DNA of 58,362 nucleotides from a bacterium (lineage in GTDB: Bacteria; UBP15; UBA6099; DSWB01): positions 1-58,362 of the forward strand of contig JAGUYV010000086.1 of assembly GCA_020061125.1 (NCBI GenBank), in the 5' to 3' direction. Each line of letters starts with the position of its first letter. Positions within the stretch are counted from its first letter, which is position 1. Below, piece after piece: positions 1 to 58,362 of this stretch. A program made the position numbers and the translations under genes. The notes below the pieces were generated by a model. It made no database searches and was not told where the DNA came from. It saw only the letters and a list, made by a program, of their open reading frames with translations.

Positions 1-120
1 GGCGCGCACGCCCGGCGCGGCGCGCACTACGCGCTCTCCGGGACTGATTGTCACTGTGATGCCGTCACTCCGCGTCACTATCGTTCCCCTTCGCCGTCCC
101 TGCAATTTTGAAACATGCGC
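1..120. other. Window edge, no supported gene
   Basis: A G+C-rich stretch at the window edge. One plus-strand frame is open from base 1 to a TGA at 109-111, but with so little length and no recognisable protein signature it cannot be called the 3' end of a gene. Confidence 0.3.
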
Positions 121-156
121 AAAAAAAAATCAAAGCCGCCCATGAGGACGGCTTTG
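121..156 (-). terminator. Intrinsic terminator after the alpha-2-macroglobulin gene
   Basis: On the minus strand, 26 bases past the stop codon at 183, an 8-bp perfect stem (arms 149-156 and 131-138) is followed by an unbroken run of nine T (complement of 121-129). This is a textbook rho-independent terminator closing the minus-strand transcript. Confidence 0.9.
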
Positions 157-182
157 AATTGAATGTTCCGGAAAGCGCTGCG

Positions 183-3100
183 TTACTTTTCAATCACATT
201 GAACTGGTGCTCGTCGCTGTGGCCGCCGATTTCCGGGAAGTACATGAGCCAGGCGCGGGCGGGCAGGGCGGACACGGTTCCGGGGATCTCCGCGCGGATC
301 CGGTAGGTCATGTCGTAGGTCTCGCCGTTGTTCATGCGCGTGGCGAAGAACGCCACCTTGTCGTCGCGGATTTCTTTCTGCGGGTACCACCAGCGCCAGT
401 AGCCGTAGTAGTATGTGTCGTCCTGTTCCTCTTTGACAACCTCGAAGCCGCTGGGCAGCATGTCCTCGATGATGACATATTCGCGTACGCCTTTGGGGAT
501 CGCGGCGAGGTGCACGAAGATTTCGTCGCCGGGCTTGATCTGCGAGGTGTGGCGCAGCTTGTTCTTGCCTTCCTTGTCGAACGAGTAATAGCGCGACACA
601 TGGATGCCGTTGTTCTGTGACTGGATTTTCTTCTCCGAGGCGAACCATTCGAGATGCGCGGTGTAATACAGCTTGCCCTTGCCGCCGCGGGTAATCTCGA
701 TTTTGTTCTCGCCAGTCACGAGTTTGTCCTTGATGTCGTCGAGGGTGATGGAGAGCGCGGGCTTGAACACATCCTCTTTGGAAAAATGCCCTGACAGCGC
801 CTTGACGCCGTTCACCGACACCGTGAAGTCCAGATCCGGCTCCAGAACTTCGCGTTTGAGCGTGTAATCGGTGAGGGCCATGACCGCGGCGGCGGTGTCC
901 TTGGTGGAGTACCAGTGGTTTCCGTTGCGGCGGCTCACAAGATAGCGAACGACTTTGGGCGCGATGGCGGATTCCTGGTCCACGGCCATGATCGCCTTGA
1001 GGACATAAGCCGTGGTCTCAATGGTGTTGTCCATCCAGCCCCAGCGGTCCGTTGGCGCGTTCCAGTTGGCCAGGGGACCGGACACCGCGGCGCTCTTTTC
1101 CAGCGCGCGGATGATCTCAAGCGCTTTGTCGTGATTGCCGGAACGCTCCATCACAATGGCGAGCAGGGCCTGGGAATAGGCATTGATCTTTTTATAATTC
1201 TTGATCGCGGCGTCCACCCTCTTGGAGGGCAGGTTTTCGCCGGTTTCGGAAAGGGCGAACAGCATATAGGAAAGCGTCTGCGTGTCCTTCTCGTCTTCGA
1301 TGAGCTTGCGCAGAGCCGTAATGCCGCGGTTGTACATGTCCTTGTCAACCGGGTAATCGGCTTTGGTCGCGTTGGCCAGTCCGTAAATTACATAAGCGGT
1401 CATGAAGGCGTGTGTTGTGTCGTTCTTCCACCAGCCCCAGCCGCCGTCGTCGTGCTGCATGTCCTGAAGCCGGTCGTGGCCCTTCTTGAACATGTCCGGC
1501 AGTTCCTTGAGCTTGTCGCTTGCCGGGAGGTTGAGCTTCTGCATGGCCTGTCCCACGATGATGTTGGGCAGGAACCGGCTCATGGTCTGTTCCACACAGC
1601 CGTAGGGATAGCCCACGAGGTAGTCGAGGCTCTCGAACATGGCGGCGGCGATGGAGGGGGCGGCGCTGATGCGCAGAGCGGTGGCGCCCTTGATGGCGTT
1701 TGCGGGCAGCTTGAGCGAAGCCGGTGTTTTGTCCTTGTCCGCTTCGCCGGAGGCCGCGACGGTGCGGCGGATTCCATGCGGCAGCACCGGAATGGTGAGC
1801 TGCATGGCGTCGGATTCCTCGTCCGTGAGCGCCTTGACCGTGATCCATGCGTCCTGCGGGGATTCAACCACGGCGGGCCACTCCACGCGCACATCGCCGC
1901 CTGATGGCACGGTGATGGTCTTGTCGCCGCCGTCAATCAGCTTCACGCCCTTGGCGTTCAGCACACACTTGACTTTCTTGTTAGTGGCCAGATAATTGTG
2001 CACCACGGCCACGATGTTGAGCTTGTCGTCCTGGGTGAAGAACCTTGGTGTTTCGAGGCGAACAAGCAGGTTCTTGCGCACAATGGTCTCGCCCGTGCTG
2101 TTGCCGACTTTGGTGTCGCCGGTGATGGCGCGTGCCGTGGCGCGCCATGTGGTGAGGGAATCGGGCATGGGGAAAGTCACGGTTGCGGCGCCGTTTTTGT
2201 CCGTGACCAGGTGCGCGTACCAGGCTGCGGTATCGCTGAAGTTGGAGCGGATTTCGGGCTGCACCAGCGCGCCTTCGCCATCCTTGGGCTTTGCCGCGGA
2301 TTTGCGCGCCATGCCCGCGGTGGCGTCCATGTCTGCCATTGCGGGCGCGGCCATTGGCATTTCCTCGGCCATTTCCATGCCTTTTGTCATCACATCGTCA
2401 TAAATGTCTCCGTAGCGGTAAGCCATTTCCCACAGGGATACATTGGTGGCCACTTTGTTCCAGCGGCGGCCGTAGAAGAACTTGCGCGCATCCGGGATGT
2501 TTTCGGGCTGCAATGCGTAGATGGATTCGTCCACCACGCCCAGGGACAGCTCCGCGTCCGCGGCGGGCTTGCCCTGGCTGTCTTTGGCCGTGACCGTGAA
2601 TGTGGCGTTCTCCCCGGGTTTGTACTCGGCTTTGTCCGCGGACACGGTGATGTCCAGGAATTTGTGATCGGGCGGCACCACCAGGTTTTTGGACTCGGAG
2701 TCGTAGGAGTTATCCTTGACCATGGCCGTGGTGATGTACACATTGGGCTGCATTTCTTCGGTGACAGTGAACTCGAAGAGCGCGGAGCCGTCCTTGAGTT
2801 CCAGAACCGCATATTTGTAAATGCGGTCGGCTTCGAGACTCACCAGCACGGACGCGCCCGGAGCGCCTGTGATGAGAGCGCGCGCGGTGTCGCCCAGGGC
2901 GTAAGAATCCTTGTCCAGAACGATGTCCGCGCCGCCGCCGCCCCAGAACGAGATACTGCTCGAGTTGTCCATGGCGTATGCGGTGGTGTAGGCGCTAACC
3001 GTGTTGCCTTTTGTATCTTTCGCCCTGCCGGTGATCGAGAAATAACCGGAGCGGTCCGGCACGAAGTCCAGGGCCGCCTTGCCGTTCTTGTTCGTGTGCG

Positions 3101-4757
3101 CGGTTTTCACGAAGATCTTCTCTTCGGAGCGCTCGTAGTTGCGTTTTTCATCCCAGGACACCATGCTGATTTCGAAATCCACGGCCTGTTCGGCCACGGG
3201 CGTTCCATCGTGGGAATTGATCTGCGCCGATATCTTGATGGTGTCGGAAGGCTTGTACATGTAACGGTCCGTATCGAGATAAATGGTGAATTCCGCGCGG
3301 GTGGCTTTCACTGAACCCGCGCCCGCAACCTGGCGGCGGCTCTTGTCCGTGACGAACGCGGTCAGTGTGTAAATCATGTCGTTGTCGCGGTCTTTGTCCG
3401 TATCCACGGTTACAGACGCCTTGCCATGATCGTCGGTGCGCAGTTCGCCGCCAGTCACATATTGCGACCCGTAAGAGTAGGAATAATCCTCTTCATCGTA
3501 GTACCAGGAATAGCGGCCCCAGCCCCAGTAGGAATACACGGGCGCAGCGTTGACCTCGTAGCGCAGTTCTGCATCCTTGACCGGTTCGCCGAAGTAATAT
3601 TTCACATCAATGTCAAAGGTGATGGAATCGCCCAGCAGCGCTCGGGCTTTGTCCGGGGTCACCACGACCTCGAATTCGGGCTTGCGGTATTCCTCGACCG
3701 TGAAGCTCTGCCAGTGCTCCTGGCCGCCGACTCTCACCACGATCTGATATTGCCCGATGGGAGGCTCCTCGCCCAGCTTGAACTTGCCGGACAGGGCGCC
3801 GAAATCGTTAAGTGTCTTTTTCTCTTTGAGAACCGTGTTGTTCTTGGAATCCTTGATCTCGATTTCAGCCTCGGTGACGCCATCGGGCAGACTGTAGACA
3901 TTGCCCTTTGCGTAGCGGATGGTGGACTTGTAATTGACCTCGTGTCCGGGGCGGTACACGGGCCTGTCGGTCACGGTGTAGGCCGTGTATCCCTCGAAAT
4001 ATTCCGAATACCAGTTGTACACATTCATGAACGCCACATGGCCCTTCCAGCGCGCCACCACGGGAAGGGAATCCGCTGCGGCATCTATGGGCAGCTCGGC
4101 CACGCCGTCTTTGTCGGTTACGGATTTGAGGTCTATCTTGCCTTCCTTGAGTGTGAACACATCGGCCTTGTTCACCGCCGTGCCGGTGAAACGGTTGGTG
4201 ACGAAGAGCACGGTTCGCGAACCCTCGCGCTTGGAAATCATGGCCAGATCGGTGACGATGAACGGAATGAACCGGGTTGTTTTTCCGGCCGTGGCGTACA
4301 ACAGATACACGCCTGGTCCGGGGTTCTTGATTTTCTCGCTGATGTTTATGTAGCGGCTTAAATCACCAGATTCACGGTTGCCTTTGACGGTCCACTCGCG
4401 CACGGATTCCGCGCTTTTGAATTTGACCGGATCCGGATTCTCCTGATTTTCCGGACTTTGTGCAGATGTGAGCAGATCCATGAGATCCACGCGCACAAGA
4501 TTCAGAGCCAGGGAAGTGTAATTGTATCCTGAAAACTGAATGTCAATATCTTTCTGTTCCGTGCCGATCAGGGAATCGCAGCGGATATAGATCTGTGGCA
4601 TCGGCTCCTCCTCCGCGCTGTTGATGATTTTCGCGCCGGAAAATACGAGCACGGACGCGATCACAGCCAGAATACACAAAGCGGCGGGCAGGATTCTGTA
4701 CATCGCAAGCCTGGCTCCCTGTCTTTTCCGGCCCTTGTGATCGGATTTGGTTTTCAT
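183..4757 (-). CDS. Alpha-2-macroglobulin family protein (bacterial A2M, thioester type)
   Basis: Predicted 1524-residue envelope-anchored alpha-2-macroglobulin, a family thought to trap proteases that reach the periplasm. A basic N-terminus and one hydrophobic segment (about residues 20-41) form a signal anchor; there is no lipobox cysteine. MG-type beta-sandwich repeats follow (RPVYRPGHEVNYK), then a Met/Ala-rich disordered insert near residues 795-835, the A2M core (MPDSLTTWRATA) and a thiol-ester domain with GCVEQ, reactive Cys1054 and Gln1057. Aromatic-rich patches such as YYYGYWRWWYP are usual in the family. The start at 4757 was chosen because GAGGAG lies about 8 bases upstream; the frame extends 31 codons further only to a TTG lacking such a site. 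E. coli-type A2M genes usually sit beside pbpC; here no class A penicillin-binding protein is near. An intrinsic terminator follows. Confidence 0.93.
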   Translation of the reverse strand: MKTKSDHKGRKRQGARLAMYRILPAALCILAVIASVLVFSGAKIINSAEEEPMPQIYIRCDSLIGTEQKDIDIQFSGYNYTSLALNLVRVDLMDLLTSAQSPENQENPDPVKFKSAESVREWTVKGNRESGDLSRYINISEKIKNPGPGVYLLYATAGKTTRFIPFIVTDLAMISKREGSRTVLFVTNRFTGTAVNKADVFTLKEGKIDLKSVTDKDGVAELPIDAAADSLPVVARWKGHVAFMNVYNWYSEYFEGYTAYTVTDRPVYRPGHEVNYKSTIRYAKGNVYSLPDGVTEAEIEIKDSKNNTVLKEKKTLNDFGALSGKFKLGEEPPIGQYQIVVRVGGQEHWQSFTVEEYRKPEFEVVVTPDKARALLGDSITFDIDVKYYFGEPVKDAELRYEVNAAPVYSYWGWGRYSWYYDEEDYSYSYGSQYVTGGELRTDDHGKASVTVDTDKDRDNDMIYTLTAFVTDKSRRQVAGAGSVKATRAEFTIYLDTDRYMYKPSDTIKISAQINSHDGTPVAEQAVDFEISMVSWDEKRNYERSEEKIFVKTAHTNKNGKAALDFVPDRSGYFSITGRAKDTKGNTVSAYTTAYAMDNSSSISFWGGGGADIVLDKDSYALGDTARALITGAPGASVLVSLEADRIYKYAVLELKDGSALFEFTVTEEMQPNVYITTAMVKDNSYDSESKNLVVPPDHKFLDITVSADKAEYKPGENATFTVTAKDSQGKPAADAELSLGVVDESIYALQPENIPDARKFFYGRRWNKVATNVSLWEMAYRYGDIYDDVMTKGMEMAEEMPMAAPAMADMDATAGMARKSAAKPKDGEGALVQPEIRSNFSDTAAWYAHLVTDKNGAATVTFPMPDSLTTWRATARAITGDTKVGNSTGETIVRKNLLVRLETPRFFTQDDKLNIVAVVHNYLATNKKVKCVLNAKGVKLIDGGDKTITVPSGGDVRVEWPAVVESPQDAWITVKALTDEESDAMQLTIPVLPHGIRRTVAASGEADKDKTPASLKLPANAIKGATALRISAAPSIAAAMFESLDYLVGYPYGCVEQTMSRFLPNIIVGQAMQKLNLPASDKLKELPDMFKKGHDRLQDMQHDDGGWGWWKNDTTHAFMTAYVIYGLANATKADYPVDKDMYNRGITALRKLIEDEKDTQTLSYMLFALSETGENLPSKRVDAAIKNYKKINAYSQALLAIVMERSGNHDKALEIIRALEKSAAVSGPLANWNAPTDRWGWMDNTIETTAYVLKAIMAVDQESAIAPKVVRYLVSRRNGNHWYSTKDTAAAVMALTDYTLKREVLEPDLDFTVSVNGVKALSGHFSKEDVFKPALSITLDDIKDKLVTGENKIEITRGGKGKLYYTAHLEWFASEKKIQSQNNGIHVSRYYSFDKEGKNKLRHTSQIKPGDEIFVHLAAIPKGVREYVIIEDMLPSGFEVVKEEQDDTYYYGYWRWWYPQKEIRDDKVAFFATRMNNGETYDMTYRIRAEIPGTVSALPARAWLMYFPEIGGHSDEHQFNVIEK

Positions 4758-4808
4758 GGCGTTTCTCCTCTTGCAGTTGTTTGTGCGGATTTCGGACGAC
4801 GCTGTTTC

Positions 4809-4814
4809 ATTATA
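4809..4814 (-). promoter_or_regulatory. Candidate -10 box for the alpha-2-macroglobulin gene
   Basis: A perfect TATAAT on the minus strand, 51 bases upstream of the ATG at 4757, in the 132-bp gap after the propeller gene. No good -35 hexamer sits at 16-18 bp, so it is a moderate call. It implies the gene can be transcribed separately from the upstream operon. Confidence 0.45.
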
Positions 4815-4889
4815 CCGCCCCGCATAAGGCATAAGACAGGCGAGGATCAAAAATGTTCACATTCCGGTTGTGTGATGGAGATTACATTT

Positions 4890-6575
4890 TCATTCGAAGA
4901 ACAAACGCATCACACCGTCGTGCGCCGCTGCCCATAGAGAGCCGTCCTGTGCGGGCGCGAGGAAATAAGGAAAAGCGCCGTCGGGCATGGGCATGGAGCG
5001 CCACGAAATACCGTCGTAAGTGAGGATTTCGTGACCGCTTTCCTGAATGTCCAGGCAAGCGGCCCAGAGGCACCCGCCGGGACCGGGCGCGGCGTGCGCC
5101 ACATGGGCGCATGGCAAACCCGTGCGGCCCGTGTGATGCACCCAACTGTCCGTGCGCATCTCAACGATCCCGGGCAGAGCGCCCGCAATGGCCCACACGC
5201 TGCCGTCCGGCATTGCCGCCAGGCTTTTGATGAACTGGCCGGATATAGGGATATCCGGATCCGATCTGGAAAATCGTCCGCCGGAATAAATGGCAAGTCC
5301 CTGGGGCGTGCCTACCCAAAGGGTCCCGTAACTGTCCATGGCCAACGCGGTGATGTCGTTGCCGGGAAGCCCGTCCTCGGTGGTGAGAGCGCGCCAGGCG
5401 CCCTTGTCCCAACGGCCCAGGCCACGCATGGTTCCGGCCCAAACCACACGGCCGTTCGTGGACTCTATCAGGCTTGTGACATTGTTGTCCGGCAGGCCCT
5501 GGGCTGTTGTGATCGCGGACCATGACCCATTTTCAAGCGTCTGGATTCCCGCGTTCGTGGCGATCCACAATGCGCCATCCGTACGCACCAGCAAATCCGC
5601 AATGGACAGCCCGAAGAGTTTGCCGCCAGCGGTGTCGAGCATCCATGAATTGTCGTTGAAGCGCGCCACGCCCTTGCGCGACCCGGCCCAGACCACGCTG
5701 TTGCGGTCAACGAGCAGCTTTGTCACAGGCGCATCGGGAAGACCCTGGCGTGCGGTGTAGGTTTCGATGCGCGCGGCCGTGCGCGGCAGTTCGCAGGCGG
5801 TCCTGGCAGATGTGGGCTTCTTTGTATCCGGCCCGGCGTTGCCAGATTCTTTTTCGAAAACCGCCGCCACGCCGTCCGGGGGCGTTATTGCGGGCGGACC
5901 GGCCAGGGTTTGAATGTCTGCTCGCGCCTTGAGGCGGCAGCCATCTTCAAGCGTCATGTCCGCATCAATATGCTTCACCAGCCCGGTGGTGGAGTCCACA
6001 CAAAAGTCGAGGACGCCCCGGGACTGCGGAAAGTCGAATGTTGCGCGAAACGCGGAGCACGCGCGCGCCGCATTATCGCCTTTGCTCTCCATGACCAGAG
6101 TTCTGCCCATGAACGCAGTGAACAGATACAAAGGGTGCATGGGCGCTTCGCGCTGGAACACGGACTGGGAAACCGGTTCGGGAAGGGAAGGCGCGCGCAC
6201 CGACGGCGGATATTCGGGATGCGTGATCTCCACCTGGCGCACTGCAATGCCGTTCCTCAAATAATATTGAATGTCCATCGAGGATTGCGCGCCGTCCGCA
6301 ATTTCGATGTGCGATGCGACGCGGGACCATCCGTCAATGTTGATTTGCCCGGCCACGGAAATGCGCTCGGCTGCGGGTTCCTCCCCGCACTGCCTTTCGA
6401 GGTCTGCTTTGTATTCGATATAGCGCGCATGCATCACGGCGTCCTGGTGCCGCGACGCCAGCGATCCGGCGGTGAGGTCCGCGCCTGTGGCGACGCTGTG
6501 CAACAAATACACAAACGCAAGCAGAGCCGTGAGCAAGGGCGTTGTACAAAGGATTGGATTTCGCGTCCAGTGCAT
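4890..6575 (-). CDS. Exported protein with two-component-regulator-type beta-propeller repeats
   Basis: A 561-residue protein with an N-terminal hydrophobic segment (about residues 8-26) pointing to export or membrane anchoring. Residues ~30-260 form a domain I do not recognise, beta-rich with several cysteines, loosely reminiscent of LolA/DUF1571 folds. Residues ~280-560 carry Reg_prop repeats with the cadence LPDxxVxxLxxDxxGxxWxGT (GLPDAPVTKLLVDRNSVVWA, GLPDNNVTSLI, GLPGNDITALAMDSYGTLWV), i.e. one beta-propeller. Such propellers usually form the sensor part of hybrid histidine kinases; here there is no kinase, so it is a free-standing exported propeller, probably ligand or protein binding. 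The start at 6575 is chosen because the frame upstream overlaps the DUF2505 gene; the gap to that gene is 22 bp, suggesting co-transcription with the mutase operon. Confidence 0.75.
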   Translation of the reverse strand: MHWTRNPILCTTPLLTALLAFVYLLHSVATGADLTAGSLASRHQDAVMHARYIEYKADLERQCGEEPAAERISVAGQINIDGWSRVASHIEIADGAQSSMDIQYYLRNGIAVRQVEITHPEYPPSVRAPSLPEPVSQSVFQREAPMHPLYLFTAFMGRTLVMESKGDNAARACSAFRATFDFPQSRGVLDFCVDSTTGLVKHIDADMTLEDGCRLKARADIQTLAGPPAITPPDGVAAVFEKESGNAGPDTKKPTSARTACELPRTAARIETYTARQGLPDAPVTKLLVDRNSVVWAGSRKGVARFNDNSWMLDTAGGKLFGLSIADLLVRTDGALWIATNAGIQTLENGSWSAITTAQGLPDNNVTSLIESTNGRVVWAGTMRGLGRWDKGAWRALTTEDGLPGNDITALAMDSYGTLWVGTPQGLAIYSGGRFSRSDPDIPISGQFIKSLAAMPDGSVWAIAGALPGIVEMRTDSWVHHTGRTGLPCAHVAHAAPGPGGCLWAACLDIQESGHEILTYDGISWRSMPMPDGAFPYFLAPAQDGSLWAAAHDGVMRLFFE

Positions 6576-6597
6576 GTGCTGTTTCACAATCTGCCAG

Positions 6598-7140
6598 TTA
6601 CGCGCCGCTCGCGCCCGGCATGGGCTGCATGTCCGGCAACAGGCCGTCCTCGACGATTTTGCGGGCAATCTGATACCCGGCATCGAGATTTGCAACGAAC
6701 AGGCGTGCGATTTCCTTTTCAATGAACGGTCCGAACAGAGGAATGGAGATGCGCAGTTTCATTTCCATTTTTTGCAGCGTTTTGTCATTACCTGCGGCCA
6801 CGAACTGCTGCACGCCGCGGCAAGAGACCTGCTTCGTGAAATAGGCGGTCTCGACATCAAACGAATAAGTGCGTTTAGCGCGGTTCCACACGCCGCGGGA
6901 TATCCATGTGAGCATCTCGGGCGTGAGCAGGTGCTGCACCATTTTGGGAATCTGGCTGTAGGCGCTGTATTGCACGGTGAGGGCGACCGTATCCCCGTTG
7001 TCCCGGCGTTCGAGCATGCGGCATCCCTTGAGGTCGGGCGTGTTGAGCATGACCGCGGGATCCTGCACAAAGCGCTCCATGAGACTTTCCGTCACAGTGT
7101 CAATGGGCGCTTGAAACTCGTAGGTCCGGCGAACGATCAT
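6598..7140 (-). CDS. DUF2505/START-like (SRPBCC) protein
   Basis: A 180-residue soluble protein without signal peptide. The opening VRRTYEFQAPIDTV followed by alternating beta strands and a long C-terminal helix (EKEIARLFVANLDAGYQIA) resembles DUF2505 and the SRPBCC/START helix-grip fold, which binds hydrophobic ligands. No catalytic residues can be named. Its ATG follows the TAG stop of the mutase gene with no spacer, so the two are translationally coupled. The function is unknown; a role linked to acyl-CoA or lipid metabolism is inference from position only. Confidence 0.65.
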   Translation of the reverse strand: MIVRRTYEFQAPIDTVTESLMERFVQDPAVMLNTPDLKGCRMLERRDNGDTVALTVQYSAYSQIPKMVQHLLTPEMLTWISRGVWNRAKRTYSFDVETAYFTKQVSCRGVQQFVAAGNDKTLQKMEMKLRISIPLFGPFIEKEIARLFVANLDAGYQIARKIVEDGLLPDMQPMPGASGA

Positions 7141-8745
7141 CTATATGAATTTCACCTCGTTGTAAGTGCCGAACGCATCGCGGAAGGTGTCTACGATTTC
7201 GCCGAGAGTGGCGTGTGCCTCCACGGCGCCGATGATAAGCGGCACGAGGTTTTCCGTGGAATCGCACGCTTTGCGCAGGGTGGCCAGCGCGTTGTGCGCG
7301 GCGGCTTTGTCTCGTTTTGATTTGAACCGGGCCACGCGTTCCACCTGCTTGTCTTCGAGTTCCTGGCCGATGCGCAGCAGCTCAATGTCGGGCTTTGATT
7401 CGCGCCGGAACGCGTTGACGCCGATCTGGAATTTCTGCTTTTTCTCCAGCGCGCGCTGATAGCGGAACGAGGCTTCGGCGATCTCCCGCTGGAAGAAAGC
7501 GTTGTCCAGAGCCTTGATCACGCCTCCCATTTTTTTAACGCGCTCGTCGTAATCGTAGAACGCTTTTTCCATGTTGTCGGTGAGGGCTTCCACCATATAA
7601 GACCCGGCAAGTGGATCAATGGAATTGGCGGCGCCGGATTCATAGGCGATGATCTGCTGTGTGCGCAGAGCGATGAGCGCGGCCTTTTCCGTGGGCAGGG
7701 CCAGAGTTTCGTCCATGGAATTGGTGTGCAGGGACTGGGTGCCGCCGAGCACGGCGCTCAAGGCTTCGAGCGTGGTGCGCACGATATTGTTCTCCGGCTC
7801 CTCGGCCGTGAGGGACACGCCCGCGGTCTGGGTGTGGAAGCGCAGGCGCAGCGAACGCGGGTCCTGTGCGCCGAAGCGGTTGCGCAACTCGCGCGCCCAG
7901 ATGCGCCGCGCGGCCCGGAATTTTGCGATCTCCTCGAAAAAATCCATGTGCGAATCGAAGAAGAAAGACAGGCGGGGGGCGAAATCGTCCACATTCAGTC
8001 CCGCCTGCACGCCGCGCTCTACATAGGTGAGGCCGTTGAGAAGGGTGAACGCCAGCTCCTGCTGGGCCGTGGATCCGGCTTCGCGGATGTGATAGCCGCT
8101 GATGCTGATGGTGTTCCAGCGGGGCACTTCGCACGAGCAAAATTGGAAAATATCGGTGATGAGGCGCAGGGACGGGTCAGGGGGGAAGATCCACGAATTC
8201 TGCGCCATATATTCTTTTAGAATGTCGTTCTGGATGGTGCCACCGATTTTGTCCATGCCCGCGCCCTGGGTTTTCGCCGTGGCGATGTACAGCGCGAGCA
8301 GCACGGATGCGGGCGCGTTGATGGTCATGGAGGTTGTGATTTTATCGAGGGGGATCTGATCGAACATGGTCTGCATGTCGTCGAGGGTGCAGATGGCCAC
8401 GCCGCAGCGGCCCACCTCGCCGCGCGCCAGGGGATGGTCCGAGTCGTGCCCCATGATGGTGGGCATGTCGAAGGCAACGCTCAAGCCCGTGGTGCCCTGC
8501 GACAGCAGGAACCTGTAGCGCTCGTTGGTTTCCTCGGATGTGGCGAACCCGGCGAACTGGCGCATGGTCCACATGCGGCCCCGGTACATGCTCGGATACA
8601 CGCCGCGCGCGTACGGGAACTCGCCGGGCGCGCCCAGATCGCGGCCATATTCAAGGCCCGCGACATCTTCTGGCGTGTAGATCTCCTTGATCTCCTGTCC
8701 GCTTATGGTGGTGAAGTCTCTGTCTTTGAGTTCATCTTGGGACAT
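7141..8745 (-). CDS. mcmA1: Methylmalonyl-CoA mutase-type acyl-CoA mutase, catalytic (large) subunit
   Basis: A 534-residue TIM-barrel catalytic subunit of an adenosylcobalamin-dependent acyl-CoA mutase, most likely interconverting methylmalonyl-CoA and succinyl-CoA. Family blocks are intact: MYRGRMWTMRQFAGFAT, GLSVAFDMPT, IGGTIQNDILKEY, PSLRLITDIF, ISISGYHIREAG (active-site His), FHTQTAGVSLTA and LGGTQSLHTNSMDE. The MY and PSLR motifs match the methylmalonyl-CoA rather than the isobutyryl-CoA pattern, though exact specificity cannot be proven. It is the split form: the roughly 130-residue C-terminal B12-binding domain of one-chain mutases is absent and no gene for it lies in the window. The ATG sits three bases after the meaB stop, with AGGAG inside the end of meaB. 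Order cobO-meaB-mutase couples cofactor production, chaperone and enzyme. Confidence 0.92.
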   Translation of the reverse strand: MSQDELKDRDFTTISGQEIKEIYTPEDVAGLEYGRDLGAPGEFPYARGVYPSMYRGRMWTMRQFAGFATSEETNERYRFLLSQGTTGLSVAFDMPTIMGHDSDHPLARGEVGRCGVAICTLDDMQTMFDQIPLDKITTSMTINAPASVLLALYIATAKTQGAGMDKIGGTIQNDILKEYMAQNSWIFPPDPSLRLITDIFQFCSCEVPRWNTISISGYHIREAGSTAQQELAFTLLNGLTYVERGVQAGLNVDDFAPRLSFFFDSHMDFFEEIAKFRAARRIWARELRNRFGAQDPRSLRLRFHTQTAGVSLTAEEPENNIVRTTLEALSAVLGGTQSLHTNSMDETLALPTEKAALIALRTQQIIAYESGAANSIDPLAGSYMVEALTDNMEKAFYDYDERVKKMGGVIKALDNAFFQREIAEASFRYQRALEKKQKFQIGVNAFRRESKPDIELLRIGQELEDKQVERVARFKSKRDKAAAHNALATLRKACDSTENLVPLIIGAVEAHATLGEIVDTFRDAFGTYNEVKFI

Positions 8746-8748
8746 GGC

Positions 8749-9711
<963 letters not shown>

Positions 9712-9740
9712 GCAGTTCCTGTTTCCAGTATGAAACGAAA

Positions 9741-10259
9741 TTAAAACTCGATGCCTTCGCGGGCCGTGATCCCCTGCGCGTAGGGGTGTTTGATTTCTCG
9801 CATGTCCGTGACCAGATCCGCGATGGCCAGGATCTCGTCCGGGGCGTAGCGGCCTGTGCAAACCGCCTCGGTGCGCTCGTTCCGTTCTTGAAGCGCGGCA
9901 ACCACATCGTCAATCCGTAGAAGTTTGAATTCAACGGCCACATTTACCTCATCGAGAACCACGAGATCGTACTCACCCGAAGCAAGCGCCCCGCGGGCGC
10001 GCTGCAACGCGCGTGCCGCGCGCCCGGGATCCTCGGAATCGGGGTTGCATTTGTCAACGAATCCCTCACGGCCAAATTGCTCGATAGCGACTCCGGGCAC
10101 GGATGCGAACGAATGCAGCTCGCCATAGTCCATGCCCTTCATGAACTGCACCACGAGCGTTTTCCATCCGCGGCCCGCTGCGCGCATGCACAGCCCCAGC
10201 GCGGCCGTGGTTTTGCCCTTGCCGTTTCCCGTATATACATGCAACAGCCGTTTTTCCAT
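9741..10259 (-). CDS. cobO: Cob(I)yrinic acid a,c-diamide adenosyltransferase (CobO/BtuR/CobA type)
   Basis: A 172-residue ATP:corrinoid adenosyltransferase attaching the 5'-deoxyadenosyl group to cobalt, giving the cofactor form needed by the mutase two genes downstream. The N-terminal P-loop GNGKGKTTAALG, the VVQFMKG strand, the YDLVVLDEVN Walker B-like segment and the TGRYAPDEI block are diagnostic of the CobA/CobO family. No Shine-Dalgarno sequence is visible before the ATG at 10259. It is the first gene of the minus-strand operon and is divergent from mdh across a 123-bp gap. Confidence 0.95.
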   Translation of the reverse strand: MEKRLLHVYTGNGKGKTTAALGLCMRAAGRGWKTLVVQFMKGMDYGELHSFASVPGVAIEQFGREGFVDKCNPDSEDPGRAARALQRARGALASGEYDLVVLDEVNVAVEFKLLRIDDVVAALQERNERTEAVCTGRYAPDEILAIADLVTDMREIKHPYAQGITAREGIEF

Positions 10260-10320
10260 GCAATATCACAGCAAACGCCGCTGTGCGGCCGTTTGCATTC
10301 ATGTCCTTCTTCTCGCGCAC

Positions 10321-10342
10321 ATTATATATTATGATGTACAAT
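10321..10342. promoter_or_regulatory. Divergent promoter region between cobO and mdh
   Basis: In the A+T-rich part of the 123-bp divergent gap, a minus-strand TATAAT (10321-10326) points toward cobO and a plus-strand TACAAT (10337-10342) toward mdh. Neither has a good -35 box, so these are candidate -10 elements only. Confidence 0.35.
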
Positions 10343-10382
10343 ATTTCATTGAAGTTTGGCAGACGCCGGGAGGAACCATACC

Positions 10383-11318
10383 ATGAAAAAATGCAAAATT
10401 ACCGTGGTTGGCGCGGGCAATGTAGGCGCCACCACAGGGCAGAGAATTGCCGAAATGCAACTTGGCGATGTGGTTCTCGTTGACATTGTCGAAGACATGC
10501 CGCAGGGCAAGGCTCTGGATCTGACCCAGGCCGCGCCCGTGCTCGGGCACGACTGCGCCGTGACGGGCAGCAACGGATACGAGGCCACCGCGGGTTCGGA
10601 CATCGTGGTCATCACATCGGGCATCGCGCGCAAGCCGGGCATGAGCCGCGACGACCTGCTCCAGACCAATGTAAAAATCGTCAAGGATGTCACCAGCAAA
10701 ATCGTGGCGCAGTCCCCGGATTGCATTCTGATTATCGTGTCCAATCCGCTCGACGCCATGACCTATGTGGCGCACAAGGTGAGCGGGTTCCCGCGCGAGC
10801 GCATCATGGGCATGGCCGGAGTTCTGGACAGCGCACGCTTTCGAGCGTTCATCGCCATGGAACTGAAGGTCAGCGTTGAGAACATCCACGCCTTTGTGCT
10901 TGGCGGGCACGGGGACAGCATGGTTCCCAGCACGCGGTACACCACGGTGGCGGGCGTGCCGGTCGAGGAACTGATTCCCGCGGACCGGCTGGCGCAGATC
11001 GTGCAGCGCACCAGGGACGGCGGCGCCGAGATCGTGAAGCTGCTCAAGAGCGGCAGCGCGTATTACGCACCGGCCGCGGCCGTGGCCGAGATGGCCGAAG
11101 CCATTGTTCGCGACAAAAAGAAAATTCTGCCCGTTGCGGCCCTGTGCCAGGGCGAGTACGGAGTGGACGGACTGTTCGTGGGCGTTCCCGCAAAACTGGG
11201 CGCAAAGGGCATGGAAGGCGTGTTCGAGATTAAACTGTCCGGCGAAGAAGCTGCGGCGCTCAACAAATCCGCGGATGCCGTGGAGAAGCTCTGCCGCGAA
11301 GTGGACGCCATGCTGTAA
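10383..11318 (+). CDS. mdh: Malate dehydrogenase (NAD-dependent, LDH-like MDH)
   Basis: A 311-residue enzyme oxidising malate to oxaloacetate in the TCA cycle. It has the Rossmann motif [18 protein letters not shown], Asp in [14 protein letters not shown] favouring NAD, the substrate loop [14 protein letters not shown] with two arginines as in malate rather than lactate dehydrogenases, the [12 protein letters not shown] block, and the catalytic His in GGHGDSMVP. The ATG at 10383 follows GGGAGGAA by about 8 bases. It leads a plus-strand run of four genes, 43 bp before the metallophosphatase. Malate dehydrogenase and the acyl-CoA mutase on the other side of the divergent promoter both feed C4 metabolism, but co-regulation is only suggested by position. 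Confidence 0.96.
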
Positions 11319-11361
11319 GAGCCACCAACCGCACGCCATAAGTGAAAAACAGGAGACAGAG

Positions 11362-12651
11362 ATGACCAGAGTGACTCGTCGTGATTTTCTCAAGAACAGC
11401 GCGGGAGCAGCCGCTGCGTTCAGTCTGGCTGGCGCGGTGAACCTCGGGCTGGGTGTGAGGCGAGCCGTGGCCGCGGCCCAGGCGGGCGGCCCGGCGCCGT
11501 TCCAAGGCATCGTAAATCTCAAATGGCCGCTGTTCTCGCAACCCGCCATGCTGCTGCCCGGCGGCAAACTGCCCGTGCGGCTCAAGGATCCCGTCGCAAA
11601 AATCACCGCCGCGCAGCTCATGGCCACCGACGGAAAAACCGTGGATCTTGACCCGAAACAGTTGGCCGGAGACGGCGCATTCACCCTGCCGTCCGGCGCA
11701 ACCCCCGGAGTGTACGGCCTGCGCGTGCACAGCACTTTAGGCACGGGCGTACCAATTGTTGACGAACAACCACGCGCCGTGGCCGTTTATCCGGCGTTCA
11801 AGGATGATTTTGATTTCATCTTTTTCGCGGACATCCACTTCGGCGAACACGACGGCGTGATGCCCGATGCGCCCATCACACCTGAAATCAAGGATTATTA
11901 CAAAATGCGCGCCAAAGCGCTCATAGAGATTCAGAAGCGCGAGCCGGAGTTCATCGTGCTCGGCGGCGACCTTCACCTGTACCCGAAGAGCTACCACCTG
12001 GGATTCCCGGAAAGCTATGCATTCCTGACCCATTATCTGCGCAGCCCCCTGTTCATCGTGCCCGGAAACCACGACACCTATCACATGAAAGTCAAGGAAC
12101 TGGGCGGCAAGCATGTATATGCGTCGGAATACTGGGACAAATACTACGGCCAGCGGTTCCATTCGTTCGATTACGGCAAACTGCATGTATCCTGCCTGAA
12201 CACTTCGGACTGGCCCGAGGAATTCATCCACTGGGGCACGGAGACCACGACCACGGGCACGCTGCTGAACACCGGATTCCAGCGCGAGCAGTACGACTGG
12301 ATGAAATCGGACATCGAAGCGGCCACGGCCGCGGGCCGCGAAACCGTGGTGTGCTGCCACATTCCGCTTCACAACATCATCTCGGGCAAGAAACTGGGCA
12401 TGCCGCCGGTGAAGCTGCCCGGCGCGCCCGAAGGCGCGGTGTTCGACCTTTTCAACAAGAACGATGTAAACCATGTGTTCGTCGGGCACCTGCACTGGAA
12501 CGATGAAAAGGTCATCGCCGAGGATGTGCAGGAGCACATGGTGCGCAATGTGGGCGGCGATTTTCTGGAATCCGACGCCGCGGGATTCGCCTTGGTGCAT
12601 GTGCGCGGGGGCCGCATCACCGGGCACGACATCGTGGAACTGCGGCTCTGA
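11362..12651 (+). CDS. Tat-exported calcineurin-like metallophosphatase
   Basis: A 429-residue protein with a twin-arginine signal (TRRDFLKNSAGAAAAF, then a hydrophobic run to about residue 38), so exported folded, probably with bound metals. Residues ~135-420 hold the calcineurin-like phosphoesterase ladder: FFADIHFGEHDG (D-x-H), VLGGDLH, VPGNHDT, CCHIPLH and VFVGHLHWN. The pattern gives a two-metal site for phosphomono- or diester hydrolysis; the substrate is unknown. The N-terminal ~130 residues look like a small beta-sandwich domain. The ATG at 11362 lies 6 bases after AGGAG; an in-frame extension upstream overlaps mdh and is not credible. It is followed after 15 bp by acpS. Confidence 0.88.
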   Translation: MTRVTRRDFLKNSAGAAAAFSLAGAVNLGLGVRRAVAAAQAGGPAPFQGIVNLKWPLFSQPAMLLPGGKLPVRLKDPVAKITAAQLMATDGKTVDLDPKQLAGDGAFTLPSGATPGVYGLRVHSTLGTGVPIVDEQPRAVAVYPAFKDDFDFIFFADIHFGEHDGVMPDAPITPEIKDYYKMRAKALIEIQKREPEFIVLGGDLHLYPKSYHLGFPESYAFLTHYLRSPLFIVPGNHDTYHMKVKELGGKHVYASEYWDKYYGQRFHSFDYGKLHVSCLNTSDWPEEFIHWGTETTTTGTLLNTGFQREQYDWMKSDIEAATAAGRETVVCCHIPLHNIISGKKLGMPPVKLPGAPEGAVFDLFNKNDVNHVFVGHLHWNDEKVIAEDVQEHMVRNVGGDFLESDAAGFALVHVRGGRITGHDIVELRL

Positions 12652-12666
12652 CCGCGCGGGGGACCC

Positions 12667-13062
12667 ATGATCCACGGCGTGGGCATTGACATCGTACACA
12701 ACGCGCAGATTAAGAAAAGCATCGAGAAATACGGCGCGCGCTATCTGGACAAAGTGTTTACCCCGGAAGAGCAGGCGTATTGCGGCGCACGGCCCGACCC
12801 GGTCACGCATTACGCTGCCCGGTTTGCGGCCAAGGAATCATTCATCAAAGCCTGCGGCCCAATGCTGACCCGCGAGGGCCAGGTGTTCCGCAACATCGAA
12901 ATCGCTCTCGACGATAGAGGCTGTCCGCATGTCTTGCTGAACGGCGAAACCGCGCGCCAGATTCCATTCAATGAATACCGCGCGCATCTATCCCTCACGC
13001 ACGACAAAATGGTATCCGCGGCCGTGACCGTGATCGAGAAGGTGCAGCACGGTTCGGCATAG
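12667..13062 (+). CDS. acpS: Holo-[acyl-carrier-protein] synthase
   Basis: A 131-residue AcpS-type phosphopantetheinyl transferase moving 4'-phosphopantetheine from CoA to acyl carrier protein. Diagnostic motifs are GVGIDIV (metal ligand Asp8), ARFAAKESFIKA (Glu57 as second ligand, catalytic Lys) and the C-terminal HLSLTHDKM. Size is typical. A G-rich stretch (GGGGGACC) just before the ATG serves as ribosome site. It lies 15 bp after the metallophosphatase and 22 bp before the next lipoprotein gene, so it is probably part of the mdh transcript. Confidence 0.95.
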   Translation: MIHGVGIDIVHNAQIKKSIEKYGARYLDKVFTPEEQAYCGARPDPVTHYAARFAAKESFIKACGPMLTREGQVFRNIEIALDDRGCPHVLLNGETARQIPFNEYRAHLSLTHDKMVSAAVTVIEKVQHGSA

Positions 13063-13084
13063 CCGGATGATTCAGGTGACATTT

Positions 13085-14647
13085 ATGAACAGAATATTCT
13101 CCCTTGCGGCGATGATGCTGGTTTGTGTTCTTTCGGCATGCGGGGTTTGCGCGGCGCAGCCCGCGGATGCGCCGCTGCCTGCGGCTCCCGTGGAGAACGG
13201 TCCGGTTGTCGAGACCGCGGCTTCCCCAGGCGCGGAAACGCCCGCGGTTGAGGGACAACTGATTTTCTCATTCATCAGTTCCGCGTATTACATGGAAAAA
13301 AAGTGGGGGCAGGGCATGGCCCTCGAAGGCATCCAGCGCATCGCCGGCATCGCGCACCGCAACGGCGTGCCCGTGACCTGGCTCGTGAACTCCAAATCCG
13401 CGGAAGCGGCCAAAGATCTGTTTACGCAATACCACTATGATTACGGTGATGAAGTGGGGCTGATCCTCACGCCCAGTTCCGGTGACGCCGAGCCGTGGGG
13501 GGGCGAGGCGTTCTACATGCGCCGCAAGCTCACCCGCGACCAGTTGCTCAAATGGGCGCAGGACGAGATTGCCTCCATCAAGCAGAGCCTGCCCTGGGCC
13601 GAGATCAAAATCGGCGGCGGCGGGCATCGGTCAAAGGCCATGGCGCAGGTGTTCGAGCGGCTCGGCCTGCAGGCTTTCTGGGGCCACTGCTGGGAACAGG
13701 CGTACACCGACGAAATCAGCGATCGCGGCGCGCCCTGGGGGTTTTATTTCGTGAATCCCGAAGCTTACAAAACCCCGAACCCCGCGCCCGGCGGCCTGGT
13801 CGCCATCGAGTGGACCGCGCGCGATCTCAATCTCGCATTCCGCACCGGAAAGCCGGAGACTTATTCCACGGACCCGGACGATGTGCGCCGCGGCGGCATC
13901 ACGCGCCACAGGGACATCAATTACTGGAAAGCGCTCGTGGACCAGTATCACCGCAATGCGCGCTACAACGCGGTCGTTCCACTCATGGTGCATCAGGAAG
14001 CCCACGAGATGGAATGCAGCCAGAGCATCTGCGTGAACAACGAGGAAGTCTGGACCAACACCGGCGACATGCTCGATGAGCTGTTCAAATATGTCAAGGA
14101 ATCCGGGATCACGGTGGCGCCCGCGTCCGCGGCCGTGGCCGCTTACCGGGCGGCAAACGCATCCACGCCCCCCACATACGCGCTCATTAAAAATCTCGCC
14201 CCATCCTTCAGGGACATGAATCCCGACCTGTACGAGCAAGTGGCGGAGCACCGCGAGATCTTCGTGTATTACGATGTGAACGGCCAGTTGTTCTTCGACA
14301 GCGGCGCCGTCGGCCCGGTTTTCGTGCGCAACTATATGGGGCTAACAAGCGCGAACATGGAGGGCGCGGAAACTCCGGGCATCGAGTACCCGCCCGTTCC
14401 CGCGGTCAGCGAGCAGGTGATTCCCGGCCGGTTCGTTTATCAGGTGACCGTGGAGTCCCAGGAGAAAATGCCGTACGGTATCGCATTGTGGGGCGACTTC
14501 GAGGGCTGCGAATTCGTGTCCGAATCGCAGCCGGGGCAAAAAGTTCTGTCCGGCGCGCTGGCGTTTTCGCCCGTGATTCTCGAACCCGGCGCCAATGAAT
14601 TTCAACTCATCCTCGAATGCAAAGGCCCGCAGTGGGAATGGGAATGA
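13085..14647 (+). CDS. Predicted lipoprotein with possible deacetylase/glycosidase-like barrel
   Basis: A 520-residue protein with a lipoprotein signal (MNRIFSLAAMMLVCVLSAC, lipobox LSAC, Cys19). An Ala/Pro-rich linker leads to a domain starting LIFSFISSAYYMEKKWG. The layout of GIAHRNGVPVTWLVNS, YGDEVGLILTP, GGHRSKAMAQVFERLGL and VPLMVHQEAHEME suggests a TIM-barrel carbohydrate-active enzyme related to polysaccharide deacetylases or GH57/GH38-like barrels, but no standard NodB motif is clear, so the class is inference. The C-terminal ~100 residues look like a beta-sandwich. AGGTGA five bases before the ATG at 13085 decides the start over an upstream ATG at 13067 that has no such site. It is the last gene of the mdh run and convergent with the ABC permease. 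Confidence 0.7.
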   Translation: MNRIFSLAAMMLVCVLSACGVCAAQPADAPLPAAPVENGPVVETAASPGAETPAVEGQLIFSFISSAYYMEKKWGQGMALEGIQRIAGIAHRNGVPVTWLVNSKSAEAAKDLFTQYHYDYGDEVGLILTPSSGDAEPWGGEAFYMRRKLTRDQLLKWAQDEIASIKQSLPWAEIKIGGGGHRSKAMAQVFERLGLQAFWGHCWEQAYTDEISDRGAPWGFYFVNPEAYKTPNPAPGGLVAIEWTARDLNLAFRTGKPETYSTDPDDVRRGGITRHRDINYWKALVDQYHRNARYNAVVPLMVHQEAHEMECSQSICVNNEEVWTNTGDMLDELFKYVKESGITVAPASAAVAAYRAANASTPPTYALIKNLAPSFRDMNPDLYEQVAEHREIFVYYDVNGQLFFDSGAVGPVFVRNYMGLTSANMEGAETPGIEYPPVPAVSEQVIPGRFVYQVTVESQEKMPYGIALWGDFEGCEFVSESQPGQKVLSGALAFSPVILEPGANEFQLILECKGPQWEWE

Positions 14648-14677
14648 ATCGGTCCCGTTCGTGCGCATTCTCTTTTG

Positions 14678-14695
14678 ATTCGTGAAAATTCGTGA
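14678..14695 (+). repeat. Short direct repeat in a convergent gap
   Basis: Two copies of ATTCGTGA separated by two A (14678-14685 and 14688-14695) in the 54-bp gap between the convergent lipoprotein and ABC permease genes. It resembles the ATTCGTG-type intergenic sequences I recall seeing often in environmental bacterial genomes; no function is implied. Confidence 0.35.
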
Positions 14696-14701
14696 TCTGA
14701 T

Positions 14702-15523
14702 TTAATAGTGCGTCAGCGACCCGTCGTGTTTCGCCCTGCGCAGGGCGAAGGAAATGAACCACAGGCTTACGGGCAGGAGCAGGGCGGTAAGCAGGGTGAG
14801 CTTGATGAGGTCCGGAGCCAGTTCGGCCAGGGGCGCGCCGCGGATGATGGCGTCGCGCATGAGGCGCAGGGTATAGGTGATGGGCAGAACCTCGGCCGCG
14901 CGCTGCATGGCCGCGGGCATGACCTCGATGGGATAGTACACGCCTCCTAGCAGGATGGACCCGAAGCTGAAAAACATGTTCACCGGGTCGCCGCGCTTGA
15001 AGATAATGATAAACCCCGCGGACAGCATGCCCAGCGAACTGAACGCGGCCAGGGACAACAGCATGATGATGGGCACCGTCCACAGGCTTTCTCCGGTGTA
15101 GCGCGCGCTCAAGAAAAATACGCCCATCACGAAATATACGAACAGGTGGAAGCTGTCGTACAGAAAATTCCAGACCAGCTTGGACAGGAGCACCACGGTA
15201 AGGCTTGTGGGCGTGGTGAGAATAAACTCGAGCGTGCCAAGCATCTGTTCCACGCGAATGGCGTTGGAAAAGGTGCGCATGCCCGTGTTGATGTAGCCCA
15301 TGAACGCCAGGCCGATGAGCACGAATGAGAAATAGTCGCCATTGTATTTTTCGAGCGACGGGATGGGCGAAGCGCCCGAAGAGAATACTTTTGCCACGAA
15401 GAAGAAAATCAGCGTGTACATGATGGTGGAGAAAAATTGCAGGAAAAAGCTCAAGCGGTATGAGAGTTCCTTGATGAACTCCTTGTGGACCAGCAGCAGG
15501 ATTTTGTAGATCGTGTATAGCAT
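14702..15523 (-). CDS. ABC-2 type transporter permease
   Basis: A 273-residue integral membrane protein with about six hydrophobic segments in the ABC-2 arrangement (LSFFLQFFSTIMYTLIFFFV; FVLIGLAFMGYINTGM; FLYDSFHLFVYFVMGVFFL; VPIIMLLSLAAFSSLGMLSA; FSFGSILLGGVYYPIEVMP; LTLLTALLLPVSLWFISF). The IRVEQMLGTLEFILTTP stretch is the usual cytoplasmic coupling loop, and the GGVYYPIEVMP block is typical of polysaccharide or lipid exporters of the NodJ/drug-export branch. Substrate unknown. I prefer the ATG at 15523 with GAGG just upstream; a TTG nine bases earlier is possible. The start region lies within 10 bases of the ATPase stop, so the two are coupled. Confidence 0.9.
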   Translation of the reverse strand: MLYTIYKILLLVHKEFIKELSYRLSFFLQFFSTIMYTLIFFFVAKVFSSGASPIPSLEKYNGDYFSFVLIGLAFMGYINTGMRTFSNAIRVEQMLGTLEFILTTPTSLTVVLLSKLVWNFLYDSFHLFVYFVMGVFFLSARYTGESLWTVPIIMLLSLAAFSSLGMLSAGFIIIFKRGDPVNMFFSFGSILLGGVYYPIEVMPAAMQRAAEVLPITYTLRLMRDAIIRGAPLAELAPDLIKLTLLTALLLPVSLWFISFALRRAKHDGSLTHY

Positions 15524-15528
15524 AATCC

Positions 15529-16293
<765 letters not shown>

Positions 16294-16721
16294 ATCAATG
16301 ATAAATATAACAAATGTTTTGTGTATGTCCCAGAGTCGCAGAATAAGATCCGTTAATCAGGAAATCATTACATATTGGAGTATTGCCATTCTCATTCATA
16401 TTGTGTGGCTGCTGTGATTGAAAATCGCATAACTGGCGTCATTCCAGCATGTATTTAGCTGGAATCCACAGGCAATTCGTGCTTCCCAATTTGGGCGGTT
16501 CTATTGACTGACTGCCTCAATGCAACCGCCGTTACCGGCGTAACCATGGATTCCAACCTTCGTTGGAATGACAAACTTATTAGCAACCTCAACAATAGGA
16601 ATTCACTAAAAGAACGGGGCCTTTTGAATGCAGCTTTGTGACGATATAAAACTTTTCGAAAATGTCAGGAGACAGATGAAACAAAATTATTAAATGAATG
16701 AAAATGCAGGATATAAAACCG
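16294..16721. other. 428-bp A+T-rich intergenic region
   Basis: The longest non-coding stretch in the window, clearly richer in A+T than its neighbours. It separates the ABC transporter (start) from the propeller lipoprotein (stop), both on the minus strand, so it should hold the ABC promoter and the end of the lipoprotein transcript. It contains the palindromic element at 16438-16572. No convincing ORF, tRNA or strong intrinsic terminator was found. Confidence 0.6.
16438..16572. repeat. MITE-like element with nested inverted repeats
   Basis: A 135-bp segment bounded by GTCATTCC (16438-16445) and its reverse complement GGAATGAC (16565-16572). Each end is itself a hairpin: ATTCCAGC...GCTGGAAT at the left and ATTCCAAC...GTTGGAAT at the right, in opposite orientation. 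The centre holds a further inverted pair, GGCGGTT and AACCGCC, and CGCCG...CGGCG. Ends of the type GTCATTCC/GGAATCCA resemble the widespread ATTCC-palindrome repeats (for example Neisseria dRS3). No transposase is nearby. Confidence 0.6.
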
Positions 16722-18071
16722 CTAAAACGCCTCTTTGAACGGATCTATGGCATAGGACAAGATCGCATAGGCGTTGAATGATATCTTGTAATTGATCTTG
16801 TATATCTTGTTTTCCATCAGATCCGTGACATAGGCATAGTCGCCGATTACGGTCATGTCCGAGGGCTGCGAGCCGACTTTGAACGCCAGGCCGTGGACAT
16901 AGGTTTGCGCCACATTCGTGGCGATGGCGCTTTTGAAGTTGTCCCATTCCAGGGTGATCAGCATCCCCGAACCCGCGCACAGGGCCAGAAGGTGCTCTTC
17001 GTCGTCCGTAAGATGAATCACAGAAGGCTTCACGCATCCGATGACGGGGACATAGCCCAATGTCAGAGCGGCCGTGGCCGCGGCCGCCGGATCGGAAACA
17101 TCGGTGACGATTATGACATCATTTTCCGCTCTGCTGCTTTTATCGTAGCAGGAGATAATGGCTTCGCCGCCGCCGCTCGTCAGTTGAATGTAGCTGGGAT
17201 CGTAGCAGGTGCCTATGTTGCGGCTAAGAGTGCCATCGGAATTCTTGGTGGCGTAATAATACTGGAGCGACCGGGGAGAGCCAGCCGTGTGCGCCTTGGC
17301 CGTAAGATCCAGAATGGAAAGCCCGTTCGCGCTGGTCTCGGATTGCGGCAGATACGCGTAAGTTCTGGCGTCGTTCACGGCAAGGGCAATTGGCGCTTTC
17401 AGATTAGTTTTATAGTACCAGGGGATCTCCCCGTATGTATTGGTGGCGAAAGTGACCTGCGTTGCCGTGGCGCTTTCGATCAAATCCGTATCAAGCACGG
17501 CCAGGTCGCTCTTCACGAGGCTCGTGACATAGAGCCTGTCATTCGTGGTGTCCCAGAACATGCCGCGCACGGACTCCATGGACTGTGCGGAAAACGACCC
17601 TGGCACGGACATGGACTGAAGCTTGATTTCTTTAAGCAGAGTGTAGGTTGTGAGATCAATGTAAGACAGGTAAGTGTAGCCCACGCCGTCGCCGCCATCG
17701 TCTACATACAGGGGCGAGGTTTTGCAGTTGGAATTGTTGTCGTGTCCCACGATGAGCCGGGTGTCGTCGTCATTGACCACGATGTGCCGGGGACCGCAGC
17801 CTACCTTGATTTCGGCTATCTGTGACAGGCTGTCCGCGTCGTACACGGAAATGGAGCCGAGCACATTGTTGGCCACGAACAGTTTGGTGCCGTCGTTGGA
17901 GCGCGTGATGTCCGTGGGATACGCGTAATTGTTGACAGTTACGGTATTCGCCGATGAGGCGCCGCCGGAAGAGTTTCCGCACGCGGCCAGGAACAGGGGC
18001 AGGGCGGCCAACAGCAGAAGGAACGGGATATAATCAGCCGTGTTTTTTCTGGGTTTGGAGCGTATCGTCAT
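16722..18071 (-). CDS. Beta-propeller lipoprotein (YVTN-type), partner of the SLH outer-membrane protein
   Basis: A 449-residue lipoprotein: basic start, hydrophobic run and lipobox LAAC (Cys at about residue 31), then a Ser/Gly-rich tether. The rest is a YVTN/lactonase-like beta-propeller (YPTDITRSNDGTKLFVANN, LGSISVYDADSLSQIAEI, ESVRGMFWDTTNDRLYVTS). Cysteines lie at spacings suggesting disulfides (VGCG and NSNCKTS; TCYDPS and ISCYDK; IGCVKPS and LALCAGSG), fitting an oxidising compartment. Its ATG overlaps the TGA of the upstream SLH-barrel gene by one base (TGATG), so the two are translated together and probably act together at the outer membrane. The exact role is unknown. Confidence 0.82.
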   Translation of the reverse strand: MTIRSKPRKNTADYIPFLLLLAALPLFLAACGNSSGGASSANTVTVNNYAYPTDITRSNDGTKLFVANNVLGSISVYDADSLSQIAEIKVGCGPRHIVVNDDDTRLIVGHDNNSNCKTSPLYVDDGGDGVGYTYLSYIDLTTYTLLKEIKLQSMSVPGSFSAQSMESVRGMFWDTTNDRLYVTSLVKSDLAVLDTDLIESATATQVTFATNTYGEIPWYYKTNLKAPIALAVNDARTYAYLPQSETSANGLSILDLTAKAHTAGSPRSLQYYYATKNSDGTLSRNIGTCYDPSYIQLTSGGGEAIISCYDKSSRAENDVIIVTDVSDPAAAATAALTLGYVPVIGCVKPSVIHLTDDEEHLLALCAGSGMLITLEWDNFKSAIATNVAQTYVHGLAFKVGSQPSDMTVIGDYAYVTDLMENKIYKINYKISFNAYAILSYAIDPFKEAF

Positions 18072-20914
18072 CAGAAGCTGGACTCCAGTACGAGCAAAAA
18101 TTTGTTGCGGTCAATGGTCGGAAATTTGTCCTGGCTGACATTCCCGGTTGTGTCGTTGATCTCCATGTCGCTGGACTCCGGCAGCCGGTCGTATGTCTGC
18201 TGATACATCATCTTGAGTGTGGTGGACCCGGTCAGCTTGTAGCGGAATTCATTATACAGTTCCGTATACTTGCCCTGCGGGACCAGGTCGTAAATGATCT
18301 GTTCCGCGGGGTTTCTGGCCGTGGCCGTGGGGTCGCGGAACTGCAGATCAAAGGCGATGTTGTTGACGGTATAGTTTGTTTTGAAGAAGCCGCGCTTTGA
18401 AGTCTGCCATTCCAGTCCGTAGCTCTGCGAACCGATGTCGGCTTTCAGTGCGAGAAGCTGGTCATCCCCGGCCTCCATGGTGCAGTCTGCGACACCGTTT
18501 CCAACGACCTTGTCTATGATGTTTCCGTTGTCATCCTTGACTTCGATAAAGTTGGCGTCCACGCAGTGGGGCGGGATGGCGAGATTGGCTTTGGTGTAAC
18601 CCAAGTTGAAAGTAATTTTGTCCGTGATGTAATGCTTGTAGCCCAAATTGAGAACATCAATGGTGATCAGCCCTGTTCTGTTGTTAATGCGGGACAGAGC
18701 GTTGTTCAGCGGCCCCATGGCGGTTTGTTTGGAAGAGAGTGTCGAGAATCCCGAGGCGAGCGCTCCGAGGTCGAAGTAAATGGGATCAATTTCTTTCAGG
18801 TTGAGATAAAGCGCACTGGCTTCGCTTACCGGAGAAATTTTATACACCGGCCTGAACACCAGGCCCTTCATGCTCTGCAGGGAAATGGGCAGAATGGAAC
18901 TCATGGAACCGATGTCGAACCCTGAATCGCTTGGCGCGAACGCGGATATGTCAATATCAGCGAAGAATTCTGGGCCAAGGTGCACATAACCCATAGGGAA
19001 TATCGTGAGCGGGCCTTTGTTGTAATTCAAAATGACCAGAAAGCCGTCGTCCTGCTCATTGCGTTCCTTGGAATCCCACCAACACACATTTTCCTTGGAA
19101 GCATCGCTTGTGTTGCAGGATGTGAAGGTGTTGAACGGGGACAGAACCTTGTAGCCTTCTTTGAAATATGTGCTGTGCGCGTATTCGCCCATGAGGGTAA
19201 GGCCTGGCATGAGCGGGTAGATGGCGAACACGCTGGACACGCTGTTTTTTATTGGCGGCAGACAGAACATGTCCGTGGTGCTGATGTCCGAGTCCGGGCT
19301 TTTGTATTCGAATGCATCGTAAGCGAAAGTGAGGTCCACCCAGTTGCCGACATCGCAGCCCGGATAGTTCGTGTCCTTGTTGTCGAACATCATGGTGCGC
19401 GTGAAATTCACGCGCGACGATGGGTTGCCGAACAGGCTTGTTTCAATGGAAGCGCCATAACGGTATCTGTCGTATTGATCCTGGTCAAAATATGTGGTGT
19501 TGTAATCGAAATCATTGTCTTCTTCGTAGTCGGGTATGAAGAACGGCTCTTTCTGGTGCAGCCTTTCCCGCGCCCCGAACACTGTGAAATTGTAATCGTT
19601 GAGTTTCACGGAAGCGGTGATGCCCTGCAGCGGCTTGCCCATGACCGTAAACGGAGAAAAGAGTACCGAAATGTCGCCTGCGGACATGCTGGTGAGTTTG
19701 AAATTCCGGGGCTTTTCGATATCTTCGGAACTGTCCTGGTAGCGCACATAGAGGTTATTTACCGTGAGCGCGGTGCCGGAACCTTCGATGTTGCGGCGGT
19801 AAGCTGCGGAAAGCTGCTGCCGCCAGTATTCGTACATGGCCGCGCCGCTGGCCTCGATGCTTGGCGCTTTAGTGCGGTCGCCGTTCATGCCGCGCATGCC
19901 GCCGAGCCTGGTTCCGGCGATGAGCGAGCCTCCAATGGTAAGGTCCGCGGCCGGCTCGGGCTGGCTGGTGAAGTCGAGTTGCAGCACATTGTACATGTCC
20001 GCAACGCGCATGTTGCAGCGTTCGTAACGCCCGCCGTCCGAACCTTCGTAGCATCCGTCGCCCGTGACCACATCGTCGGAATACAGGAAGAACCGTTCGC
20101 TGCCCGTGACATTGAACCGCTTGTTCTCGTCCTTGAGTTTGTCAATTTCCCGCTCGTTGCGCAGCGCGATCTTGTTGGTTTCCTTGATTTGCTTGTCCAA
20201 ATTTTTGTTCATGTCCTTGAGTTCTTTTTTGAACTCGTTGACGAGTTTTTCCAGATCGTCAATCTGCTTCATGGTGAGGGAAAAACGGTCATCCATGGAG
20301 TCGGCCACGACCTTGCGCACTTCGGTGAGGATTTCAGCCTTGAACTTTTCGAGGTCGCTCTGTTCAGATTCCACGCCCATGTCCTTGGGCTGGGTGCGGG
20401 AGATGCCCATGCGGCCGAGGGAAGGCAGATCCACGCTCACGCGTCGTGTGGGGCTGATGACCGCGTCCGGGGGCGCGATGGCGTTAAGCGGGGGGCCGGT
20501 GCGGGGCAGGCCCGCGGGCTGGTTGGCCGTGCCGGTGGTGTACTCGCGCACGGGCATGCGCCCGGTCTGGTGCCAGGACAGGTAGTTGTCGAGCATGCGG
20601 GACACAATCATGGCCAGCTCGTAGCGGGTCACGACCTGGTCGCCGCGGAACAGTTCACCGTCGTAGCCGCGCAGCAGCCCGGATTGCACCAGGTCGAGCA
20701 CGGCGCGGTGCGCCCAGTGATCCGGCGGCACATCTTCGAAGGGCGAAGCTTTGACACGGCGCACATCATCGAGATTTTCGAGAAAATTCTCATCTTCGTA
20801 AATGTAATTGTCGTAGCGGATTTGCGCGGAGGCGGGCAGGGCGGCCGCAAGACACAAAACCATGAGCATCGCGGCGGAAAAGCGCTTCAAGACGGGCAGG
20901 GGTATTTTCGCCAT
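18071..20914 (-). CDS. SLH-domain outer-membrane beta-barrel protein (OmpM/SlpA-like)
   Basis: A 947-residue outer-membrane protein. Signal peptide to ALPASA (residue 30); one SLH domain at ~59-108 (FEDVPPDHWAHRAVLDLVQS, TRYELAMIVSRML) that should bind the peptidoglycan or its secondary polymer; a Pro-rich linker; a coiled coil at ~185-267 (heptads rich in K/E/D); then ~680 residues of amphipathic strands ending in a C-terminal Phe (LLVLESSF), the BAM signal of outer-membrane barrels. This SLH-coil-barrel plan matches OmpM/Omp-alpha/SlpA proteins, which tether the outer membrane to the wall in diderms lacking Braun's lipoprotein. Paired cysteines occur in several predicted loops. It overlaps the downstream propeller lipoprotein start by one base. 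Confidence 0.88.
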   Translation of the reverse strand: MAKIPLPVLKRFSAAMLMVLCLAAALPASAQIRYDNYIYEDENFLENLDDVRRVKASPFEDVPPDHWAHRAVLDLVQSGLLRGYDGELFRGDQVVTRYELAMIVSRMLDNYLSWHQTGRMPVREYTTGTANQPAGLPRTGPPLNAIAPPDAVISPTRRVSVDLPSLGRMGISRTQPKDMGVESEQSDLEKFKAEILTEVRKVVADSMDDRFSLTMKQIDDLEKLVNEFKKELKDMNKNLDKQIKETNKIALRNEREIDKLKDENKRFNVTGSERFFLYSDDVVTGDGCYEGSDGGRYERCNMRVADMYNVLQLDFTSQPEPAADLTIGGSLIAGTRLGGMRGMNGDRTKAPSIEASGAAMYEYWRQQLSAAYRRNIEGSGTALTVNNLYVRYQDSSEDIEKPRNFKLTSMSAGDISVLFSPFTVMGKPLQGITASVKLNDYNFTVFGARERLHQKEPFFIPDYEEDNDFDYNTTYFDQDQYDRYRYGASIETSLFGNPSSRVNFTRTMMFDNKDTNYPGCDVGNWVDLTFAYDAFEYKSPDSDISTTDMFCLPPIKNSVSSVFAIYPLMPGLTLMGEYAHSTYFKEGYKVLSPFNTFTSCNTSDASKENVCWWDSKERNEQDDGFLVILNYNKGPLTIFPMGYVHLGPEFFADIDISAFAPSDSGFDIGSMSSILPISLQSMKGLVFRPVYKISPVSEASALYLNLKEIDPIYFDLGALASGFSTLSSKQTAMGPLNNALSRINNRTGLITIDVLNLGYKHYITDKITFNLGYTKANLAIPPHCVDANFIEVKDDNGNIIDKVVGNGVADCTMEAGDDQLLALKADIGSQSYGLEWQTSKRGFFKTNYTVNNIAFDLQFRDPTATARNPAEQIIYDLVPQGKYTELYNEFRYKLTGSTTLKMMYQQTYDRLPESSDMEINDTTGNVSQDKFPTIDRNKFLLVLESSF

Positions 20915-20932
20915 ATCGTCGTGTTTATCCTG

Positions 20933-20947
20933 CAGGCGTTTCGCCTG
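20933..20947 (-). promoter_or_regulatory. Hairpin in the leader of the SLH-barrel gene
   Basis: A perfect 6-bp stem (CAGGCG/CGCCTG) with a three-base loop, 18 bases before the ATG at 20914. The only ribosome-site-like AGGA (20928-20931) touches its base and is about 13 bases from the ATG. It could stabilise the leader or affect initiation; no function is shown. Confidence 0.4.
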
Positions 20948-21035
20948 TATCTCCTATGCTGATGGGCCGCCTCGCCGCCTTGCGGTTGTCTTGCGGCAAC
21001 AACGCAACGAGCGGAAAATCACTAATTTCCCGCAA

Positions 21036-21064
21036 ATTGTATACTATTTTACTTTCAAGATCAA
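21036..21064 (-). promoter_or_regulatory. Promoter of the SLH-barrel/propeller operon
   Basis: On the minus strand TTGATC, 17 bp, TACAAT (-35 at 21059-21064, -10 at 21036-21041). The predicted start leaves a leader of about 115 nt before the ATG at 20914. It lies directly after the intrinsic terminator of the preceding DUF3352 gene. Confidence 0.65.
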
Positions 21065-21088
21065 CAAGTCCAAATTTTCCGGAATCCG

Positions 21089-21133
21089 AAAAAAACTCCG
21101 GCCGCCGGCCTGAAAGGTGCGCAGGCCGGCGGC
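21089..21133 (-). terminator. Intrinsic terminator after the DUF3352-like gene
   Basis: A perfect 12-bp G+C stem (arms 21122-21133 and 21101-21112, 9-nt loop) followed after a short spacer by seven T on the minus strand (complement of 21089-21095), 13 bases past the stop. It separates the DUF3352 gene from the SLH operon. Confidence 0.88.
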
Positions 21134-21146
21134 ACAGCATTATTAA

Positions 21147-24100
21147 CTATTCACACTTCAAACCCGGTTCCGCAAGGCATTCGCCGTACAGGTTGAAGTT
21201 CTGGAAGTAGGCCGTGGTGCAGATGTTGCAGTCGCTCCCGCGCGCTTTGCCGCGCACTATGAAGTCGCTGCCGTCCTCTTTGACCTCGATTTTGAAGGAA
21301 CCCGGCTCGCATGCGGCTTCCACCATGTCCTTGACCTTGCCTTTGCACTGGCCTGCGCTGCAGCCCGCGAACAGAGGCATGTACTGGGGCAGATTCGCGC
21401 CCGCGGGGTCCAGGCCGGTATAGCTCATGGATTCCTGGTCGTAGGAATAGGCGAACACGCCTTCCTTGACATAGCCAAGGGCGTGGGAGCACGCCTCGAA
21501 GTTTTCTTCCACCATGATGCCGCGCGCCCACTCCAGGCCCTGGCCGTGGGGCAGCTTGACGATAGCTTTCCGATCCAGATCCTGTGCTATGTCCAGACTC
21601 ACGCGGTCCGGCAGGGCTCGGACCGTGATCTGGCCCTTGCCCACGATGCCCATGACATTGAGCAGGAATTCGCCCTTGGCGCGCTCGCGGTCGCGGATGG
21701 CCTTGGGCTTGGTCTTGTCCTCGGCGCCCACAAAAAGGATTTCCTTCGCAAACCGGCGGGCCTGCTGCGGGTTCACGCTCATCTTGAAAGTGGCGCTCTC
21801 CTCGGCGATCTTGCCCTTGCCCCCGGCCATGAATTCTTCGAGCACATCGGGATCCAGGCTGATGAAAGCGTGGTTTCCGCTGTAGCCGATGAGCAGGCGC
21901 ATATCCTCGCCGTACTGGATGAGCGTGGGCAGGCGCACGGCCAGGATGTTTGCGCCGCGGCGCTCCACGGCCATGTGCTCACCCGCGGCCGCCAGGGCCT
22001 CCACATCGCCTTCGTACAACTCGCCCGCTTTGCGCTTGTTGCTCAACGCCACGGCGCTTTCCACAACCTTGGCGAGATACTCGAAGTCACGGACTTCCAC
22101 CGCAGCGATGAATTTGGGAATGTATCCGAAGGTCTCTCTGTCGAACTTAATGTCCATGAGCGAGAACCCGGCCTCGGAGCCGAGCGCGCCCGCGATGCCC
22201 TGCATGCTTGTGCCCATGAGTTCCAGATCCTTGCGCAGCGCCACCATGCCCTCGTCGTTGGACTTCATGATCACATTGTCGTTGACATTGGTGAGAATGT
22301 CGCTCAAGTTGCTGATGGACATATACATGATGGAATCGCCGGTGCGGATCAGGCCGTCAACCTGGTGTTTGGCGGACTGGTACTGGTACACTTTGCTGAT
22401 GTAGTCCGTGCCCGCAACTTTGTCTTTGTGCAGCAGAATGTCCAGGGACAGGCGCGGGGAAATGCCGTCAAACGATTTCACGAACAGAACGCCTCGAACG
22501 GCCTTGAGTTCCTTGGCGAGCATCTGCCACTTTTCGAGTTTGGCTTGCGTCGGAGATTTCATAGGAGCGGCTTCTGCTGCGGGTACCGAGGCATCTGCTG
22601 CCGCCTCCATGTCCGCATCAGCCTCCGTCTCCATGCCGGGTTCCGCTGTGTCCGCGGTTTCGGCCATGGTTTCGTCCTGATATTCCTGCTCCATGGCCGC
22701 ATCCGCGGTCTCGCTTTCGAATGCGGCGGATTCGTCCATGGACATGGAATCATCGCTGTAGTCTTCGTAACTGGAGGTGTTCCATTCCTCCTCCATCTTG
22801 ATCATTTCCTGCAGGGAATCAATCTGGCTCTGCACCATCATGGCCATGGCGTCGCCGCTGGCGTAAGCAAAGCCCGCGTAGGATTTGGGAATGTCTTCGC
22901 CCAATTCATCCTGGAGAGATGCGGCCTTGCCGGCTGAAGCGTCTGCAATTTTTTTGAAATAGGGTTCGCTGATGGTGACGACCACGGCGTTCTTGAGGGA
23001 ACCGATCAGCACCATGGGGCGGTCGAGCTGCCCGGGTTTGGAGGCCGCGTCGCTGTAAATTCTGTACTCGGCGCCTGCGTATGTCATGACGCCTTCGTCC
23101 TTGATCTTCATATCCGGGAAATTGGCTTTGACGAACATGGAAGCGATTTGCTCGAAGGTGGCGGCGGCCTTTTTGCCGTCCGTGGCGCTGATGAACAGCG
23201 CGGCCTCTGGATTTTCCTGTTCGCGTTCGGGCATGCCGCCAACGGTCATGGCGAATTCGCCGCCGTACCAGCCGCCGTTCACCAGCAGGCCGATGCTCCT
23301 GCCCGCGATTGCGGCCAGCTTCGCGATGTTCATGATTTCTGAAACTGAAGTGCGAACGCGTGGCGGCGCGCCGTACTCTTCTGACATGTAATCGTCGCCG
23401 CCGTCCATGCCGTCGAATTCGTCAAGGGATCCGGCTTCCCAGTCCTGATTTTCCTGCATGGCCATTTCTTCGGCCATGGCGGCCGCGTCATCAGCCGAGG
23501 GAATTTCGGGGGCTGTGCCCATGGCGTTTTTGGCTTCTTGGACAAAAGCGATTGTGTCCCTGACCCGTTCGGGAGTCATGAGCGCGGTCCAGATATTGTT
23601 CATCACAGCTTTGGAAGTGTTGGTGTCAACGGCCAAAACCAGGGCCGGGGCCGCGGGGATTGCGCCCGCCAGGGACGGCAGTTTGTCATCCGCTGCGGGC
23701 GGGACAACCTGGTCCTTGATTTTGCCCATGAGCTTCTCAAGAGGCAGTTTGTGGACTCCGACCACGGACACATCCTGAACGAGCGTGGCCTGAACCATGC
23801 GGGGCGTGCAGGATACGGAAAGCTCGGTGGTTCGGTACATGTTTTTAAAGTCTTCGACGGTGCGAATGAAACTCCAGCCAGGCAACTGGTTGAACAGTTT
23901 GTCCATGGCGCGAGGCGCATTCATGGTCATGTGAATGTTCGACACCTGCGGAGAGGCGGCGCCCCTGGCGCGCTTGAGGTGATCGTCGAGCGTGCCCTGG
24001 TCCAGGCTGGCGTACAGGAACCGGTCCTTGAATCCGATGACCGGCTTCATGCCTTCGGGCAGTTTGAGATGCGCAGGCAAAGCCACTTCCCAGGCGTTTT

Positions 24101-25388
24101 CCGCGGTCTTTTTGATGTCAATTTTCGGATTGAAGCCCTTGAGGACTTTGTTCGCAGCTTCGATGACCAAGTCCTTGTCATTGACTTCCAGAGCGCCGAT
24201 GGCCTTGAACATCAGGCTTCCGTCCGCTCCGGCGCTAAAGTCAATAATCGAGCCGGCGGCCTCGGAGCCGAGCGCCGCAGCCAGCTTTTCGGGATCCATG
24301 CCAAGGTCTTTACGCAGATCGGCGAGCTGCTTTTTATCCAGGGAAGCGAGCGCGGCATTGGCCATGTCTCCAACATTATTCACGGACAGATAAAGCAGTG
24401 AGGCCTCGCTGCTCACGCGGCTGGACACGCGGTGCGCGGACGGCTCGAACGAGGCAAGTTTCGAAAGCACGGCGGTGTCTTTGAGTTTTTTGTCATCAAG
24501 AACCAGGCCGAAGCGCACTTCGGGGGAAAGATTGCGGTAAGACAGGCTGTAGAGCGCGCCTTTCACGGCCGCAGCTTCTTTGGCCAGAAGCTCGTCGGCG
24601 ATAGGCATATCCAGGCCCTTGAGCACTTTGGCGCGGTCTGCGTACACATACATCAGATAATTGTCCGGCACATCCTTGAGGCGCAGGTCCGCCAACTGTT
24701 TCTGCCTCTGGGTGCGCTTGCCGTTAATCGAGGAAACCACGGTCTTGAGCATGTCCGCGGACGGGCTGACGACCAGGGCGCGCTTTGTGGACGCCCAGCA
24801 GAACGCGCCCACCACGCTCTCGGGATTCTGATTGCAGTGCAGGGTCACGCCCGCATGCTGCGTGTCCTTGAATTCGATTTTCTGCGCGCGGATCTTCTTG
24901 GCCTTTTCCGGGGATTCCTCTTCCGCGGATTTGGCGGACTCCTCTTTGATGAGTTCCAGCATTTTGGGGAAGTTTTTTTCGGCTTTGCCCTTATTGCGGG
25001 AGCCGACGAGAACCGCGAAAGCCGGATCGCCGGAATCCTCGAAACTGCCCACGACCATGACTTCACGGGTGAGCCAGGGCATGGCCAGTTTCACCATCTT
25101 GCCGGGCATGCCGGAATCGTCTTCTTCCTCTTCTTCATCGGTTTTCATGAGGTCGGAGAACCGGCCCAGGCCGATGGCGCGAATGTACTTAAACGCCGTG
25201 TTGCCCGCGTTGTACAGGTCAATGGAAACCACGATGGCGGCATCGTCGGGCGCGGCGTCGGCCAGGGGCTTGGGCGTGAGAAACGGCCGCACCATGGACG
25301 CATACATCAGGGCCGCTACCGCGGCGATTACGACCACGACGCCAAGGATGATTTTTCCGGCATTGGATTTTTTGGCGGTTCCGGACAT
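21147..25388 (-). CDS. Giant DUF3352-like signal-anchored envelope protein with internal duplication
   Basis: A 1413-residue protein with a Lys-rich N-terminus, one membrane anchor (KIILGVVVVIAAVAALMYAS, about residues 11-30) and a very long exported part. The start LADAAPDDAAIVVSID and several later blocks resemble DUF3352, a family of unknown function. The unit occurs twice: LYLSVNNVGDMANA...LRKDLGMDPEKLAAALGSEA near residue ~350 and MYMSISNLSDI...LRKDLELMGTSMQGIAGALGSEA near ~1080, each followed by a matching pocket segment (VIGFKDRFLYASLD and LIGYSGNHAFISLD). Between them lie two acidic, Met-rich low-complexity stretches (~650-700 and ~880-960). Three Cys pairs sit at the C-terminus. GGAGG seven bases before the ATG fixes the start. 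It is monocistronic: own promoter and own terminator. Function unknown. Confidence 0.75.
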   Translation of the reverse strand: MSGTAKKSNAGKIILGVVVVIAAVAALMYASMVRPFLTPKPLADAAPDDAAIVVSIDLYNAGNTAFKYIRAIGLGRFSDLMKTDEEEEEDDSGMPGKMVKLAMPWLTREVMVVGSFEDSGDPAFAVLVGSRNKGKAEKNFPKMLELIKEESAKSAEEESPEKAKKIRAQKIEFKDTQHAGVTLHCNQNPESVVGAFCWASTKRALVVSPSADMLKTVVSSINGKRTQRQKQLADLRLKDVPDNYLMYVYADRAKVLKGLDMPIADELLAKEAAAVKGALYSLSYRNLSPEVRFGLVLDDKKLKDTAVLSKLASFEPSAHRVSSRVSSEASLLYLSVNNVGDMANAALASLDKKQLADLRKDLGMDPEKLAAALGSEAAGSIIDFSAGADGSLMFKAIGALEVNDKDLVIEAANKVLKGFNPKIDIKKTAENAWEVALPAHLKLPEGMKPVIGFKDRFLYASLDQGTLDDHLKRARGAASPQVSNIHMTMNAPRAMDKLFNQLPGWSFIRTVEDFKNMYRTTELSVSCTPRMVQATLVQDVSVVGVHKLPLEKLMGKIKDQVVPPAADDKLPSLAGAIPAAPALVLAVDTNTSKAVMNNIWTALMTPERVRDTIAFVQEAKNAMGTAPEIPSADDAAAMAEEMAMQENQDWEAGSLDEFDGMDGGDDYMSEEYGAPPRVRTSVSEIMNIAKLAAIAGRSIGLLVNGGWYGGEFAMTVGGMPEREQENPEAALFISATDGKKAAATFEQIASMFVKANFPDMKIKDEGVMTYAGAEYRIYSDAASKPGQLDRPMVLIGSLKNAVVVTISEPYFKKIADASAGKAASLQDELGEDIPKSYAGFAYASGDAMAMMVQSQIDSLQEMIKMEEEWNTSSYEDYSDDSMSMDESAAFESETADAAMEQEYQDETMAETADTAEPGMETEADADMEAAADASVPAAEAAPMKSPTQAKLEKWQMLAKELKAVRGVLFVKSFDGISPRLSLDILLHKDKVAGTDYISKVYQYQSAKHQVDGLIRTGDSIMYMSISNLSDILTNVNDNVIMKSNDEGMVALRKDLELMGTSMQGIAGALGSEAGFSLMDIKFDRETFGYIPKFIAAVEVRDFEYLAKVVESAVALSNKRKAGELYEGDVEALAAAGEHMAVERRGANILAVRLPTLIQYGEDMRLLIGYSGNHAFISLDPDVLEEFMAGGKGKIAEESATFKMSVNPQQARRFAKEILFVGAEDKTKPKAIRDRERAKGEFLLNVMGIVGKGQITVRALPDRVSLDIAQDLDRKAIVKLPHGQGLEWARGIMVEENFEACSHALGYVKEGVFAYSYDQESMSYTGLDPAGANLPQYMPLFAGCSAGQCKGKVKDMVEAACEPGSFKIEVKEDGSDFIVRGKARGSDCNICTTAYFQNFNLYGECLAEPGLKCE

Positions 25389-25456
25389 GAACTTCCTCCA
25401 TGTAGGCTTTTGTGAAACAGGCCGCGGGCGCATGCCCGGCGGCACAAACAGGTTAG

Positions 25457-25485
25457 ATCATAACAAAGGCCCCCTGCTTTGTAAA
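25457..25485 (-). promoter_or_regulatory. Promoter of the DUF3352-like gene
   Basis: On the minus strand TTTACA, 17 bp, TATGAT (-35 at 25480-25485, -10 at 25457-25462), 68 bases before the ATG at 25388. Confidence 0.62.
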
Positions 25486-25519
25486 CGCCTGCGCGCACAC
25501 CCGGGAAGCGTGCTCCCGC

Positions 25520-25549
25520 TTGACGGAGCGTGATTTCAAAGATTATTCT
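25520..25549 (+). promoter_or_regulatory. Candidate promoter of the STAS/phosphohexomutase operon
   Basis: TTGACG (25520-25525), 18 bp, TATTCT (25544-25549) on the plus strand, 75 bases before the STAS ATG. The -35 box is good and the -10 box moderate. An inverted repeat follows in the predicted leader. Confidence 0.45.
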
Positions 25550-25561
25550 TTAACTATACGC

Positions 25562-25584
25562 TTTACGGGTATCGCATCCGTAAA
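25562..25584. repeat. Perfect 7-bp inverted repeat in the leader of the STAS gene
   Basis: TTTACGG (25562-25568) and CCGTAAA (25578-25584) flank a 9-base loop just downstream of the candidate promoter and 39 bases before the ATG. It may be an operator or an RNA hairpin. Confidence 0.5.
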
Positions 25585-25623
25585 TCCGGGTTCCGTATAA
25601 GCCATCGGGGATTCAACAATCAC

Positions 25624-25968
25624 ATGATCCATAATCAACAGAGCAAGCCGTTGGTCGAGGTTTCTGAAAACAGCAACGAAGTCGTTTTCATCATCAAAGG
25701 GGATCTGGAACAGGGCCGCATGAGCGATTTCAGCCGGGCCATGGATCTGGAACTCAAAAAGAAACAGGATAGGGATCTGGTCATTGATCTTGACCGATGC
25801 CGGTTTGTGGACAGCGGCAACCTGGGCGTGATATCGCAGGCGCACCGGGATCTGTCAAGCCGCGGGCGCGCCCTGCGCCTCATCAATGTGCAGAAGGGGG
25901 TGGCCGCCACCCTGGCCTGCACCAGCCTGGATAAGATTTTCGACATCCGGCTCAAAAACGGCGGTTGA
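25624..25968 (+). CDS. STAS-domain protein (anti-sigma factor antagonist-like)
   Basis: A 114-residue single STAS domain similar to SpoIIAA/RsbV antagonists, which switch partners by phosphorylation of a serine. The core DLVIDLDRCRFVDSGNLGVI aligns with the SpoIIAA phosphoacceptor region; Ser64 in VDSGNLG is the likely target, although the usual DSSGLG reads DSGNLG. No partner kinase or anti-sigma factor is in the window, so its regulon is unknown. It appears to be the first gene of an operon with a tiny membrane protein and two phosphohexomutases, suggesting regulation linked to sugar or cell-wall metabolism; that link is inference from position. No strong Shine-Dalgarno precedes the ATG. 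Confidence 0.85.
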   Translation: MIHNQQSKPLVEVSENSNEVVFIIKGDLEQGRMSDFSRAMDLELKKKQDRDLVIDLDRCRFVDSGNLGVISQAHRDLSSRGRALRLINVQKGVAATLACTSLDKIFDIRLKNGG

Positions 25969-25976
25969 AGCCAAGC

Positions 25977-26111
25977 ATGCGCATGTACCTTTTTTACATA
26001 TTCCAGGCGGGCCTGACGGCGCTGATTGTTTTTGCCGTGGCGTACGCATTTCTGGAATCAACCCGTCCGGATCCGGATCCCGAATGCGCGGAGGACCATG
26101 AACCCGCTTAA
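25977..26111 (+). CDS. Small single-pass membrane protein (44 aa)
   Basis: A 44-residue frame in the gap after the STAS gene. It begins MRMYLFYIFQ, has one strongly hydrophobic helix (about residues 4-26) and an acidic, Pro-rich tail (PDPDPECAEDHEPA). Its ATG lies 8 bases after the STAS stop and its TAA overlaps the start of the first phosphohexomutase by 14 bases, the arrangement of a coupled operon gene. No clear ribosome site is visible, so translation could depend on coupling to the STAS gene. The composition is that of a real membrane peptide rather than a random frame, but no family is recognised. Alternative: plain spacer. Confidence 0.5.
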   Translation: MRMYLFYIFQAGLTALIVFAVAYAFLESTRPDPDPECAEDHEPA

Positions 26112-27447
26112 AATCAGCATCACCGGAGTGCGCGGCGTGGTGGGCGAAACCCTGACGCCGCATCTGGTGGTCCAGTTCGCGCAGGCGTTCGGCTCGTACA
26201 TCGGCGGCGGCCGCGTGTTCGTGTGCAACGACGCGCGCCACTCAGCGGCCATGGTTCGCTCCGCCGCATTGAGCGGCCTGTTGTCCACGGGGTGCGAGCC
26301 GGTGGACTTCGGCGTGTGCCCAACCCCCGGCATGCAGTTCGCGCTCATCGGCTCACGCGCATCCGGCGGCATCGCCATCTCCGCGGGGCACAACCCCGAG
26401 GACTGGAACGCCCTGCGCTTCATTCGCGGCGACGGCATGTATTTCAACGCCCAGGAGGGTGACGCGCTGCTGGATGTGTATCACGCTGGCAATTTCACAA
26501 AAACCGCCTGGGATGGATTCAAAAAGGTTCATATCAAACGCGATCCGTTTGGCGCGCATCTGAAAAAAATCCGCACGGTGTTCGATGCGGACCGCATAAA
26601 GAAGCGCAAATTCCACATTGCCGTGGACACCTGCAACGGCGCATGCTCCGAGGCCGCACCGCGCCTGCTCGAATCCCTGGGCTGCAAGGTCACGGTCATC
26701 CACGACCAGCCCGGAAGCCCGTTCCCTCACGATCCCGAACCCACGCGACGCAATATGCAGACTCTGTGCGCGGTGGTCAAGGCCGCGGGGTGCGACGCCG
26801 GGTTCATGTTCGACACGGCCGGGGATCGGCTTGGCGTGGTCACGGACAAAGGCGAAGCACTGTTCGAGGAACATCTGCTGCCCCTGTGCGTGATGCTGCA
26901 AATGCAGGAAACGCCAGGAACGGTGGTCACGAACTTGAGCACCACGCGAGCCGTGGACGACGCGGCCAACGCCGCGGGCGCGCAGGTCATCCGCACGCCC
27001 ATAGGCCAGGCCTATGTGGCCGAGGCTGCTTTCAAGAACAGGGCCGTGATCGCGGGCGAGGGCAGCGGCGGCATTATCCTGCCCGCCGTGCAGAACAACA
27101 ACGACAGCCTGGCCGCCATGGCGTTTCTGCTGCACCATCTGGCGCGGCGCCGCGTGAGAATCTCGACCCTTGCGGACAAGACGCCGCGCTACGAAATGCG
27201 CAAGCATAAAGCGGCCATGGATTTCACCCGCATCTATTCCGCCATACAGCACGCGCGGCAGGCCGCGGCGCGCGAATTCCCGGGTGCGCGCATGGCACTC
27301 GACGACGGCGTGAAGCTCGAATGGCGCGACGCATGGCTGCACCTGCGACCGAGCAACACCGAATCCGTGATCCGCATTATCGCCGAAGCGCGCACTTCGT
27401 CGCGCGCGGACAATCTCCTGCAAGCGGGCATGGAGCTGATTTCCTGA
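26098..27447 (+). CDS. Phosphohexomutase paralogue with degenerate active site (possible pseudoenzyme)
   Basis: A 449-residue member of the alpha-D-phosphohexomutase family (phosphoglucosamine/phosphomanno-mutases), clearly a duplicate of the next gene. Fold and substrate elements remain: GVRGVVGETLTP, GEGSGGI sugar loop and RPSNTESVIRI phosphate loop. But the phosphoserine loop, TASHNP in active enzymes, reads SAGHNP, placing Gly97 where the catalytic Ser should be. The metal loop DxDxDR reads DTAGDR, with Ala241 replacing the middle Asp. The early GRDTR motif is CNDAR. Phosphotransfer by the normal mechanism seems impossible, so a regulatory or sugar-phosphate-binding role, or a heteromer with its active twin, is more likely. 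The ATG at 26098 follows GCGGAGGACC. There is no frameshift or stop, so it is not simply decaying. Confidence 0.88.
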   Translation: MNPLKISITGVRGVVGETLTPHLVVQFAQAFGSYIGGGRVFVCNDARHSAAMVRSAALSGLLSTGCEPVDFGVCPTPGMQFALIGSRASGGIAISAGHNPEDWNALRFIRGDGMYFNAQEGDALLDVYHAGNFTKTAWDGFKKVHIKRDPFGAHLKKIRTVFDADRIKKRKFHIAVDTCNGACSEAAPRLLESLGCKVTVIHDQPGSPFPHDPEPTRRNMQTLCAVVKAAGCDAGFMFDTAGDRLGVVTDKGEALFEEHLLPLCVMLQMQETPGTVVTNLSTTRAVDDAANAAGAQVIRTPIGQAYVAEAAFKNRAVIAGEGSGGIILPAVQNNNDSLAAMAFLLHHLARRRVRISTLADKTPRYEMRKHKAAMDFTRIYSAIQHARQAAAREFPGARMALDDGVKLEWRDAWLHLRPSNTESVIRIIAEARTSSRADNLLQAGMELIS

Positions 27448-27488
27448 ACGCCCGCGGCAATCCGTAAGGGAAAGGCGCTTACCGCCGC

Positions 27489-28862
27489 ATGAAACCGGTC
27501 CAGACACTCAAGATCAGCATATCGGGCGTACGCGGCGTGGTGGGCGACAGCCTCACGCCGGATCTGCTCGTGCGCTTCGCCCAGAGTTTCGGCACCTATG
27601 TCGGCCCGCAAACCGTGGTCATCGGCCGCGACACGCGCACCAGCGGCGAGATGGTCAAACACGCCGTGCTCGGCGGCCTCATCAGCTCCGGATGCAAGGT
27701 CGTGGATCTGGATATTGTCCCCGTGCCTACTGTGCAGTTCATGGTGCGAAACCTGCGCGCCGCGGGCGGCATCGCCATCACCGCAAGCCACAATCCCGCG
27801 CAGTGGAACGCTCTCAAGTTCATCCGCGGCGACGGATGCTTCCTGAACCATTACCAGGCGCGCGAACTCATTGACATCTACCACCAGGGCGAATACCGTA
27901 CCGTGCCCGGCCGTCAGATGTGCGAACCGCGCCGCAATGCGCGCGCCGTATCTCTGCACGCAACCGCAATCATCGAGAAAATCGGGAAACTCCCGGCCCG
28001 CGGCAAAAAACTCCTGGCCGTGGTTGACAGCGTGAACGGGGCGGGGTCTGTCATGGCCGCGCCGTTTCTCGAAAGCCTGGGCTGCAAAGTCGTGACCATC
28101 AACAGCAAACCGGACGGCATTTTTCCGCGGCCGCCGGAACCGCTGCCGCAGAACCTCACGGACCTGTGCCACGCCGTGCGCCGCCACAACGCCGACATCG
28201 GTTTCGCCCAGGACGCGGATGCGGACCGCCTGGCCGTGGTGTCCGAAAAAGGGCTTCCCATCGGCGAGGACTTTACCCTGGCCCTGGCCGTGGATTTCGT
28301 GCTGTCCCGCGAGAAGGGGACCGTGGTGGTGAATCTGGCCACCTCGCATGTGATAGACGACATCGTGAAGCGGCGCAAATGCCGGTTGCTCAAAAGCAAA
28401 ATCGGCGAGATCAATGTCACGGAACTCATGATGCAGGAAAACGCGGTCATAGGCGGCGAAGGCAACGGCGGGGTTATCTATCCGGCCGTGAACATGGGGC
28501 GGGACAGTTTCACCGGCATGGCGCTCATCATGCACCTGCTGGCGCAAAGCGCGCGTCCCGTGTCACAGATTGTCGCCCGCTTGCCGCGTTACTCCATGCA
28601 CAAGGCCGCGGTGCCGTGTCCCCAGGAGTTGGTTGTGGAAGTCATGGATCGCCTGGCGCGCGAGGTTTCAGGCAAGAATGTGGATCGTACAGACGGTCTG
28701 AAGATCCAGACCCCGAAAGGCTGGATTCTGATGCGGGCCAGCAACACCGAGCCGATTCTGCGCGTGGTCGCCGAAGCCGGAGACCCCGAAGCCGCAGCCG
28801 CGCTCAACGCCGGGTTCAGGGAAAAAGTCGAAAGCCTGATTCGCAGCGCCGCAGCCAGATAG
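27489..28862 (+). CDS. Phosphoglucosamine mutase/phosphomannomutase family protein (active-site intact)
   Basis: A 457-residue phosphohexomutase moving a phosphate between C1 and C6 of a hexose phosphate; phosphoglucosamine mutase (GlmM, toward UDP-GlcNAc) is the most likely activity but phosphomannomutase cannot be excluded. All four active-site loops are present: GVRGVVGDSLTP, TASHNP with phosphoserine Ser100, DADADR (Asp242, 244, 246) for magnesium, the sugar loop GGEGNGGVIYPAV and the phosphate loop RASNTEPILRVV. GEGNGG is a small variation of the usual GExSGH. It lies 41 bp after its degenerate twin, with which it shares long stretches (LKISISGVRGVVGDSLTP versus LKISITGVRGVVGETLTP). The purine-rich AAGGGAAAGG is rather far upstream. 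Confidence 0.92.
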   Translation: MKPVQTLKISISGVRGVVGDSLTPDLLVRFAQSFGTYVGPQTVVIGRDTRTSGEMVKHAVLGGLISSGCKVVDLDIVPVPTVQFMVRNLRAAGGIAITASHNPAQWNALKFIRGDGCFLNHYQARELIDIYHQGEYRTVPGRQMCEPRRNARAVSLHATAIIEKIGKLPARGKKLLAVVDSVNGAGSVMAAPFLESLGCKVVTINSKPDGIFPRPPEPLPQNLTDLCHAVRRHNADIGFAQDADADRLAVVSEKGLPIGEDFTLALAVDFVLSREKGTVVVNLATSHVIDDIVKRRKCRLLKSKIGEINVTELMMQENAVIGGEGNGGVIYPAVNMGRDSFTGMALIMHLLAQSARPVSQIVARLPRYSMHKAAVPCPQELVVEVMDRLAREVSGKNVDRTDGLKIQTPKGWILMRASNTEPILRVVAEAGDPEAAAALNAGFREKVESLIRSAAAR

Positions 28863-28902
28863 TTGTCAGCGTCACCATTCAAGAGATTTGAATATGGAAG
28901 GA

Positions 28903-28964
28903 CACCGCGGAGACGCGGAGTCACGGAGAAAAATCTGATAAGGTTTTTGCGCGGCTCTGCCGCG
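28903..28964. repeat. GGAG/CGGAG short repeat followed by a small hairpin
   Basis: In the 374-bp gap after the phosphohexomutase, three imperfect tandem copies of a CRCGGAG unit (CACCGCGGAG, ACGCGGAG, TCACGGAG; 28903-28928) are followed by a perfect hairpin CGCGGC-TCT-GCCGCG (28950-28964). The tandem motif resembles the 'cacGGAGacaCGGAG' intergenic sequence I recall from many environmental genomes. The hairpin lacks a good T-run, so it is a weak terminator candidate only. Between here and the promoter at 29109 I see no gene. Confidence 0.45.
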
Positions 28965-29108
28965 TTTCCTCCAACACCGGGCATTCAACAGAGTTTTTCT
29001 GTCCATGCGCTCTTAAAGTATCTGGGCGATCTTCACTATCTGCGGCTCCCGTCTTTTCCCTACACGCTATTCGTCAATCGCTTCATTTTTGCGCTCTGCG
29101 CCCCGAAT

Positions 29109-29137
29109 TTGACACATTTTCTCCCCGCGCTCATAAT
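29109..29137 (+). promoter_or_regulatory. Strong promoter of the LolA/DUF1571-like gene
   Basis: TTGACA (perfect -35, 29109-29114), 17 bp, CATAAT (29132-29137). It predicts a leader of about 90 nt before the ATG at 29237, containing a GCCAC...GTGGC inverted pair. This is the best -35/-10 pair in the window. Confidence 0.75.
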
Positions 29138-29236
29138 ATGCTCCATGCCGTGCGGGATTCCACGCCACATTGTGTGAAAGCATATCCCGTGGCCAATCAT
29201 CATAGGACAGAGGGTACAGGACAAAGGAGAACAGAG

Positions 29237-30097
29237 ATGAAAACAATGAGAAGCGCACTCGTGATGTTGCTGGCGGTGGCGGCTCTTGCATGGAGCGCGG
29301 CGCCGGCCTCGGCCATCACCGCCGACGAAGTCATCAAAAACGCCGTTGACGCCTATATGAAGCTTCAGAGCTACAGCTACACAAACAACAAGGAAGGCCT
29401 GGACACCTTTGCCAAGAAACAGGCGTCCAAGATGCAGGAAACCAACAAAGGTCTGGCCGACAGCGCGGGCGTCAAGGTCGAGGAGAAAAAGACCACGGGC
29501 GCGGACAAGATGACCTACGCCATGTACAACATCAAGTTCGCCAAGCCCTACATTCTGCAGATGCAGATTCTGCGCCTGGACCTGGCGCCGGATCTGGTGC
29601 TCAAGGGCAAATTCACTTACAACGCCGCCAAGGATCCCAAAACCTGGTGGGCGAAGCTGGCGGTCACGCCCACGCCGCTCAAGCGCTCGGTGAAAAAGGA
29701 CGACGCGTCCGGGTTCCTCACCATGGGCTGGGACGGTTTCCTGCTCGATCTCCAGAACTTCGCCGCCAATGGCAAAGTTAAGTACGCGGGGACCGCCAAG
29801 GCCCTGGGCGTGGAATGCCATGTTCTGGAAATCACCTTCCCGGACTGGAACAAGTTCAAACCCATAACCCCGGATTTCGCCAAGTTTAAAATCCCCGCGG
29901 ACATCCAGCACCTTGTAAAGGAAAATCTGGCCGATCCCAAGGAGAAGAAATATTCTTCAGTGAAATACTGGATCACCAAGAAGGATTTCCATGTCATCCA
30001 GGTCGAGAAATACCGCAACGGCAAATTCTACTGGCGCGACACCATCACCAAGATTAAGATCAACAACTTGAAAAAGGAAGATTTCAGCACCAAGTAA
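29237..30097 (+). CDS. Exported DUF1571/LolA-like protein
   Basis: A 286-residue protein with a clear Sec signal peptide (MKTMRSALVMLLAVAALAWS, cleavage after AAPASA). The mature part is basic and beta-rich: a helix (ADEVIKNAVDAYMKLQSYSY), then repeated strands such as AKPYILQMQILR, GVECHVLEITFP and SVKYWITKKDFHVIQVEKYR. The 'measure, constrain, convert' cadence is that of LolA/LolB-type and DUF1571 proteins, periplasmic half-barrels binding lipid or acyl chains; direct assignment to lipoprotein trafficking is inference. AGGAGA six bases before the ATG fixes the start. It is monocistronic: the strong promoter lies 100 bp upstream and an excellent terminator follows. High expression is expected. 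Confidence 0.75.
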   Translation: MKTMRSALVMLLAVAALAWSAAPASAITADEVIKNAVDAYMKLQSYSYTNNKEGLDTFAKKQASKMQETNKGLADSAGVKVEEKKTTGADKMTYAMYNIKFAKPYILQMQILRLDLAPDLVLKGKFTYNAAKDPKTWWAKLAVTPTPLKRSVKKDDASGFLTMGWDGFLLDLQNFAANGKVKYAGTAKALGVECHVLEITFPDWNKFKPITPDFAKFKIPADIQHLVKENLADPKEKKYSSVKYWITKKDFHVIQVEKYRNGKFYWRDTITKIKINNLKKEDFSTK

Positions 30098-30158
30098 TCC
30101 TCCTCCGGGCGCGCCCGTGCCAGTTCCTGCGGAAGCGCGCACTCAATCCGCAATCACC

Positions 30159-30194
30159 ACGAATCATCGCGTTGTCAGCGATGATTCGTTTTTT
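30159..30194 (+). terminator. Intrinsic terminator after the LolA/DUF1571-like gene
   Basis: A perfect 12-bp stem (30159-30170 with 30178-30189, 7-nt loop) followed by a run of six T to 30194. Confidence 0.93.
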
Positions 30195-30325
30195 ATGCGC
30201 CATTTCCGTTCTTTTGTTTCGATGCCGGATTTCTCACCAAAGCGGACTTCCCCTAACCTCTACTCGCTACTTTTTCACCCTACACCCTGTTTTTCCCTTT
30301 TGGCGCCAAGCTGTCCGCGGCGCGC

Positions 30326-30331
30326 TATAAT
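30326..30331 (+). promoter_or_regulatory. Candidate -10 box for the radical SAM gene
   Basis: Perfect TATAAT 38 bases before the ATG at 30370 and downstream of the terminator at 30194. No clear -35 box at standard distance. Confidence 0.45.
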
Positions 30332-30369
30332 GTTTCCAATTACCGAAAAGGCAGTCCCGTTCCGTCATT

Positions 30370-31797
30370 ATGGCCAAAGTTCTGCTCGTACAGAAAACCT
30401 ACCTTGAGATGTTCGGCGTGATGAGCATTGCGGCCGTGCTCAAGGACAAGGGGCACGCCGTTCGGGTCAGCCTGGAGCGAGGCGCGCGCCTGGCGGAGAT
30501 CGCGCGGGACTTCGCGCCGGATGTGATCGGCGTGTCCACGGTGAGCATGAACGCGCACGCCAACCTGCGGGATGCGGACCTGCTCAAGCAAGCGTTGCCG
30601 ACAGTGCCCATAGTGTTCGGCGGCGTGCATCCGACCTTTTTCCCGGAAATCATCGAGCAGCCGTGCGTGGACGCTGTGTGCCGCGGCGAGGGCGAATTTG
30701 CATTCGCGGAATTCGTGGAAGAGCGCGCAGCGGCGCGCACCGGTGCGGGCATCGCCAATCTCTGGGTCAAATCAAATGGCGATGTCTTCCGCAATCCTCC
30801 CCGCGAGCCGATTCACGACATTGACGGCCTGCCGTTCCCGGACCGGTCGGTTTATTACGACCATTACCCGTTTCTGAAAAACAACCCGGTCAAGAATTTT
30901 CTGCTATCGCGCGGGTGCCCGTTCCAGTGTTCTTTCTGCTTCAACCAGCCATACCGCGAGGTTTACCGCGAATGCGGACACACCGTGCCGCAGCGCCGCC
31001 GTTCGCCCCTGCGAGCAATACAGGAAATCGAGGATTTCGCGGCCCGATGGCCCCTGGATAAAATCGCGTTTCAGGATGAAAATTTCTGCCTGGACAAAAC
31101 CTGGCTCTTCGAGTTTCTGGACCTGTATAAGTCACGGGTGAACCGGCCGTTCTTCTGCATGGTCAACGCATTCCTGGCTGACGAGGACATCATCGCCGCG
31201 CTCAAGAGCGCGGGTTGCTATCACACCACATTCGGCCTTGAAAGCGGAGACGAAAATCTGCGCCGCAATGTGTTGCGCAAAAAAGCCACGGACGCCCAGA
31301 TCCGCGAGACTTCGCGCCTGCTGCACAAGCATGGCGTCACCTTCCACACCACGAACATATTCTGTTTTCCCGGAGAGACCGTACAGAGCGCGGTCCGGAC
31401 CCTGCGGCTGAATGCGGAGATCCGGCCCGAATCCGCAGTGGCTTTCAATTACATGCCGTTCGCCAATCTGCCGCTGACCAACGAGGCCGTGAAGCAGGGG
31501 TGGATCAGCGCGGAGGCCGCTCGCGACTGGGAACGCCTGCCGCGCGTCATTGTGCGCATTCCCAACTGGAGACGCATTCGCAGACTCAAGCTCATGTTCG
31601 GTGCGGGCGTGCGTTTTCCGGTTCTCATTCCCCTGATCATCGCTGCAAGTTCCCTTCCGCTCGGGCCGCTCTTCGCCTTTTTGTCAAAAACCATGGAAGC
31701 CCTGGATTACTTCACCAGAAACCGGCAGAACATCCCCTATATGATCAGAAACTTCTTTCAATTGCGAAGGCTGTACAAGAGCTATTTCTATGAATGA
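30370..31797 (+). CDS. B12-binding-domain radical SAM protein
   Basis: A 475-residue enzyme of the B12-binding radical SAM class. Residues ~1-130 form the Rossmann-like cobalamin-binding domain (DVIGVSTVSMNAHAN, VPIVFGGVHPTFFPE, VCRGEGEFAFAEF). The radical SAM core follows with the 4Fe-4S motif CPFQCSFC (Cys183, 187, 190), and segments KIAFQDENFCLD, TTFGLESGDENLRRNVLRK and NIFCFPGET typical of the family. The C-terminal ~80 residues are basic with a hydrophobic patch (FPVLIPLIIAASSLPLGPLF) that may associate with the membrane. Relatives methylate or rearrange lipids and natural products; the substrate is unknown here. It is alone on its transcript and convergent with the MA-type peptidase 24 bp downstream. 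It is one of several B12-linked proteins in the window. Confidence 0.9.
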   Translation: MAKVLLVQKTYLEMFGVMSIAAVLKDKGHAVRVSLERGARLAEIARDFAPDVIGVSTVSMNAHANLRDADLLKQALPTVPIVFGGVHPTFFPEIIEQPCVDAVCRGEGEFAFAEFVEERAAARTGAGIANLWVKSNGDVFRNPPREPIHDIDGLPFPDRSVYYDHYPFLKNNPVKNFLLSRGCPFQCSFCFNQPYREVYRECGHTVPQRRRSPLRAIQEIEDFAARWPLDKIAFQDENFCLDKTWLFEFLDLYKSRVNRPFFCMVNAFLADEDIIAALKSAGCYHTTFGLESGDENLRRNVLRKKATDAQIRETSRLLHKHGVTFHTTNIFCFPGETVQSAVRTLRLNAEIRPESAVAFNYMPFANLPLTNEAVKQGWISAEAARDWERLPRVIVRIPNWRRIRRLKLMFGAGVRFPVLIPLIIAASSLPLGPLFAFLSKTMEALDYFTRNRQNIPYMIRNFFQLRRLYKSYFYE

Positions 31798-31821
31798 ACG
31801 CTCCTGCTCACGCGCGGGGAT

Positions 31822-32604
31822 TCATGATTTCTTTTTTGAGTGGGGATATTTCTTCTGCAACGATTTGAGCGCGTTTTCCGGGGATGCTTTGAAGCGCTGT
31901 TCAAATTTTGCCTCGAACACGCTATCTTTCTTGAGATCCTTGAGAAACGCCAGAATCACGGCACTGGAGAATTGCGATTCCATCTCGCGCATCAGGAGAT
32001 ACGCGCCGATGTAGGCGGATTGCGCACGCGCGGGCTTTTGTTTCTGCGTGAGCGCCAGGCACAGCTCCTTGAGCGTTCCGCGCCACACATGCTCATGCTC
32101 TTTGTTCTTCACAAGGTCTTCGAATTCCTTGCTGATCAGCCCGGATAGGCCCTCCTCGAACCAGAGCGGGAGCTGTAACTTGACCGACTGCTCAAGGGCC
32201 ATGTGCGTGTATTCGTGCGTGAGGGCGGTGAGCAGGGCGCCGCGTTCCGCGAGAATTTGAGGCGGCTGGATGTGCAGCATTCCGCCCGTCCACACCGCGG
32301 AGTGCCACCACGGCGCGCCCGTGGTGGAAACATAGGAAGGCGTGTCCGGATAGACGCGCATTTCGAGCCGTTCGCGCAGTTCCGAACCGAACCATTTTTC
32401 AACGGATTCCCTGGCCTTGCCGCATGCAGTCAAAAGGGCCTCGATCTGCGCTTCGGGCATGGAGCGCGGATAATGAGCCACCACGCGGTTTGCACGCACC
32501 GTGCGCCATTCCGGCGGCTGCGCCTGTGCGCAACGGGGCAGGGCGGCGCACAGCAGCGCAATCAGAATCAGCGCCGCGGCAGTTGCGGAAACAGCCCGTC
32601 CCAC
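31822..32604 (-). CDS. Exported MA-type (gluzincin) zinc peptidase
   Basis: A 260-residue exported protein with a signal peptide (hydrophobic AALILIALLCAALPRCAQA). It carries the gluzincin zinc site: HEYTHMAL (HExxH) and, after a loop, WFEEGLSG providing the third ligand Glu, as in peptidase MA family (M61-related) proteins. The start is GTG at 32604, supported by GGAGGT six bases upstream; longer versions of the frame would lie within the spoIID-like gene in another frame. It overlaps that gene's 3' end by 37 bases, indicating translational coupling. Last gene of the wall cluster, so a role in processing envelope proteins or wall enzymes is likely but inferred. Confidence 0.82.
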   Translation of the reverse strand: MGRAVSATAAALILIALLCAALPRCAQAQPPEWRTVRANRVVAHYPRSMPEAQIEALLTACGKARESVEKWFGSELRERLEMRVYPDTPSYVSTTGAPWWHSAVWTGGMLHIQPPQILAERGALLTALTHEYTHMALEQSVKLQLPLWFEEGLSGLISKEFEDLVKNKEHEHVWRGTLKELCLALTQKQKPARAQSAYIGAYLLMREMESQFSSAVILAFLKDLKKDSVFEAKFEQRFKASPENALKSLQKKYPHSKKKS

Positions 32605-33758
32605 TCCTGCACCTCCACGCCCGGAAAGTAGTATTTGATAATCTCTTTGTAATTGTGTCCCTTGCGTGCCATGCCCACCGCGCCCCACTGGCTCATGCCC
32701 ACACCGTGACCCAGTCCGCGCCCGGTGAACAGGATGCGTCCGCTTTTGCTCACGGCCTCGAACCAGTCGCTTTTCAGATAATTCCAACCCAGCGCGCGGC
32801 CCACTGCGGTCTGAAATTCCTGTCCGGTCATGGATACGGTTTTGGCGCTCAATGTGATTTCGACTCGCGAAGCGCGCCCATGCGGGGTGCGATCCGTAAC
32901 CCGCACTCCCAGGATGGTTCCGTTGAATGCCTCGAACCCGAGCTTTCGAATTTCGGCCGCAGTCAAAATCGAGTCCCAGCGGTGGTGCGGGGAAATCTCG
33001 GACCACGGGTCGTCCACACCTTTGAGATAAGGGGGCGTATCGCCGCCCCAGGCGCTGGCCGGGTCCGTGGTGCGGCCGCCGGATGTTGAGTGATAAAAAG
33101 CGTCAATGAGCTGACCGTTCCAGGTGGCCACCAGGCCCGATGTGCGCCGTGCGGCTTCGCGGCCGCGTTTGGTTTCCCCGTCAATTCCCTTGTAAACCTG
33201 GCAATGGGTGAGATCGCAAATGCCGGCGGATCCGTGCTTCATGCGGTTCTTGAGCGCCCAGGTACGGGCGAGCACGGCCTGGGCCTGCATGGCTGCCGGC
33301 TGATCTGAATCCAGCTCCCCGGAGGTCACGGAAGCCACATAATCTTCGAGCGGCACGATATTGCTGATTGTCAATTCCGCGGCGCCGGCCTCGACCACAA
33401 GCCGTCCGTGATAACATCGCGAAACCTTGCCCGCAATCTCCGCGCATACCGGATCGCTGATGTTGGAAACGGTTATGGCGCGGTATTTTTCCGTCTCCGC
33501 GCCTCCGCAGCGAATGCCCAGGGAATTGCCAACCAGGGATATGCCGCAGGCCTGCGCCTGCTTTTTCTCGGTGCCGAGCTGTGCGGTGAGGGAGGACTCC
33601 CCTCTGCTGTACAGGCGCACGCTTTGCGGGTTGTAGGAAGACAGCACCATGACGGTGACATCGGGCTGGATGCGCGCGGGGTCCGGGCGCTGCGCCATGG
33701 CGGGACCGCTGCACGCGGCCAGCAGGAATACAAGAAGAAGGATTCTCTTAAAGAGCAT
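32568..33758 (-). CDS. SpoIID/LytB-domain lipoprotein (peptidoglycan lytic transglycosylase-like)
   Basis: A 396-residue lipoprotein (MLFKRILLLVFLLAAC, lipobox LAAC) with a SpoIID/LytB domain. SpoIID cuts denuded glycan strands during engulfment in endospore formers; homologues in non-sporulating diderms act in wall remodelling. The catalytic region PLEDYVASVTSGEL contains Glu148 aligning with the SpoIID general acid. CDLTHCQVYKG, YHSTSGGRTTD and FTGRGLGHGVGMSQWGA are strong family signatures, and the two cysteines match positions that bind zinc in characterised SpoIID. It lies between the transpeptidase and the MA-type peptidase, overlapping the latter. Nothing else points to sporulation. 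Confidence 0.92.
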   Translation of the reverse strand: MLFKRILLLVFLLAACSGPAMAQRPDPARIQPDVTVMVLSSYNPQSVRLYSRGESSLTAQLGTEKKQAQACGISLVGNSLGIRCGGAETEKYRAITVSNISDPVCAEIAGKVSRCYHGRLVVEAGAAELTISNIVPLEDYVASVTSGELDSDQPAAMQAQAVLARTWALKNRMKHGSAGICDLTHCQVYKGIDGETKRGREAARRTSGLVATWNGQLIDAFYHSTSGGRTTDPASAWGGDTPPYLKGVDDPWSEISPHHRWDSILTAAEIRKLGFEAFNGTILGVRVTDRTPHGRASRVEITLSAKTVSMTGQEFQTAVGRALGWNYLKSDWFEAVSKSGRILFTGRGLGHGVGMSQWGAVGMARKGHNYKEIIKYYFPGVEVQEWDGLFPQLPRR

Positions 33759-33825
33759 TGTGTTGATGATGCCGGTCTCCCGTGTGAGCGGCTCATGGCC
33801 GCGTGTGATGAATTATGAAGCGCTG

Positions 33826-34857
33826 TCAGTAAAACTTGCACTGGTGCCAGGCCTGCATGATGCGCCGTGCCGCGGGCGCGGCGTCGCGTCCGCCTTCGCC
33901 CCGCTCAAGAAATACTACCACGGCGGCCTCGGGATCGTCCACGGGCGTGTAGCCGATGAACCAGGCATGCGTGCGCGGTCCGGCCGCGTGACGCGCTGTG
34001 CCGGTCTTGCCCGCCGAGGAATAACCCATGTTGGCCAGGGCATGGCAGGTGCCAAGCGGAGAGGTGACGCATTGCTCCATGCCCGCGCGCACCACGGCCA
34101 GGGCTTCGGCGGAATCCATGGCCGGGGAAAGGCCCATAAGGTTTTTTTGGGGAAGCGCGAATGTGTCCGTGCGCACCCGTTCCGGTTTGAAAACGCGTCC
34201 GCCATTGGCCAGCGCCGCCGTGAAAACGGCCATCTGAAGGGGCGTGGCGCGGAACTCCGGTGTATCCCCGGCTGCGAAGCGCGACACAAGTTCCGGCGTA
34301 AGCGTTCCCGGTATTCTACCCGAATCTTCCTTAATGCCGTAATCGGAAAGAGATATGCCAGTGGTTTTTCCGAATCCGAACCGGGACGCCAGCGCGGACA
34401 TTTTAGAACCATTAATCCTCGCACCCAGGGTGTAGAAGTAAATGTTGCAGGATTGCGCCAGAGCCTGGGCCATGTCCAGGCTGCCATGCCCGCCGTGCAG
34501 CCAGCAGGGATAATCGTGTCCGTGCAATGAGGTAACGCCCTTGCAGGGCAGCATGAGATTGGGCGATGCCGCGCCCTGTTCCAGAGCCGCGAGCGCCGCA
34601 AGGGGCTTGAGCGCGGAGCCAACGGGAAAGGATCGGCCCGCTGCAATCCTGGGATTTACGAGCGCGAGGACACGGCCCGAGCGTACATCCATGACCACCG
34701 CGGCGCCGTTCTTGCCCGCAAGCGCATCCTGGGTCCGGTCTTGAAGTTTTTGCAGATTTATCTGCACGGACTCGTGTTTGCTCGCGCATCCCGAACACCA
34801 TGCGATCAAGGCACAAAGAAGGATAAGGATTTTTTTATTGGGGGTCCGGTCCGGCAC
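33826..34857 (-). CDS. Penicillin-binding transpeptidase domain protein (class B-like, minimal)
   Basis: A 343-residue protein consisting of little more than a transpeptidase domain: SxxK motif SALK (Ser81, Lys84), SxN motif SCN (136-138) and KTGT (284-287), with flanking ATPLQMAVFTAALANGG as in class B penicillin-binding proteins. The N-terminal dimerisation domain of FtsI/MrdA is missing. A hydrophobic N-terminus ends in CSGC, a lipobox-like variant, so it may be a lipoprotein. The start is GTG at 34857 with AGGA seven bases before; no ATG is available before the signal. It overlaps the VanW gene end by 23 bases. A class D beta-lactamase is a less likely alternative. Expected to crosslink peptidoglycan together with its cluster partners. 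Confidence 0.85.
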   Translation of the reverse strand: MPDRTPNKKILILLCALIAWCSGCASKHESVQINLQKLQDRTQDALAGKNGAAVVMDVRSGRVLALVNPRIAAGRSFPVGSALKPLAALAALEQGAASPNLMLPCKGVTSLHGHDYPCWLHGGHGSLDMAQALAQSCNIYFYTLGARINGSKMSALASRFGFGKTTGISLSDYGIKEDSGRIPGTLTPELVSRFAAGDTPEFRATPLQMAVFTAALANGGRVFKPERVRTDTFALPQKNLMGLSPAMDSAEALAVVRAGMEQCVTSPLGTCHALANMGYSSAGKTGTARHAAGPRTHAWFIGYTPVDDPEAAVVVFLERGEGGRDAAPAARRIMQAWHQCKFY

Positions 34858-36196
34858 GCACGATCCTTTTGGCGCCTCGATAGCGCAACACATCGCCGCT
34901 CTTGTTGGCCATGCGTTCTTCGACAACGCGGCCATCATTGTAGGTGAACTTGCGGTACAGGGCCGCGGACATGCCGCTGGCGCCCTTGCTCACAACCACG
35001 CGCTTGCCCGGCTCCAGGGTTTTGTCAACGGTCACTTTTTCACCGGGAAAGAACCGGCCCCACCATTCGCTGCGCAGTTCCACCTTGAATCCCGGCTTGA
35101 ATTCACTGTAAAGAGACACGGTGAACACGCCCTGCGTGGCGGTTGCGAACACGAACACGCTGTGCTCGTGGGGATTGCGGAATTTGAGATCGATCTGTCC
35201 GTAGGCCACAGCCGCGTCGCGTCCGGGATCCACATACGCGCTCGCCTGGCTGTGCGGCATCCAGTCGAACTCGTCCATGCCTGCGATCAGGGCCGCGTTG
35301 AACAGGGTGCTGCTGGGCTGGCACGCGCCACCGCCCCAGTCATCCTCGAACCGGCCGTTGGCGATCACGGGCGCGAGAAAAAAGCCATTGTCACGGTTTC
35401 GTTCGCCCACCGTGTCATTGTAGGAAAAGACGCCGCCCGGTTTGATTTCATGTCCCGTGAGCAGGTCCGCCACGCGGCGCAGGTTCTTGGTGCGGTTGAT
35501 TTTGCCTTCGCTGAATTTGGTCTGAAAGGTTGCCAGAGGGCTGTTGAAATCAATTTTTCTGAACTTGTCTTCGGTGATTTCCGCAAGCAGCGTGCGCACG
35601 GGCAGGGCGATGCGCTTTCCGTGATACAGCGCCAGCGCGCGCAGGATGGCTTTGCGTGCGGCATCCCGGTCAAGCGCCTGTCCGTCTTTGTGCCGCGACC
35701 AGGTTTTTGTGTCCCAGTCCATGACAGCGTTCACGGGTTGCCGGTCAATTCTTAGTGCGGTCAGTTCGATAAGCGCGCGCACGGCCGCGGCGTCCCAGTG
35801 CGCCTGCACCGGCACATCCATGCCCCTGCGGTAAACCCTGTGCCTCTCGGCGAGTTTTCTCCCGAAAGGCTTGTCCCGGCCGACGGCCGCGGCGCGCGAT
35901 ACGGCGGTCTCAAGGTCCACCCGGTATGACAGTTCATCAAGGTCAATATTAAAATTCTTGCCCGCGGCGCTGATTTTAAATTCACTCGGTATCTGGAACT
36001 TCTTGTGCCTGCGGAGTAAGAGCAGGGCCTGCTGTTCGGTAAGCCCGCCCACGGGCACGCCGCCTATTGTGACGCCCAGCGGGATGCGCTGCGCCACATC
36101 CGGATACACCGCCACCCGCGCCACCAGCGCGGCCGCATGGAATGCGCTCACTGCTGCCAGCACAATTGCGATTTTCAGGATTGTGGTTCTGTTCAT
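34835..36196 (-). CDS. VanW family protein with YoaR-type peptidoglycan-binding domain
   Basis: A 453-residue protein with an N-terminal anchor (IAIVLAAVSAFHAAALVAR), a YoaR/PG_binding_4-like region (VPVGGLTEQQALLLLRRH and following), then the VanW domain (GHEIKPGGVFSYNDTVGERN, GGGACQPSSTLFNAALIAG, FDWMPHSQAS) and a C-terminal ~70-residue beta domain like G5. VanW occurs in some vancomycin-resistance clusters, but most homologues are ordinary envelope proteins of unknown biochemistry. First gene of a four-gene cluster VanW-PBP-SpoIID-peptidase transcribed from the promoter at 36237-36264. The cluster context supports a wall role, not resistance. Confidence 0.9.
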   Translation of the reverse strand: MNRTTILKIAIVLAAVSAFHAAALVARVAVYPDVAQRIPLGVTIGGVPVGGLTEQQALLLLRRHKKFQIPSEFKISAAGKNFNIDLDELSYRVDLETAVSRAAAVGRDKPFGRKLAERHRVYRRGMDVPVQAHWDAAAVRALIELTALRIDRQPVNAVMDWDTKTWSRHKDGQALDRDAARKAILRALALYHGKRIALPVRTLLAEITEDKFRKIDFNSPLATFQTKFSEGKINRTKNLRRVADLLTGHEIKPGGVFSYNDTVGERNRDNGFFLAPVIANGRFEDDWGGGACQPSSTLFNAALIAGMDEFDWMPHSQASAYVDPGRDAAVAYGQIDLKFRNPHEHSVFVFATATQGVFTVSLYSEFKPGFKVELRSEWWGRFFPGEKVTVDKTLEPGKRVVVSKGASGMSAALYRKFTYNDGRVVEERMANKSGDVLRYRGAKRIVRAGPDPQ

Positions 36197-36236
36197 TGCA
36201 TCCGAGCCGCACGCGCGATGTCGTTAATTATCAATA

Positions 36237-36264
36237 ATTGTACAGCCCGGCGGACCGGATTCAA
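36237..36264 (-). promoter_or_regulatory. Promoter of the VanW-PBP-SpoIID-peptidase cluster
   Basis: On the minus strand TTGAAT, 16 bp, TACAAT (-35 at 36259-36264, -10 at 36237-36242), 40 bases before the VanW ATG. Confidence 0.6.
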
Positions 36265-36283
36265 TGATCGCAAAACAGCCGCT

Positions 36284-37009
36284 TCAGTGGCGCAGAGACA
36301 AAAGCCCGGGAAGTTGCGCGAGTGTTGTGATTCGTGGAGCGGGAGCAGCCGGATTTCTGTTGAAGCGGTCAATAAGCACCCCGCGCACGCCCGCGGCGGC
36401 GGCGCCTCGCACATCGTCAACCGGATTGTCGCCCACCATCACGCAATCATCGGGCGCAACGCCCGCGCGCTCCATGGCAAGTGCGTAGATTTCCGGGTCC
36501 GGCTTCTGCATGTTGACTTCGGCGGACACAATGAACGGATCGAAAAATCCCCGCAGGCCGCGCAGCTCGAATACGCCCTGGAGCATGGTGGAAAAATTGG
36601 AAATCACGCCCAGCCGGAACCCGCGCTCTTTCAATATCTGTAGTGTGGGCAGTGAATTCGGAAACAGATCGAAGGAATGAAACTGCCTATAGAAATAGTA
36701 GATCTTGAGTCCCAATGCACGGGCGTCTCCGCTGTAATCGAGGCGCGAGACCAGGCGCTCGTACACATCGCCCCAGAATTCCTCATCCGCCTCGTCTGAC
36801 ACCGCATAGCGCCGCCCGGAATGGATCTCCGAGATCAGATATTGCACTGCGTCCGCGCTGTGCTTTTCCAGATCTTCTCGTTTCACCTCGAACCCGTTTT
36901 CATGCAGCACATGCTGAATGCCGTCGCGGAACTCCGGCACAGGCTGTATCAGCGTCATGCCCGCATCGAAAAAAACCATGCGGCAGGGAATGCTTCCGTT
37001 GTCATGCAT
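36284..37009 (-). CDS. HAD-superfamily hydrolase (subfamily IA)
   Basis: A 241-residue cytosolic phosphatase-like protein. Motif I is MVFFDAGMTLI (Asp nucleophile; the second Asp is replaced, as in many HAD-IA members with DAGGT), motif II VISNFS, motif III Lys in MQKPDPEIY and motif IV VMVGDNPVDDVRGAAAAG. A helical cap follows motif I. The substrate cannot be inferred. The ATG at 37009 overlaps the stop of the GNAT gene by 8 bases; longer frames run antiframe through the GNAT gene. Third gene of a Nudix-GNAT-HAD operon. Confidence 0.9.
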   Translation of the reverse strand: MHDNGSIPCRMVFFDAGMTLIQPVPEFRDGIQHVLHENGFEVKREDLEKHSADAVQYLISEIHSGRRYAVSDEADEEFWGDVYERLVSRLDYSGDARALGLKIYYFYRQFHSFDLFPNSLPTLQILKERGFRLGVISNFSTMLQGVFELRGLRGFFDPFIVSAEVNMQKPDPEIYALAMERAGVAPDDCVMVGDNPVDDVRGAAAAGVRGVLIDRFNRNPAAPAPRITTLAQLPGLLSLRH

Positions 37010-37544
37010 TACTCTTGTTCTCCAGTGCGCGGAACTCGCGATCGAGGATGCCCATGACCGCCACATCATAATAGCAGCCATTGCGGAACAGCGCATCCCG
37101 GTGCACGCCCTCGGGGCGGAATCCGCATTTTTCATAGCAGGCCCGGGCGCGGCTGTTGTGCGCATAGTGGTACAGATTGACCCTGTGCAGGTTGAGTTCA
37201 TGGAACGCGAAACGCAGCAGAGCGCGCACCGCGTCCTCTCCGTACCCGCGGCTCCGGTAACGAGCTTCCCCGATGAGGATTCCGAGGTGCGCGTTCCGGT
37301 TCTTCCAGTCTATCTGGTGAAGGCCGATGCTGCCGATGTGGATACCGCGCTTTGTGCAGATTGCGAACACATGGTCGCTGTTGCTTTCAAGCATTTCATC
37401 GTACCACTTGCGCGTAGCGCGGAGCGGAATGGGACGATGCAGAGTCAACCACTGGCGCACATCCGGATCGTTGACCCACCGGTTGGCGTTCTTGAGGTGT
37501 TCCGGCTCCAGGGCGTGCAGTTCGGTTTTGTTTCCGGGTATCAT
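37002..37544 (-). CDS. GNAT family N-acetyltransferase (RimJ/SpeG-like)
   Basis: A 180-residue acetyl-CoA-dependent acetyltransferase. The acetyl-CoA loop is in LGILIGEARYRSRGYGEDAV, the usual R/Q-x-x-G-x-G/A region, and the C-terminal block NLHRVNLYHYAHNSRARACYEKCGF is typical of RimJ/RimL/SpeG-type enzymes acting on protein N-termini, polyamines or nucleotide sugars. Which of these is its target is unknown. GGAGA eight bases before the ATG at 37544 fixes the start. It lies 22 bp after the Nudix gene and overlaps the HAD gene. Confidence 0.9.
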   Translation of the reverse strand: MIPGNKTELHALEPEHLKNANRWVNDPDVRQWLTLHRPIPLRATRKWYDEMLESNSDHVFAICTKRGIHIGSIGLHQIDWKNRNAHLGILIGEARYRSRGYGEDAVRALLRFAFHELNLHRVNLYHYAHNSRARACYEKCGFRPEGVHRDALFRNGCYYDVAVMGILDREFRALENKSNA

Positions 37545-37566
37545 GATTCCATCTCCCGAGCTTGTG

Positions 37567-37989
37567 CTAAAAAGAAACCAAGTCGAGGCGTCTGGCCGCG
37601 TCCAGGGCGTGCTCCAGAATGAGGGCGTGATCGAACGCAAGATCCGCGGGCTGTCCTGGCACGAAGAGAGCGGCCTCGGCCGCGTCGTCCGCGCCTTGCA
37701 GTTCGCCTGACACGGCGCGCGCGATGTACACCACGCTCACGGTGTGGCCGCGCGGGTCGCGCGCGGGATCGCTGTACACATTCAGCAGGGCCAGCAATTC
37801 GATGTCCAGGCCGGTTTCCTCTCTGGCCTCGCGAACAGCCGCGGCTTCCACGGTTTCGCCAATGTCCACAAACCCGCCGGGCAATGCCCACTGACCCTCG
37901 TACGGCGGGTTCTTTCTCCTGATTAAAACATATTCGCCATCCTTGAAAATCACGGCGTCCACGGTCAGCAGCGGGCATTTGGGCGGCAT
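37567..37989 (-). CDS. Nudix hydrolase
   Basis: A 140-residue Nudix pyrophosphohydrolase. The Nudix box is complete: [23 protein letters not shown] conforms to GX5EX7REUXEEXGU, here interrupted only by description; the signature before it (GQWALPGG) and RRKNPPYEG resemble ADP-ribose pyrophosphatase/NUDT-like members. Substrate not determinable. The ATG at 37989 is preceded by a G-run (GGGGGACA). First gene of a small operon transcribed from the divergent promoter region. Confidence 0.93.
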
Positions 37990-38011
37990 GGTGTTGTCCC
38001 CCGGGGTTTGG

Positions 38012-38019
38012 ATTATAAT
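38012..38019. promoter_or_regulatory. Overlapping divergent -10 boxes between Nudix and glycosidase genes
   Basis: The palindrome ATTATAAT contains a perfect TATAAT on both strands (minus 38012-38017, plus 38014-38019). It is 22 bases before the Nudix ATG and 138 before the glycosidase ATG. Neither direction has a clear -35 box. The rest of the 168-bp gap shows nothing more. Confidence 0.45.
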
Positions 38020-38157
38020 ATCAAAATGTTTGCGCGCGTTGCGTGCGCTTTAATGAGACTTTTCCGGCGCTTGTCCGCCGCACGCCATAGATGCGCATCA
38101 CACCGGAGCACGCTCGGTTCATCAGTAATTATGAAAAACGCACAATGGGAATGCAAC

Positions 38158-39267
38158 ATGAAGAGGCGGCTTGCGTCCTGGATGTTCGCGCTGGCGCTGA
38201 TTGCGTGCGGCGCAAAGTCCTGGGCCGCGCCCGTAGTCATTAAGAACCGGTGGGAGCGCCAGGCGCATCCGTCCGTGATGTATTACAACTATATGGCGTC
38301 CGTGGACGGGCAGCCCGTTCGCATACACATTGCGGAAATTGATCTTGCCGGACAGGTGCGGCTACAGCCCGTAATGGCCTGGGACCAGATGGACCGGCTC
38401 GAAACCGTGACCAGCATCGCAAAGCGGCACAAACCCATTGTGGCCATCAACGGCAGTTACTTCAACATGGACCCGCGCGACGCCTTCCCGGTCGGGTTTC
38501 TGATGCTCGACGGCCGCGTGGTGTATTTTTCGCACACGCACCGCAGCGCATTCGGGCTGACACGGGACAATGTGCCCCTGTTCGGATATCCGCGCACGCG
38601 CGGCTCGATTTATGTCGAAGACACGGGCGAATACTTTTACATAGACGGCATGAACCGCGAGCGCAGCGCCAACCAGGCCATCGTGTACACCATGGAATAC
38701 GGCAAGCGTACGGTCACGAAACGCTCACAACTGGAAATCGTGGTGGAGCGCGGCGTGGTGCGCGAGTTCGGCACAGGCAACATGCGCATTCCAACGGACG
38801 GGTTTGTGATCTCGCTTGCCGGGGACGCCATGAAGTACAAGCGCATGTTCCGCATGGGCGCGCCGGTGAAGCTGTACTTCGTAATCGAGGCGGAATGGCT
38901 GCGCGTGTTCAACTCGCTCACGGGCGGCCCCATGCTCATGCGCGGCGGCCGCATTGTGGTGCAGGAAACGCAGTCCGAACAATTCAAGCGCAGCATGCAC
39001 GCGCGCAACCCGCTCACGGCCGTGGCCAGCAAACCCAACGGCCATCTGCTGTTCGTGGTGGTGGACGGCCGCAGGCCCGGACACAGCGTGGGCTTGAGCT
39101 ATGTGGAATTGTCCGATTTTCTGCGCGGCATCGGCGCAAACAACGCCATCGCCATGGACGGCGGCGGGTCCAGCACCATGGTCATCAACGGCGAACTCGT
39201 GAACAAACCTTCGGACGGCTCTCCGCGCGGGGTCACCAACGCCCTGTGCGTGTTCCAGAGAAAGTGA
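38158..39267 (+). CDS. Exported phosphodiester glycosidase family protein (NAGPA-like)
   Basis: A 369-residue exported protein: signal peptide MKRRLASWMFALALIACG...AA. The NAGPA domain, named after the enzyme exposing mannose-6-phosphate by removing GlcNAc from a phosphodiester, is recognisable from PIVAINGSYFNM, LTGGPMLMRGG, LFVVVDGRRPGHSVGLSY, ELSDFLRGIGANNAIAMDGG (with its catalytic-region Asp) and GGSSTMVINGELVNKPSDG. In bacteria it probably acts on exopolymers or teichoic/phosphoglycan linkages. The start at 38158 sits after GGGAAT; an ATG 27 bases earlier without a site is possible. DUF3467 follows after 38 bp. Confidence 0.88.
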   Translation: MKRRLASWMFALALIACGAKSWAAPVVIKNRWERQAHPSVMYYNYMASVDGQPVRIHIAEIDLAGQVRLQPVMAWDQMDRLETVTSIAKRHKPIVAINGSYFNMDPRDAFPVGFLMLDGRVVYFSHTHRSAFGLTRDNVPLFGYPRTRGSIYVEDTGEYFYIDGMNRERSANQAIVYTMEYGKRTVTKRSQLEIVVERGVVREFGTGNMRIPTDGFVISLAGDAMKYKRMFRMGAPVKLYFVIEAEWLRVFNSLTGGPMLMRGGRIVVQETQSEQFKRSMHARNPLTAVASKPNGHLLFVVVDGRRPGHSVGLSYVELSDFLRGIGANNAIAMDGGGSSTMVINGELVNKPSDGSPRGVTNALCVFQRK

Positions 39268-39305
39268 CAGGTCCCGGCGCGAGCTGGGGAGGGAGGAATT
39301 CCAGC

Positions 39306-39653
39306 ATGGCAGACGACGACAAAAAAACACAGGACCCCCAACCGGCTCCAGCGCCGCCCAAGGAAGTGCGGGTGAACATGAGCGACGAGGTGCGGGACGG
39401 CAACTACGCCAATTTCGTGCGCATCCAGCACACGGCCATGGATTTCCGTCTGGATTTCGCCAAAGCCGTGCCCGACGAAAACATGCTCAATATGGTGGCG
39501 CGCCTGTTCATGAGTCCCATCCACACCAAAATGTTCCTCAAGGCGCTCGAAGACAACATCACGAAGTACGAAGCACAGTTCGGGACCATCGAGCTTACGC
39601 CCAACGCCCAGGCCGTGCCCCTGCACGGCGCGTCTTCCAGGGCCACGCATTGA
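39306..39653 (+). CDS. DUF3467 protein
   Basis: A 115-residue cytosolic protein with a charged Pro-rich N-terminus (residues 1-20) and the DUF3467 core: GNYANFVRIQHTAMDFRLDF, then MSPIHTKMFLKALEDNITKYE and FGTIEL. DUF3467 proteins are small, widespread and of unknown function. GGGAGG about 12 bases upstream supports the ATG at 39306. It lies 38 bp after the glycosidase gene and is convergent, with only 7 bp between stops, with the LptD-like gene, so the two transcripts probably overlap. Confidence 0.85.
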   Translation: MADDDKKTQDPQPAPAPPKEVRVNMSDEVRDGNYANFVRIQHTAMDFRLDFAKAVPDENMLNMVARLFMSPIHTKMFLKALEDNITKYEAQFGTIELTPNAQAVPLHGASSRATH

Positions 39654-39660
39654 TCCGCCG

Positions 39661-42009
39661 TCAGTGAAAATGGATCGCCAGATAGTAGTACATGGGATAA
39701 ACGCCGTAGGATTTATATTCACTCTTGGTCATGACAAATTCAAGCTGCATCCGGCCCGCATTGCGCAAATCTCTGACATACCGCAACTGCTCCAGCCTGG
39801 TTCCAAGAAATTCATCGTCCAGATCCCACACCGCAGTAAGCCATGAATCTCCGGGAAGGGCCATGACAAGCTGCGCGGTCTCGGATTGCAGGCGTCCCGG
39901 ATAGTCCCATGAGGATCCGGTGAACTCCGGCTCGAAAATGGCGTTGAGCCGCAGGGACCAACGCGAAGAACCGCGATAGCCGATGTATCCGTGCCAGTAT
40001 CCATAGCCGCTGCGAACATAGCGCGAGGCCAGGTAGTGAGCGCCCAGGGTGACTTTCTCCAATGGTGTCCAGGTCACGCCCGCGCGGCCCAGAGCCTGTT
40101 CGCGGCCGTTGGACTGCAAGGAATGGCGTTCGCTGTCCAGCAATCCGTCAGTGAACCGCAATTCGTCCCGGTCGCGGTAAGAGGAGTCGTACCGGAACTC
40201 GCCGCGGAAGTTGAACCAGGCGTTGCGGCCCAGCGCCAGAGGTTCGCCGTAGAACATTGCCGAAAAACTCTTATTCAGATCGCGCTCTTCGGTTTCATAG
40301 CCGCGAAGGCCGATGAATGAGTTCCGGTAGTCAAGCTCGACATCCTGAAGGGACCGGCTCCATGACAGACTCGCGGACACGGAAAGATATGCTGGAATGC
40401 CGCGGATCTTGAACGGCTCGAGAGCGATCGCAAGGTCAACATCGTGCATGCGGTATGTGCTGTTCATGGCGTAAGAGATATTGCTGCCGCTGCTCTCGCT
40501 TCCTGTGTGCATGCTTGAGAGCGACACTTCGCCAAGCAGCGGTCCGCGCTTGTGATTCACCCACGCGGACACCCGGTTCGTCCGGTAATTCGCATTGATG
40601 CTGTCGTAGTCGGTGACATTTGCGGTGTAGGTGAACCGCTGGATACTGCGGTTTTGAAAGGTGTAATAACTCGCGCTGCCGGAATAATAAAAGCCGTCAT
40701 CGTCATTGTCCGCGTAGAGTGACAATACATTAGGGCCGCGGATGTATTGCTTTTGGATGGAATATTGCCCGTAATGACCCGACCCAGGCCACTGGTTCGA
40801 CCAACCGTGCCGCTCGTAGGCGCGGATGTAGCCCTTTCCATGGACATTGCCGGCGTAAATGTATTCCGCGGAATCCTGGATCAAGCGATAGTCATAAGCC
40901 GGAGCCTCGTTCAACGATACAAAACGCGGAGTGAAACCTTTTTCGTAAAGGTTGCCGGTGCGCGTCGTGAAAACAGGCGCGGCGCCGGGCGAGCCGTCCG
41001 CGTTCGCGTATGTGACATTGTGGAATGTCAGCCCGCCGTTGTCCTGTGAAGCGGGAACCATAACCGCGCGTTGCGCCGTGATGCTCGCCTGCGGGGATGC
41101 ACCGTAAAACGGCACATCGTCAATGTTCGCGAGGCTCGTAACATTCGCCGCAGGCTCCAGAACGGCGCCCATGAAAAACTGCTTTTCAGAAGAGGTGTTC
41201 GGCCAATCCCAGTACTGGCCCATGCGCGCGGCGGAGAAAAGGAAAGTCTGCCCGTTCCTCACGGCGCGTCCCTCGAAGGTGCGCAGGTGCAGCAGAATGA
41301 GATCCGCGGGATAGTGAAAATCTTCCAGGAACCGTGTGTAGACGAACGCATTGCCCTGCGCGGCGAGAACGCCCCGGTTCAGGTCCATGCGGATTTCGTC
41401 CGCGCGCACGAACAGCCCGCCGTTGCTGTACAGCGCATTTTCAGCGCGCAGAATTTTCCTGCACCAGTCATATTCAATGGTGTCCGCATCCAGGATGAAA
41501 GAGATGTCTTTGACCAGGGGTGTGCGCGGGCACGCGGCCCCGGCTGATGGCGAAGGGATCGGATGCGCGGAAACAACGGGGGACGGCTGCGGATTTTCAT
41601 GCCCGGGTTCCGGCGGCGGTTCATTTTCGGGTTTGGGTTTCCTTGTGTCTGGCGCTTCCGGCTCGGGCGCAGGTTCAGGTTCCGCGGTCGGGGCAGGGGA
41701 GTCCTGCGCGATTGGGGCTGCGCGTTCCAGTTCCGGCGCGGGTTCGGCTTGCGGGGCCGGGACCGCCACCGAGTCTCCGGGTTTGAGGCCGGGCAGTTCA
41801 TAGATGCTGCCGGGTTTGGGCGCGGACTCGGGCAGGGCGAGGATGTCTGGAACGCGCTTTACGGAACCGTCGGGACGGCGCACATCGCCTGTTTCCGCTT
41901 CCAGGGAATAGGGCGACGCCACGGATTCTTCGGCTGCGGTGCAACGGCACACAAACACGCAAGCAAACAGAGCGAGAACCGCAGCCGATGTTCGCATGAA
42001 CTGTGACAT
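39661..42009 (-). CDS. LptD/OstA-like outer-membrane protein
   Basis: A 782-residue outer-membrane protein. A signal peptide (VLALFACVFVCRCTAA) is followed by ~140 residues including a long Pro/Glu-rich linker (~80-160), then an OstA/LptA-like beta-jellyroll (FILDADTIEYDWCRKILRAE, RADEIRMDLNRGVLAAQGNA) and about 500 residues of amphipathic strands ending LAIHFH. This is the layout of LptD, which inserts lipopolysaccharide into the outer leaflet. The barrel is divergent and I cannot confirm the LptD-specific cysteine network, so another OstA-type export protein is possible. The C-terminus lacks the usual terminal Phe/Trp (it ends in His). Downstream gene of the hypothetical-thioesterase-LptD run; 36 bp after the thioesterase. 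Confidence 0.68.
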   Translation of the reverse strand: MSQFMRTSAAVLALFACVFVCRCTAAEESVASPYSLEAETGDVRRPDGSVKRVPDILALPESAPKPGSIYELPGLKPGDSVAVPAPQAEPAPELERAAPIAQDSPAPTAEPEPAPEPEAPDTRKPKPENEPPPEPGHENPQPSPVVSAHPIPSPSAGAACPRTPLVKDISFILDADTIEYDWCRKILRAENALYSNGGLFVRADEIRMDLNRGVLAAQGNAFVYTRFLEDFHYPADLILLHLRTFEGRAVRNGQTFLFSAARMGQYWDWPNTSSEKQFFMGAVLEPAANVTSLANIDDVPFYGASPQASITAQRAVMVPASQDNGGLTFHNVTYANADGSPGAAPVFTTRTGNLYEKGFTPRFVSLNEAPAYDYRLIQDSAEYIYAGNVHGKGYIRAYERHGWSNQWPGSGHYGQYSIQKQYIRGPNVLSLYADNDDDGFYYSGSASYYTFQNRSIQRFTYTANVTDYDSINANYRTNRVSAWVNHKRGPLLGEVSLSSMHTGSESSGSNISYAMNSTYRMHDVDLAIALEPFKIRGIPAYLSVSASLSWSRSLQDVELDYRNSFIGLRGYETEERDLNKSFSAMFYGEPLALGRNAWFNFRGEFRYDSSYRDRDELRFTDGLLDSERHSLQSNGREQALGRAGVTWTPLEKVTLGAHYLASRYVRSGYGYWHGYIGYRGSSRWSLRLNAIFEPEFTGSSWDYPGRLQSETAQLVMALPGDSWLTAVWDLDDEFLGTRLEQLRYVRDLRNAGRMQLEFVMTKSEYKSYGVYPMYYYLAIHFH

Positions 42010-42045
42010 TAAGGATCAGTCCCGGTGTTGCTGTATGTCCGTTGA

Positions 42046-42489
42046 TTATACCACGGCAAGGGAACGGCCTTCCAGGGTTTCCATGCGGTCAATGAGTTTG
42101 CGCGGAAAATCAAGGCGGCGCTGTTCCCGGTAGTGGTAGAACACGCCGAGGCTTGTTCCCACGGCGACGACCTCGTGCCGGTTGAGGCTTACAATCTTGT
42201 ATTCCATTTTCATCTCGCTGCCCTGCAAGGCGACCGTGCGCACGCCCGTGAGCGCGGTGTCCGGGAAAAACAGGGGTTTGATGTACTTGCATTCCGTGTG
42301 GGCCAGGATGGGGCCGATGCCGCGGGTTTCGAGATCGTCGGTGATGCCGATGCGGATGCCGTATTCCACGCGCGCATTTTCAAAATAGCGAAAATAGATG
42401 ATGTTGTTCACATGCTGGAAAGCGTCCATGTGCCCCCAGTCCACCTGACAGGGAACCACCACGGAAAAATCCTGAAGCAATTCGTGCAT
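42046..42489 (-). CDS. Acyl-CoA thioesterase (4-hydroxybenzoyl-CoA thioesterase/YbgC type)
   Basis: A 147-residue hot-dog fold thioesterase. The family signature VDWGHMDAFQHVNNIIYFRYFENARVEY is present with Asp22 of the 'DxxxHVNN' motif as the catalytic residue; the later TGVRTVALQGSEMKMEYKIV strand completes the fold. Members hydrolyse acyl-CoA, and YbgC-type proteins work near Tol-Pal or phospholipid synthesis. Substrate unknown. It lies 42 bp after the hypothetical gene and 36 bp before the LptD-like gene. Confidence 0.92.
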   Translation of the reverse strand: MHELLQDFSVVVPCQVDWGHMDAFQHVNNIIYFRYFENARVEYGIRIGITDDLETRGIGPILAHTECKYIKPLFFPDTALTGVRTVALQGSEMKMEYKIVSLNRHEVVAVGTSLGVFYHYREQRRLDFPRKLIDRMETLEGRSLAVV

Positions 42490-42531
42490 GTTTCCAAAGC
42501 CTCCCAGAGAATGTGCCCGTGGCGGCCCGTG

Positions 42532-43122
42532 TCACAGGGCCGAGGGCAGAAACAGGAGCACGCGCCAGCGGTCATCCACAAGACCCGCGAGCACATGGTG
42601 AGAAATCATGGTCTCCCCCTGACGGTCCATATTGATGGTCATGCGCAGGATGCCGCAGCCCTGGACGCCCAGCGCATCGTGCGCGTCCTGCATGGTCTGC
42701 TCCGTCAGATCTTCGTCGCGCAGGCCCGCGGCTATGGTCGCGAAGGATTCGCCGCAGCTCGCGATTTGCGCGCTGTGCACTTTGCAGTATTTCATGGCCA
42801 GATCATGGGAAGAAGCGGAGAAACGCTGCGCGTCCGCGATGTGTGCGGGATCACCGCCCTGCATGGCGTAGAAGAAAATCTCGGAATCCTGAACCAGCGC
42901 CGGGTACCATGTCTCGGGTCCGCAGATGTCGCGCGCCAGGTCGTCAATGGTGTCCGCACCCTGGTAAGCAGGCGCGCCCTGGAAAGATTCCGGCGCAAGG
43001 AATGTTTTGCGCTGTGCATCGCGGTCCGCGAGCATGGCGCGCCGAAGCGACAGCGCGCCGAACAGGGCCGCAGCCGTAACAAGCGCCAGAATCAGCAGGG
43101 ATTTGGGATCCGCCTTGCCCAT
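42532..43122 (-). CDS. Hypothetical membrane-anchored protein
   Basis: A 196-residue protein of no recognised family. A short basic start is followed by one hydrophobic helix (SLLILALVTAAALFGALSL), then a periplasmic domain with four cysteines at irregular spacing (ICGPE, KYCKV, ASCGES, QGCGIL) that could form disulfides. The C-terminal half has a beta-alpha look with TMQDAHDALGVQGCGILRMTIN and a closing hydrophobic strand. Its ATG follows directly after the T-run of the hairpin at 43123-43160, and there is no Shine-Dalgarno sequence, so expression may depend on read-through or a start near the gene. It begins the run to the thioesterase and LptD-like gene. Confidence 0.7.
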   Translation of the reverse strand: MGKADPKSLLILALVTAAALFGALSLRRAMLADRDAQRKTFLAPESFQGAPAYQGADTIDDLARDICGPETWYPALVQDSEIFFYAMQGGDPAHIADAQRFSASSHDLAMKYCKVHSAQIASCGESFATIAAGLRDEDLTEQTMQDAHDALGVQGCGILRMTINMDRQGETMISHHVLAGLVDDRWRVLLFLPSAL

Positions 43123-43160
43123 AAAAACCGGCGTCCCCGCATCATGGCGCGAGGACGCCG
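43123..43160 (-). terminator. Intrinsic terminator or attenuator directly before a start codon
   Basis: On the minus strand an 8-bp perfect stem (43153-43160 with 43129-43136) is followed by G and five T (complement of 43123-43127), 35 bases past the SPFH stop. The next gene's ATG (43120-43122) begins immediately after the T-run, so the hairpin may also control that gene. Confidence 0.65.
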
Positions 43161-43194
43161 CCTTTCATCCAATCGTTGCCGTCATGGTCCCCGG

Positions 43195-43953
43195 TTACTT
43201 CTTCATAAAATGTGTGATCAGGTCTATGGGAATCGGGAACAGGGTTGTGGAATTGTTGCTGGCGGCCACTTCCACAAGTGTCTGAAGGTAGCGAAGCTGC
43301 ATGGCCATGGGGTTCTGCGCGATTATCGCCGCAGCTTCGGACAGTTTCTGTGAGGCCTGGAGTTCGCCTTCCGCGGCGATGATCTTGGCGCGGCGCTCGC
43401 GTTCGGCCTCGGCCTGGCGGGCCATGGCGCGCTGCATGCTCTCGGGAAGTTCCGCGTCCTTGACCTCGACTGTGGAAACCTTGATGCCCCAGGGATCCGT
43501 GTGGTCGTCCACGATGGACTGTAGCTTCTGGTTGATTTTTTCGCGGTGGCTCAAAAGCTCGTCGAGTTCGCTCTGGCCCAGAACGCTGCGCAGAGTGGTC
43601 TGCGCGATTTGGGAGGTGGCGGAGATGTAATTTTCGACCGCAACGATGGCTTTTTCGGGGTCCACCACGCGGAAGTACACAACGGCGTTGACTTTGACCG
43701 GCACATTGTCGCGGGTGATGATTTCCTGCGTGGGCACATCCATGGTGATGGTGCGGATGTCCACCTTCACCATCTTGTCAATAAACGGGATCAGAATGAT
43801 GAGGCCCGGGCCGTTTTTACCGATTACGGCCTTGCTCATACGCCCAAGGCGGAAAACAATGGCGCGTTCATACTCGTTCAGCACCTTGATGGAGCCGCCC
43901 AGCACCACAAGAACGATGATGATGGGAACAATCAGTCTCATGATTTCATCCAT
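43195..43953 (-). CDS. SPFH/stomatin-like (slipin) membrane protein
   Basis: A 252-residue stomatin/prohibitin-type protein with one N-terminal membrane helix ([17 protein letters not shown]), an SPFH domain ([61 protein letters not shown]) and an Ala/Glu-rich coiled coil ([20 protein letters not shown]) leading to oligomerisation. These scaffold membrane microdomains and pair with NfeD-type proteases; here the ATG overlaps the NfeD stop by 8 bases and AAGGAGG lies upstream inside that gene. The pairing is strong evidence for function together. Confidence 0.94.
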
Positions 43954-45256
43954 TTGGAATGCCTCCTTGATTGATGGGTTTGACTATGAGTTCCATGCCC
44001 TCGAGGGCAACGACTTCCACGCTTGCGTTCTGTTCTATCACGGCACCGTCCTGGGATCGTGCGTTCCAGAGTTCGCCGTGAACGAACACCGTGCCTTCGG
44101 GGGCGAGGGGCGTGCGGGTCTTGCCGCGCAGACCGATCATGCCTTCGCCGCCCGTGGAGACTTTGCTGCGCAGGCTTTTAATCACATAGGCCAGAGCGAT
44201 GACAATAAAAACGAATGTAACGCCCGTCACGCCCGCTATGAGCCAGGGATCGATTCTCATGACTGCCTCTCCGCTATTGTACATGAACAGGGATCCGATA
44301 ACAAAGAGAGCGAGGCCGCCGATGGACAGCAGCCCGTGGCTCACGATGAAGATCTCCGCGATGAACAGCGCCACGCCGCCCACGATAAGCATGATGCCAA
44401 GATAATTTACGGGCAATACAGAAAACGCCACGAACGCCGTGACCAGGCATATCACGCCAATGACGCCGGAGATGAAAGTGCCCGGATGCGTGACTTCAAA
44501 AATCAGCGCGTACAGGCCCACGATGAAAAGAATGTACGCGATGTTGGGATGCCCGATCTTGTGCAGAAATGACTCGCGAAGGTTCATGCGCAGGCGTTTC
44601 ACCGTTGCTCCGCGGGTCTTCACGGTGACCGTGTTTTTGCCTTTTTTGAATTTCATGCCGTGCGCTTTTTCGAGCACGGATTTGATGTCCGGCGCCACGA
44701 TTTCAATGACATTGGACGACAGGGCGTCCTGGGCTGTGATGGACTCGCTTTTGCGGATGGCTTTTTCCGCGAACTCGAAATTGCGGCCCCGGCGCTCGGT
44801 GAGGGTCTTCATATAGGACACGGAGAAGTTTGTGACCTTCTCGCTCATGGTCTTGTCCATCTGTTCGCCCTGTCCCGACACCGGATGCGCGCTGCCCGTG
44901 CTGGTGTCCGGGGCCATGGCGGCCACATCCGAACACATGAGCAGAAAGAAACCCGCAGAGGTGGCGGTCGCGCCGTTCGGGTGCACAAACACAATGACCG
45001 GCATCGAGGAATTCTGCCACATGGTGCAGATGTTCTTGGTGGTTTCGAGAAGGCCGCCGGGCGTGTCCACGGTTACAAGCAGAGCGCGCGCGCCGGAATT
45101 TTCCGCGGTGAGCAGGCCGCGCTGCACGAAATCCTGCACGCCCTGGCCGATCACGCCGGTCACATCCACGCGCACCACGATATTGTCCGCGCGGGCGTCG
45201 TGAACCCACAGCGCCAGCAATGCCAGCAATAAGACTGCAATTCTCTGAATGCGCAT
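43946..45256 (-). CDS. NfeD family membrane serine protease (ClpP-like N-terminus)
   Basis: A 436-residue 'long-form' NfeD. A signal segment ([18 protein letters not shown]) is followed by a periplasmic ClpP-fold protease: [30 protein letters not shown] with Ser100 as nucleophile and SEKVTN with Lys140 as general base, the Ser-Lys dyad of archaeal PH1510. Several transmembrane helices (~230-375) and a C-terminal NfeD beta-barrel (LVGL-like [20 protein letters not shown]) complete it. PH1510-type enzymes cut the C-terminus of their partner stomatin, here encoded right after it. The start is placed at the ATG at 45256 rather than a GTG 9 bases earlier. It lies 19 bp after the TPR gene. Confidence 0.93.
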
Positions 45257-45275
45257 TGTTCTCACAAGGGTTCGT

Positions 45276-47828
45276 TTAATTGCCGGCGGGCCGGCGGCCA
45301 GTGTCCATGTCCGGCGAGAACCCGTCCCGCAGGAAGTCCTCGTCGTAATACGGGTAATAGTTCTGGTCCGGGAACGCGCGGTACCACCGGGAGTCGTCGC
45401 GCTGGTATCCGGGCGTGAATCCGCGCCAGTCCGGCCTGTTGTAATACCAGCCGGGGATGTCCTGGTAATGCTTGGGATATTTGTAGTACCAGCCGGATTC
45501 GTACTTGTACCAGTCCTTGTGCCACTGCTGGCCGAATTCCATGATGAGGCGGCGCTGGATTTGCGGGAATGTCATGGCCACATACTCTGTGGGGCGCGCG
45601 ACGACCAGGTGGTTCCAGGAGGGTTCGTACTGGCCGTCGAAGTATAGGGCGCGGCTGAATTCGTACTGGGCTTCCATGTCCGCGGGCATGGTGAGCACGG
45701 CGCGCTGGTAGTGCTCGATAGCGTCCTTGATGAGGCCCTTGCGCGTGTAGAGGATGCCGAGATCGCGCGCCGCGGGTTCGAAATCGGGCTGGAAGGTGAG
45801 GGCGGTCTTGTAATGCTCGACTGCGCCTCGCAGGTCGTCGTAAGTTTCGTAAGTGCGCGCGAGCATGTAGTGCGCCATCACGAATTCCGGGCGCAGGCGG
45901 ATTGCGCGCTGAAACGCGCGGATGGCCAGATCGCGCTTGCCGTCAATGAGCGTGGCCACGCCTGCAAAATAATAGATATCCGCGGATTCGGGCGCGCGGT
46001 CTATGGCTTTCTCGAACTCGCGCAGCGCCCACGCGCCCTGCTTGTTGTTCATGAAGATCAGGCCCCAGCGCGCGTAGTACCGGGCCTTCTGCGGAATGTC
46101 CAGTTCGTTGAATCCCAGGCGCGGCGGTTGGTCGTCGGGAATCTTTTCCACCCAGTCGCCGAGCTGCGCCAGTTCCACGAATGTCCCCTGCCTGTCTATG
46201 CGGTCCGTGATGAAATATGCGTCCCAGATGCGGAACCAGAACAGGCTGTTGGCAACGCAGTAAGCGGTGAGGAACTCTTCGAGGGTCGGGCCTCCGTTGA
46301 GCACGCCCGCGGTGCGCACGCCTTCGCCGCCCTTGGCCGCATCCTTGATGCGCCACACCACGCTTTCCTTGAACGACAGGTAATGCCAGTTGTTGAAATA
46401 ATTCATCACATCCCAGACTTTGACCGGGTCGAAGGAAACCGGGTCCAGGACATAAGCCGACATGTCGGGTTTCTGATCCGGGCGCAGATAATAGAACGCG
46501 CTGTTCTGCGCCAGCCATTCAAAGCCCTGTTCGCTCAACAGCACATAAAACGCGTCGGTTTCCACCCACCGGAAATGGAGCTGGTTGGCGAACAGATCCA
46601 GAAGGTTCTCCACAAATTTTTCGTCCGCGCTGTAGTTGATGGCGCGATCCTGGTTCTCCCATTCGCGGTAGAGACGGTAATCAATCACGCAGCCGCGGCC
46701 GCTGTATCTTGAAATGACCTCGCACAAATCTTTGACCGGCACCTGCTGAATATTTACGGACTGGACGAATGAGGACTCGCGCGTGAGGTGGATGTCGAAA
46801 ACGAACGAGAACCGGCGCTCGTCGTCGGCCATGTCGAAGGTGTAGATCTGGTTGTCCAGGGCGTCGTAGCTTGCGTAACCGTCGGAGAACCCGGAAAACG
46901 GCTCGGAGCTTTTCGGCTCCTTGTGAAGCCGGATGGTCACAAGCACATAGGAGCGTTTGGCCGGATCGTCCTGGTCCTGTTCCCAGTGCAAGAGAATTTC
47001 CTTGATGCCGCCGCGCCACACGGGGATGACTTCGCGCGTGGGCGTGTACCCGGGAAGATATGCGCGCAGACTCACGGAAGGCGGGTCCACGCGCTCCACG
47101 ATTTTGTACTGGAAAGGCTCGGGCGCGATGATGTCCACCCGCAGGCGCACATCGGTCTGCTGGATGATGCGCAATTTGACCTTACCCGCCGGAGACGAGG
47201 CGATGGTGAAGGTCTGGTAGCGCATTTGCTCTTCCTCGGGGTGCATCTTGAGGCGGCGGATCCAGGCCTCGACCTCGGGGCGGTCATCCGAGAAGGGCTT
47301 GAGGAAAAGGTACTGGGTGTAACTTTCGATAGCCAGGGCGTTCTGCCCCGTCATTTCGTAACAGATGCCAAGGTTATAGTGAGCGATTGCGGCCAGCGGG
47401 TCTATCTTGAGGATTTCCTGGTAAACATTGGCGGCCTGCACGAAGTCCTTTTGCTCGAAGAACTCGCGGGCCTGGTCCACAAGCTGCTCGAAAGTGACTT
47501 CCTCGATTTGCGCCACTCCCTGCTGTTCGCCGCGTTCCTTGATACATGTTTCATAGCAGTTTTCGCGGTAATCGTACTGGCATTTGTTCTTGCAGTAGAG
47601 CTTGATCTGTGAGATTTTTGCATCGGTCTTTTCGGTGTCGGTCTGCGCGCGCGCGGGCGTCTGCACGACGCAGCATGCGGCGGCCAGGAAAAACAGTAAC
47701 AGACAAAGGGCTGGCGATATGCGTGGCGCGCGATGGGAACGGTCCTGTTTTGTCACAGAAGGGTTTTTACCTTTTTTGGATAAATATGTCAAATAGTCAG
47801 CCGTTTGAATGCGCGCCCGATGTGTCAT
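45276..47828 (-). CDS. Exported TPR protein with PEGA-like and STN-like domains
   Basis: An 850-residue exported protein with a signal-type hydrophobic run (ALCLLLFFLAAACCVV) after ~40 unusual polar residues. A Cys-rich patch (YCKNKCQYDYRENCYETC) leads to TPRs (residues ~105-170), a PEGA-like beta domain (~205-300), an STN/secretin-N0-like domain (VNIQQVPVKDLCEVISRYSG) and a second set of TPRs (ARYYARWGLIFMNNKQGAWA...). The last ~85 residues are extremely Tyr/Trp-rich (WYKYESGWYYKYPKHY). The ATG overlaps the TGA of the M48-TPR gene (ATGA), so it is coupled to it; a GTG 72 bases downstream with better signal-peptide geometry is an alternative. Probably a scaffold working with the M48 peptidase; exact role unknown. 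Confidence 0.78.
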   Translation of the reverse strand: MTHRARIQTADYLTYLSKKGKNPSVTKQDRSHRAPRISPALCLLLFFLAAACCVVQTPARAQTDTEKTDAKISQIKLYCKNKCQYDYRENCYETCIKERGEQQGVAQIEEVTFEQLVDQAREFFEQKDFVQAANVYQEILKIDPLAAIAHYNLGICYEMTGQNALAIESYTQYLFLKPFSDDRPEVEAWIRRLKMHPEEEQMRYQTFTIASSPAGKVKLRIIQQTDVRLRVDIIAPEPFQYKIVERVDPPSVSLRAYLPGYTPTREVIPVWRGGIKEILLHWEQDQDDPAKRSYVLVTIRLHKEPKSSEPFSGFSDGYASYDALDNQIYTFDMADDERRFSFVFDIHLTRESSFVQSVNIQQVPVKDLCEVISRYSGRGCVIDYRLYREWENQDRAINYSADEKFVENLLDLFANQLHFRWVETDAFYVLLSEQGFEWLAQNSAFYYLRPDQKPDMSAYVLDPVSFDPVKVWDVMNYFNNWHYLSFKESVVWRIKDAAKGGEGVRTAGVLNGGPTLEEFLTAYCVANSLFWFRIWDAYFITDRIDRQGTFVELAQLGDWVEKIPDDQPPRLGFNELDIPQKARYYARWGLIFMNNKQGAWALREFEKAIDRAPESADIYYFAGVATLIDGKRDLAIRAFQRAIRLRPEFVMAHYMLARTYETYDDLRGAVEHYKTALTFQPDFEPAARDLGILYTRKGLIKDAIEHYQRAVLTMPADMEAQYEFSRALYFDGQYEPSWNHLVVARPTEYVAMTFPQIQRRLIMEFGQQWHKDWYKYESGWYYKYPKHYQDIPGWYYNRPDWRGFTPGYQRDDSRWYRAFPDQNYYPYYDEDFLRDGFSPDMDTGRRPAGN

Positions 47829-50470
47829 CCGCGCAGTTTTTCCGTGAGTTGCGCAAGTTGAGGCTGCTCTGGTTCGGCCTTCAGGGAGGCCTCGAACTCG
47901 GCCAGCGCTTCATAGAAACGGCCCTGGCTGTAGAGCAGCAGGCCCAGGTTGCGGTGCGCACGGGCCGCGGACGGCTCGTGCGCTATTGCATTCCGGTACT
48001 CTTCTTCAGCTTCCCTGGCGCGGCCCATCATGGCGAGCACGAAGCCCGCGCCCAGATGCGCATATCCGTTGTCCGGGTCCATCTGCAGCGTGGTGCGGTA
48101 TTCGTTGAGCGCGTCTTCGTATCGCTCAAGCTCCTGAAAGGTGTTGGCCCACAGGAAATGGCATTGCGGGTCCTCGGGGAATCGCTTGGACGCATTCTTG
48201 AATTCGTCCCTGGCTTCATCGTAATAACCGGAATGCTTGTAAGCCAGTCCCAGGAGCTTGTGGCTCACGGCTGTTGCGGGCTGCTCCTGCCCGCGCTTCT
48301 GGAGCAGTTCCCTGGCCGCGTCCGGATTGCCCGCCTTGATGAAATCAAAAGCCTGCGCCAGTTCCGAGCCTGAAACAAGAGGCTCATCCGCAGGCGTGGC
48401 GAGATGGGCCAGAACAGGATCGTCTCCCGCGGGTTCCAGTCGCATGGCCGGTCCATCGGACAAATGATGCCGCAGGTCCATTTCCGCGAAAGAGAGCAGA
48501 ATGGACTCACCGGCGCTGCTGTTTGCGGCCGGGAATCCGAGCAGCTTTTCGATGGTCTGCAGTCCGCCTTCTTCATTAAGGAGCGCAGCCAGATCGTCGC
48601 CGCGCTGGCGCGCGCGCGACTGGATGAGCGCGGCGTCCCCGAATCCATAGCCAAGAGCCAGGAGCCGATCCAGAGCGTTTGCGTCCAGCTTGAAGCGCCG
48701 CGCAAACATGTTTCGGAAAATGCGTTCGTCATTCGCCGAAAGCAGCAGGGTATCGAGATTCAAAGACGCCTGTCGCAGGGCGATGCCCGCGGCGTCCACC
48801 TGCTCACGGGAGCGGTCCGTGAGGGCGCGCATCTCGGTGAGGCGTCCCTTTGTCAAAGCCAGTTTGTCCGACAGCGCCATGGCGCGCATGGATCCCATGG
48901 AGTCGCCGGTGTCCTGGGTCAGCACAATGTCCCGGAGTTCCTGCATGGCGCGATCCGCGTCCTGGTACATCATGGCGGAGGTTTCCAGGGATTCGGTCAT
49001 GCCGTCGCGGATCTCGTCGAGTTTCGCATGAAAACCGTTGAGCGCCTCGGCGAGTCGTAAAGCGCTCGCGGGCATGTCTGCAGTCACGGGACCGCGGTCC
49101 AGACGGAACAGGGCGATGCGGCCGCGTTTAAGGCTTTCCTCGGCCAGCAACACCACATTGCCGCTCAATCGTTCGACTTCGGACAATTCATCCAGCAAAC
49201 CCGAGAAAACCGCGGCTGCGCCATACAACGCGTTGACGCGGTCTTCGTCATATTCGGAAATGGCGTTGGCCGTGCGCGCGTATTCCTCGACATCGCGCAT
49301 GAAGCGGGCGCTGATGTCGCTGGACTGCTCTGTTGCAGCGCCGCTGTCTTCGTGGAGCTGATTGATACGATCTTCGAGATTCATCACGGCCAGGGCCAGA
49401 GCGTCGCGCGCACGCATGGTTTCCGCGGCGTCCGCTGTGTGTGCGGCAACGGCGTCTGGCGCAGCGGGCAAGCCGCGTTCGAGCTGTTCGAGACCCGCGC
49501 GCGCGGCGGAGTTGTCGGGCTGCATGGCCAGCGCGCGGTCCAGATACTCGCGCGCCAGGCTGTACCGGCCCGTTTCCAGAGCGCAAAGGCCAAGGCCAGT
49601 GAGCGCGGGCGTGTGATCCGGCGCAGCGTTGAGCGCCGCACGGTATTTCTCCTCTGCCTGGCGGTAAAGAAAACGCGCCCGGTATGAATCCCCGATGCGC
49701 ACCAGGGGCGAGGGGTCATTGAGCGCCATCTCCGGATAGCCCGCTATGCGCATCATCCGGCTCGTGGTTTTGGGGTGGCTCATGAGCGAGACTTCCAGCT
49801 TCGAGAGATCCCCGGACCTGTGCTTGCTTTCGAGTTTCTGGAAAAATGACGCCATGGCGTGCGGGTCGTACCCGGACTTGTATGTGTACTGCACGCCGAG
49901 TTCATCGGCCTGATATTCGTCCACTCGGCTGTAGTGCAACTGGGCCATGGACAGCACCATGCCCCCGATGCGCGCCGTGGTCTCGCCCGCCTGCGCGTTC
50001 AGAATGCTCAATCCGGCGATCAGAAACGGAAGCTTTTTAATGTTCTTGGCGCCATGGTGCGCGGCCACATGTCCGACTTCGTGTCCGATGACCGCGGCCA
50101 GTTCATCATCGGATTCCACTTCCTCGAGCAAACCGCGGGTGACAAAAACGAACCCGCCCGGCGCGGCGAAAGCATTTACTTCCCCGGTGTCAAGCACATG
50201 AAACTCATACGGAATGTCCGTGCGGTGTGACAGGCCGGACAGGGATTCCCCCATGCCCTGCACGAATTCGTTCAAAAGCGGATTGTCAACGAACCCGTAT
50301 TCTTCACGCAACTGCTCTTTGGTCGCTTTGCCGAAATGCTTTTCTGTCTTCCATTCGAGTTTGTCGAGCAGCCCGGCGCGCGCTGGCGCATGCTCAAGTG
50401 CGCAGCACGCGCACATGGCCAGCGCAAGCAGCACAAGCCGATGCGCATGATATATTCCGTATTTGAACAT
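47825..50470 (-). CDS. M48 family metallopeptidase with TPR repeats (BepA-like)
   Basis: An 881-residue periplasmic peptidase. Signal peptide, then an M48 domain: HEVGH (zinc ligands His130 and His134, catalytic Glu131) and third ligand Glu185 in DEYQADELG. The middle is helical, with low-complexity heptads (~345-610). A short block (ALDRLLALGYGFGDAALIQS...EKLLGF) resembles a helical motif seen in other bacterial proteins. The last ~150 residues are TPRs (SHKLLGLAYKHSGYYDEARDEF, NLGLLLYSQGRFYEALAEFE). M48 plus TPR is the BepA plan, a protease/chaperone for outer-membrane proteins including LptD. Here an LptD-like gene lies further down the same strand. The ATG at 50470 is given; a TTG at 50476 has better spacing to GGGAG. 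Confidence 0.9.
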   Translation of the reverse strand: MFKYGIYHAHRLVLLALAMCACCALEHAPARAGLLDKLEWKTEKHFGKATKEQLREEYGFVDNPLLNEFVQGMGESLSGLSHRTDIPYEFHVLDTGEVNAFAAPGGFVFVTRGLLEEVESDDELAAVIGHEVGHVAAHHGAKNIKKLPFLIAGLSILNAQAGETTARIGGMVLSMAQLHYSRVDEYQADELGVQYTYKSGYDPHAMASFFQKLESKHRSGDLSKLEVSLMSHPKTTSRMMRIAGYPEMALNDPSPLVRIGDSYRARFLYRQAEEKYRAALNAAPDHTPALTGLGLCALETGRYSLAREYLDRALAMQPDNSAARAGLEQLERGLPAAPDAVAAHTADAAETMRARDALALAVMNLEDRINQLHEDSGAATEQSSDISARFMRDVEEYARTANAISEYDEDRVNALYGAAAVFSGLLDELSEVERLSGNVVLLAEESLKRGRIALFRLDRGPVTADMPASALRLAEALNGFHAKLDEIRDGMTESLETSAMMYQDADRAMQELRDIVLTQDTGDSMGSMRAMALSDKLALTKGRLTEMRALTDRSREQVDAAGIALRQASLNLDTLLLSANDERIFRNMFARRFKLDANALDRLLALGYGFGDAALIQSRARQRGDDLAALLNEEGGLQTIEKLLGFPAANSSAGESILLSFAEMDLRHHLSDGPAMRLEPAGDDPVLAHLATPADEPLVSGSELAQAFDFIKAGNPDAARELLQKRGQEQPATAVSHKLLGLAYKHSGYYDEARDEFKNASKRFPEDPQCHFLWANTFQELERYEDALNEYRTTLQMDPDNGYAHLGAGFVLAMMGRAREAEEEYRNAIAHEPSAARAHRNLGLLLYSQGRFYEALAEFEASLKAEPEQPQLAQLTEKLRG

Positions 50471-50601
50471 GTTCAAATATCACTCCCGGCGCAAAACGCA
50501 TTTATATTAAGATTTATTTTATACCATAGAAGAATGGCGGGCAAGCATGCGAAAATGCGCGGGCTGCGGGACGCGCCGTAGCGCCGCTCCCAGGGCGCAA
50601 A

Positions 50602-50630
50602 TTGAAAACAATGCGAATGGCTGTTATTAT
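50602..50630 (+). promoter_or_regulatory. Promoter of the precorrin-2 dehydrogenase/hemC genes
   Basis: TTGAAA (50602-50607), 17 bp, TATTAT (50625-50630). The predicted transcription start is about base 50637, only about three bases before the ATG at 50640, which also lacks a Shine-Dalgarno sequence: a possibly leaderless mRNA. The gap back to the M48 gene is otherwise A+T-rich and without a gene. Confidence 0.6.
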
Positions 50631-50639
50631 TAGTCCGTT

Positions 50640-51281
50640 ATGCTGTATCCCGTGTTTCTTGACGTGAGAGCGCGCAAGTGCGTAGTAGTGGGCGGCGGCG
50701 AAATCGCCGCGCGCAAGGCCGAGGCTTTGCTGGACGCCGGCGCTGCCGTGACCGTAATCAGCCCGGAATTCTGCCAGGATCTGGAAGAGCACGCCGCCGC
50801 GGGCCGGATTGCCTGCATCCGGACGCCGTATCGCGAGGATGCGCTCGACGACGCTTTTGTTGCCGTGGCCGCCACCGACGACGAGGCCGTGAACACGCGC
50901 GTGAATCGCGACTGCCGCGCGCGGAACATCATCGTCAATGTGGTGGATGTGCCCGAGCTGTGCGATTTCCATGTTCCGTCCATCATCCGCAGCGGGGACA
51001 TCACCGTGGCCATCGGAACCGGAGGCAAAAGCCCGGCCCTGTCTCGGCACCTGCGCCTCATGCTACAGGACAAGATCGGCCCGGAGTACGGGCAACTGCT
51101 CGACATCCTCGGCGCTCTGCGCGACACGGTCAAGGAAAAAGTGCCGGGCCAGAAACGCCGCCACGCGCTCTGGCTCAAGCTCATTGATTCCGGCATTCTG
51201 GATGAGCTGCGCGCCGGGCGCGTCCAGTCTGCGGAACAGATGGCGAAACATATTGTGGAACAGGAGATTTCCCAAGAGTGA
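50640..51281 (+). CDS. Precorrin-2 dehydrogenase / sirohydrochlorin ferrochelatase-type (CysG N-terminal/Met8p)
   Basis: A 213-residue protein matching the N-terminal half of CysG or yeast Met8p: NAD-dependent oxidation of precorrin-2 to sirohydrochlorin, in some members also iron insertion to give siroheme. The Rossmann motif VVVGGGEIAARKAEALLDAG, Asp in AVAATDDEAVN, INVVDVPELCDFHVPSII and TGGKSPALSRHLR are family hallmarks. The uroporphyrinogen methyltransferase half of CysG is missing and must be encoded elsewhere. The TGA overlaps the GTG start of hemC (GTGA), so the two are translated together. Confidence 0.94.
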   Translation: MLYPVFLDVRARKCVVVGGGEIAARKAEALLDAGAAVTVISPEFCQDLEEHAAAGRIACIRTPYREDALDDAFVAVAATDDEAVNTRVNRDCRARNIIVNVVDVPELCDFHVPSIIRSGDITVAIGTGGKSPALSRHLRLMLQDKIGPEYGQLLDILGALRDTVKEKVPGQKRRHALWLKLIDSGILDELRAGRVQSAEQMAKHIVEQEISQE

Positions 51282-52195
51282 GCGGTGATACATTAATCGT
51301 GGGAACCCGCGGCAGTCAGCTCGCCATGGTGCAGACCGAGCGCGCCGTGGCCGAACTCAAGGCCGCCAATCCCGCCCTGACATTCACAATCCATGAAGTG
51401 ACCACATCCGGCGACAAGGACCAGACGAGTTTTCTGTCCACATTGCGCAATACGCAGTTTTTCACCAAGGAACTGGACGACGCGCTTCTGTCCGGTGAAA
51501 TTGACCTGGCCGTGCACAGTCTCAAGGATGTGGTTCTGGAAATGCCTGACGGAATCGCGCTGGCGGCCACTCTCAAACGCGACGAACACCGCGACGCGCT
51601 GGTCACACCCGGCGGACGCAGCCTCGTGGAACTGCCCCCCAACGCCACACTCGGAACGGGCAGCGTGCGCCGCCGCGCGTTCCTGCGGCGTGTGCGCCCC
51701 GACATTCAGTTCGCGGAAATCCGGGGCAATCTCAACACGCGCATGCGCAAGCTCGACGAGGGACAGTACCATGGCATCGTGCTGGCCGCTTGCGGGCTTC
51801 AGCGCCTGGGCTGGGACCACCGCATTGCTGAACTGCTGCCCGTGGAGACCATTCTTCCCGCGGCGGGGCAGGGCGCTATCGCCGTGACCGTGCGCGACGG
51901 GGACACCCTTGCCGCGGACGCCGTCAGCGCCATCAATCATAAACCCACATACATGCGGACTCACGCGGAACGCCTGTTTCTTGGCGCATTGACCGCAAGC
52001 TGCCGGTTCCCCCTCGGGGTGCTCGCCACCTTGCACGGAAATGACATGACAATCACCGCCGCAGCCTGGAGCCAGAACGCAGAAGACGGGATCCAGAAAA
52101 CCGTGACCGGCCCGGCTTCGGGCTACATGGAGCTGGCTGCGGGACTCGCGGAATTTTTCAAGGCCAACGGCGTGGACAGTCTTGTTTCCGAGTAA
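51278..52195 (+). CDS. hemC: Hydroxymethylbilane synthase (porphobilinogen deaminase)
   Basis: A 305-residue HemC polymerising four porphobilinogens to hydroxymethylbilane, the shared precursor of heme, siroheme and cobalamin. GTRGSQLAMVQT opens the fold; SGDKDQTSFLS, FTKELDDALLSGEIDLAVHS, SLKDV, GTGSVRRRAFL and RGNLNTRMRKLDEG line the active site; LTASCRFPLG holds the cysteine that carries the dipyrromethane cofactor. Starts at a GTG overlapping the previous stop; AGGAG lies 11 bases before. The neighbouring hemA, hemB and hemD are not in the window. Feeds the B12 pathway used by the mutase and radical SAM protein. Confidence 0.96.
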   Translation: MSGDTLIVGTRGSQLAMVQTERAVAELKAANPALTFTIHEVTTSGDKDQTSFLSTLRNTQFFTKELDDALLSGEIDLAVHSLKDVVLEMPDGIALAATLKRDEHRDALVTPGGRSLVELPPNATLGTGSVRRRAFLRRVRPDIQFAEIRGNLNTRMRKLDEGQYHGIVLAACGLQRLGWDHRIAELLPVETILPAAGQGAIAVTVRDGDTLAADAVSAINHKPTYMRTHAERLFLGALTASCRFPLGVLATLHGNDMTITAAAWSQNAEDGIQKTVTGPASGYMELAAGLAEFFKANGVDSLVSE

Positions 52196-52293
52196 CCAAT
52201 GTGACCGGTGTTTCAAATAATCTGTGACTAAAAAGCAGATCTTCATTGCCGTGCGCATTTATTGCATCGCGCAGGGCCAAAGCCATGTGTATA

Positions 52294-52302
52294 TGCTATA
52301 AT
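52294..52302 (+). promoter_or_regulatory. Candidate extended -10 promoter of the NtrC-like gene
   Basis: TGCTATAAT: a perfect -10 box (52297-52302) preceded by TG one base upstream, the extended -10 form that needs no good -35 box. 37 bases before the ATG at 52340. Confidence 0.55.
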
Positions 52303-52339
52303 ACAGTGTCAAAAAACATGAGGGTGGCGGATCATATCC

Positions 52340-53764
52340 ATGTCTCCATCGAAACAGCCGCTTGCTCCGGCGCCAAGAATTCTGATCATTGACCAGGACG
52401 AGCAGACGCGAAAAAACAGCGCGCTTATTCTGGATTCCTACGGGCTGAAATTAGACGGGATGGCGGATGGCGCCATGGCGCTGGCCAAATGCCGCGAATG
52501 CGCTTATGACCTGGTCCTGGCCGATCTGGACATGGCGGGACAGGACGCCATCGAAACCATCCGCGCCATCAAGCAGCAGGACGACGATGTAGAAATCATC
52601 GTCATGACCGGCCACGCCAGCGTGTTCCGAGCCATGGACGCCATCCGCGCGGGCGCTTACGATTATCTCCAGAAACCCTTTTCTCCAGACGAATTCATGC
52701 TGGTAGTGAACAACGCCCTGCAGAAACGGCGGCTCGTTCGGGAAAATCGCTCCCTGCGCGAAAAAATACAGCGCCGCTACGGTATGGAAAATATTATCGG
52801 CAACAGCGAAACCATGCGCTCGATTTATTCCCTTGCGCGCAAGGCGTCGGGCAATACCGACCCCGTATTTCTGGTCGGCGAAGTGGGCGCGGGCAAGGAA
52901 ATGATCGCGCGCGCCATCCATTACAACGGCGCCCGCAGCATGAACCAGTTCGTGGTCGCAGACTGCAGTTCCCTGGCCCCGTCACTGGTGGATTCCGAAC
53001 TGTTCGGCCAGATCAAGAGCGCGGCCACGGCCACGGCATCTTCAAAGGCCGGGCTTGTGGAATGCGCGCACCAGGGAACCCTTTTCATTGACGAACTCGC
53101 TGTGATCCCCATGGAAACCCAGCAGAAAATCGTGGAATTCATGGACGCGGGCCGGTTCACGCCCAAAGGCGCGGAAAGCCCCATGGCCGCGGATGTGCGC
53201 CTCATCATCGGCACACGCCACAGCCGTGACGGCCTTGCAGCCGAAGGCAAGATCCACCCCGGCCTTCTCGACGCCATGGACCGGATTTTGATCCCGGTGC
53301 CGCCTCTGCGAGAGCGCAAGGAGGACATTCCCCTTCTGGCAACACACTTTTTGTCGCTGTTCGCCGAGGAATTCGAAAAGGACATCTCCGGATTCACGCA
53401 CGAGGCCATTCACAACCTCATGGAATACGACTGGCCCGGCAATGTGCGCGCTCTCAAGAACGCCATCGAGCAGGCCGTGATCCTCGCGTCCGAGGACAAG
53501 ATTTATCCCGAGGACCTGCCGCAGCATTTCACCGAGCATAACCAGGAGCGCGATGCGGGCTTCACCGTGCCCCTCACCAACGAAGATCTGAAAAAAGCCA
53601 AGAACCGGCTCAACCGTCGCATCGAGCGTCAGTTCGTAATCGAAGCCCTGCGCCGGAATAACTGGAATGTGACGCGCGCCGCCAGCGAAACCGGGCTTGC
53701 GCGCCCCAACTTCCACGCCCTCATGCGCCGCTACGACATCACCGCCCCCAAAGGGTCCGACTAA
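52340..53764 (+). CDS. NtrC-family response regulator with degenerate sigma-54 activator motifs
   Basis: A 474-residue regulator: receiver domain (1-125; phosphoacceptor Asp62, Thr90, Lys112), AAA+ domain (~150-390) and Fis-type helix-turn-helix (~425-465, NNWNVTRAASETGLARPNFH). Walker A GEVGAGKE and Walker B TLFIDE are intact, and WPGNVRALKNAIEQAVIL (sensor II) is normal. But the GAFTGA loop that contacts sigma-54 is SAATAT (227-232), and the arginine-finger stretch (FREDLYYRL in NtrC) reads IHPGLLDAM, with both arginines gone; the sensor I Asn is also lost (GTR). It should therefore be unable to open sigma-54 promoters in the usual way. TyrR, HupR and Rhodobacter capsulatus NtrC also lack GAFTGA and act with sigma-70. 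No histidine kinase is adjacent. Confidence 0.93.
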   Translation: MSPSKQPLAPAPRILIIDQDEQTRKNSALILDSYGLKLDGMADGAMALAKCRECAYDLVLADLDMAGQDAIETIRAIKQQDDDVEIIVMTGHASVFRAMDAIRAGAYDYLQKPFSPDEFMLVVNNALQKRRLVRENRSLREKIQRRYGMENIIGNSETMRSIYSLARKASGNTDPVFLVGEVGAGKEMIARAIHYNGARSMNQFVVADCSSLAPSLVDSELFGQIKSAATATASSKAGLVECAHQGTLFIDELAVIPMETQQKIVEFMDAGRFTPKGAESPMAADVRLIIGTRHSRDGLAAEGKIHPGLLDAMDRILIPVPPLRERKEDIPLLATHFLSLFAEEFEKDISGFTHEAIHNLMEYDWPGNVRALKNAIEQAVILASEDKIYPEDLPQHFTEHNQERDAGFTVPLTNEDLKKAKNRLNRRIERQFVIEALRRNNWNVTRAASETGLARPNFHALMRRYDITAPKGSD

Positions 53765-53801
53765 ACGCGCGGCGCCGCGCATTCCCGAGTGTGCATTTTC
53801 A

Positions 53802-53830
53802 TTGAGAGGCGCGCACGCGCGTGTTACAAT
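53802..53830 (+). promoter_or_regulatory. Promoter of gltX
   Basis: TTGAGA (53802-53807), 17 bp, TACAAT (53825-53830), 40 bases before the gltX ATG. Confidence 0.65.
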
Positions 53831-53870
53831 ACATGCTCGTGTCTGTTCATTCTCTGCCCCGGAGGCCGCC

Positions 53871-55349
53871 ATGAAACTCGAAAATATCAGAACGCGCTTC
53901 GCGCCGTCGCCCACGGGTCTGTTGCATTTCGGAAATGCCAACACCGCGCTCTTCAACTGGCTCGTGGCCCGCGCGCACGGCGGAGCAGTGACCCTGCGCA
54001 TCGAAGACACGGACACCGAGCGCTCCACCCGCGATTTCGAGCGAAAAATCATGGACGATCTCGCCTGGCTGGGCATTGACTGGGACGAAGGCCCGGACAA
54101 AGGCGGCGCGTTCGGCCCCTACCGCCAGTCCGAGCGCACTCACATTTACCGAGAACAGATTGATAAACTCCTGACCAGCGGTGCTGCTTACCGCTGCTAT
54201 TGTTCACGGGAACAGCTCGAACAAGACCGCGCCCGCCAGCAGGAGAACAAAGAAAGCTTCCAATATGTTGGCCGGTGCCGGGATCTCACGCCCGATGACT
54301 GGGCGCGCCTGGACGCCGAGGGCAAACCCTTCGTGGTGCGCCTGCGCAAGCCCGCCGGAAACGCCGTCACGGTCCACGACATGATTCGCGGCGACATTGT
54401 GTTCGAAGCCGACGCCATAGACGATTTCATCTTCGTGCGCAGCAACGGCGAACCCACCTTCCTGCTCACCAACGCGGTGGACGATTCGCTCATGCAGATC
54501 ACCCATGTGGTGCGCGGCGAGGATCACATCTCCAACACGCCCAAGCAGATTCTCATTCTCAACGCCCTGGGCCTGCCTGTGCCTCAATACATGCACACAG
54601 CCATCATCCTGGGCAAGGACAAAACCAAATTGAGCAAGCGCCACGGCGCGGTGAATGTGTCGCAGTTCCGCGAACAAGGGTTCGTGGCCCCGGCCATGGT
54701 CAATTACCTGGCGTTTCTGGGCTGGAACCCCAAGGACGAGCGCGAGTTCTTCAGCCTCGAGGAATTGAAAAACAACTACTCCATCGAAGCCATGAGCAAG
54801 AATCCCTCGATCTTCGATTACGACCGCCTGCGTTATCTCAACCAGCACTGGATTGCGCACACGGACCCGGAGCGGATTCTGGATCTGGTGATTGATTTTC
54901 TGATAAAGGCGGAGCTTGTCACGCCCCAGTCTGCGCAGGACAACCGCGCATGGATCCGGGATATTGTAGCCATCATGGGCGACCGCCTCAAAACCATAAA
55001 CGACATCGAGGAACTCGGCGACTATTTCTTCAAAGACTTTGACGATTACCATCCCAAGGGCGTTAAGAAGTATTTCAAGGAATCCACACCCGAACATCTG
55101 GAACTCATCGAGAGAACGCTATCGGAGCTGGATCCCTTTACACAGGAGGGCGTAGACGCCGCGCTGCACCGCATCATGGAAGAGCACGAACTGCCGCCGG
55201 CAAAAGTCATACATCCGCTGCGCCTGGCCCTCACGGGCAAGATATTCGGCCCCGGGCTTTTCGAACTGGCGGCGCTGCTCGGCAAAGAAAAAGCCGTCGA
55301 GCGCATACGCAAAGCCGCGCAGTGGATAAGCGACAACAATCCGTCATAA
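53871..55349 (+). CDS. gltX: Glutamyl-tRNA synthetase
   Basis: A 492-residue class I aminoacyl-tRNA synthetase charging tRNA-Glu. The HIGH-type motif is HFGN (19-22) in APSPTGLLHFGNANTALFNW and the KMSKS-type motif is KLSKR (253-257). CYC (Cys109, Cys111), Tyr132 and Cys136 match the zinc site of E. coli GluRS. The MVRGEDHISNTPKQ-like RGEDHISNTPKQ block is diagnostic. GGAGG five bases before the ATG at 53871 fixes the start; the frame is open further upstream but only as run-on in the NtrC gene region. It is convergent with the secretin gene, 26 bp apart. Confidence 0.97.
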   Translation: MKLENIRTRFAPSPTGLLHFGNANTALFNWLVARAHGGAVTLRIEDTDTERSTRDFERKIMDDLAWLGIDWDEGPDKGGAFGPYRQSERTHIYREQIDKLLTSGAAYRCYCSREQLEQDRARQQENKESFQYVGRCRDLTPDDWARLDAEGKPFVVRLRKPAGNAVTVHDMIRGDIVFEADAIDDFIFVRSNGEPTFLLTNAVDDSLMQITHVVRGEDHISNTPKQILILNALGLPVPQYMHTAIILGKDKTKLSKRHGAVNVSQFREQGFVAPAMVNYLAFLGWNPKDEREFFSLEELKNNYSIEAMSKNPSIFDYDRLRYLNQHWIAHTDPERILDLVIDFLIKAELVTPQSAQDNRAWIRDIVAIMGDRLKTINDIEELGDYFFKDFDDYHPKGVKKYFKESTPEHLELIERTLSELDPFTQEGVDAALHRIMEEHELPPAKVIHPLRLALTGKIFGPGLFELAALLGKEKAVERIRKAAQWISDNNPS

Positions 55350-55375
55350 ATATCAAGCCGATAATTTTGCGAATT

Positions 55376-56728
55376 CTATTGCCCTGCGGACGGCGCAGGC
55401 TGGGTTTGGGCCGAAGCGGCATCAGGGCTGCGCTTTTCCATGAGCGTGGCGGTGATGAATATGATGAGATCGGTTTTTTCCTTGGTGGTGTTCTTGTGCC
55501 TGAACATGCCGCCGACAAGGGGAAGGTCGCCAAGTATGGGGACTTTTTTTCTGGATTCCGTAATCGAGTCCTGGATGAGGCCGCCGATGACCAGCGTTTC
55601 GCCGGATGCGAGGATGATGCTGGTGCTGGCCGTGCGCTGGTTGGTGATGGGCGCGGAGCTGGAGCCGCCAGCCCCGAGCGAAGTAAACCCCTTGACCGAA
55701 CTGATTTCCGGGATGACCTGAAGCTGTATGGTGTCGCCGTTCAGAATGTGCGGGGTGACATTGAGTTTCACGCCCACCTGGATCTCCTCGATGCCGGTGG
55801 TGCCGAACAGCGCGCCCGTGTCGCCCGCGCCGATGGTGGTGATGCCCACGGGAATTTCCTCTCCCACATGAATCAGAGCCTTTTCGCCGTCTATGGCTGC
55901 GATGCTCACATCGCTCAAGAGATTGGTCTTGCCGTTAATGCTAAGGCGCTGGAGCACCGCGTTGAATTGATCGAAAGACAGGGTGCCGAACTCCACGCTG
56001 CCGCCCTCGGCCATCTCGCTGCCGAACTTGAACGGCGGACCTGCGAGGGTGCCTTTGATGGTCCAGTCCACGCCCATGAGTTCATTGTTGGACAGTGCGG
56101 TTTCAACGATTTTGGCCTGGATAAGCACCTGCCGGGTTTCGGTGTCGAGTTTTTCAATAAGCTTGCGCACCACTTCGATGCGCTCGGGAAGATCGGTGAC
56201 GATGATCATTTCGGGCTTCTGTGTGGAACGGGCGTCCTTGAACGCCTGAATGCGCCCTCGCTCCGAAAGGAACGGCTGCAGCACATTTATCATGGCGCCG
56301 GAGTTCGTGTATGTGGGCGAAAAGAACTCGGTAATCATTTCCTGGTCGTTCGCAGCGCGGTTTTGGGCTTCGGACATGGCGAAAACATGCAGAATGTTGT
56401 CCCGTTCCTCCATGCGCGCGTTTACAGATTTGAGAATTTCCCGCAGCGCAATTTCCACAGTCACATTGTTGAGGTGAAGGCTTACGGTGCCGGAAACTTC
56501 ACGGGAAATAATCATGTTGAGGTTGTACTGGTCGGCGAGTCCGCGCAGAACATTGGTGACATCCGCATCCTTGAAATTCAGGTTGATGATTTGCTGCATT
56601 TTGGCCTGAATCTGGCTGGGCGCAGGGCCTGTCTGCGCGTGCGCTGGCCGGGCGGCCGACATTATGAGCGCCAGCGCAAGCATCGCCAGAAGGGCAGGGG
56701 TGTATTTACGGGGTCCGGTTTGCTTCAT
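55376..56728 (-). CDS. Secretin family protein (type II/III secretion or type IV pilus PilQ-like)
   Basis: A 450-residue outer-membrane secretin. Signal peptide (ALLAMLALALIMSAARPAHA), an N0/STN-like domain (LNFKDADVTNVLRGLADQYN, SGTVSLHLNNVTVEIALREI), an N1-like domain (FFSPTYTNSGAMINVLQPFL, EMIIVTDLPERIEVVRKLIE) and the secretin barrel with VPILGDLPLVGGMFR and KEKTDLIIFITATL. It is short, with no AMIN domain or repeated N domains and a Ser/Pro/Gln-rich tail. No pilin, ATPase or PilMNOP genes are nearby, so the secretion system it serves is unknown. The start at 56728 (GAGG before) overlaps the upstream ligase gene's end by 23 bases; an ATG at 56746 is an alternative. Confidence 0.92.
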   Translation of the reverse strand: MKQTGPRKYTPALLAMLALALIMSAARPAHAQTGPAPSQIQAKMQQIINLNFKDADVTNVLRGLADQYNLNMIISREVSGTVSLHLNNVTVEIALREILKSVNARMEERDNILHVFAMSEAQNRAANDQEMITEFFSPTYTNSGAMINVLQPFLSERGRIQAFKDARSTQKPEMIIVTDLPERIEVVRKLIEKLDTETRQVLIQAKIVETALSNNELMGVDWTIKGTLAGPPFKFGSEMAEGGSVEFGTLSFDQFNAVLQRLSINGKTNLLSDVSIAAIDGEKALIHVGEEIPVGITTIGAGDTGALFGTTGIEEIQVGVKLNVTPHILNGDTIQLQVIPEISSVKGFTSLGAGGSSSAPITNQRTASTSIILASGETLVIGGLIQDSITESRKKVPILGDLPLVGGMFRHKNTTKEKTDLIIFITATLMEKRSPDAASAQTQPAPSAGQ

Positions 56729-58362
56729 TGTCCTCAAGAACCTCATCAAGTCTCTGCCTGTACAGGGGTTCGTCAGGGAAAAGAGCGGCTGCACGACGAA
56801 AAGCGGAAATCGCGTGTTCACGATCTCCTCGGGCCAGCAGAGCCTGGCCCAGGTGAAATGCGGCGCGCGCCTCAATTCCTGTCCCTGGCGGAGCCTTTGC
56901 TATAATATCCTCTAATAGCTCAATCCCTTTGTCAATATTTCCTGTATTATATAGCAAAACCGCCAGGTCTCCCGCGGCTTCAAGAAAATTCGGATCCAGT
57001 TCCAGCGCATGCTCCCAGGTTTTTCTCGCCACCGTGACATCTCCGGAATGATTGTGCGCTTTGCCCAGGAATTTCCAGAGCACGGGGTTTTTGGGGTCTT
57101 TCTTGATGGCTTCGCGGTACAGGGCCTGTGCATCGCGCGCGCGGTCCAGCTTGAGCAGGGTTTCGCCGTAGCTGAACAGCGCGGGCAGGAAATCCGGCGC
57201 TTCGCGCAGTGCGCGTTCGAACAGCCGCGCCGCGCTGTCATAGTCCTGCATGAGCATGTAAGCATCTCCCGCAGCATGAAGATATTGCGGGTCGTGCGGG
57301 GCGAAACGGAGCGCGGTTTCGTAGGCCGCGGAGGATTCTTCGGGCATGCGCATCTCGAAATGCGCGCGGCCCAGCGCGGCCCATGGGCGCAGATCATTGG
57401 GATTGAGCGACAGGCACTGGTTGGCCACCCGCACCGTGTTTGCGTAGTAAAAGACTTTGGCCGGCACGGCGCGGCCCCAGGGAGGCGCGGCCGCGGCATC
57501 TGGCAATCGTCCATGCCAAAGCGCGCGCCATTTGCCCAGGTCAGGATGCCGCACCACCGCCGCGTAAAAAGGCAGCATGTGCGCCGGGATCCGTTCCCGG
57601 TTGGCGCGCAGCAGCAGCGCACGCATCATCTCCACGCACATTTCCGGCTCATAGGCGTATGCGGCGCGCGCGGTCTCCATGAGATGCAGCGCGGTTTCCG
57701 GAGGGTCTTTGGGGAACCGGTTCTCGACAGCTATTCCGCGGCCGAACAGAAGATGCGAAATCACAGGCTGCGCGGCGAGCCAGACCGTGCCTGCGAACAC
57801 GGCCACGCACAGCGCGGAGGCAATGGCGCGGCTCCGTGCCGCCTCGGGCGAGCGCATCCCGCTTTCCGGCGCGGTCTGCTGCCAGGGATTCTCCGCCAGC
57901 GAGAGCAGCATGCCCGCGAATACCCAGAAACATGCGGCCGCAGCAGGCACATGGAACGGAAATTGAAAATTCGAATACAAAATCATGGCGATGAGGCCGG
58001 AAAACAACCCCGCGCGCAACAGAGCCGTTTCGCCGTCTTCTGAACCAGCGCCCGCAGTCCTTCGCATGCGCGGCGCACCGCGAATAAGAATCACCACGAT
58101 AACCGCCGCGAACAGCAGCGCGCCGGGAGCGCCCGCTTCCGCCCACAGTTCAAGAAAATCATTGTGCGCGCGGTCCGGGAAACTCACATGCGCCTTCCAT
58201 ACGGGATCGTCATTATAGGCTGCGACATAGCGCGGATACTGGCGGATGTATTGACCGAGACCGGTTCCCAACAAAGGCCTGTCACCGGCCATGTCCCAGG
58301 TAGTTTTCCAGATGAGGGCGCGCTGCATGGCGCTCGGGTCCGCGGCGCCGGGCAGTTGCACC
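56706..58362 (-). CDS. O-antigen ligase-like/TPR protein, 5' truncated by window edge
   Basis: The C-terminal 552 residues of a membrane protein that continues past base 58362; no credible start codon is inside. The first ~180 residues carry the Wzy_C/O-antigen-ligase block ALIWKTTWDMAGDRPLLGTG, HNDFLELWAEAGAPGALLF and two or three further membrane helices; a second hydrophobic helix lies at ~185-205. The remainder (~325-551) is TPRs (HYA-like WAALGRAHFEMRMPEESSAA, ALFSYGETLLKLDRARDAQA, AAGDLAVLLYNTGNIDKGIE). Ligase-TPR fusions are common in bacteria making surface polysaccharide or glycosylating pilins. Its stop overlaps the secretin start by 23 bases, so the two are coupled. Confidence 0.85.
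   Translation of the reverse strand, partial: VQLPGAADPSAMQRALIWKTTWDMAGDRPLLGTGLGQYIRQYPRYVAAYNDDPVWKAHVSFPDRAHNDFLELWAEAGAPGALLFAAVIVVILIRGAPRMRRTAGAGSEDGETALLRAGLFSGLIAMILYSNFQFPFHVPAAAACFWVFAGMLLSLAENPWQQTAPESGMRSPEAARSRAIASALCVAVFAGTVWLAAQPVISHLLFGRGIAVENRFPKDPPETALHLMETARAAYAYEPEMCVEMMRALLLRANRERIPAHMLPFYAAVVRHPDLGKWRALWHGRLPDAAAAPPWGRAVPAKVFYYANTVRVANQCLSLNPNDLRPWAALGRAHFEMRMPEESSAAYETALRFAPHDPQYLHAAGDAYMLMQDYDSAARLFERALREAPDFLPALFSYGETLLKLDRARDAQALYREAIKKDPKNPVLWKFLGKAHNHSGDVTVARKTWEHALELDPNFLEAAGDLAVLLYNTGNIDKGIELLEDIIAKAPPGTGIEARAAFHLGQALLARGDREHAISAFRRAAALFPDEPLYRQRLDEVLEDNEANRTP

Follow-up and report, generated by a model that had tools for sequence, protein, structure and literature searches.

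The window considered here, the whole 58,362-nucleotide stretch of DNA that was analysed, belongs to a 4.1-Mb MAG that is 79% complete. It carries two adjacent phosphohexomutase genes, copy 1 and copy 2, both with intact reading frames (Table 1). The genes are separated by 41 nt, and their products are about 41% identical. All four phosphohexomutase domains of Pfam (PF02878, PF02879, PF02880, and PF00408) score above the gathering threshold in copy 1, and the four are above the cut-off in copy 2 as well. The loops of copy 2 are all canonical, namely TASHNP, DADADR, GRDTR, GEGNGG, and RASNTE. In the phosphohexomutase superfamily, the serine is the phosphocarrier. Copy 1 lacks it and reads CNDAR at residues 43–47. 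The initial annotation had reported the loss of this serine and of the middle metal aspartate in copy 1, and all of its residue readings for both copies were found to be correct when the loops were re-read in the translations.

Table 1. Features of the phosphohexomutase pair and of the genes immediately upstream (window positions).
Feature	Position	Strand	Remarks
STAS-domain protein (PF01740)	25624–25968	+	next upstream gene in the window
Tiny single-pass membrane protein, 44 aa	25977–26111	+	acidic tail; overlaps the start of copy 1
Copy 1, putative pseudo-phosphohexomutase, 449 aa	26098–27447	+	four domains present; phosphoserine absent; metal site degenerate
Copy 1 codons 95–100, SAGHNP	26380–26397	+	Gly97 (ggg, 26386–26388) in place of the phosphocarrier serine
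Copy 1 codons 239–244, DTAGDR	26812–26829	+	degenerate metal-binding loop, Ala241 at the place of the middle Asp; canonical form DxDxDR
Copy 1 codons 320–325, GEGSGG	27055–27072	+	sugar-binding loop, retained
Copy 1 codons 417–422, RPSNTE	27346–27363	+	phosphate-binding loop, retained
Copy 2, canonical phosphohexomutase of Arch_GlmM type, 457 aa	27489–28862	+	TIGR03990 512.5 bits, cut-off 439

Elsewhere in the window, positions 183–4850 of the reverse strand encode a 1555-aa protein that resembles alpha-2-macroglobulin and has a GCVEQ thioester-type motif, as judged from the sequence alone. A 1432-aa protein with acidic Met/Asp/Glu-rich stretches, apparently one large domain repeated twice, is encoded at 21147–25445, also on the reverse strand.

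Copy 1 is a member of the alpha-D-phosphohexomutase superfamily by fold, with four domains and a model TM of about 0.9 to solved members. Its AlphaFold2 model is a complete and confident fold (pLDDT 92.9, pTM 0.92), to which the archaeal enzymes 9du5 (TM 0.92) and 1wqa are the closest solved structures. Both copies share fold, domain order, and length with the archaeal-type GlmM/phosphomannomutase-phosphoglucomutase group (TIGR03990; 1wqa, 9du5, 2f7l). In contrast to archaeal-type GlmM, copy 1 scores 425.9 bits with the TIGR03990 Arch_GlmM equivalog, under the curated cut-off of 439, and has neither the serine nor a normal metal loop. Of the features that mark a phosphohexomutase enzyme, the catalytic phosphoserine in T/S-x-S-H-N-P and the metal-binding DxDxD loop are missing from copy 1, and the sugar-loop GEGxG and the phosphate-loop RxSxTE are present.

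Copy 2 was also considered as the only GlmM of its genome, and this was ruled out. On the reverse strand of contig 162 (L001, G000:C162), a canonical bacterial GlmM is encoded directly downstream of a CdaR/YbbR-like gene, the order these two genes have in the Firmicutes c-di-AMP operon. Copy 2 is therefore not the housekeeping GlmM.

A search for further adjacent pairs, proposed together with the initial annotation, showed that the pair recurs. Four relatives from another family of the same order (UBP15) carry it, and their copy 1, which is 56% identical to that of the window, reads SAGHNS and DTAGER. Copy 1 was not matched in two other members of the window's order (G001 and G005). Among the named genomes scanned, pairs turned up in one Acidobacteria gp11 MAG (AA57) and in two Aminicenantes MAGs. 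Of 297 Acidobacteriota genomes sampled, a group that includes Aminicenantes, 31 matched the copy 1 profile, and almost all of these have the two genes side by side; this prevalence hinges, like the others given here, on E-value thresholds and genome sampling. Two of four genomes of a further small phylum also have the pair. In a domain-wide sample of 386 genomes, with loops read locus by locus for the best 30 loci, the match table held an adjacent pair only for the window's order and this small phylum. The same substitutions occur in the 56%-identical relatives and, as a class, across Acidobacteriota in sequences mostly from MAGs, so they are not due to chance. Viral carriage of the pair was considered as well, and no relative was found in a scan of viral contigs.

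Pairing of the two genes is strict. Judging from the match tables, no copy-2-like gene occurs without copy 1 among the 31 matching Acidobacteriota genomes; the presence of copy 1 in every one of them was read from the tables and the loop listing, which covers all but G124, rather than genome by genome. In 14 of 32 measurable pairs the stop codon of one gene runs into the start codon of the other by 1 or 4 nt, and the genes are at most 15 nt apart in 24 of the 32. This frequent overlap suggests translational coupling of the pair. Together with the strict pairing, it supports the reading favoured here, with a probability of about 0.6, that copy 1 is an ancient duplicate and pseudoenzyme that serves copy 2 as a partner subunit, binding a ligand without catalysis. 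On the other side, pairing and overlap fit any shared pathway equally well, the copies are separated by gaps of 205–390 nt in G137 and G258, and in one genome (L099, G352:C130) copy 1 and its copy 2 are on different contigs, the only such case seen.

The upstream genes bear on a different reading, in which copy 1 stands on its own, sensing a sugar phosphate and signalling to a target other than copy 2, with the tiny protein placing it at the membrane in UBP15. The initial annotation had placed the pair in an operon with the tiny membrane protein and a STAS switch, as a candidate metabolite-to-signal module. In the four UBP15 relatives, a similar 37-aa ORF lies directly before copy 1 (TGA then ATG), and the codon changes between relatives are too few for a selection test. 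A tiny membrane ORF beside the pair was not found outside UBP15, and this part of the proposed operon thus holds within UBP15 and not beyond it. The STAS part had to be abandoned. The four same-order relatives have an unrelated SRPBCC-like gene upstream, and STAS was not beside the pair in these relatives or in other contexts, which rules out a STAS operon as a conserved module; the STAS gene is probably not part of the pair's unit. A free sensor would agree with the retained ligand loops, with the conservation of the membrane ORF in UBP15, and with the example of GlmM, a phosphohexomutase known to moonlight in regulating the membrane cyclase CdaA (PMC8573169). The GlmM–CdaA case shows that a phosphohexomutase can have a regulatory role through protein binding and be linked to a membrane protein, although that GlmM is an active enzyme, unlike copy 1. 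The lack of conserved STAS adjacency, the confinement of the membrane ORF to UBP15, and the fact that copy 2 is the only constant partner in three groups make a free-standing sensor unlikely.

The active site of copy 1 has been lost in more than one form. Across 36 distinct copy 1 sequences, the serine position reads [AG]GHN, with glycine for serine, in 29, the SHN motif is wholly lost in two, and serine is kept in five. The five serine-keeping sequences form one subclade with N-x-D-[GV]-D-R, in which the first metal aspartate is lost, and WVRG. Besides DTAGDR in the window, metal loops among the copy 1 sequences include DADGER, DAEGER, NSDxSR, NxDxDR, and NLDxxx. GEGxG is kept in all 36 sequences and RxSxTE in 34, the two most eroded reading RPSRNE or RPSRND. 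Among the columns lost in copy 1 but conserved both in copy 2 and across single-copy relatives are S97, D239, D243, K107, and E304 (to Gln). Columns retained by 90% or more of the copy 1 sequences include R12, H98, N99, E321, G322, R417, S419, T421, E422, and R426. About half of the copy 1 sequences no longer have the lysine of the HNPxxWNALK motif. In the Pseudomonas enzyme, the lysine matching Lys107 acts as a general base. As is well established for this family, the lost columns carry out phosphoryl transfer, and the kept columns hold the sugar and the phosphate. The roles of the phosphohexomutase loops have been summarised (PMC7761743). One copy 2 also has unusual loops (L158; 102–1547, reverse strand), reading VMASDHPVEWSA at the serine loop and GSGGNGG at the sugar loop, and these may be assembly errors or belong to a copy 2 that is decaying too.

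These patterns are relevant to whether copy 1 is still catalytic, either as a weak mutase that starts from a bisphosphate sugar or in a different sugar-phosphate reaction. Its binding residues are kept together with His98 and Asn99, one subclade retains serine, and residual activity without the serine is possible from the residues present. The open-licence literature yielded neither a report that a SAGHNP homologue is active nor activity figures for serine-to-alanine phosphohexomutase mutants. A catalytic copy 1 is nevertheless quite improbable, given that the phosphocarrier is absent in 31 of the 36 sequences, that two metal aspartate positions are degenerate, that the HNP-motif lysine has disappeared so often, and that the routes of loss differ between subclades.

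In a maximum-likelihood tree built with the trait columns removed, all copy 1 rows formed one clade with a support of 100/100, which points to an ancient duplication. Copy 2 rows grouped at 92/76 in the same tree, and other phosphohexomutases fell outside both copies. Every bootstrap tree called for a minimum of two serine-to-glycine changes in copy 1. The trees of the two copies run parallel, with a distance correlation of 0.84 over 33 pairs, and copy 1 has evolved at about 1.3 times the rate of copy 2. The dN/dS values obtained inside a single UBP15 family were 0.014–0.048 for copy 1 and 0.05–0.06 for copy 2; only within-family values were used because synonymous sites approach saturation when the window is compared with that family. 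Purifying selection on copy 1 is at least as strong as that on copy 2, and its frame is open in every genome that carries it.

Copy 1 thus combines a conserved loss of catalytic residues with purifying selection, which is the sequence signature of a pseudoenzyme. Because the binding loops are kept, the catalytic residues are lost, dN/dS is low, and the genes overlap, the view of the initial annotation that copy 1 is a maintained pseudoenzyme, apparently catalytically dead, is well supported. A recent mutation confined to this genome, which would have spoken against that view, is ruled out along with a pseudogene by the glycine in close relatives, the low dN/dS, and the single clade. That copy 1 is a decaying duplicate or an assembly artefact, as its missing catalytic residues might suggest, is almost certainly wrong in view of the open frames, the dN/dS range, and the presence of 36 sequences from several phyla and independent assemblies in one clade.

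If copy 1 is a non-catalytic subunit of copy 2, an archaeal-type GlmM/phosphohexomutase would have undergone an ancient duplication that gave rise to both copies, which would have been inherited since then as a two-gene unit. Copy 2 would be the working mutase. Copy 1 would have lost the parts for phosphoryl transfer (the serine, the metal aspartates, and often the HNPxxWNALK lysine) and kept its grip on sugar and phosphate, and it should still bind a sugar phosphate without turnover. The two proteins would associate as a heteromer, with copy 1 stabilising or regulating copy 2 through ligand binding or through packing alone, and in UBP15 the tiny co-encoded membrane protein may tether the complex. 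A bolder and more tentative proposal, with chances slightly below even, is that the pair represents a new bacterial class of heteromeric phosphohexomutases, in which an active GlmM-like subunit is gated by a dead but obligate paralogue acting as sensor for an amino-sugar phosphate, the phosphoserine having been lost independently and repeatedly in the sensor.

The neighbours of the pair give an indication of the ligand. A NagA-like gene is found near the pair in two Acidobacteriota loci, above the cut-off in L095 and below it in L096. NagB lies directly downstream of the pair in L090 and L096, above the cut-off, and in L105 by similarity. In the Aminicenantes-type genomes of L090 (7854–9704) and L105 (10490–12337), this NagB is fused to a GHMP kinase, an unusual fusion, and a GHMP kinase alone is near the pair in L102. 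An N-acetylhexosamine-1-kinase-like gene is located upstream of three serine-keeping copies, with NahK as the best solved match (1.2e-29, L154 checked). Further neighbours are a beta-N-acetylhexosaminidase (L105), NamZ (L133), and a galactokinase (L056). Because the pair adjoins NagA, NagB, hexosamine-kinase-like, and wall-recycling genes, the ligand in Acidobacteriota is likely to be an (N-acetyl)glucosamine-type phosphate, and the neighbourhoods suggest that the pair serves hexosamine-phosphate interconversion in salvage or wall recycling there. Many other Acidobacteriota pairs are without amino-sugar neighbours, as are the window's pair and the UBP15 pairs. NagA and NagB profiles gave only sub-threshold matches in the incomplete window genome; therefore, the amino-sugar assignment there is carried over from Acidobacteriota.

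Phosphohexomutases are regarded as enzymes that work as monomers or homo-oligomers and in which the phosphoserine is nearly universal. In the open-licence literature, no published description of a bacterial pair of an active and a dead phosphohexomutase was found, and nothing relevant beyond PGM5. PGM5, or aciculin, is an inactive phosphoglucomutase of vertebrates and a structural protein of muscle (PMC7761743, PMC5570346). Like copy 1, it is a phosphohexomutase paralogue that is catalytically dead yet still binds substrate, binding being predicted for copy 1 from its loops. Unlike copy 1, PGM5 has retained both the TASH serine and the metal aspartates, and other loops account for its inactivity (PMC5570346, PMC7761743). 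PGM5 is an animal protein, whereas copy 1 has lost the serine itself and is half of a bacterial two-gene unit. PGM5 is the closest precedent, yet copy 1 appears from its residues to have lost activity by a different route.

Similarity-based annotation would label both copies phosphoglucosamine mutase. If the proposed role is true, the dead partner would be an unsuspected control of sugar-phosphate metabolism in Acidobacteriota and their relatives. The copy 1 series, with serine kept, replaced by glycine, or the motif erased, offers natural material on the change from enzyme to regulator. Nucleotidyltransferase–phosphohexomutase fusions of about 840 aa also contain a mutase-like domain without the serine motif and the metal loop in the example that was read, but the fused domain is only 22–24% identical to copy 1. 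One such fusion in the window genome (L005, G000:C272; frame 325–2847, 841 aa) reads HRISPYMP and DGEAEK, and similar frames of 830–910 aa are present in many sampled genomes.
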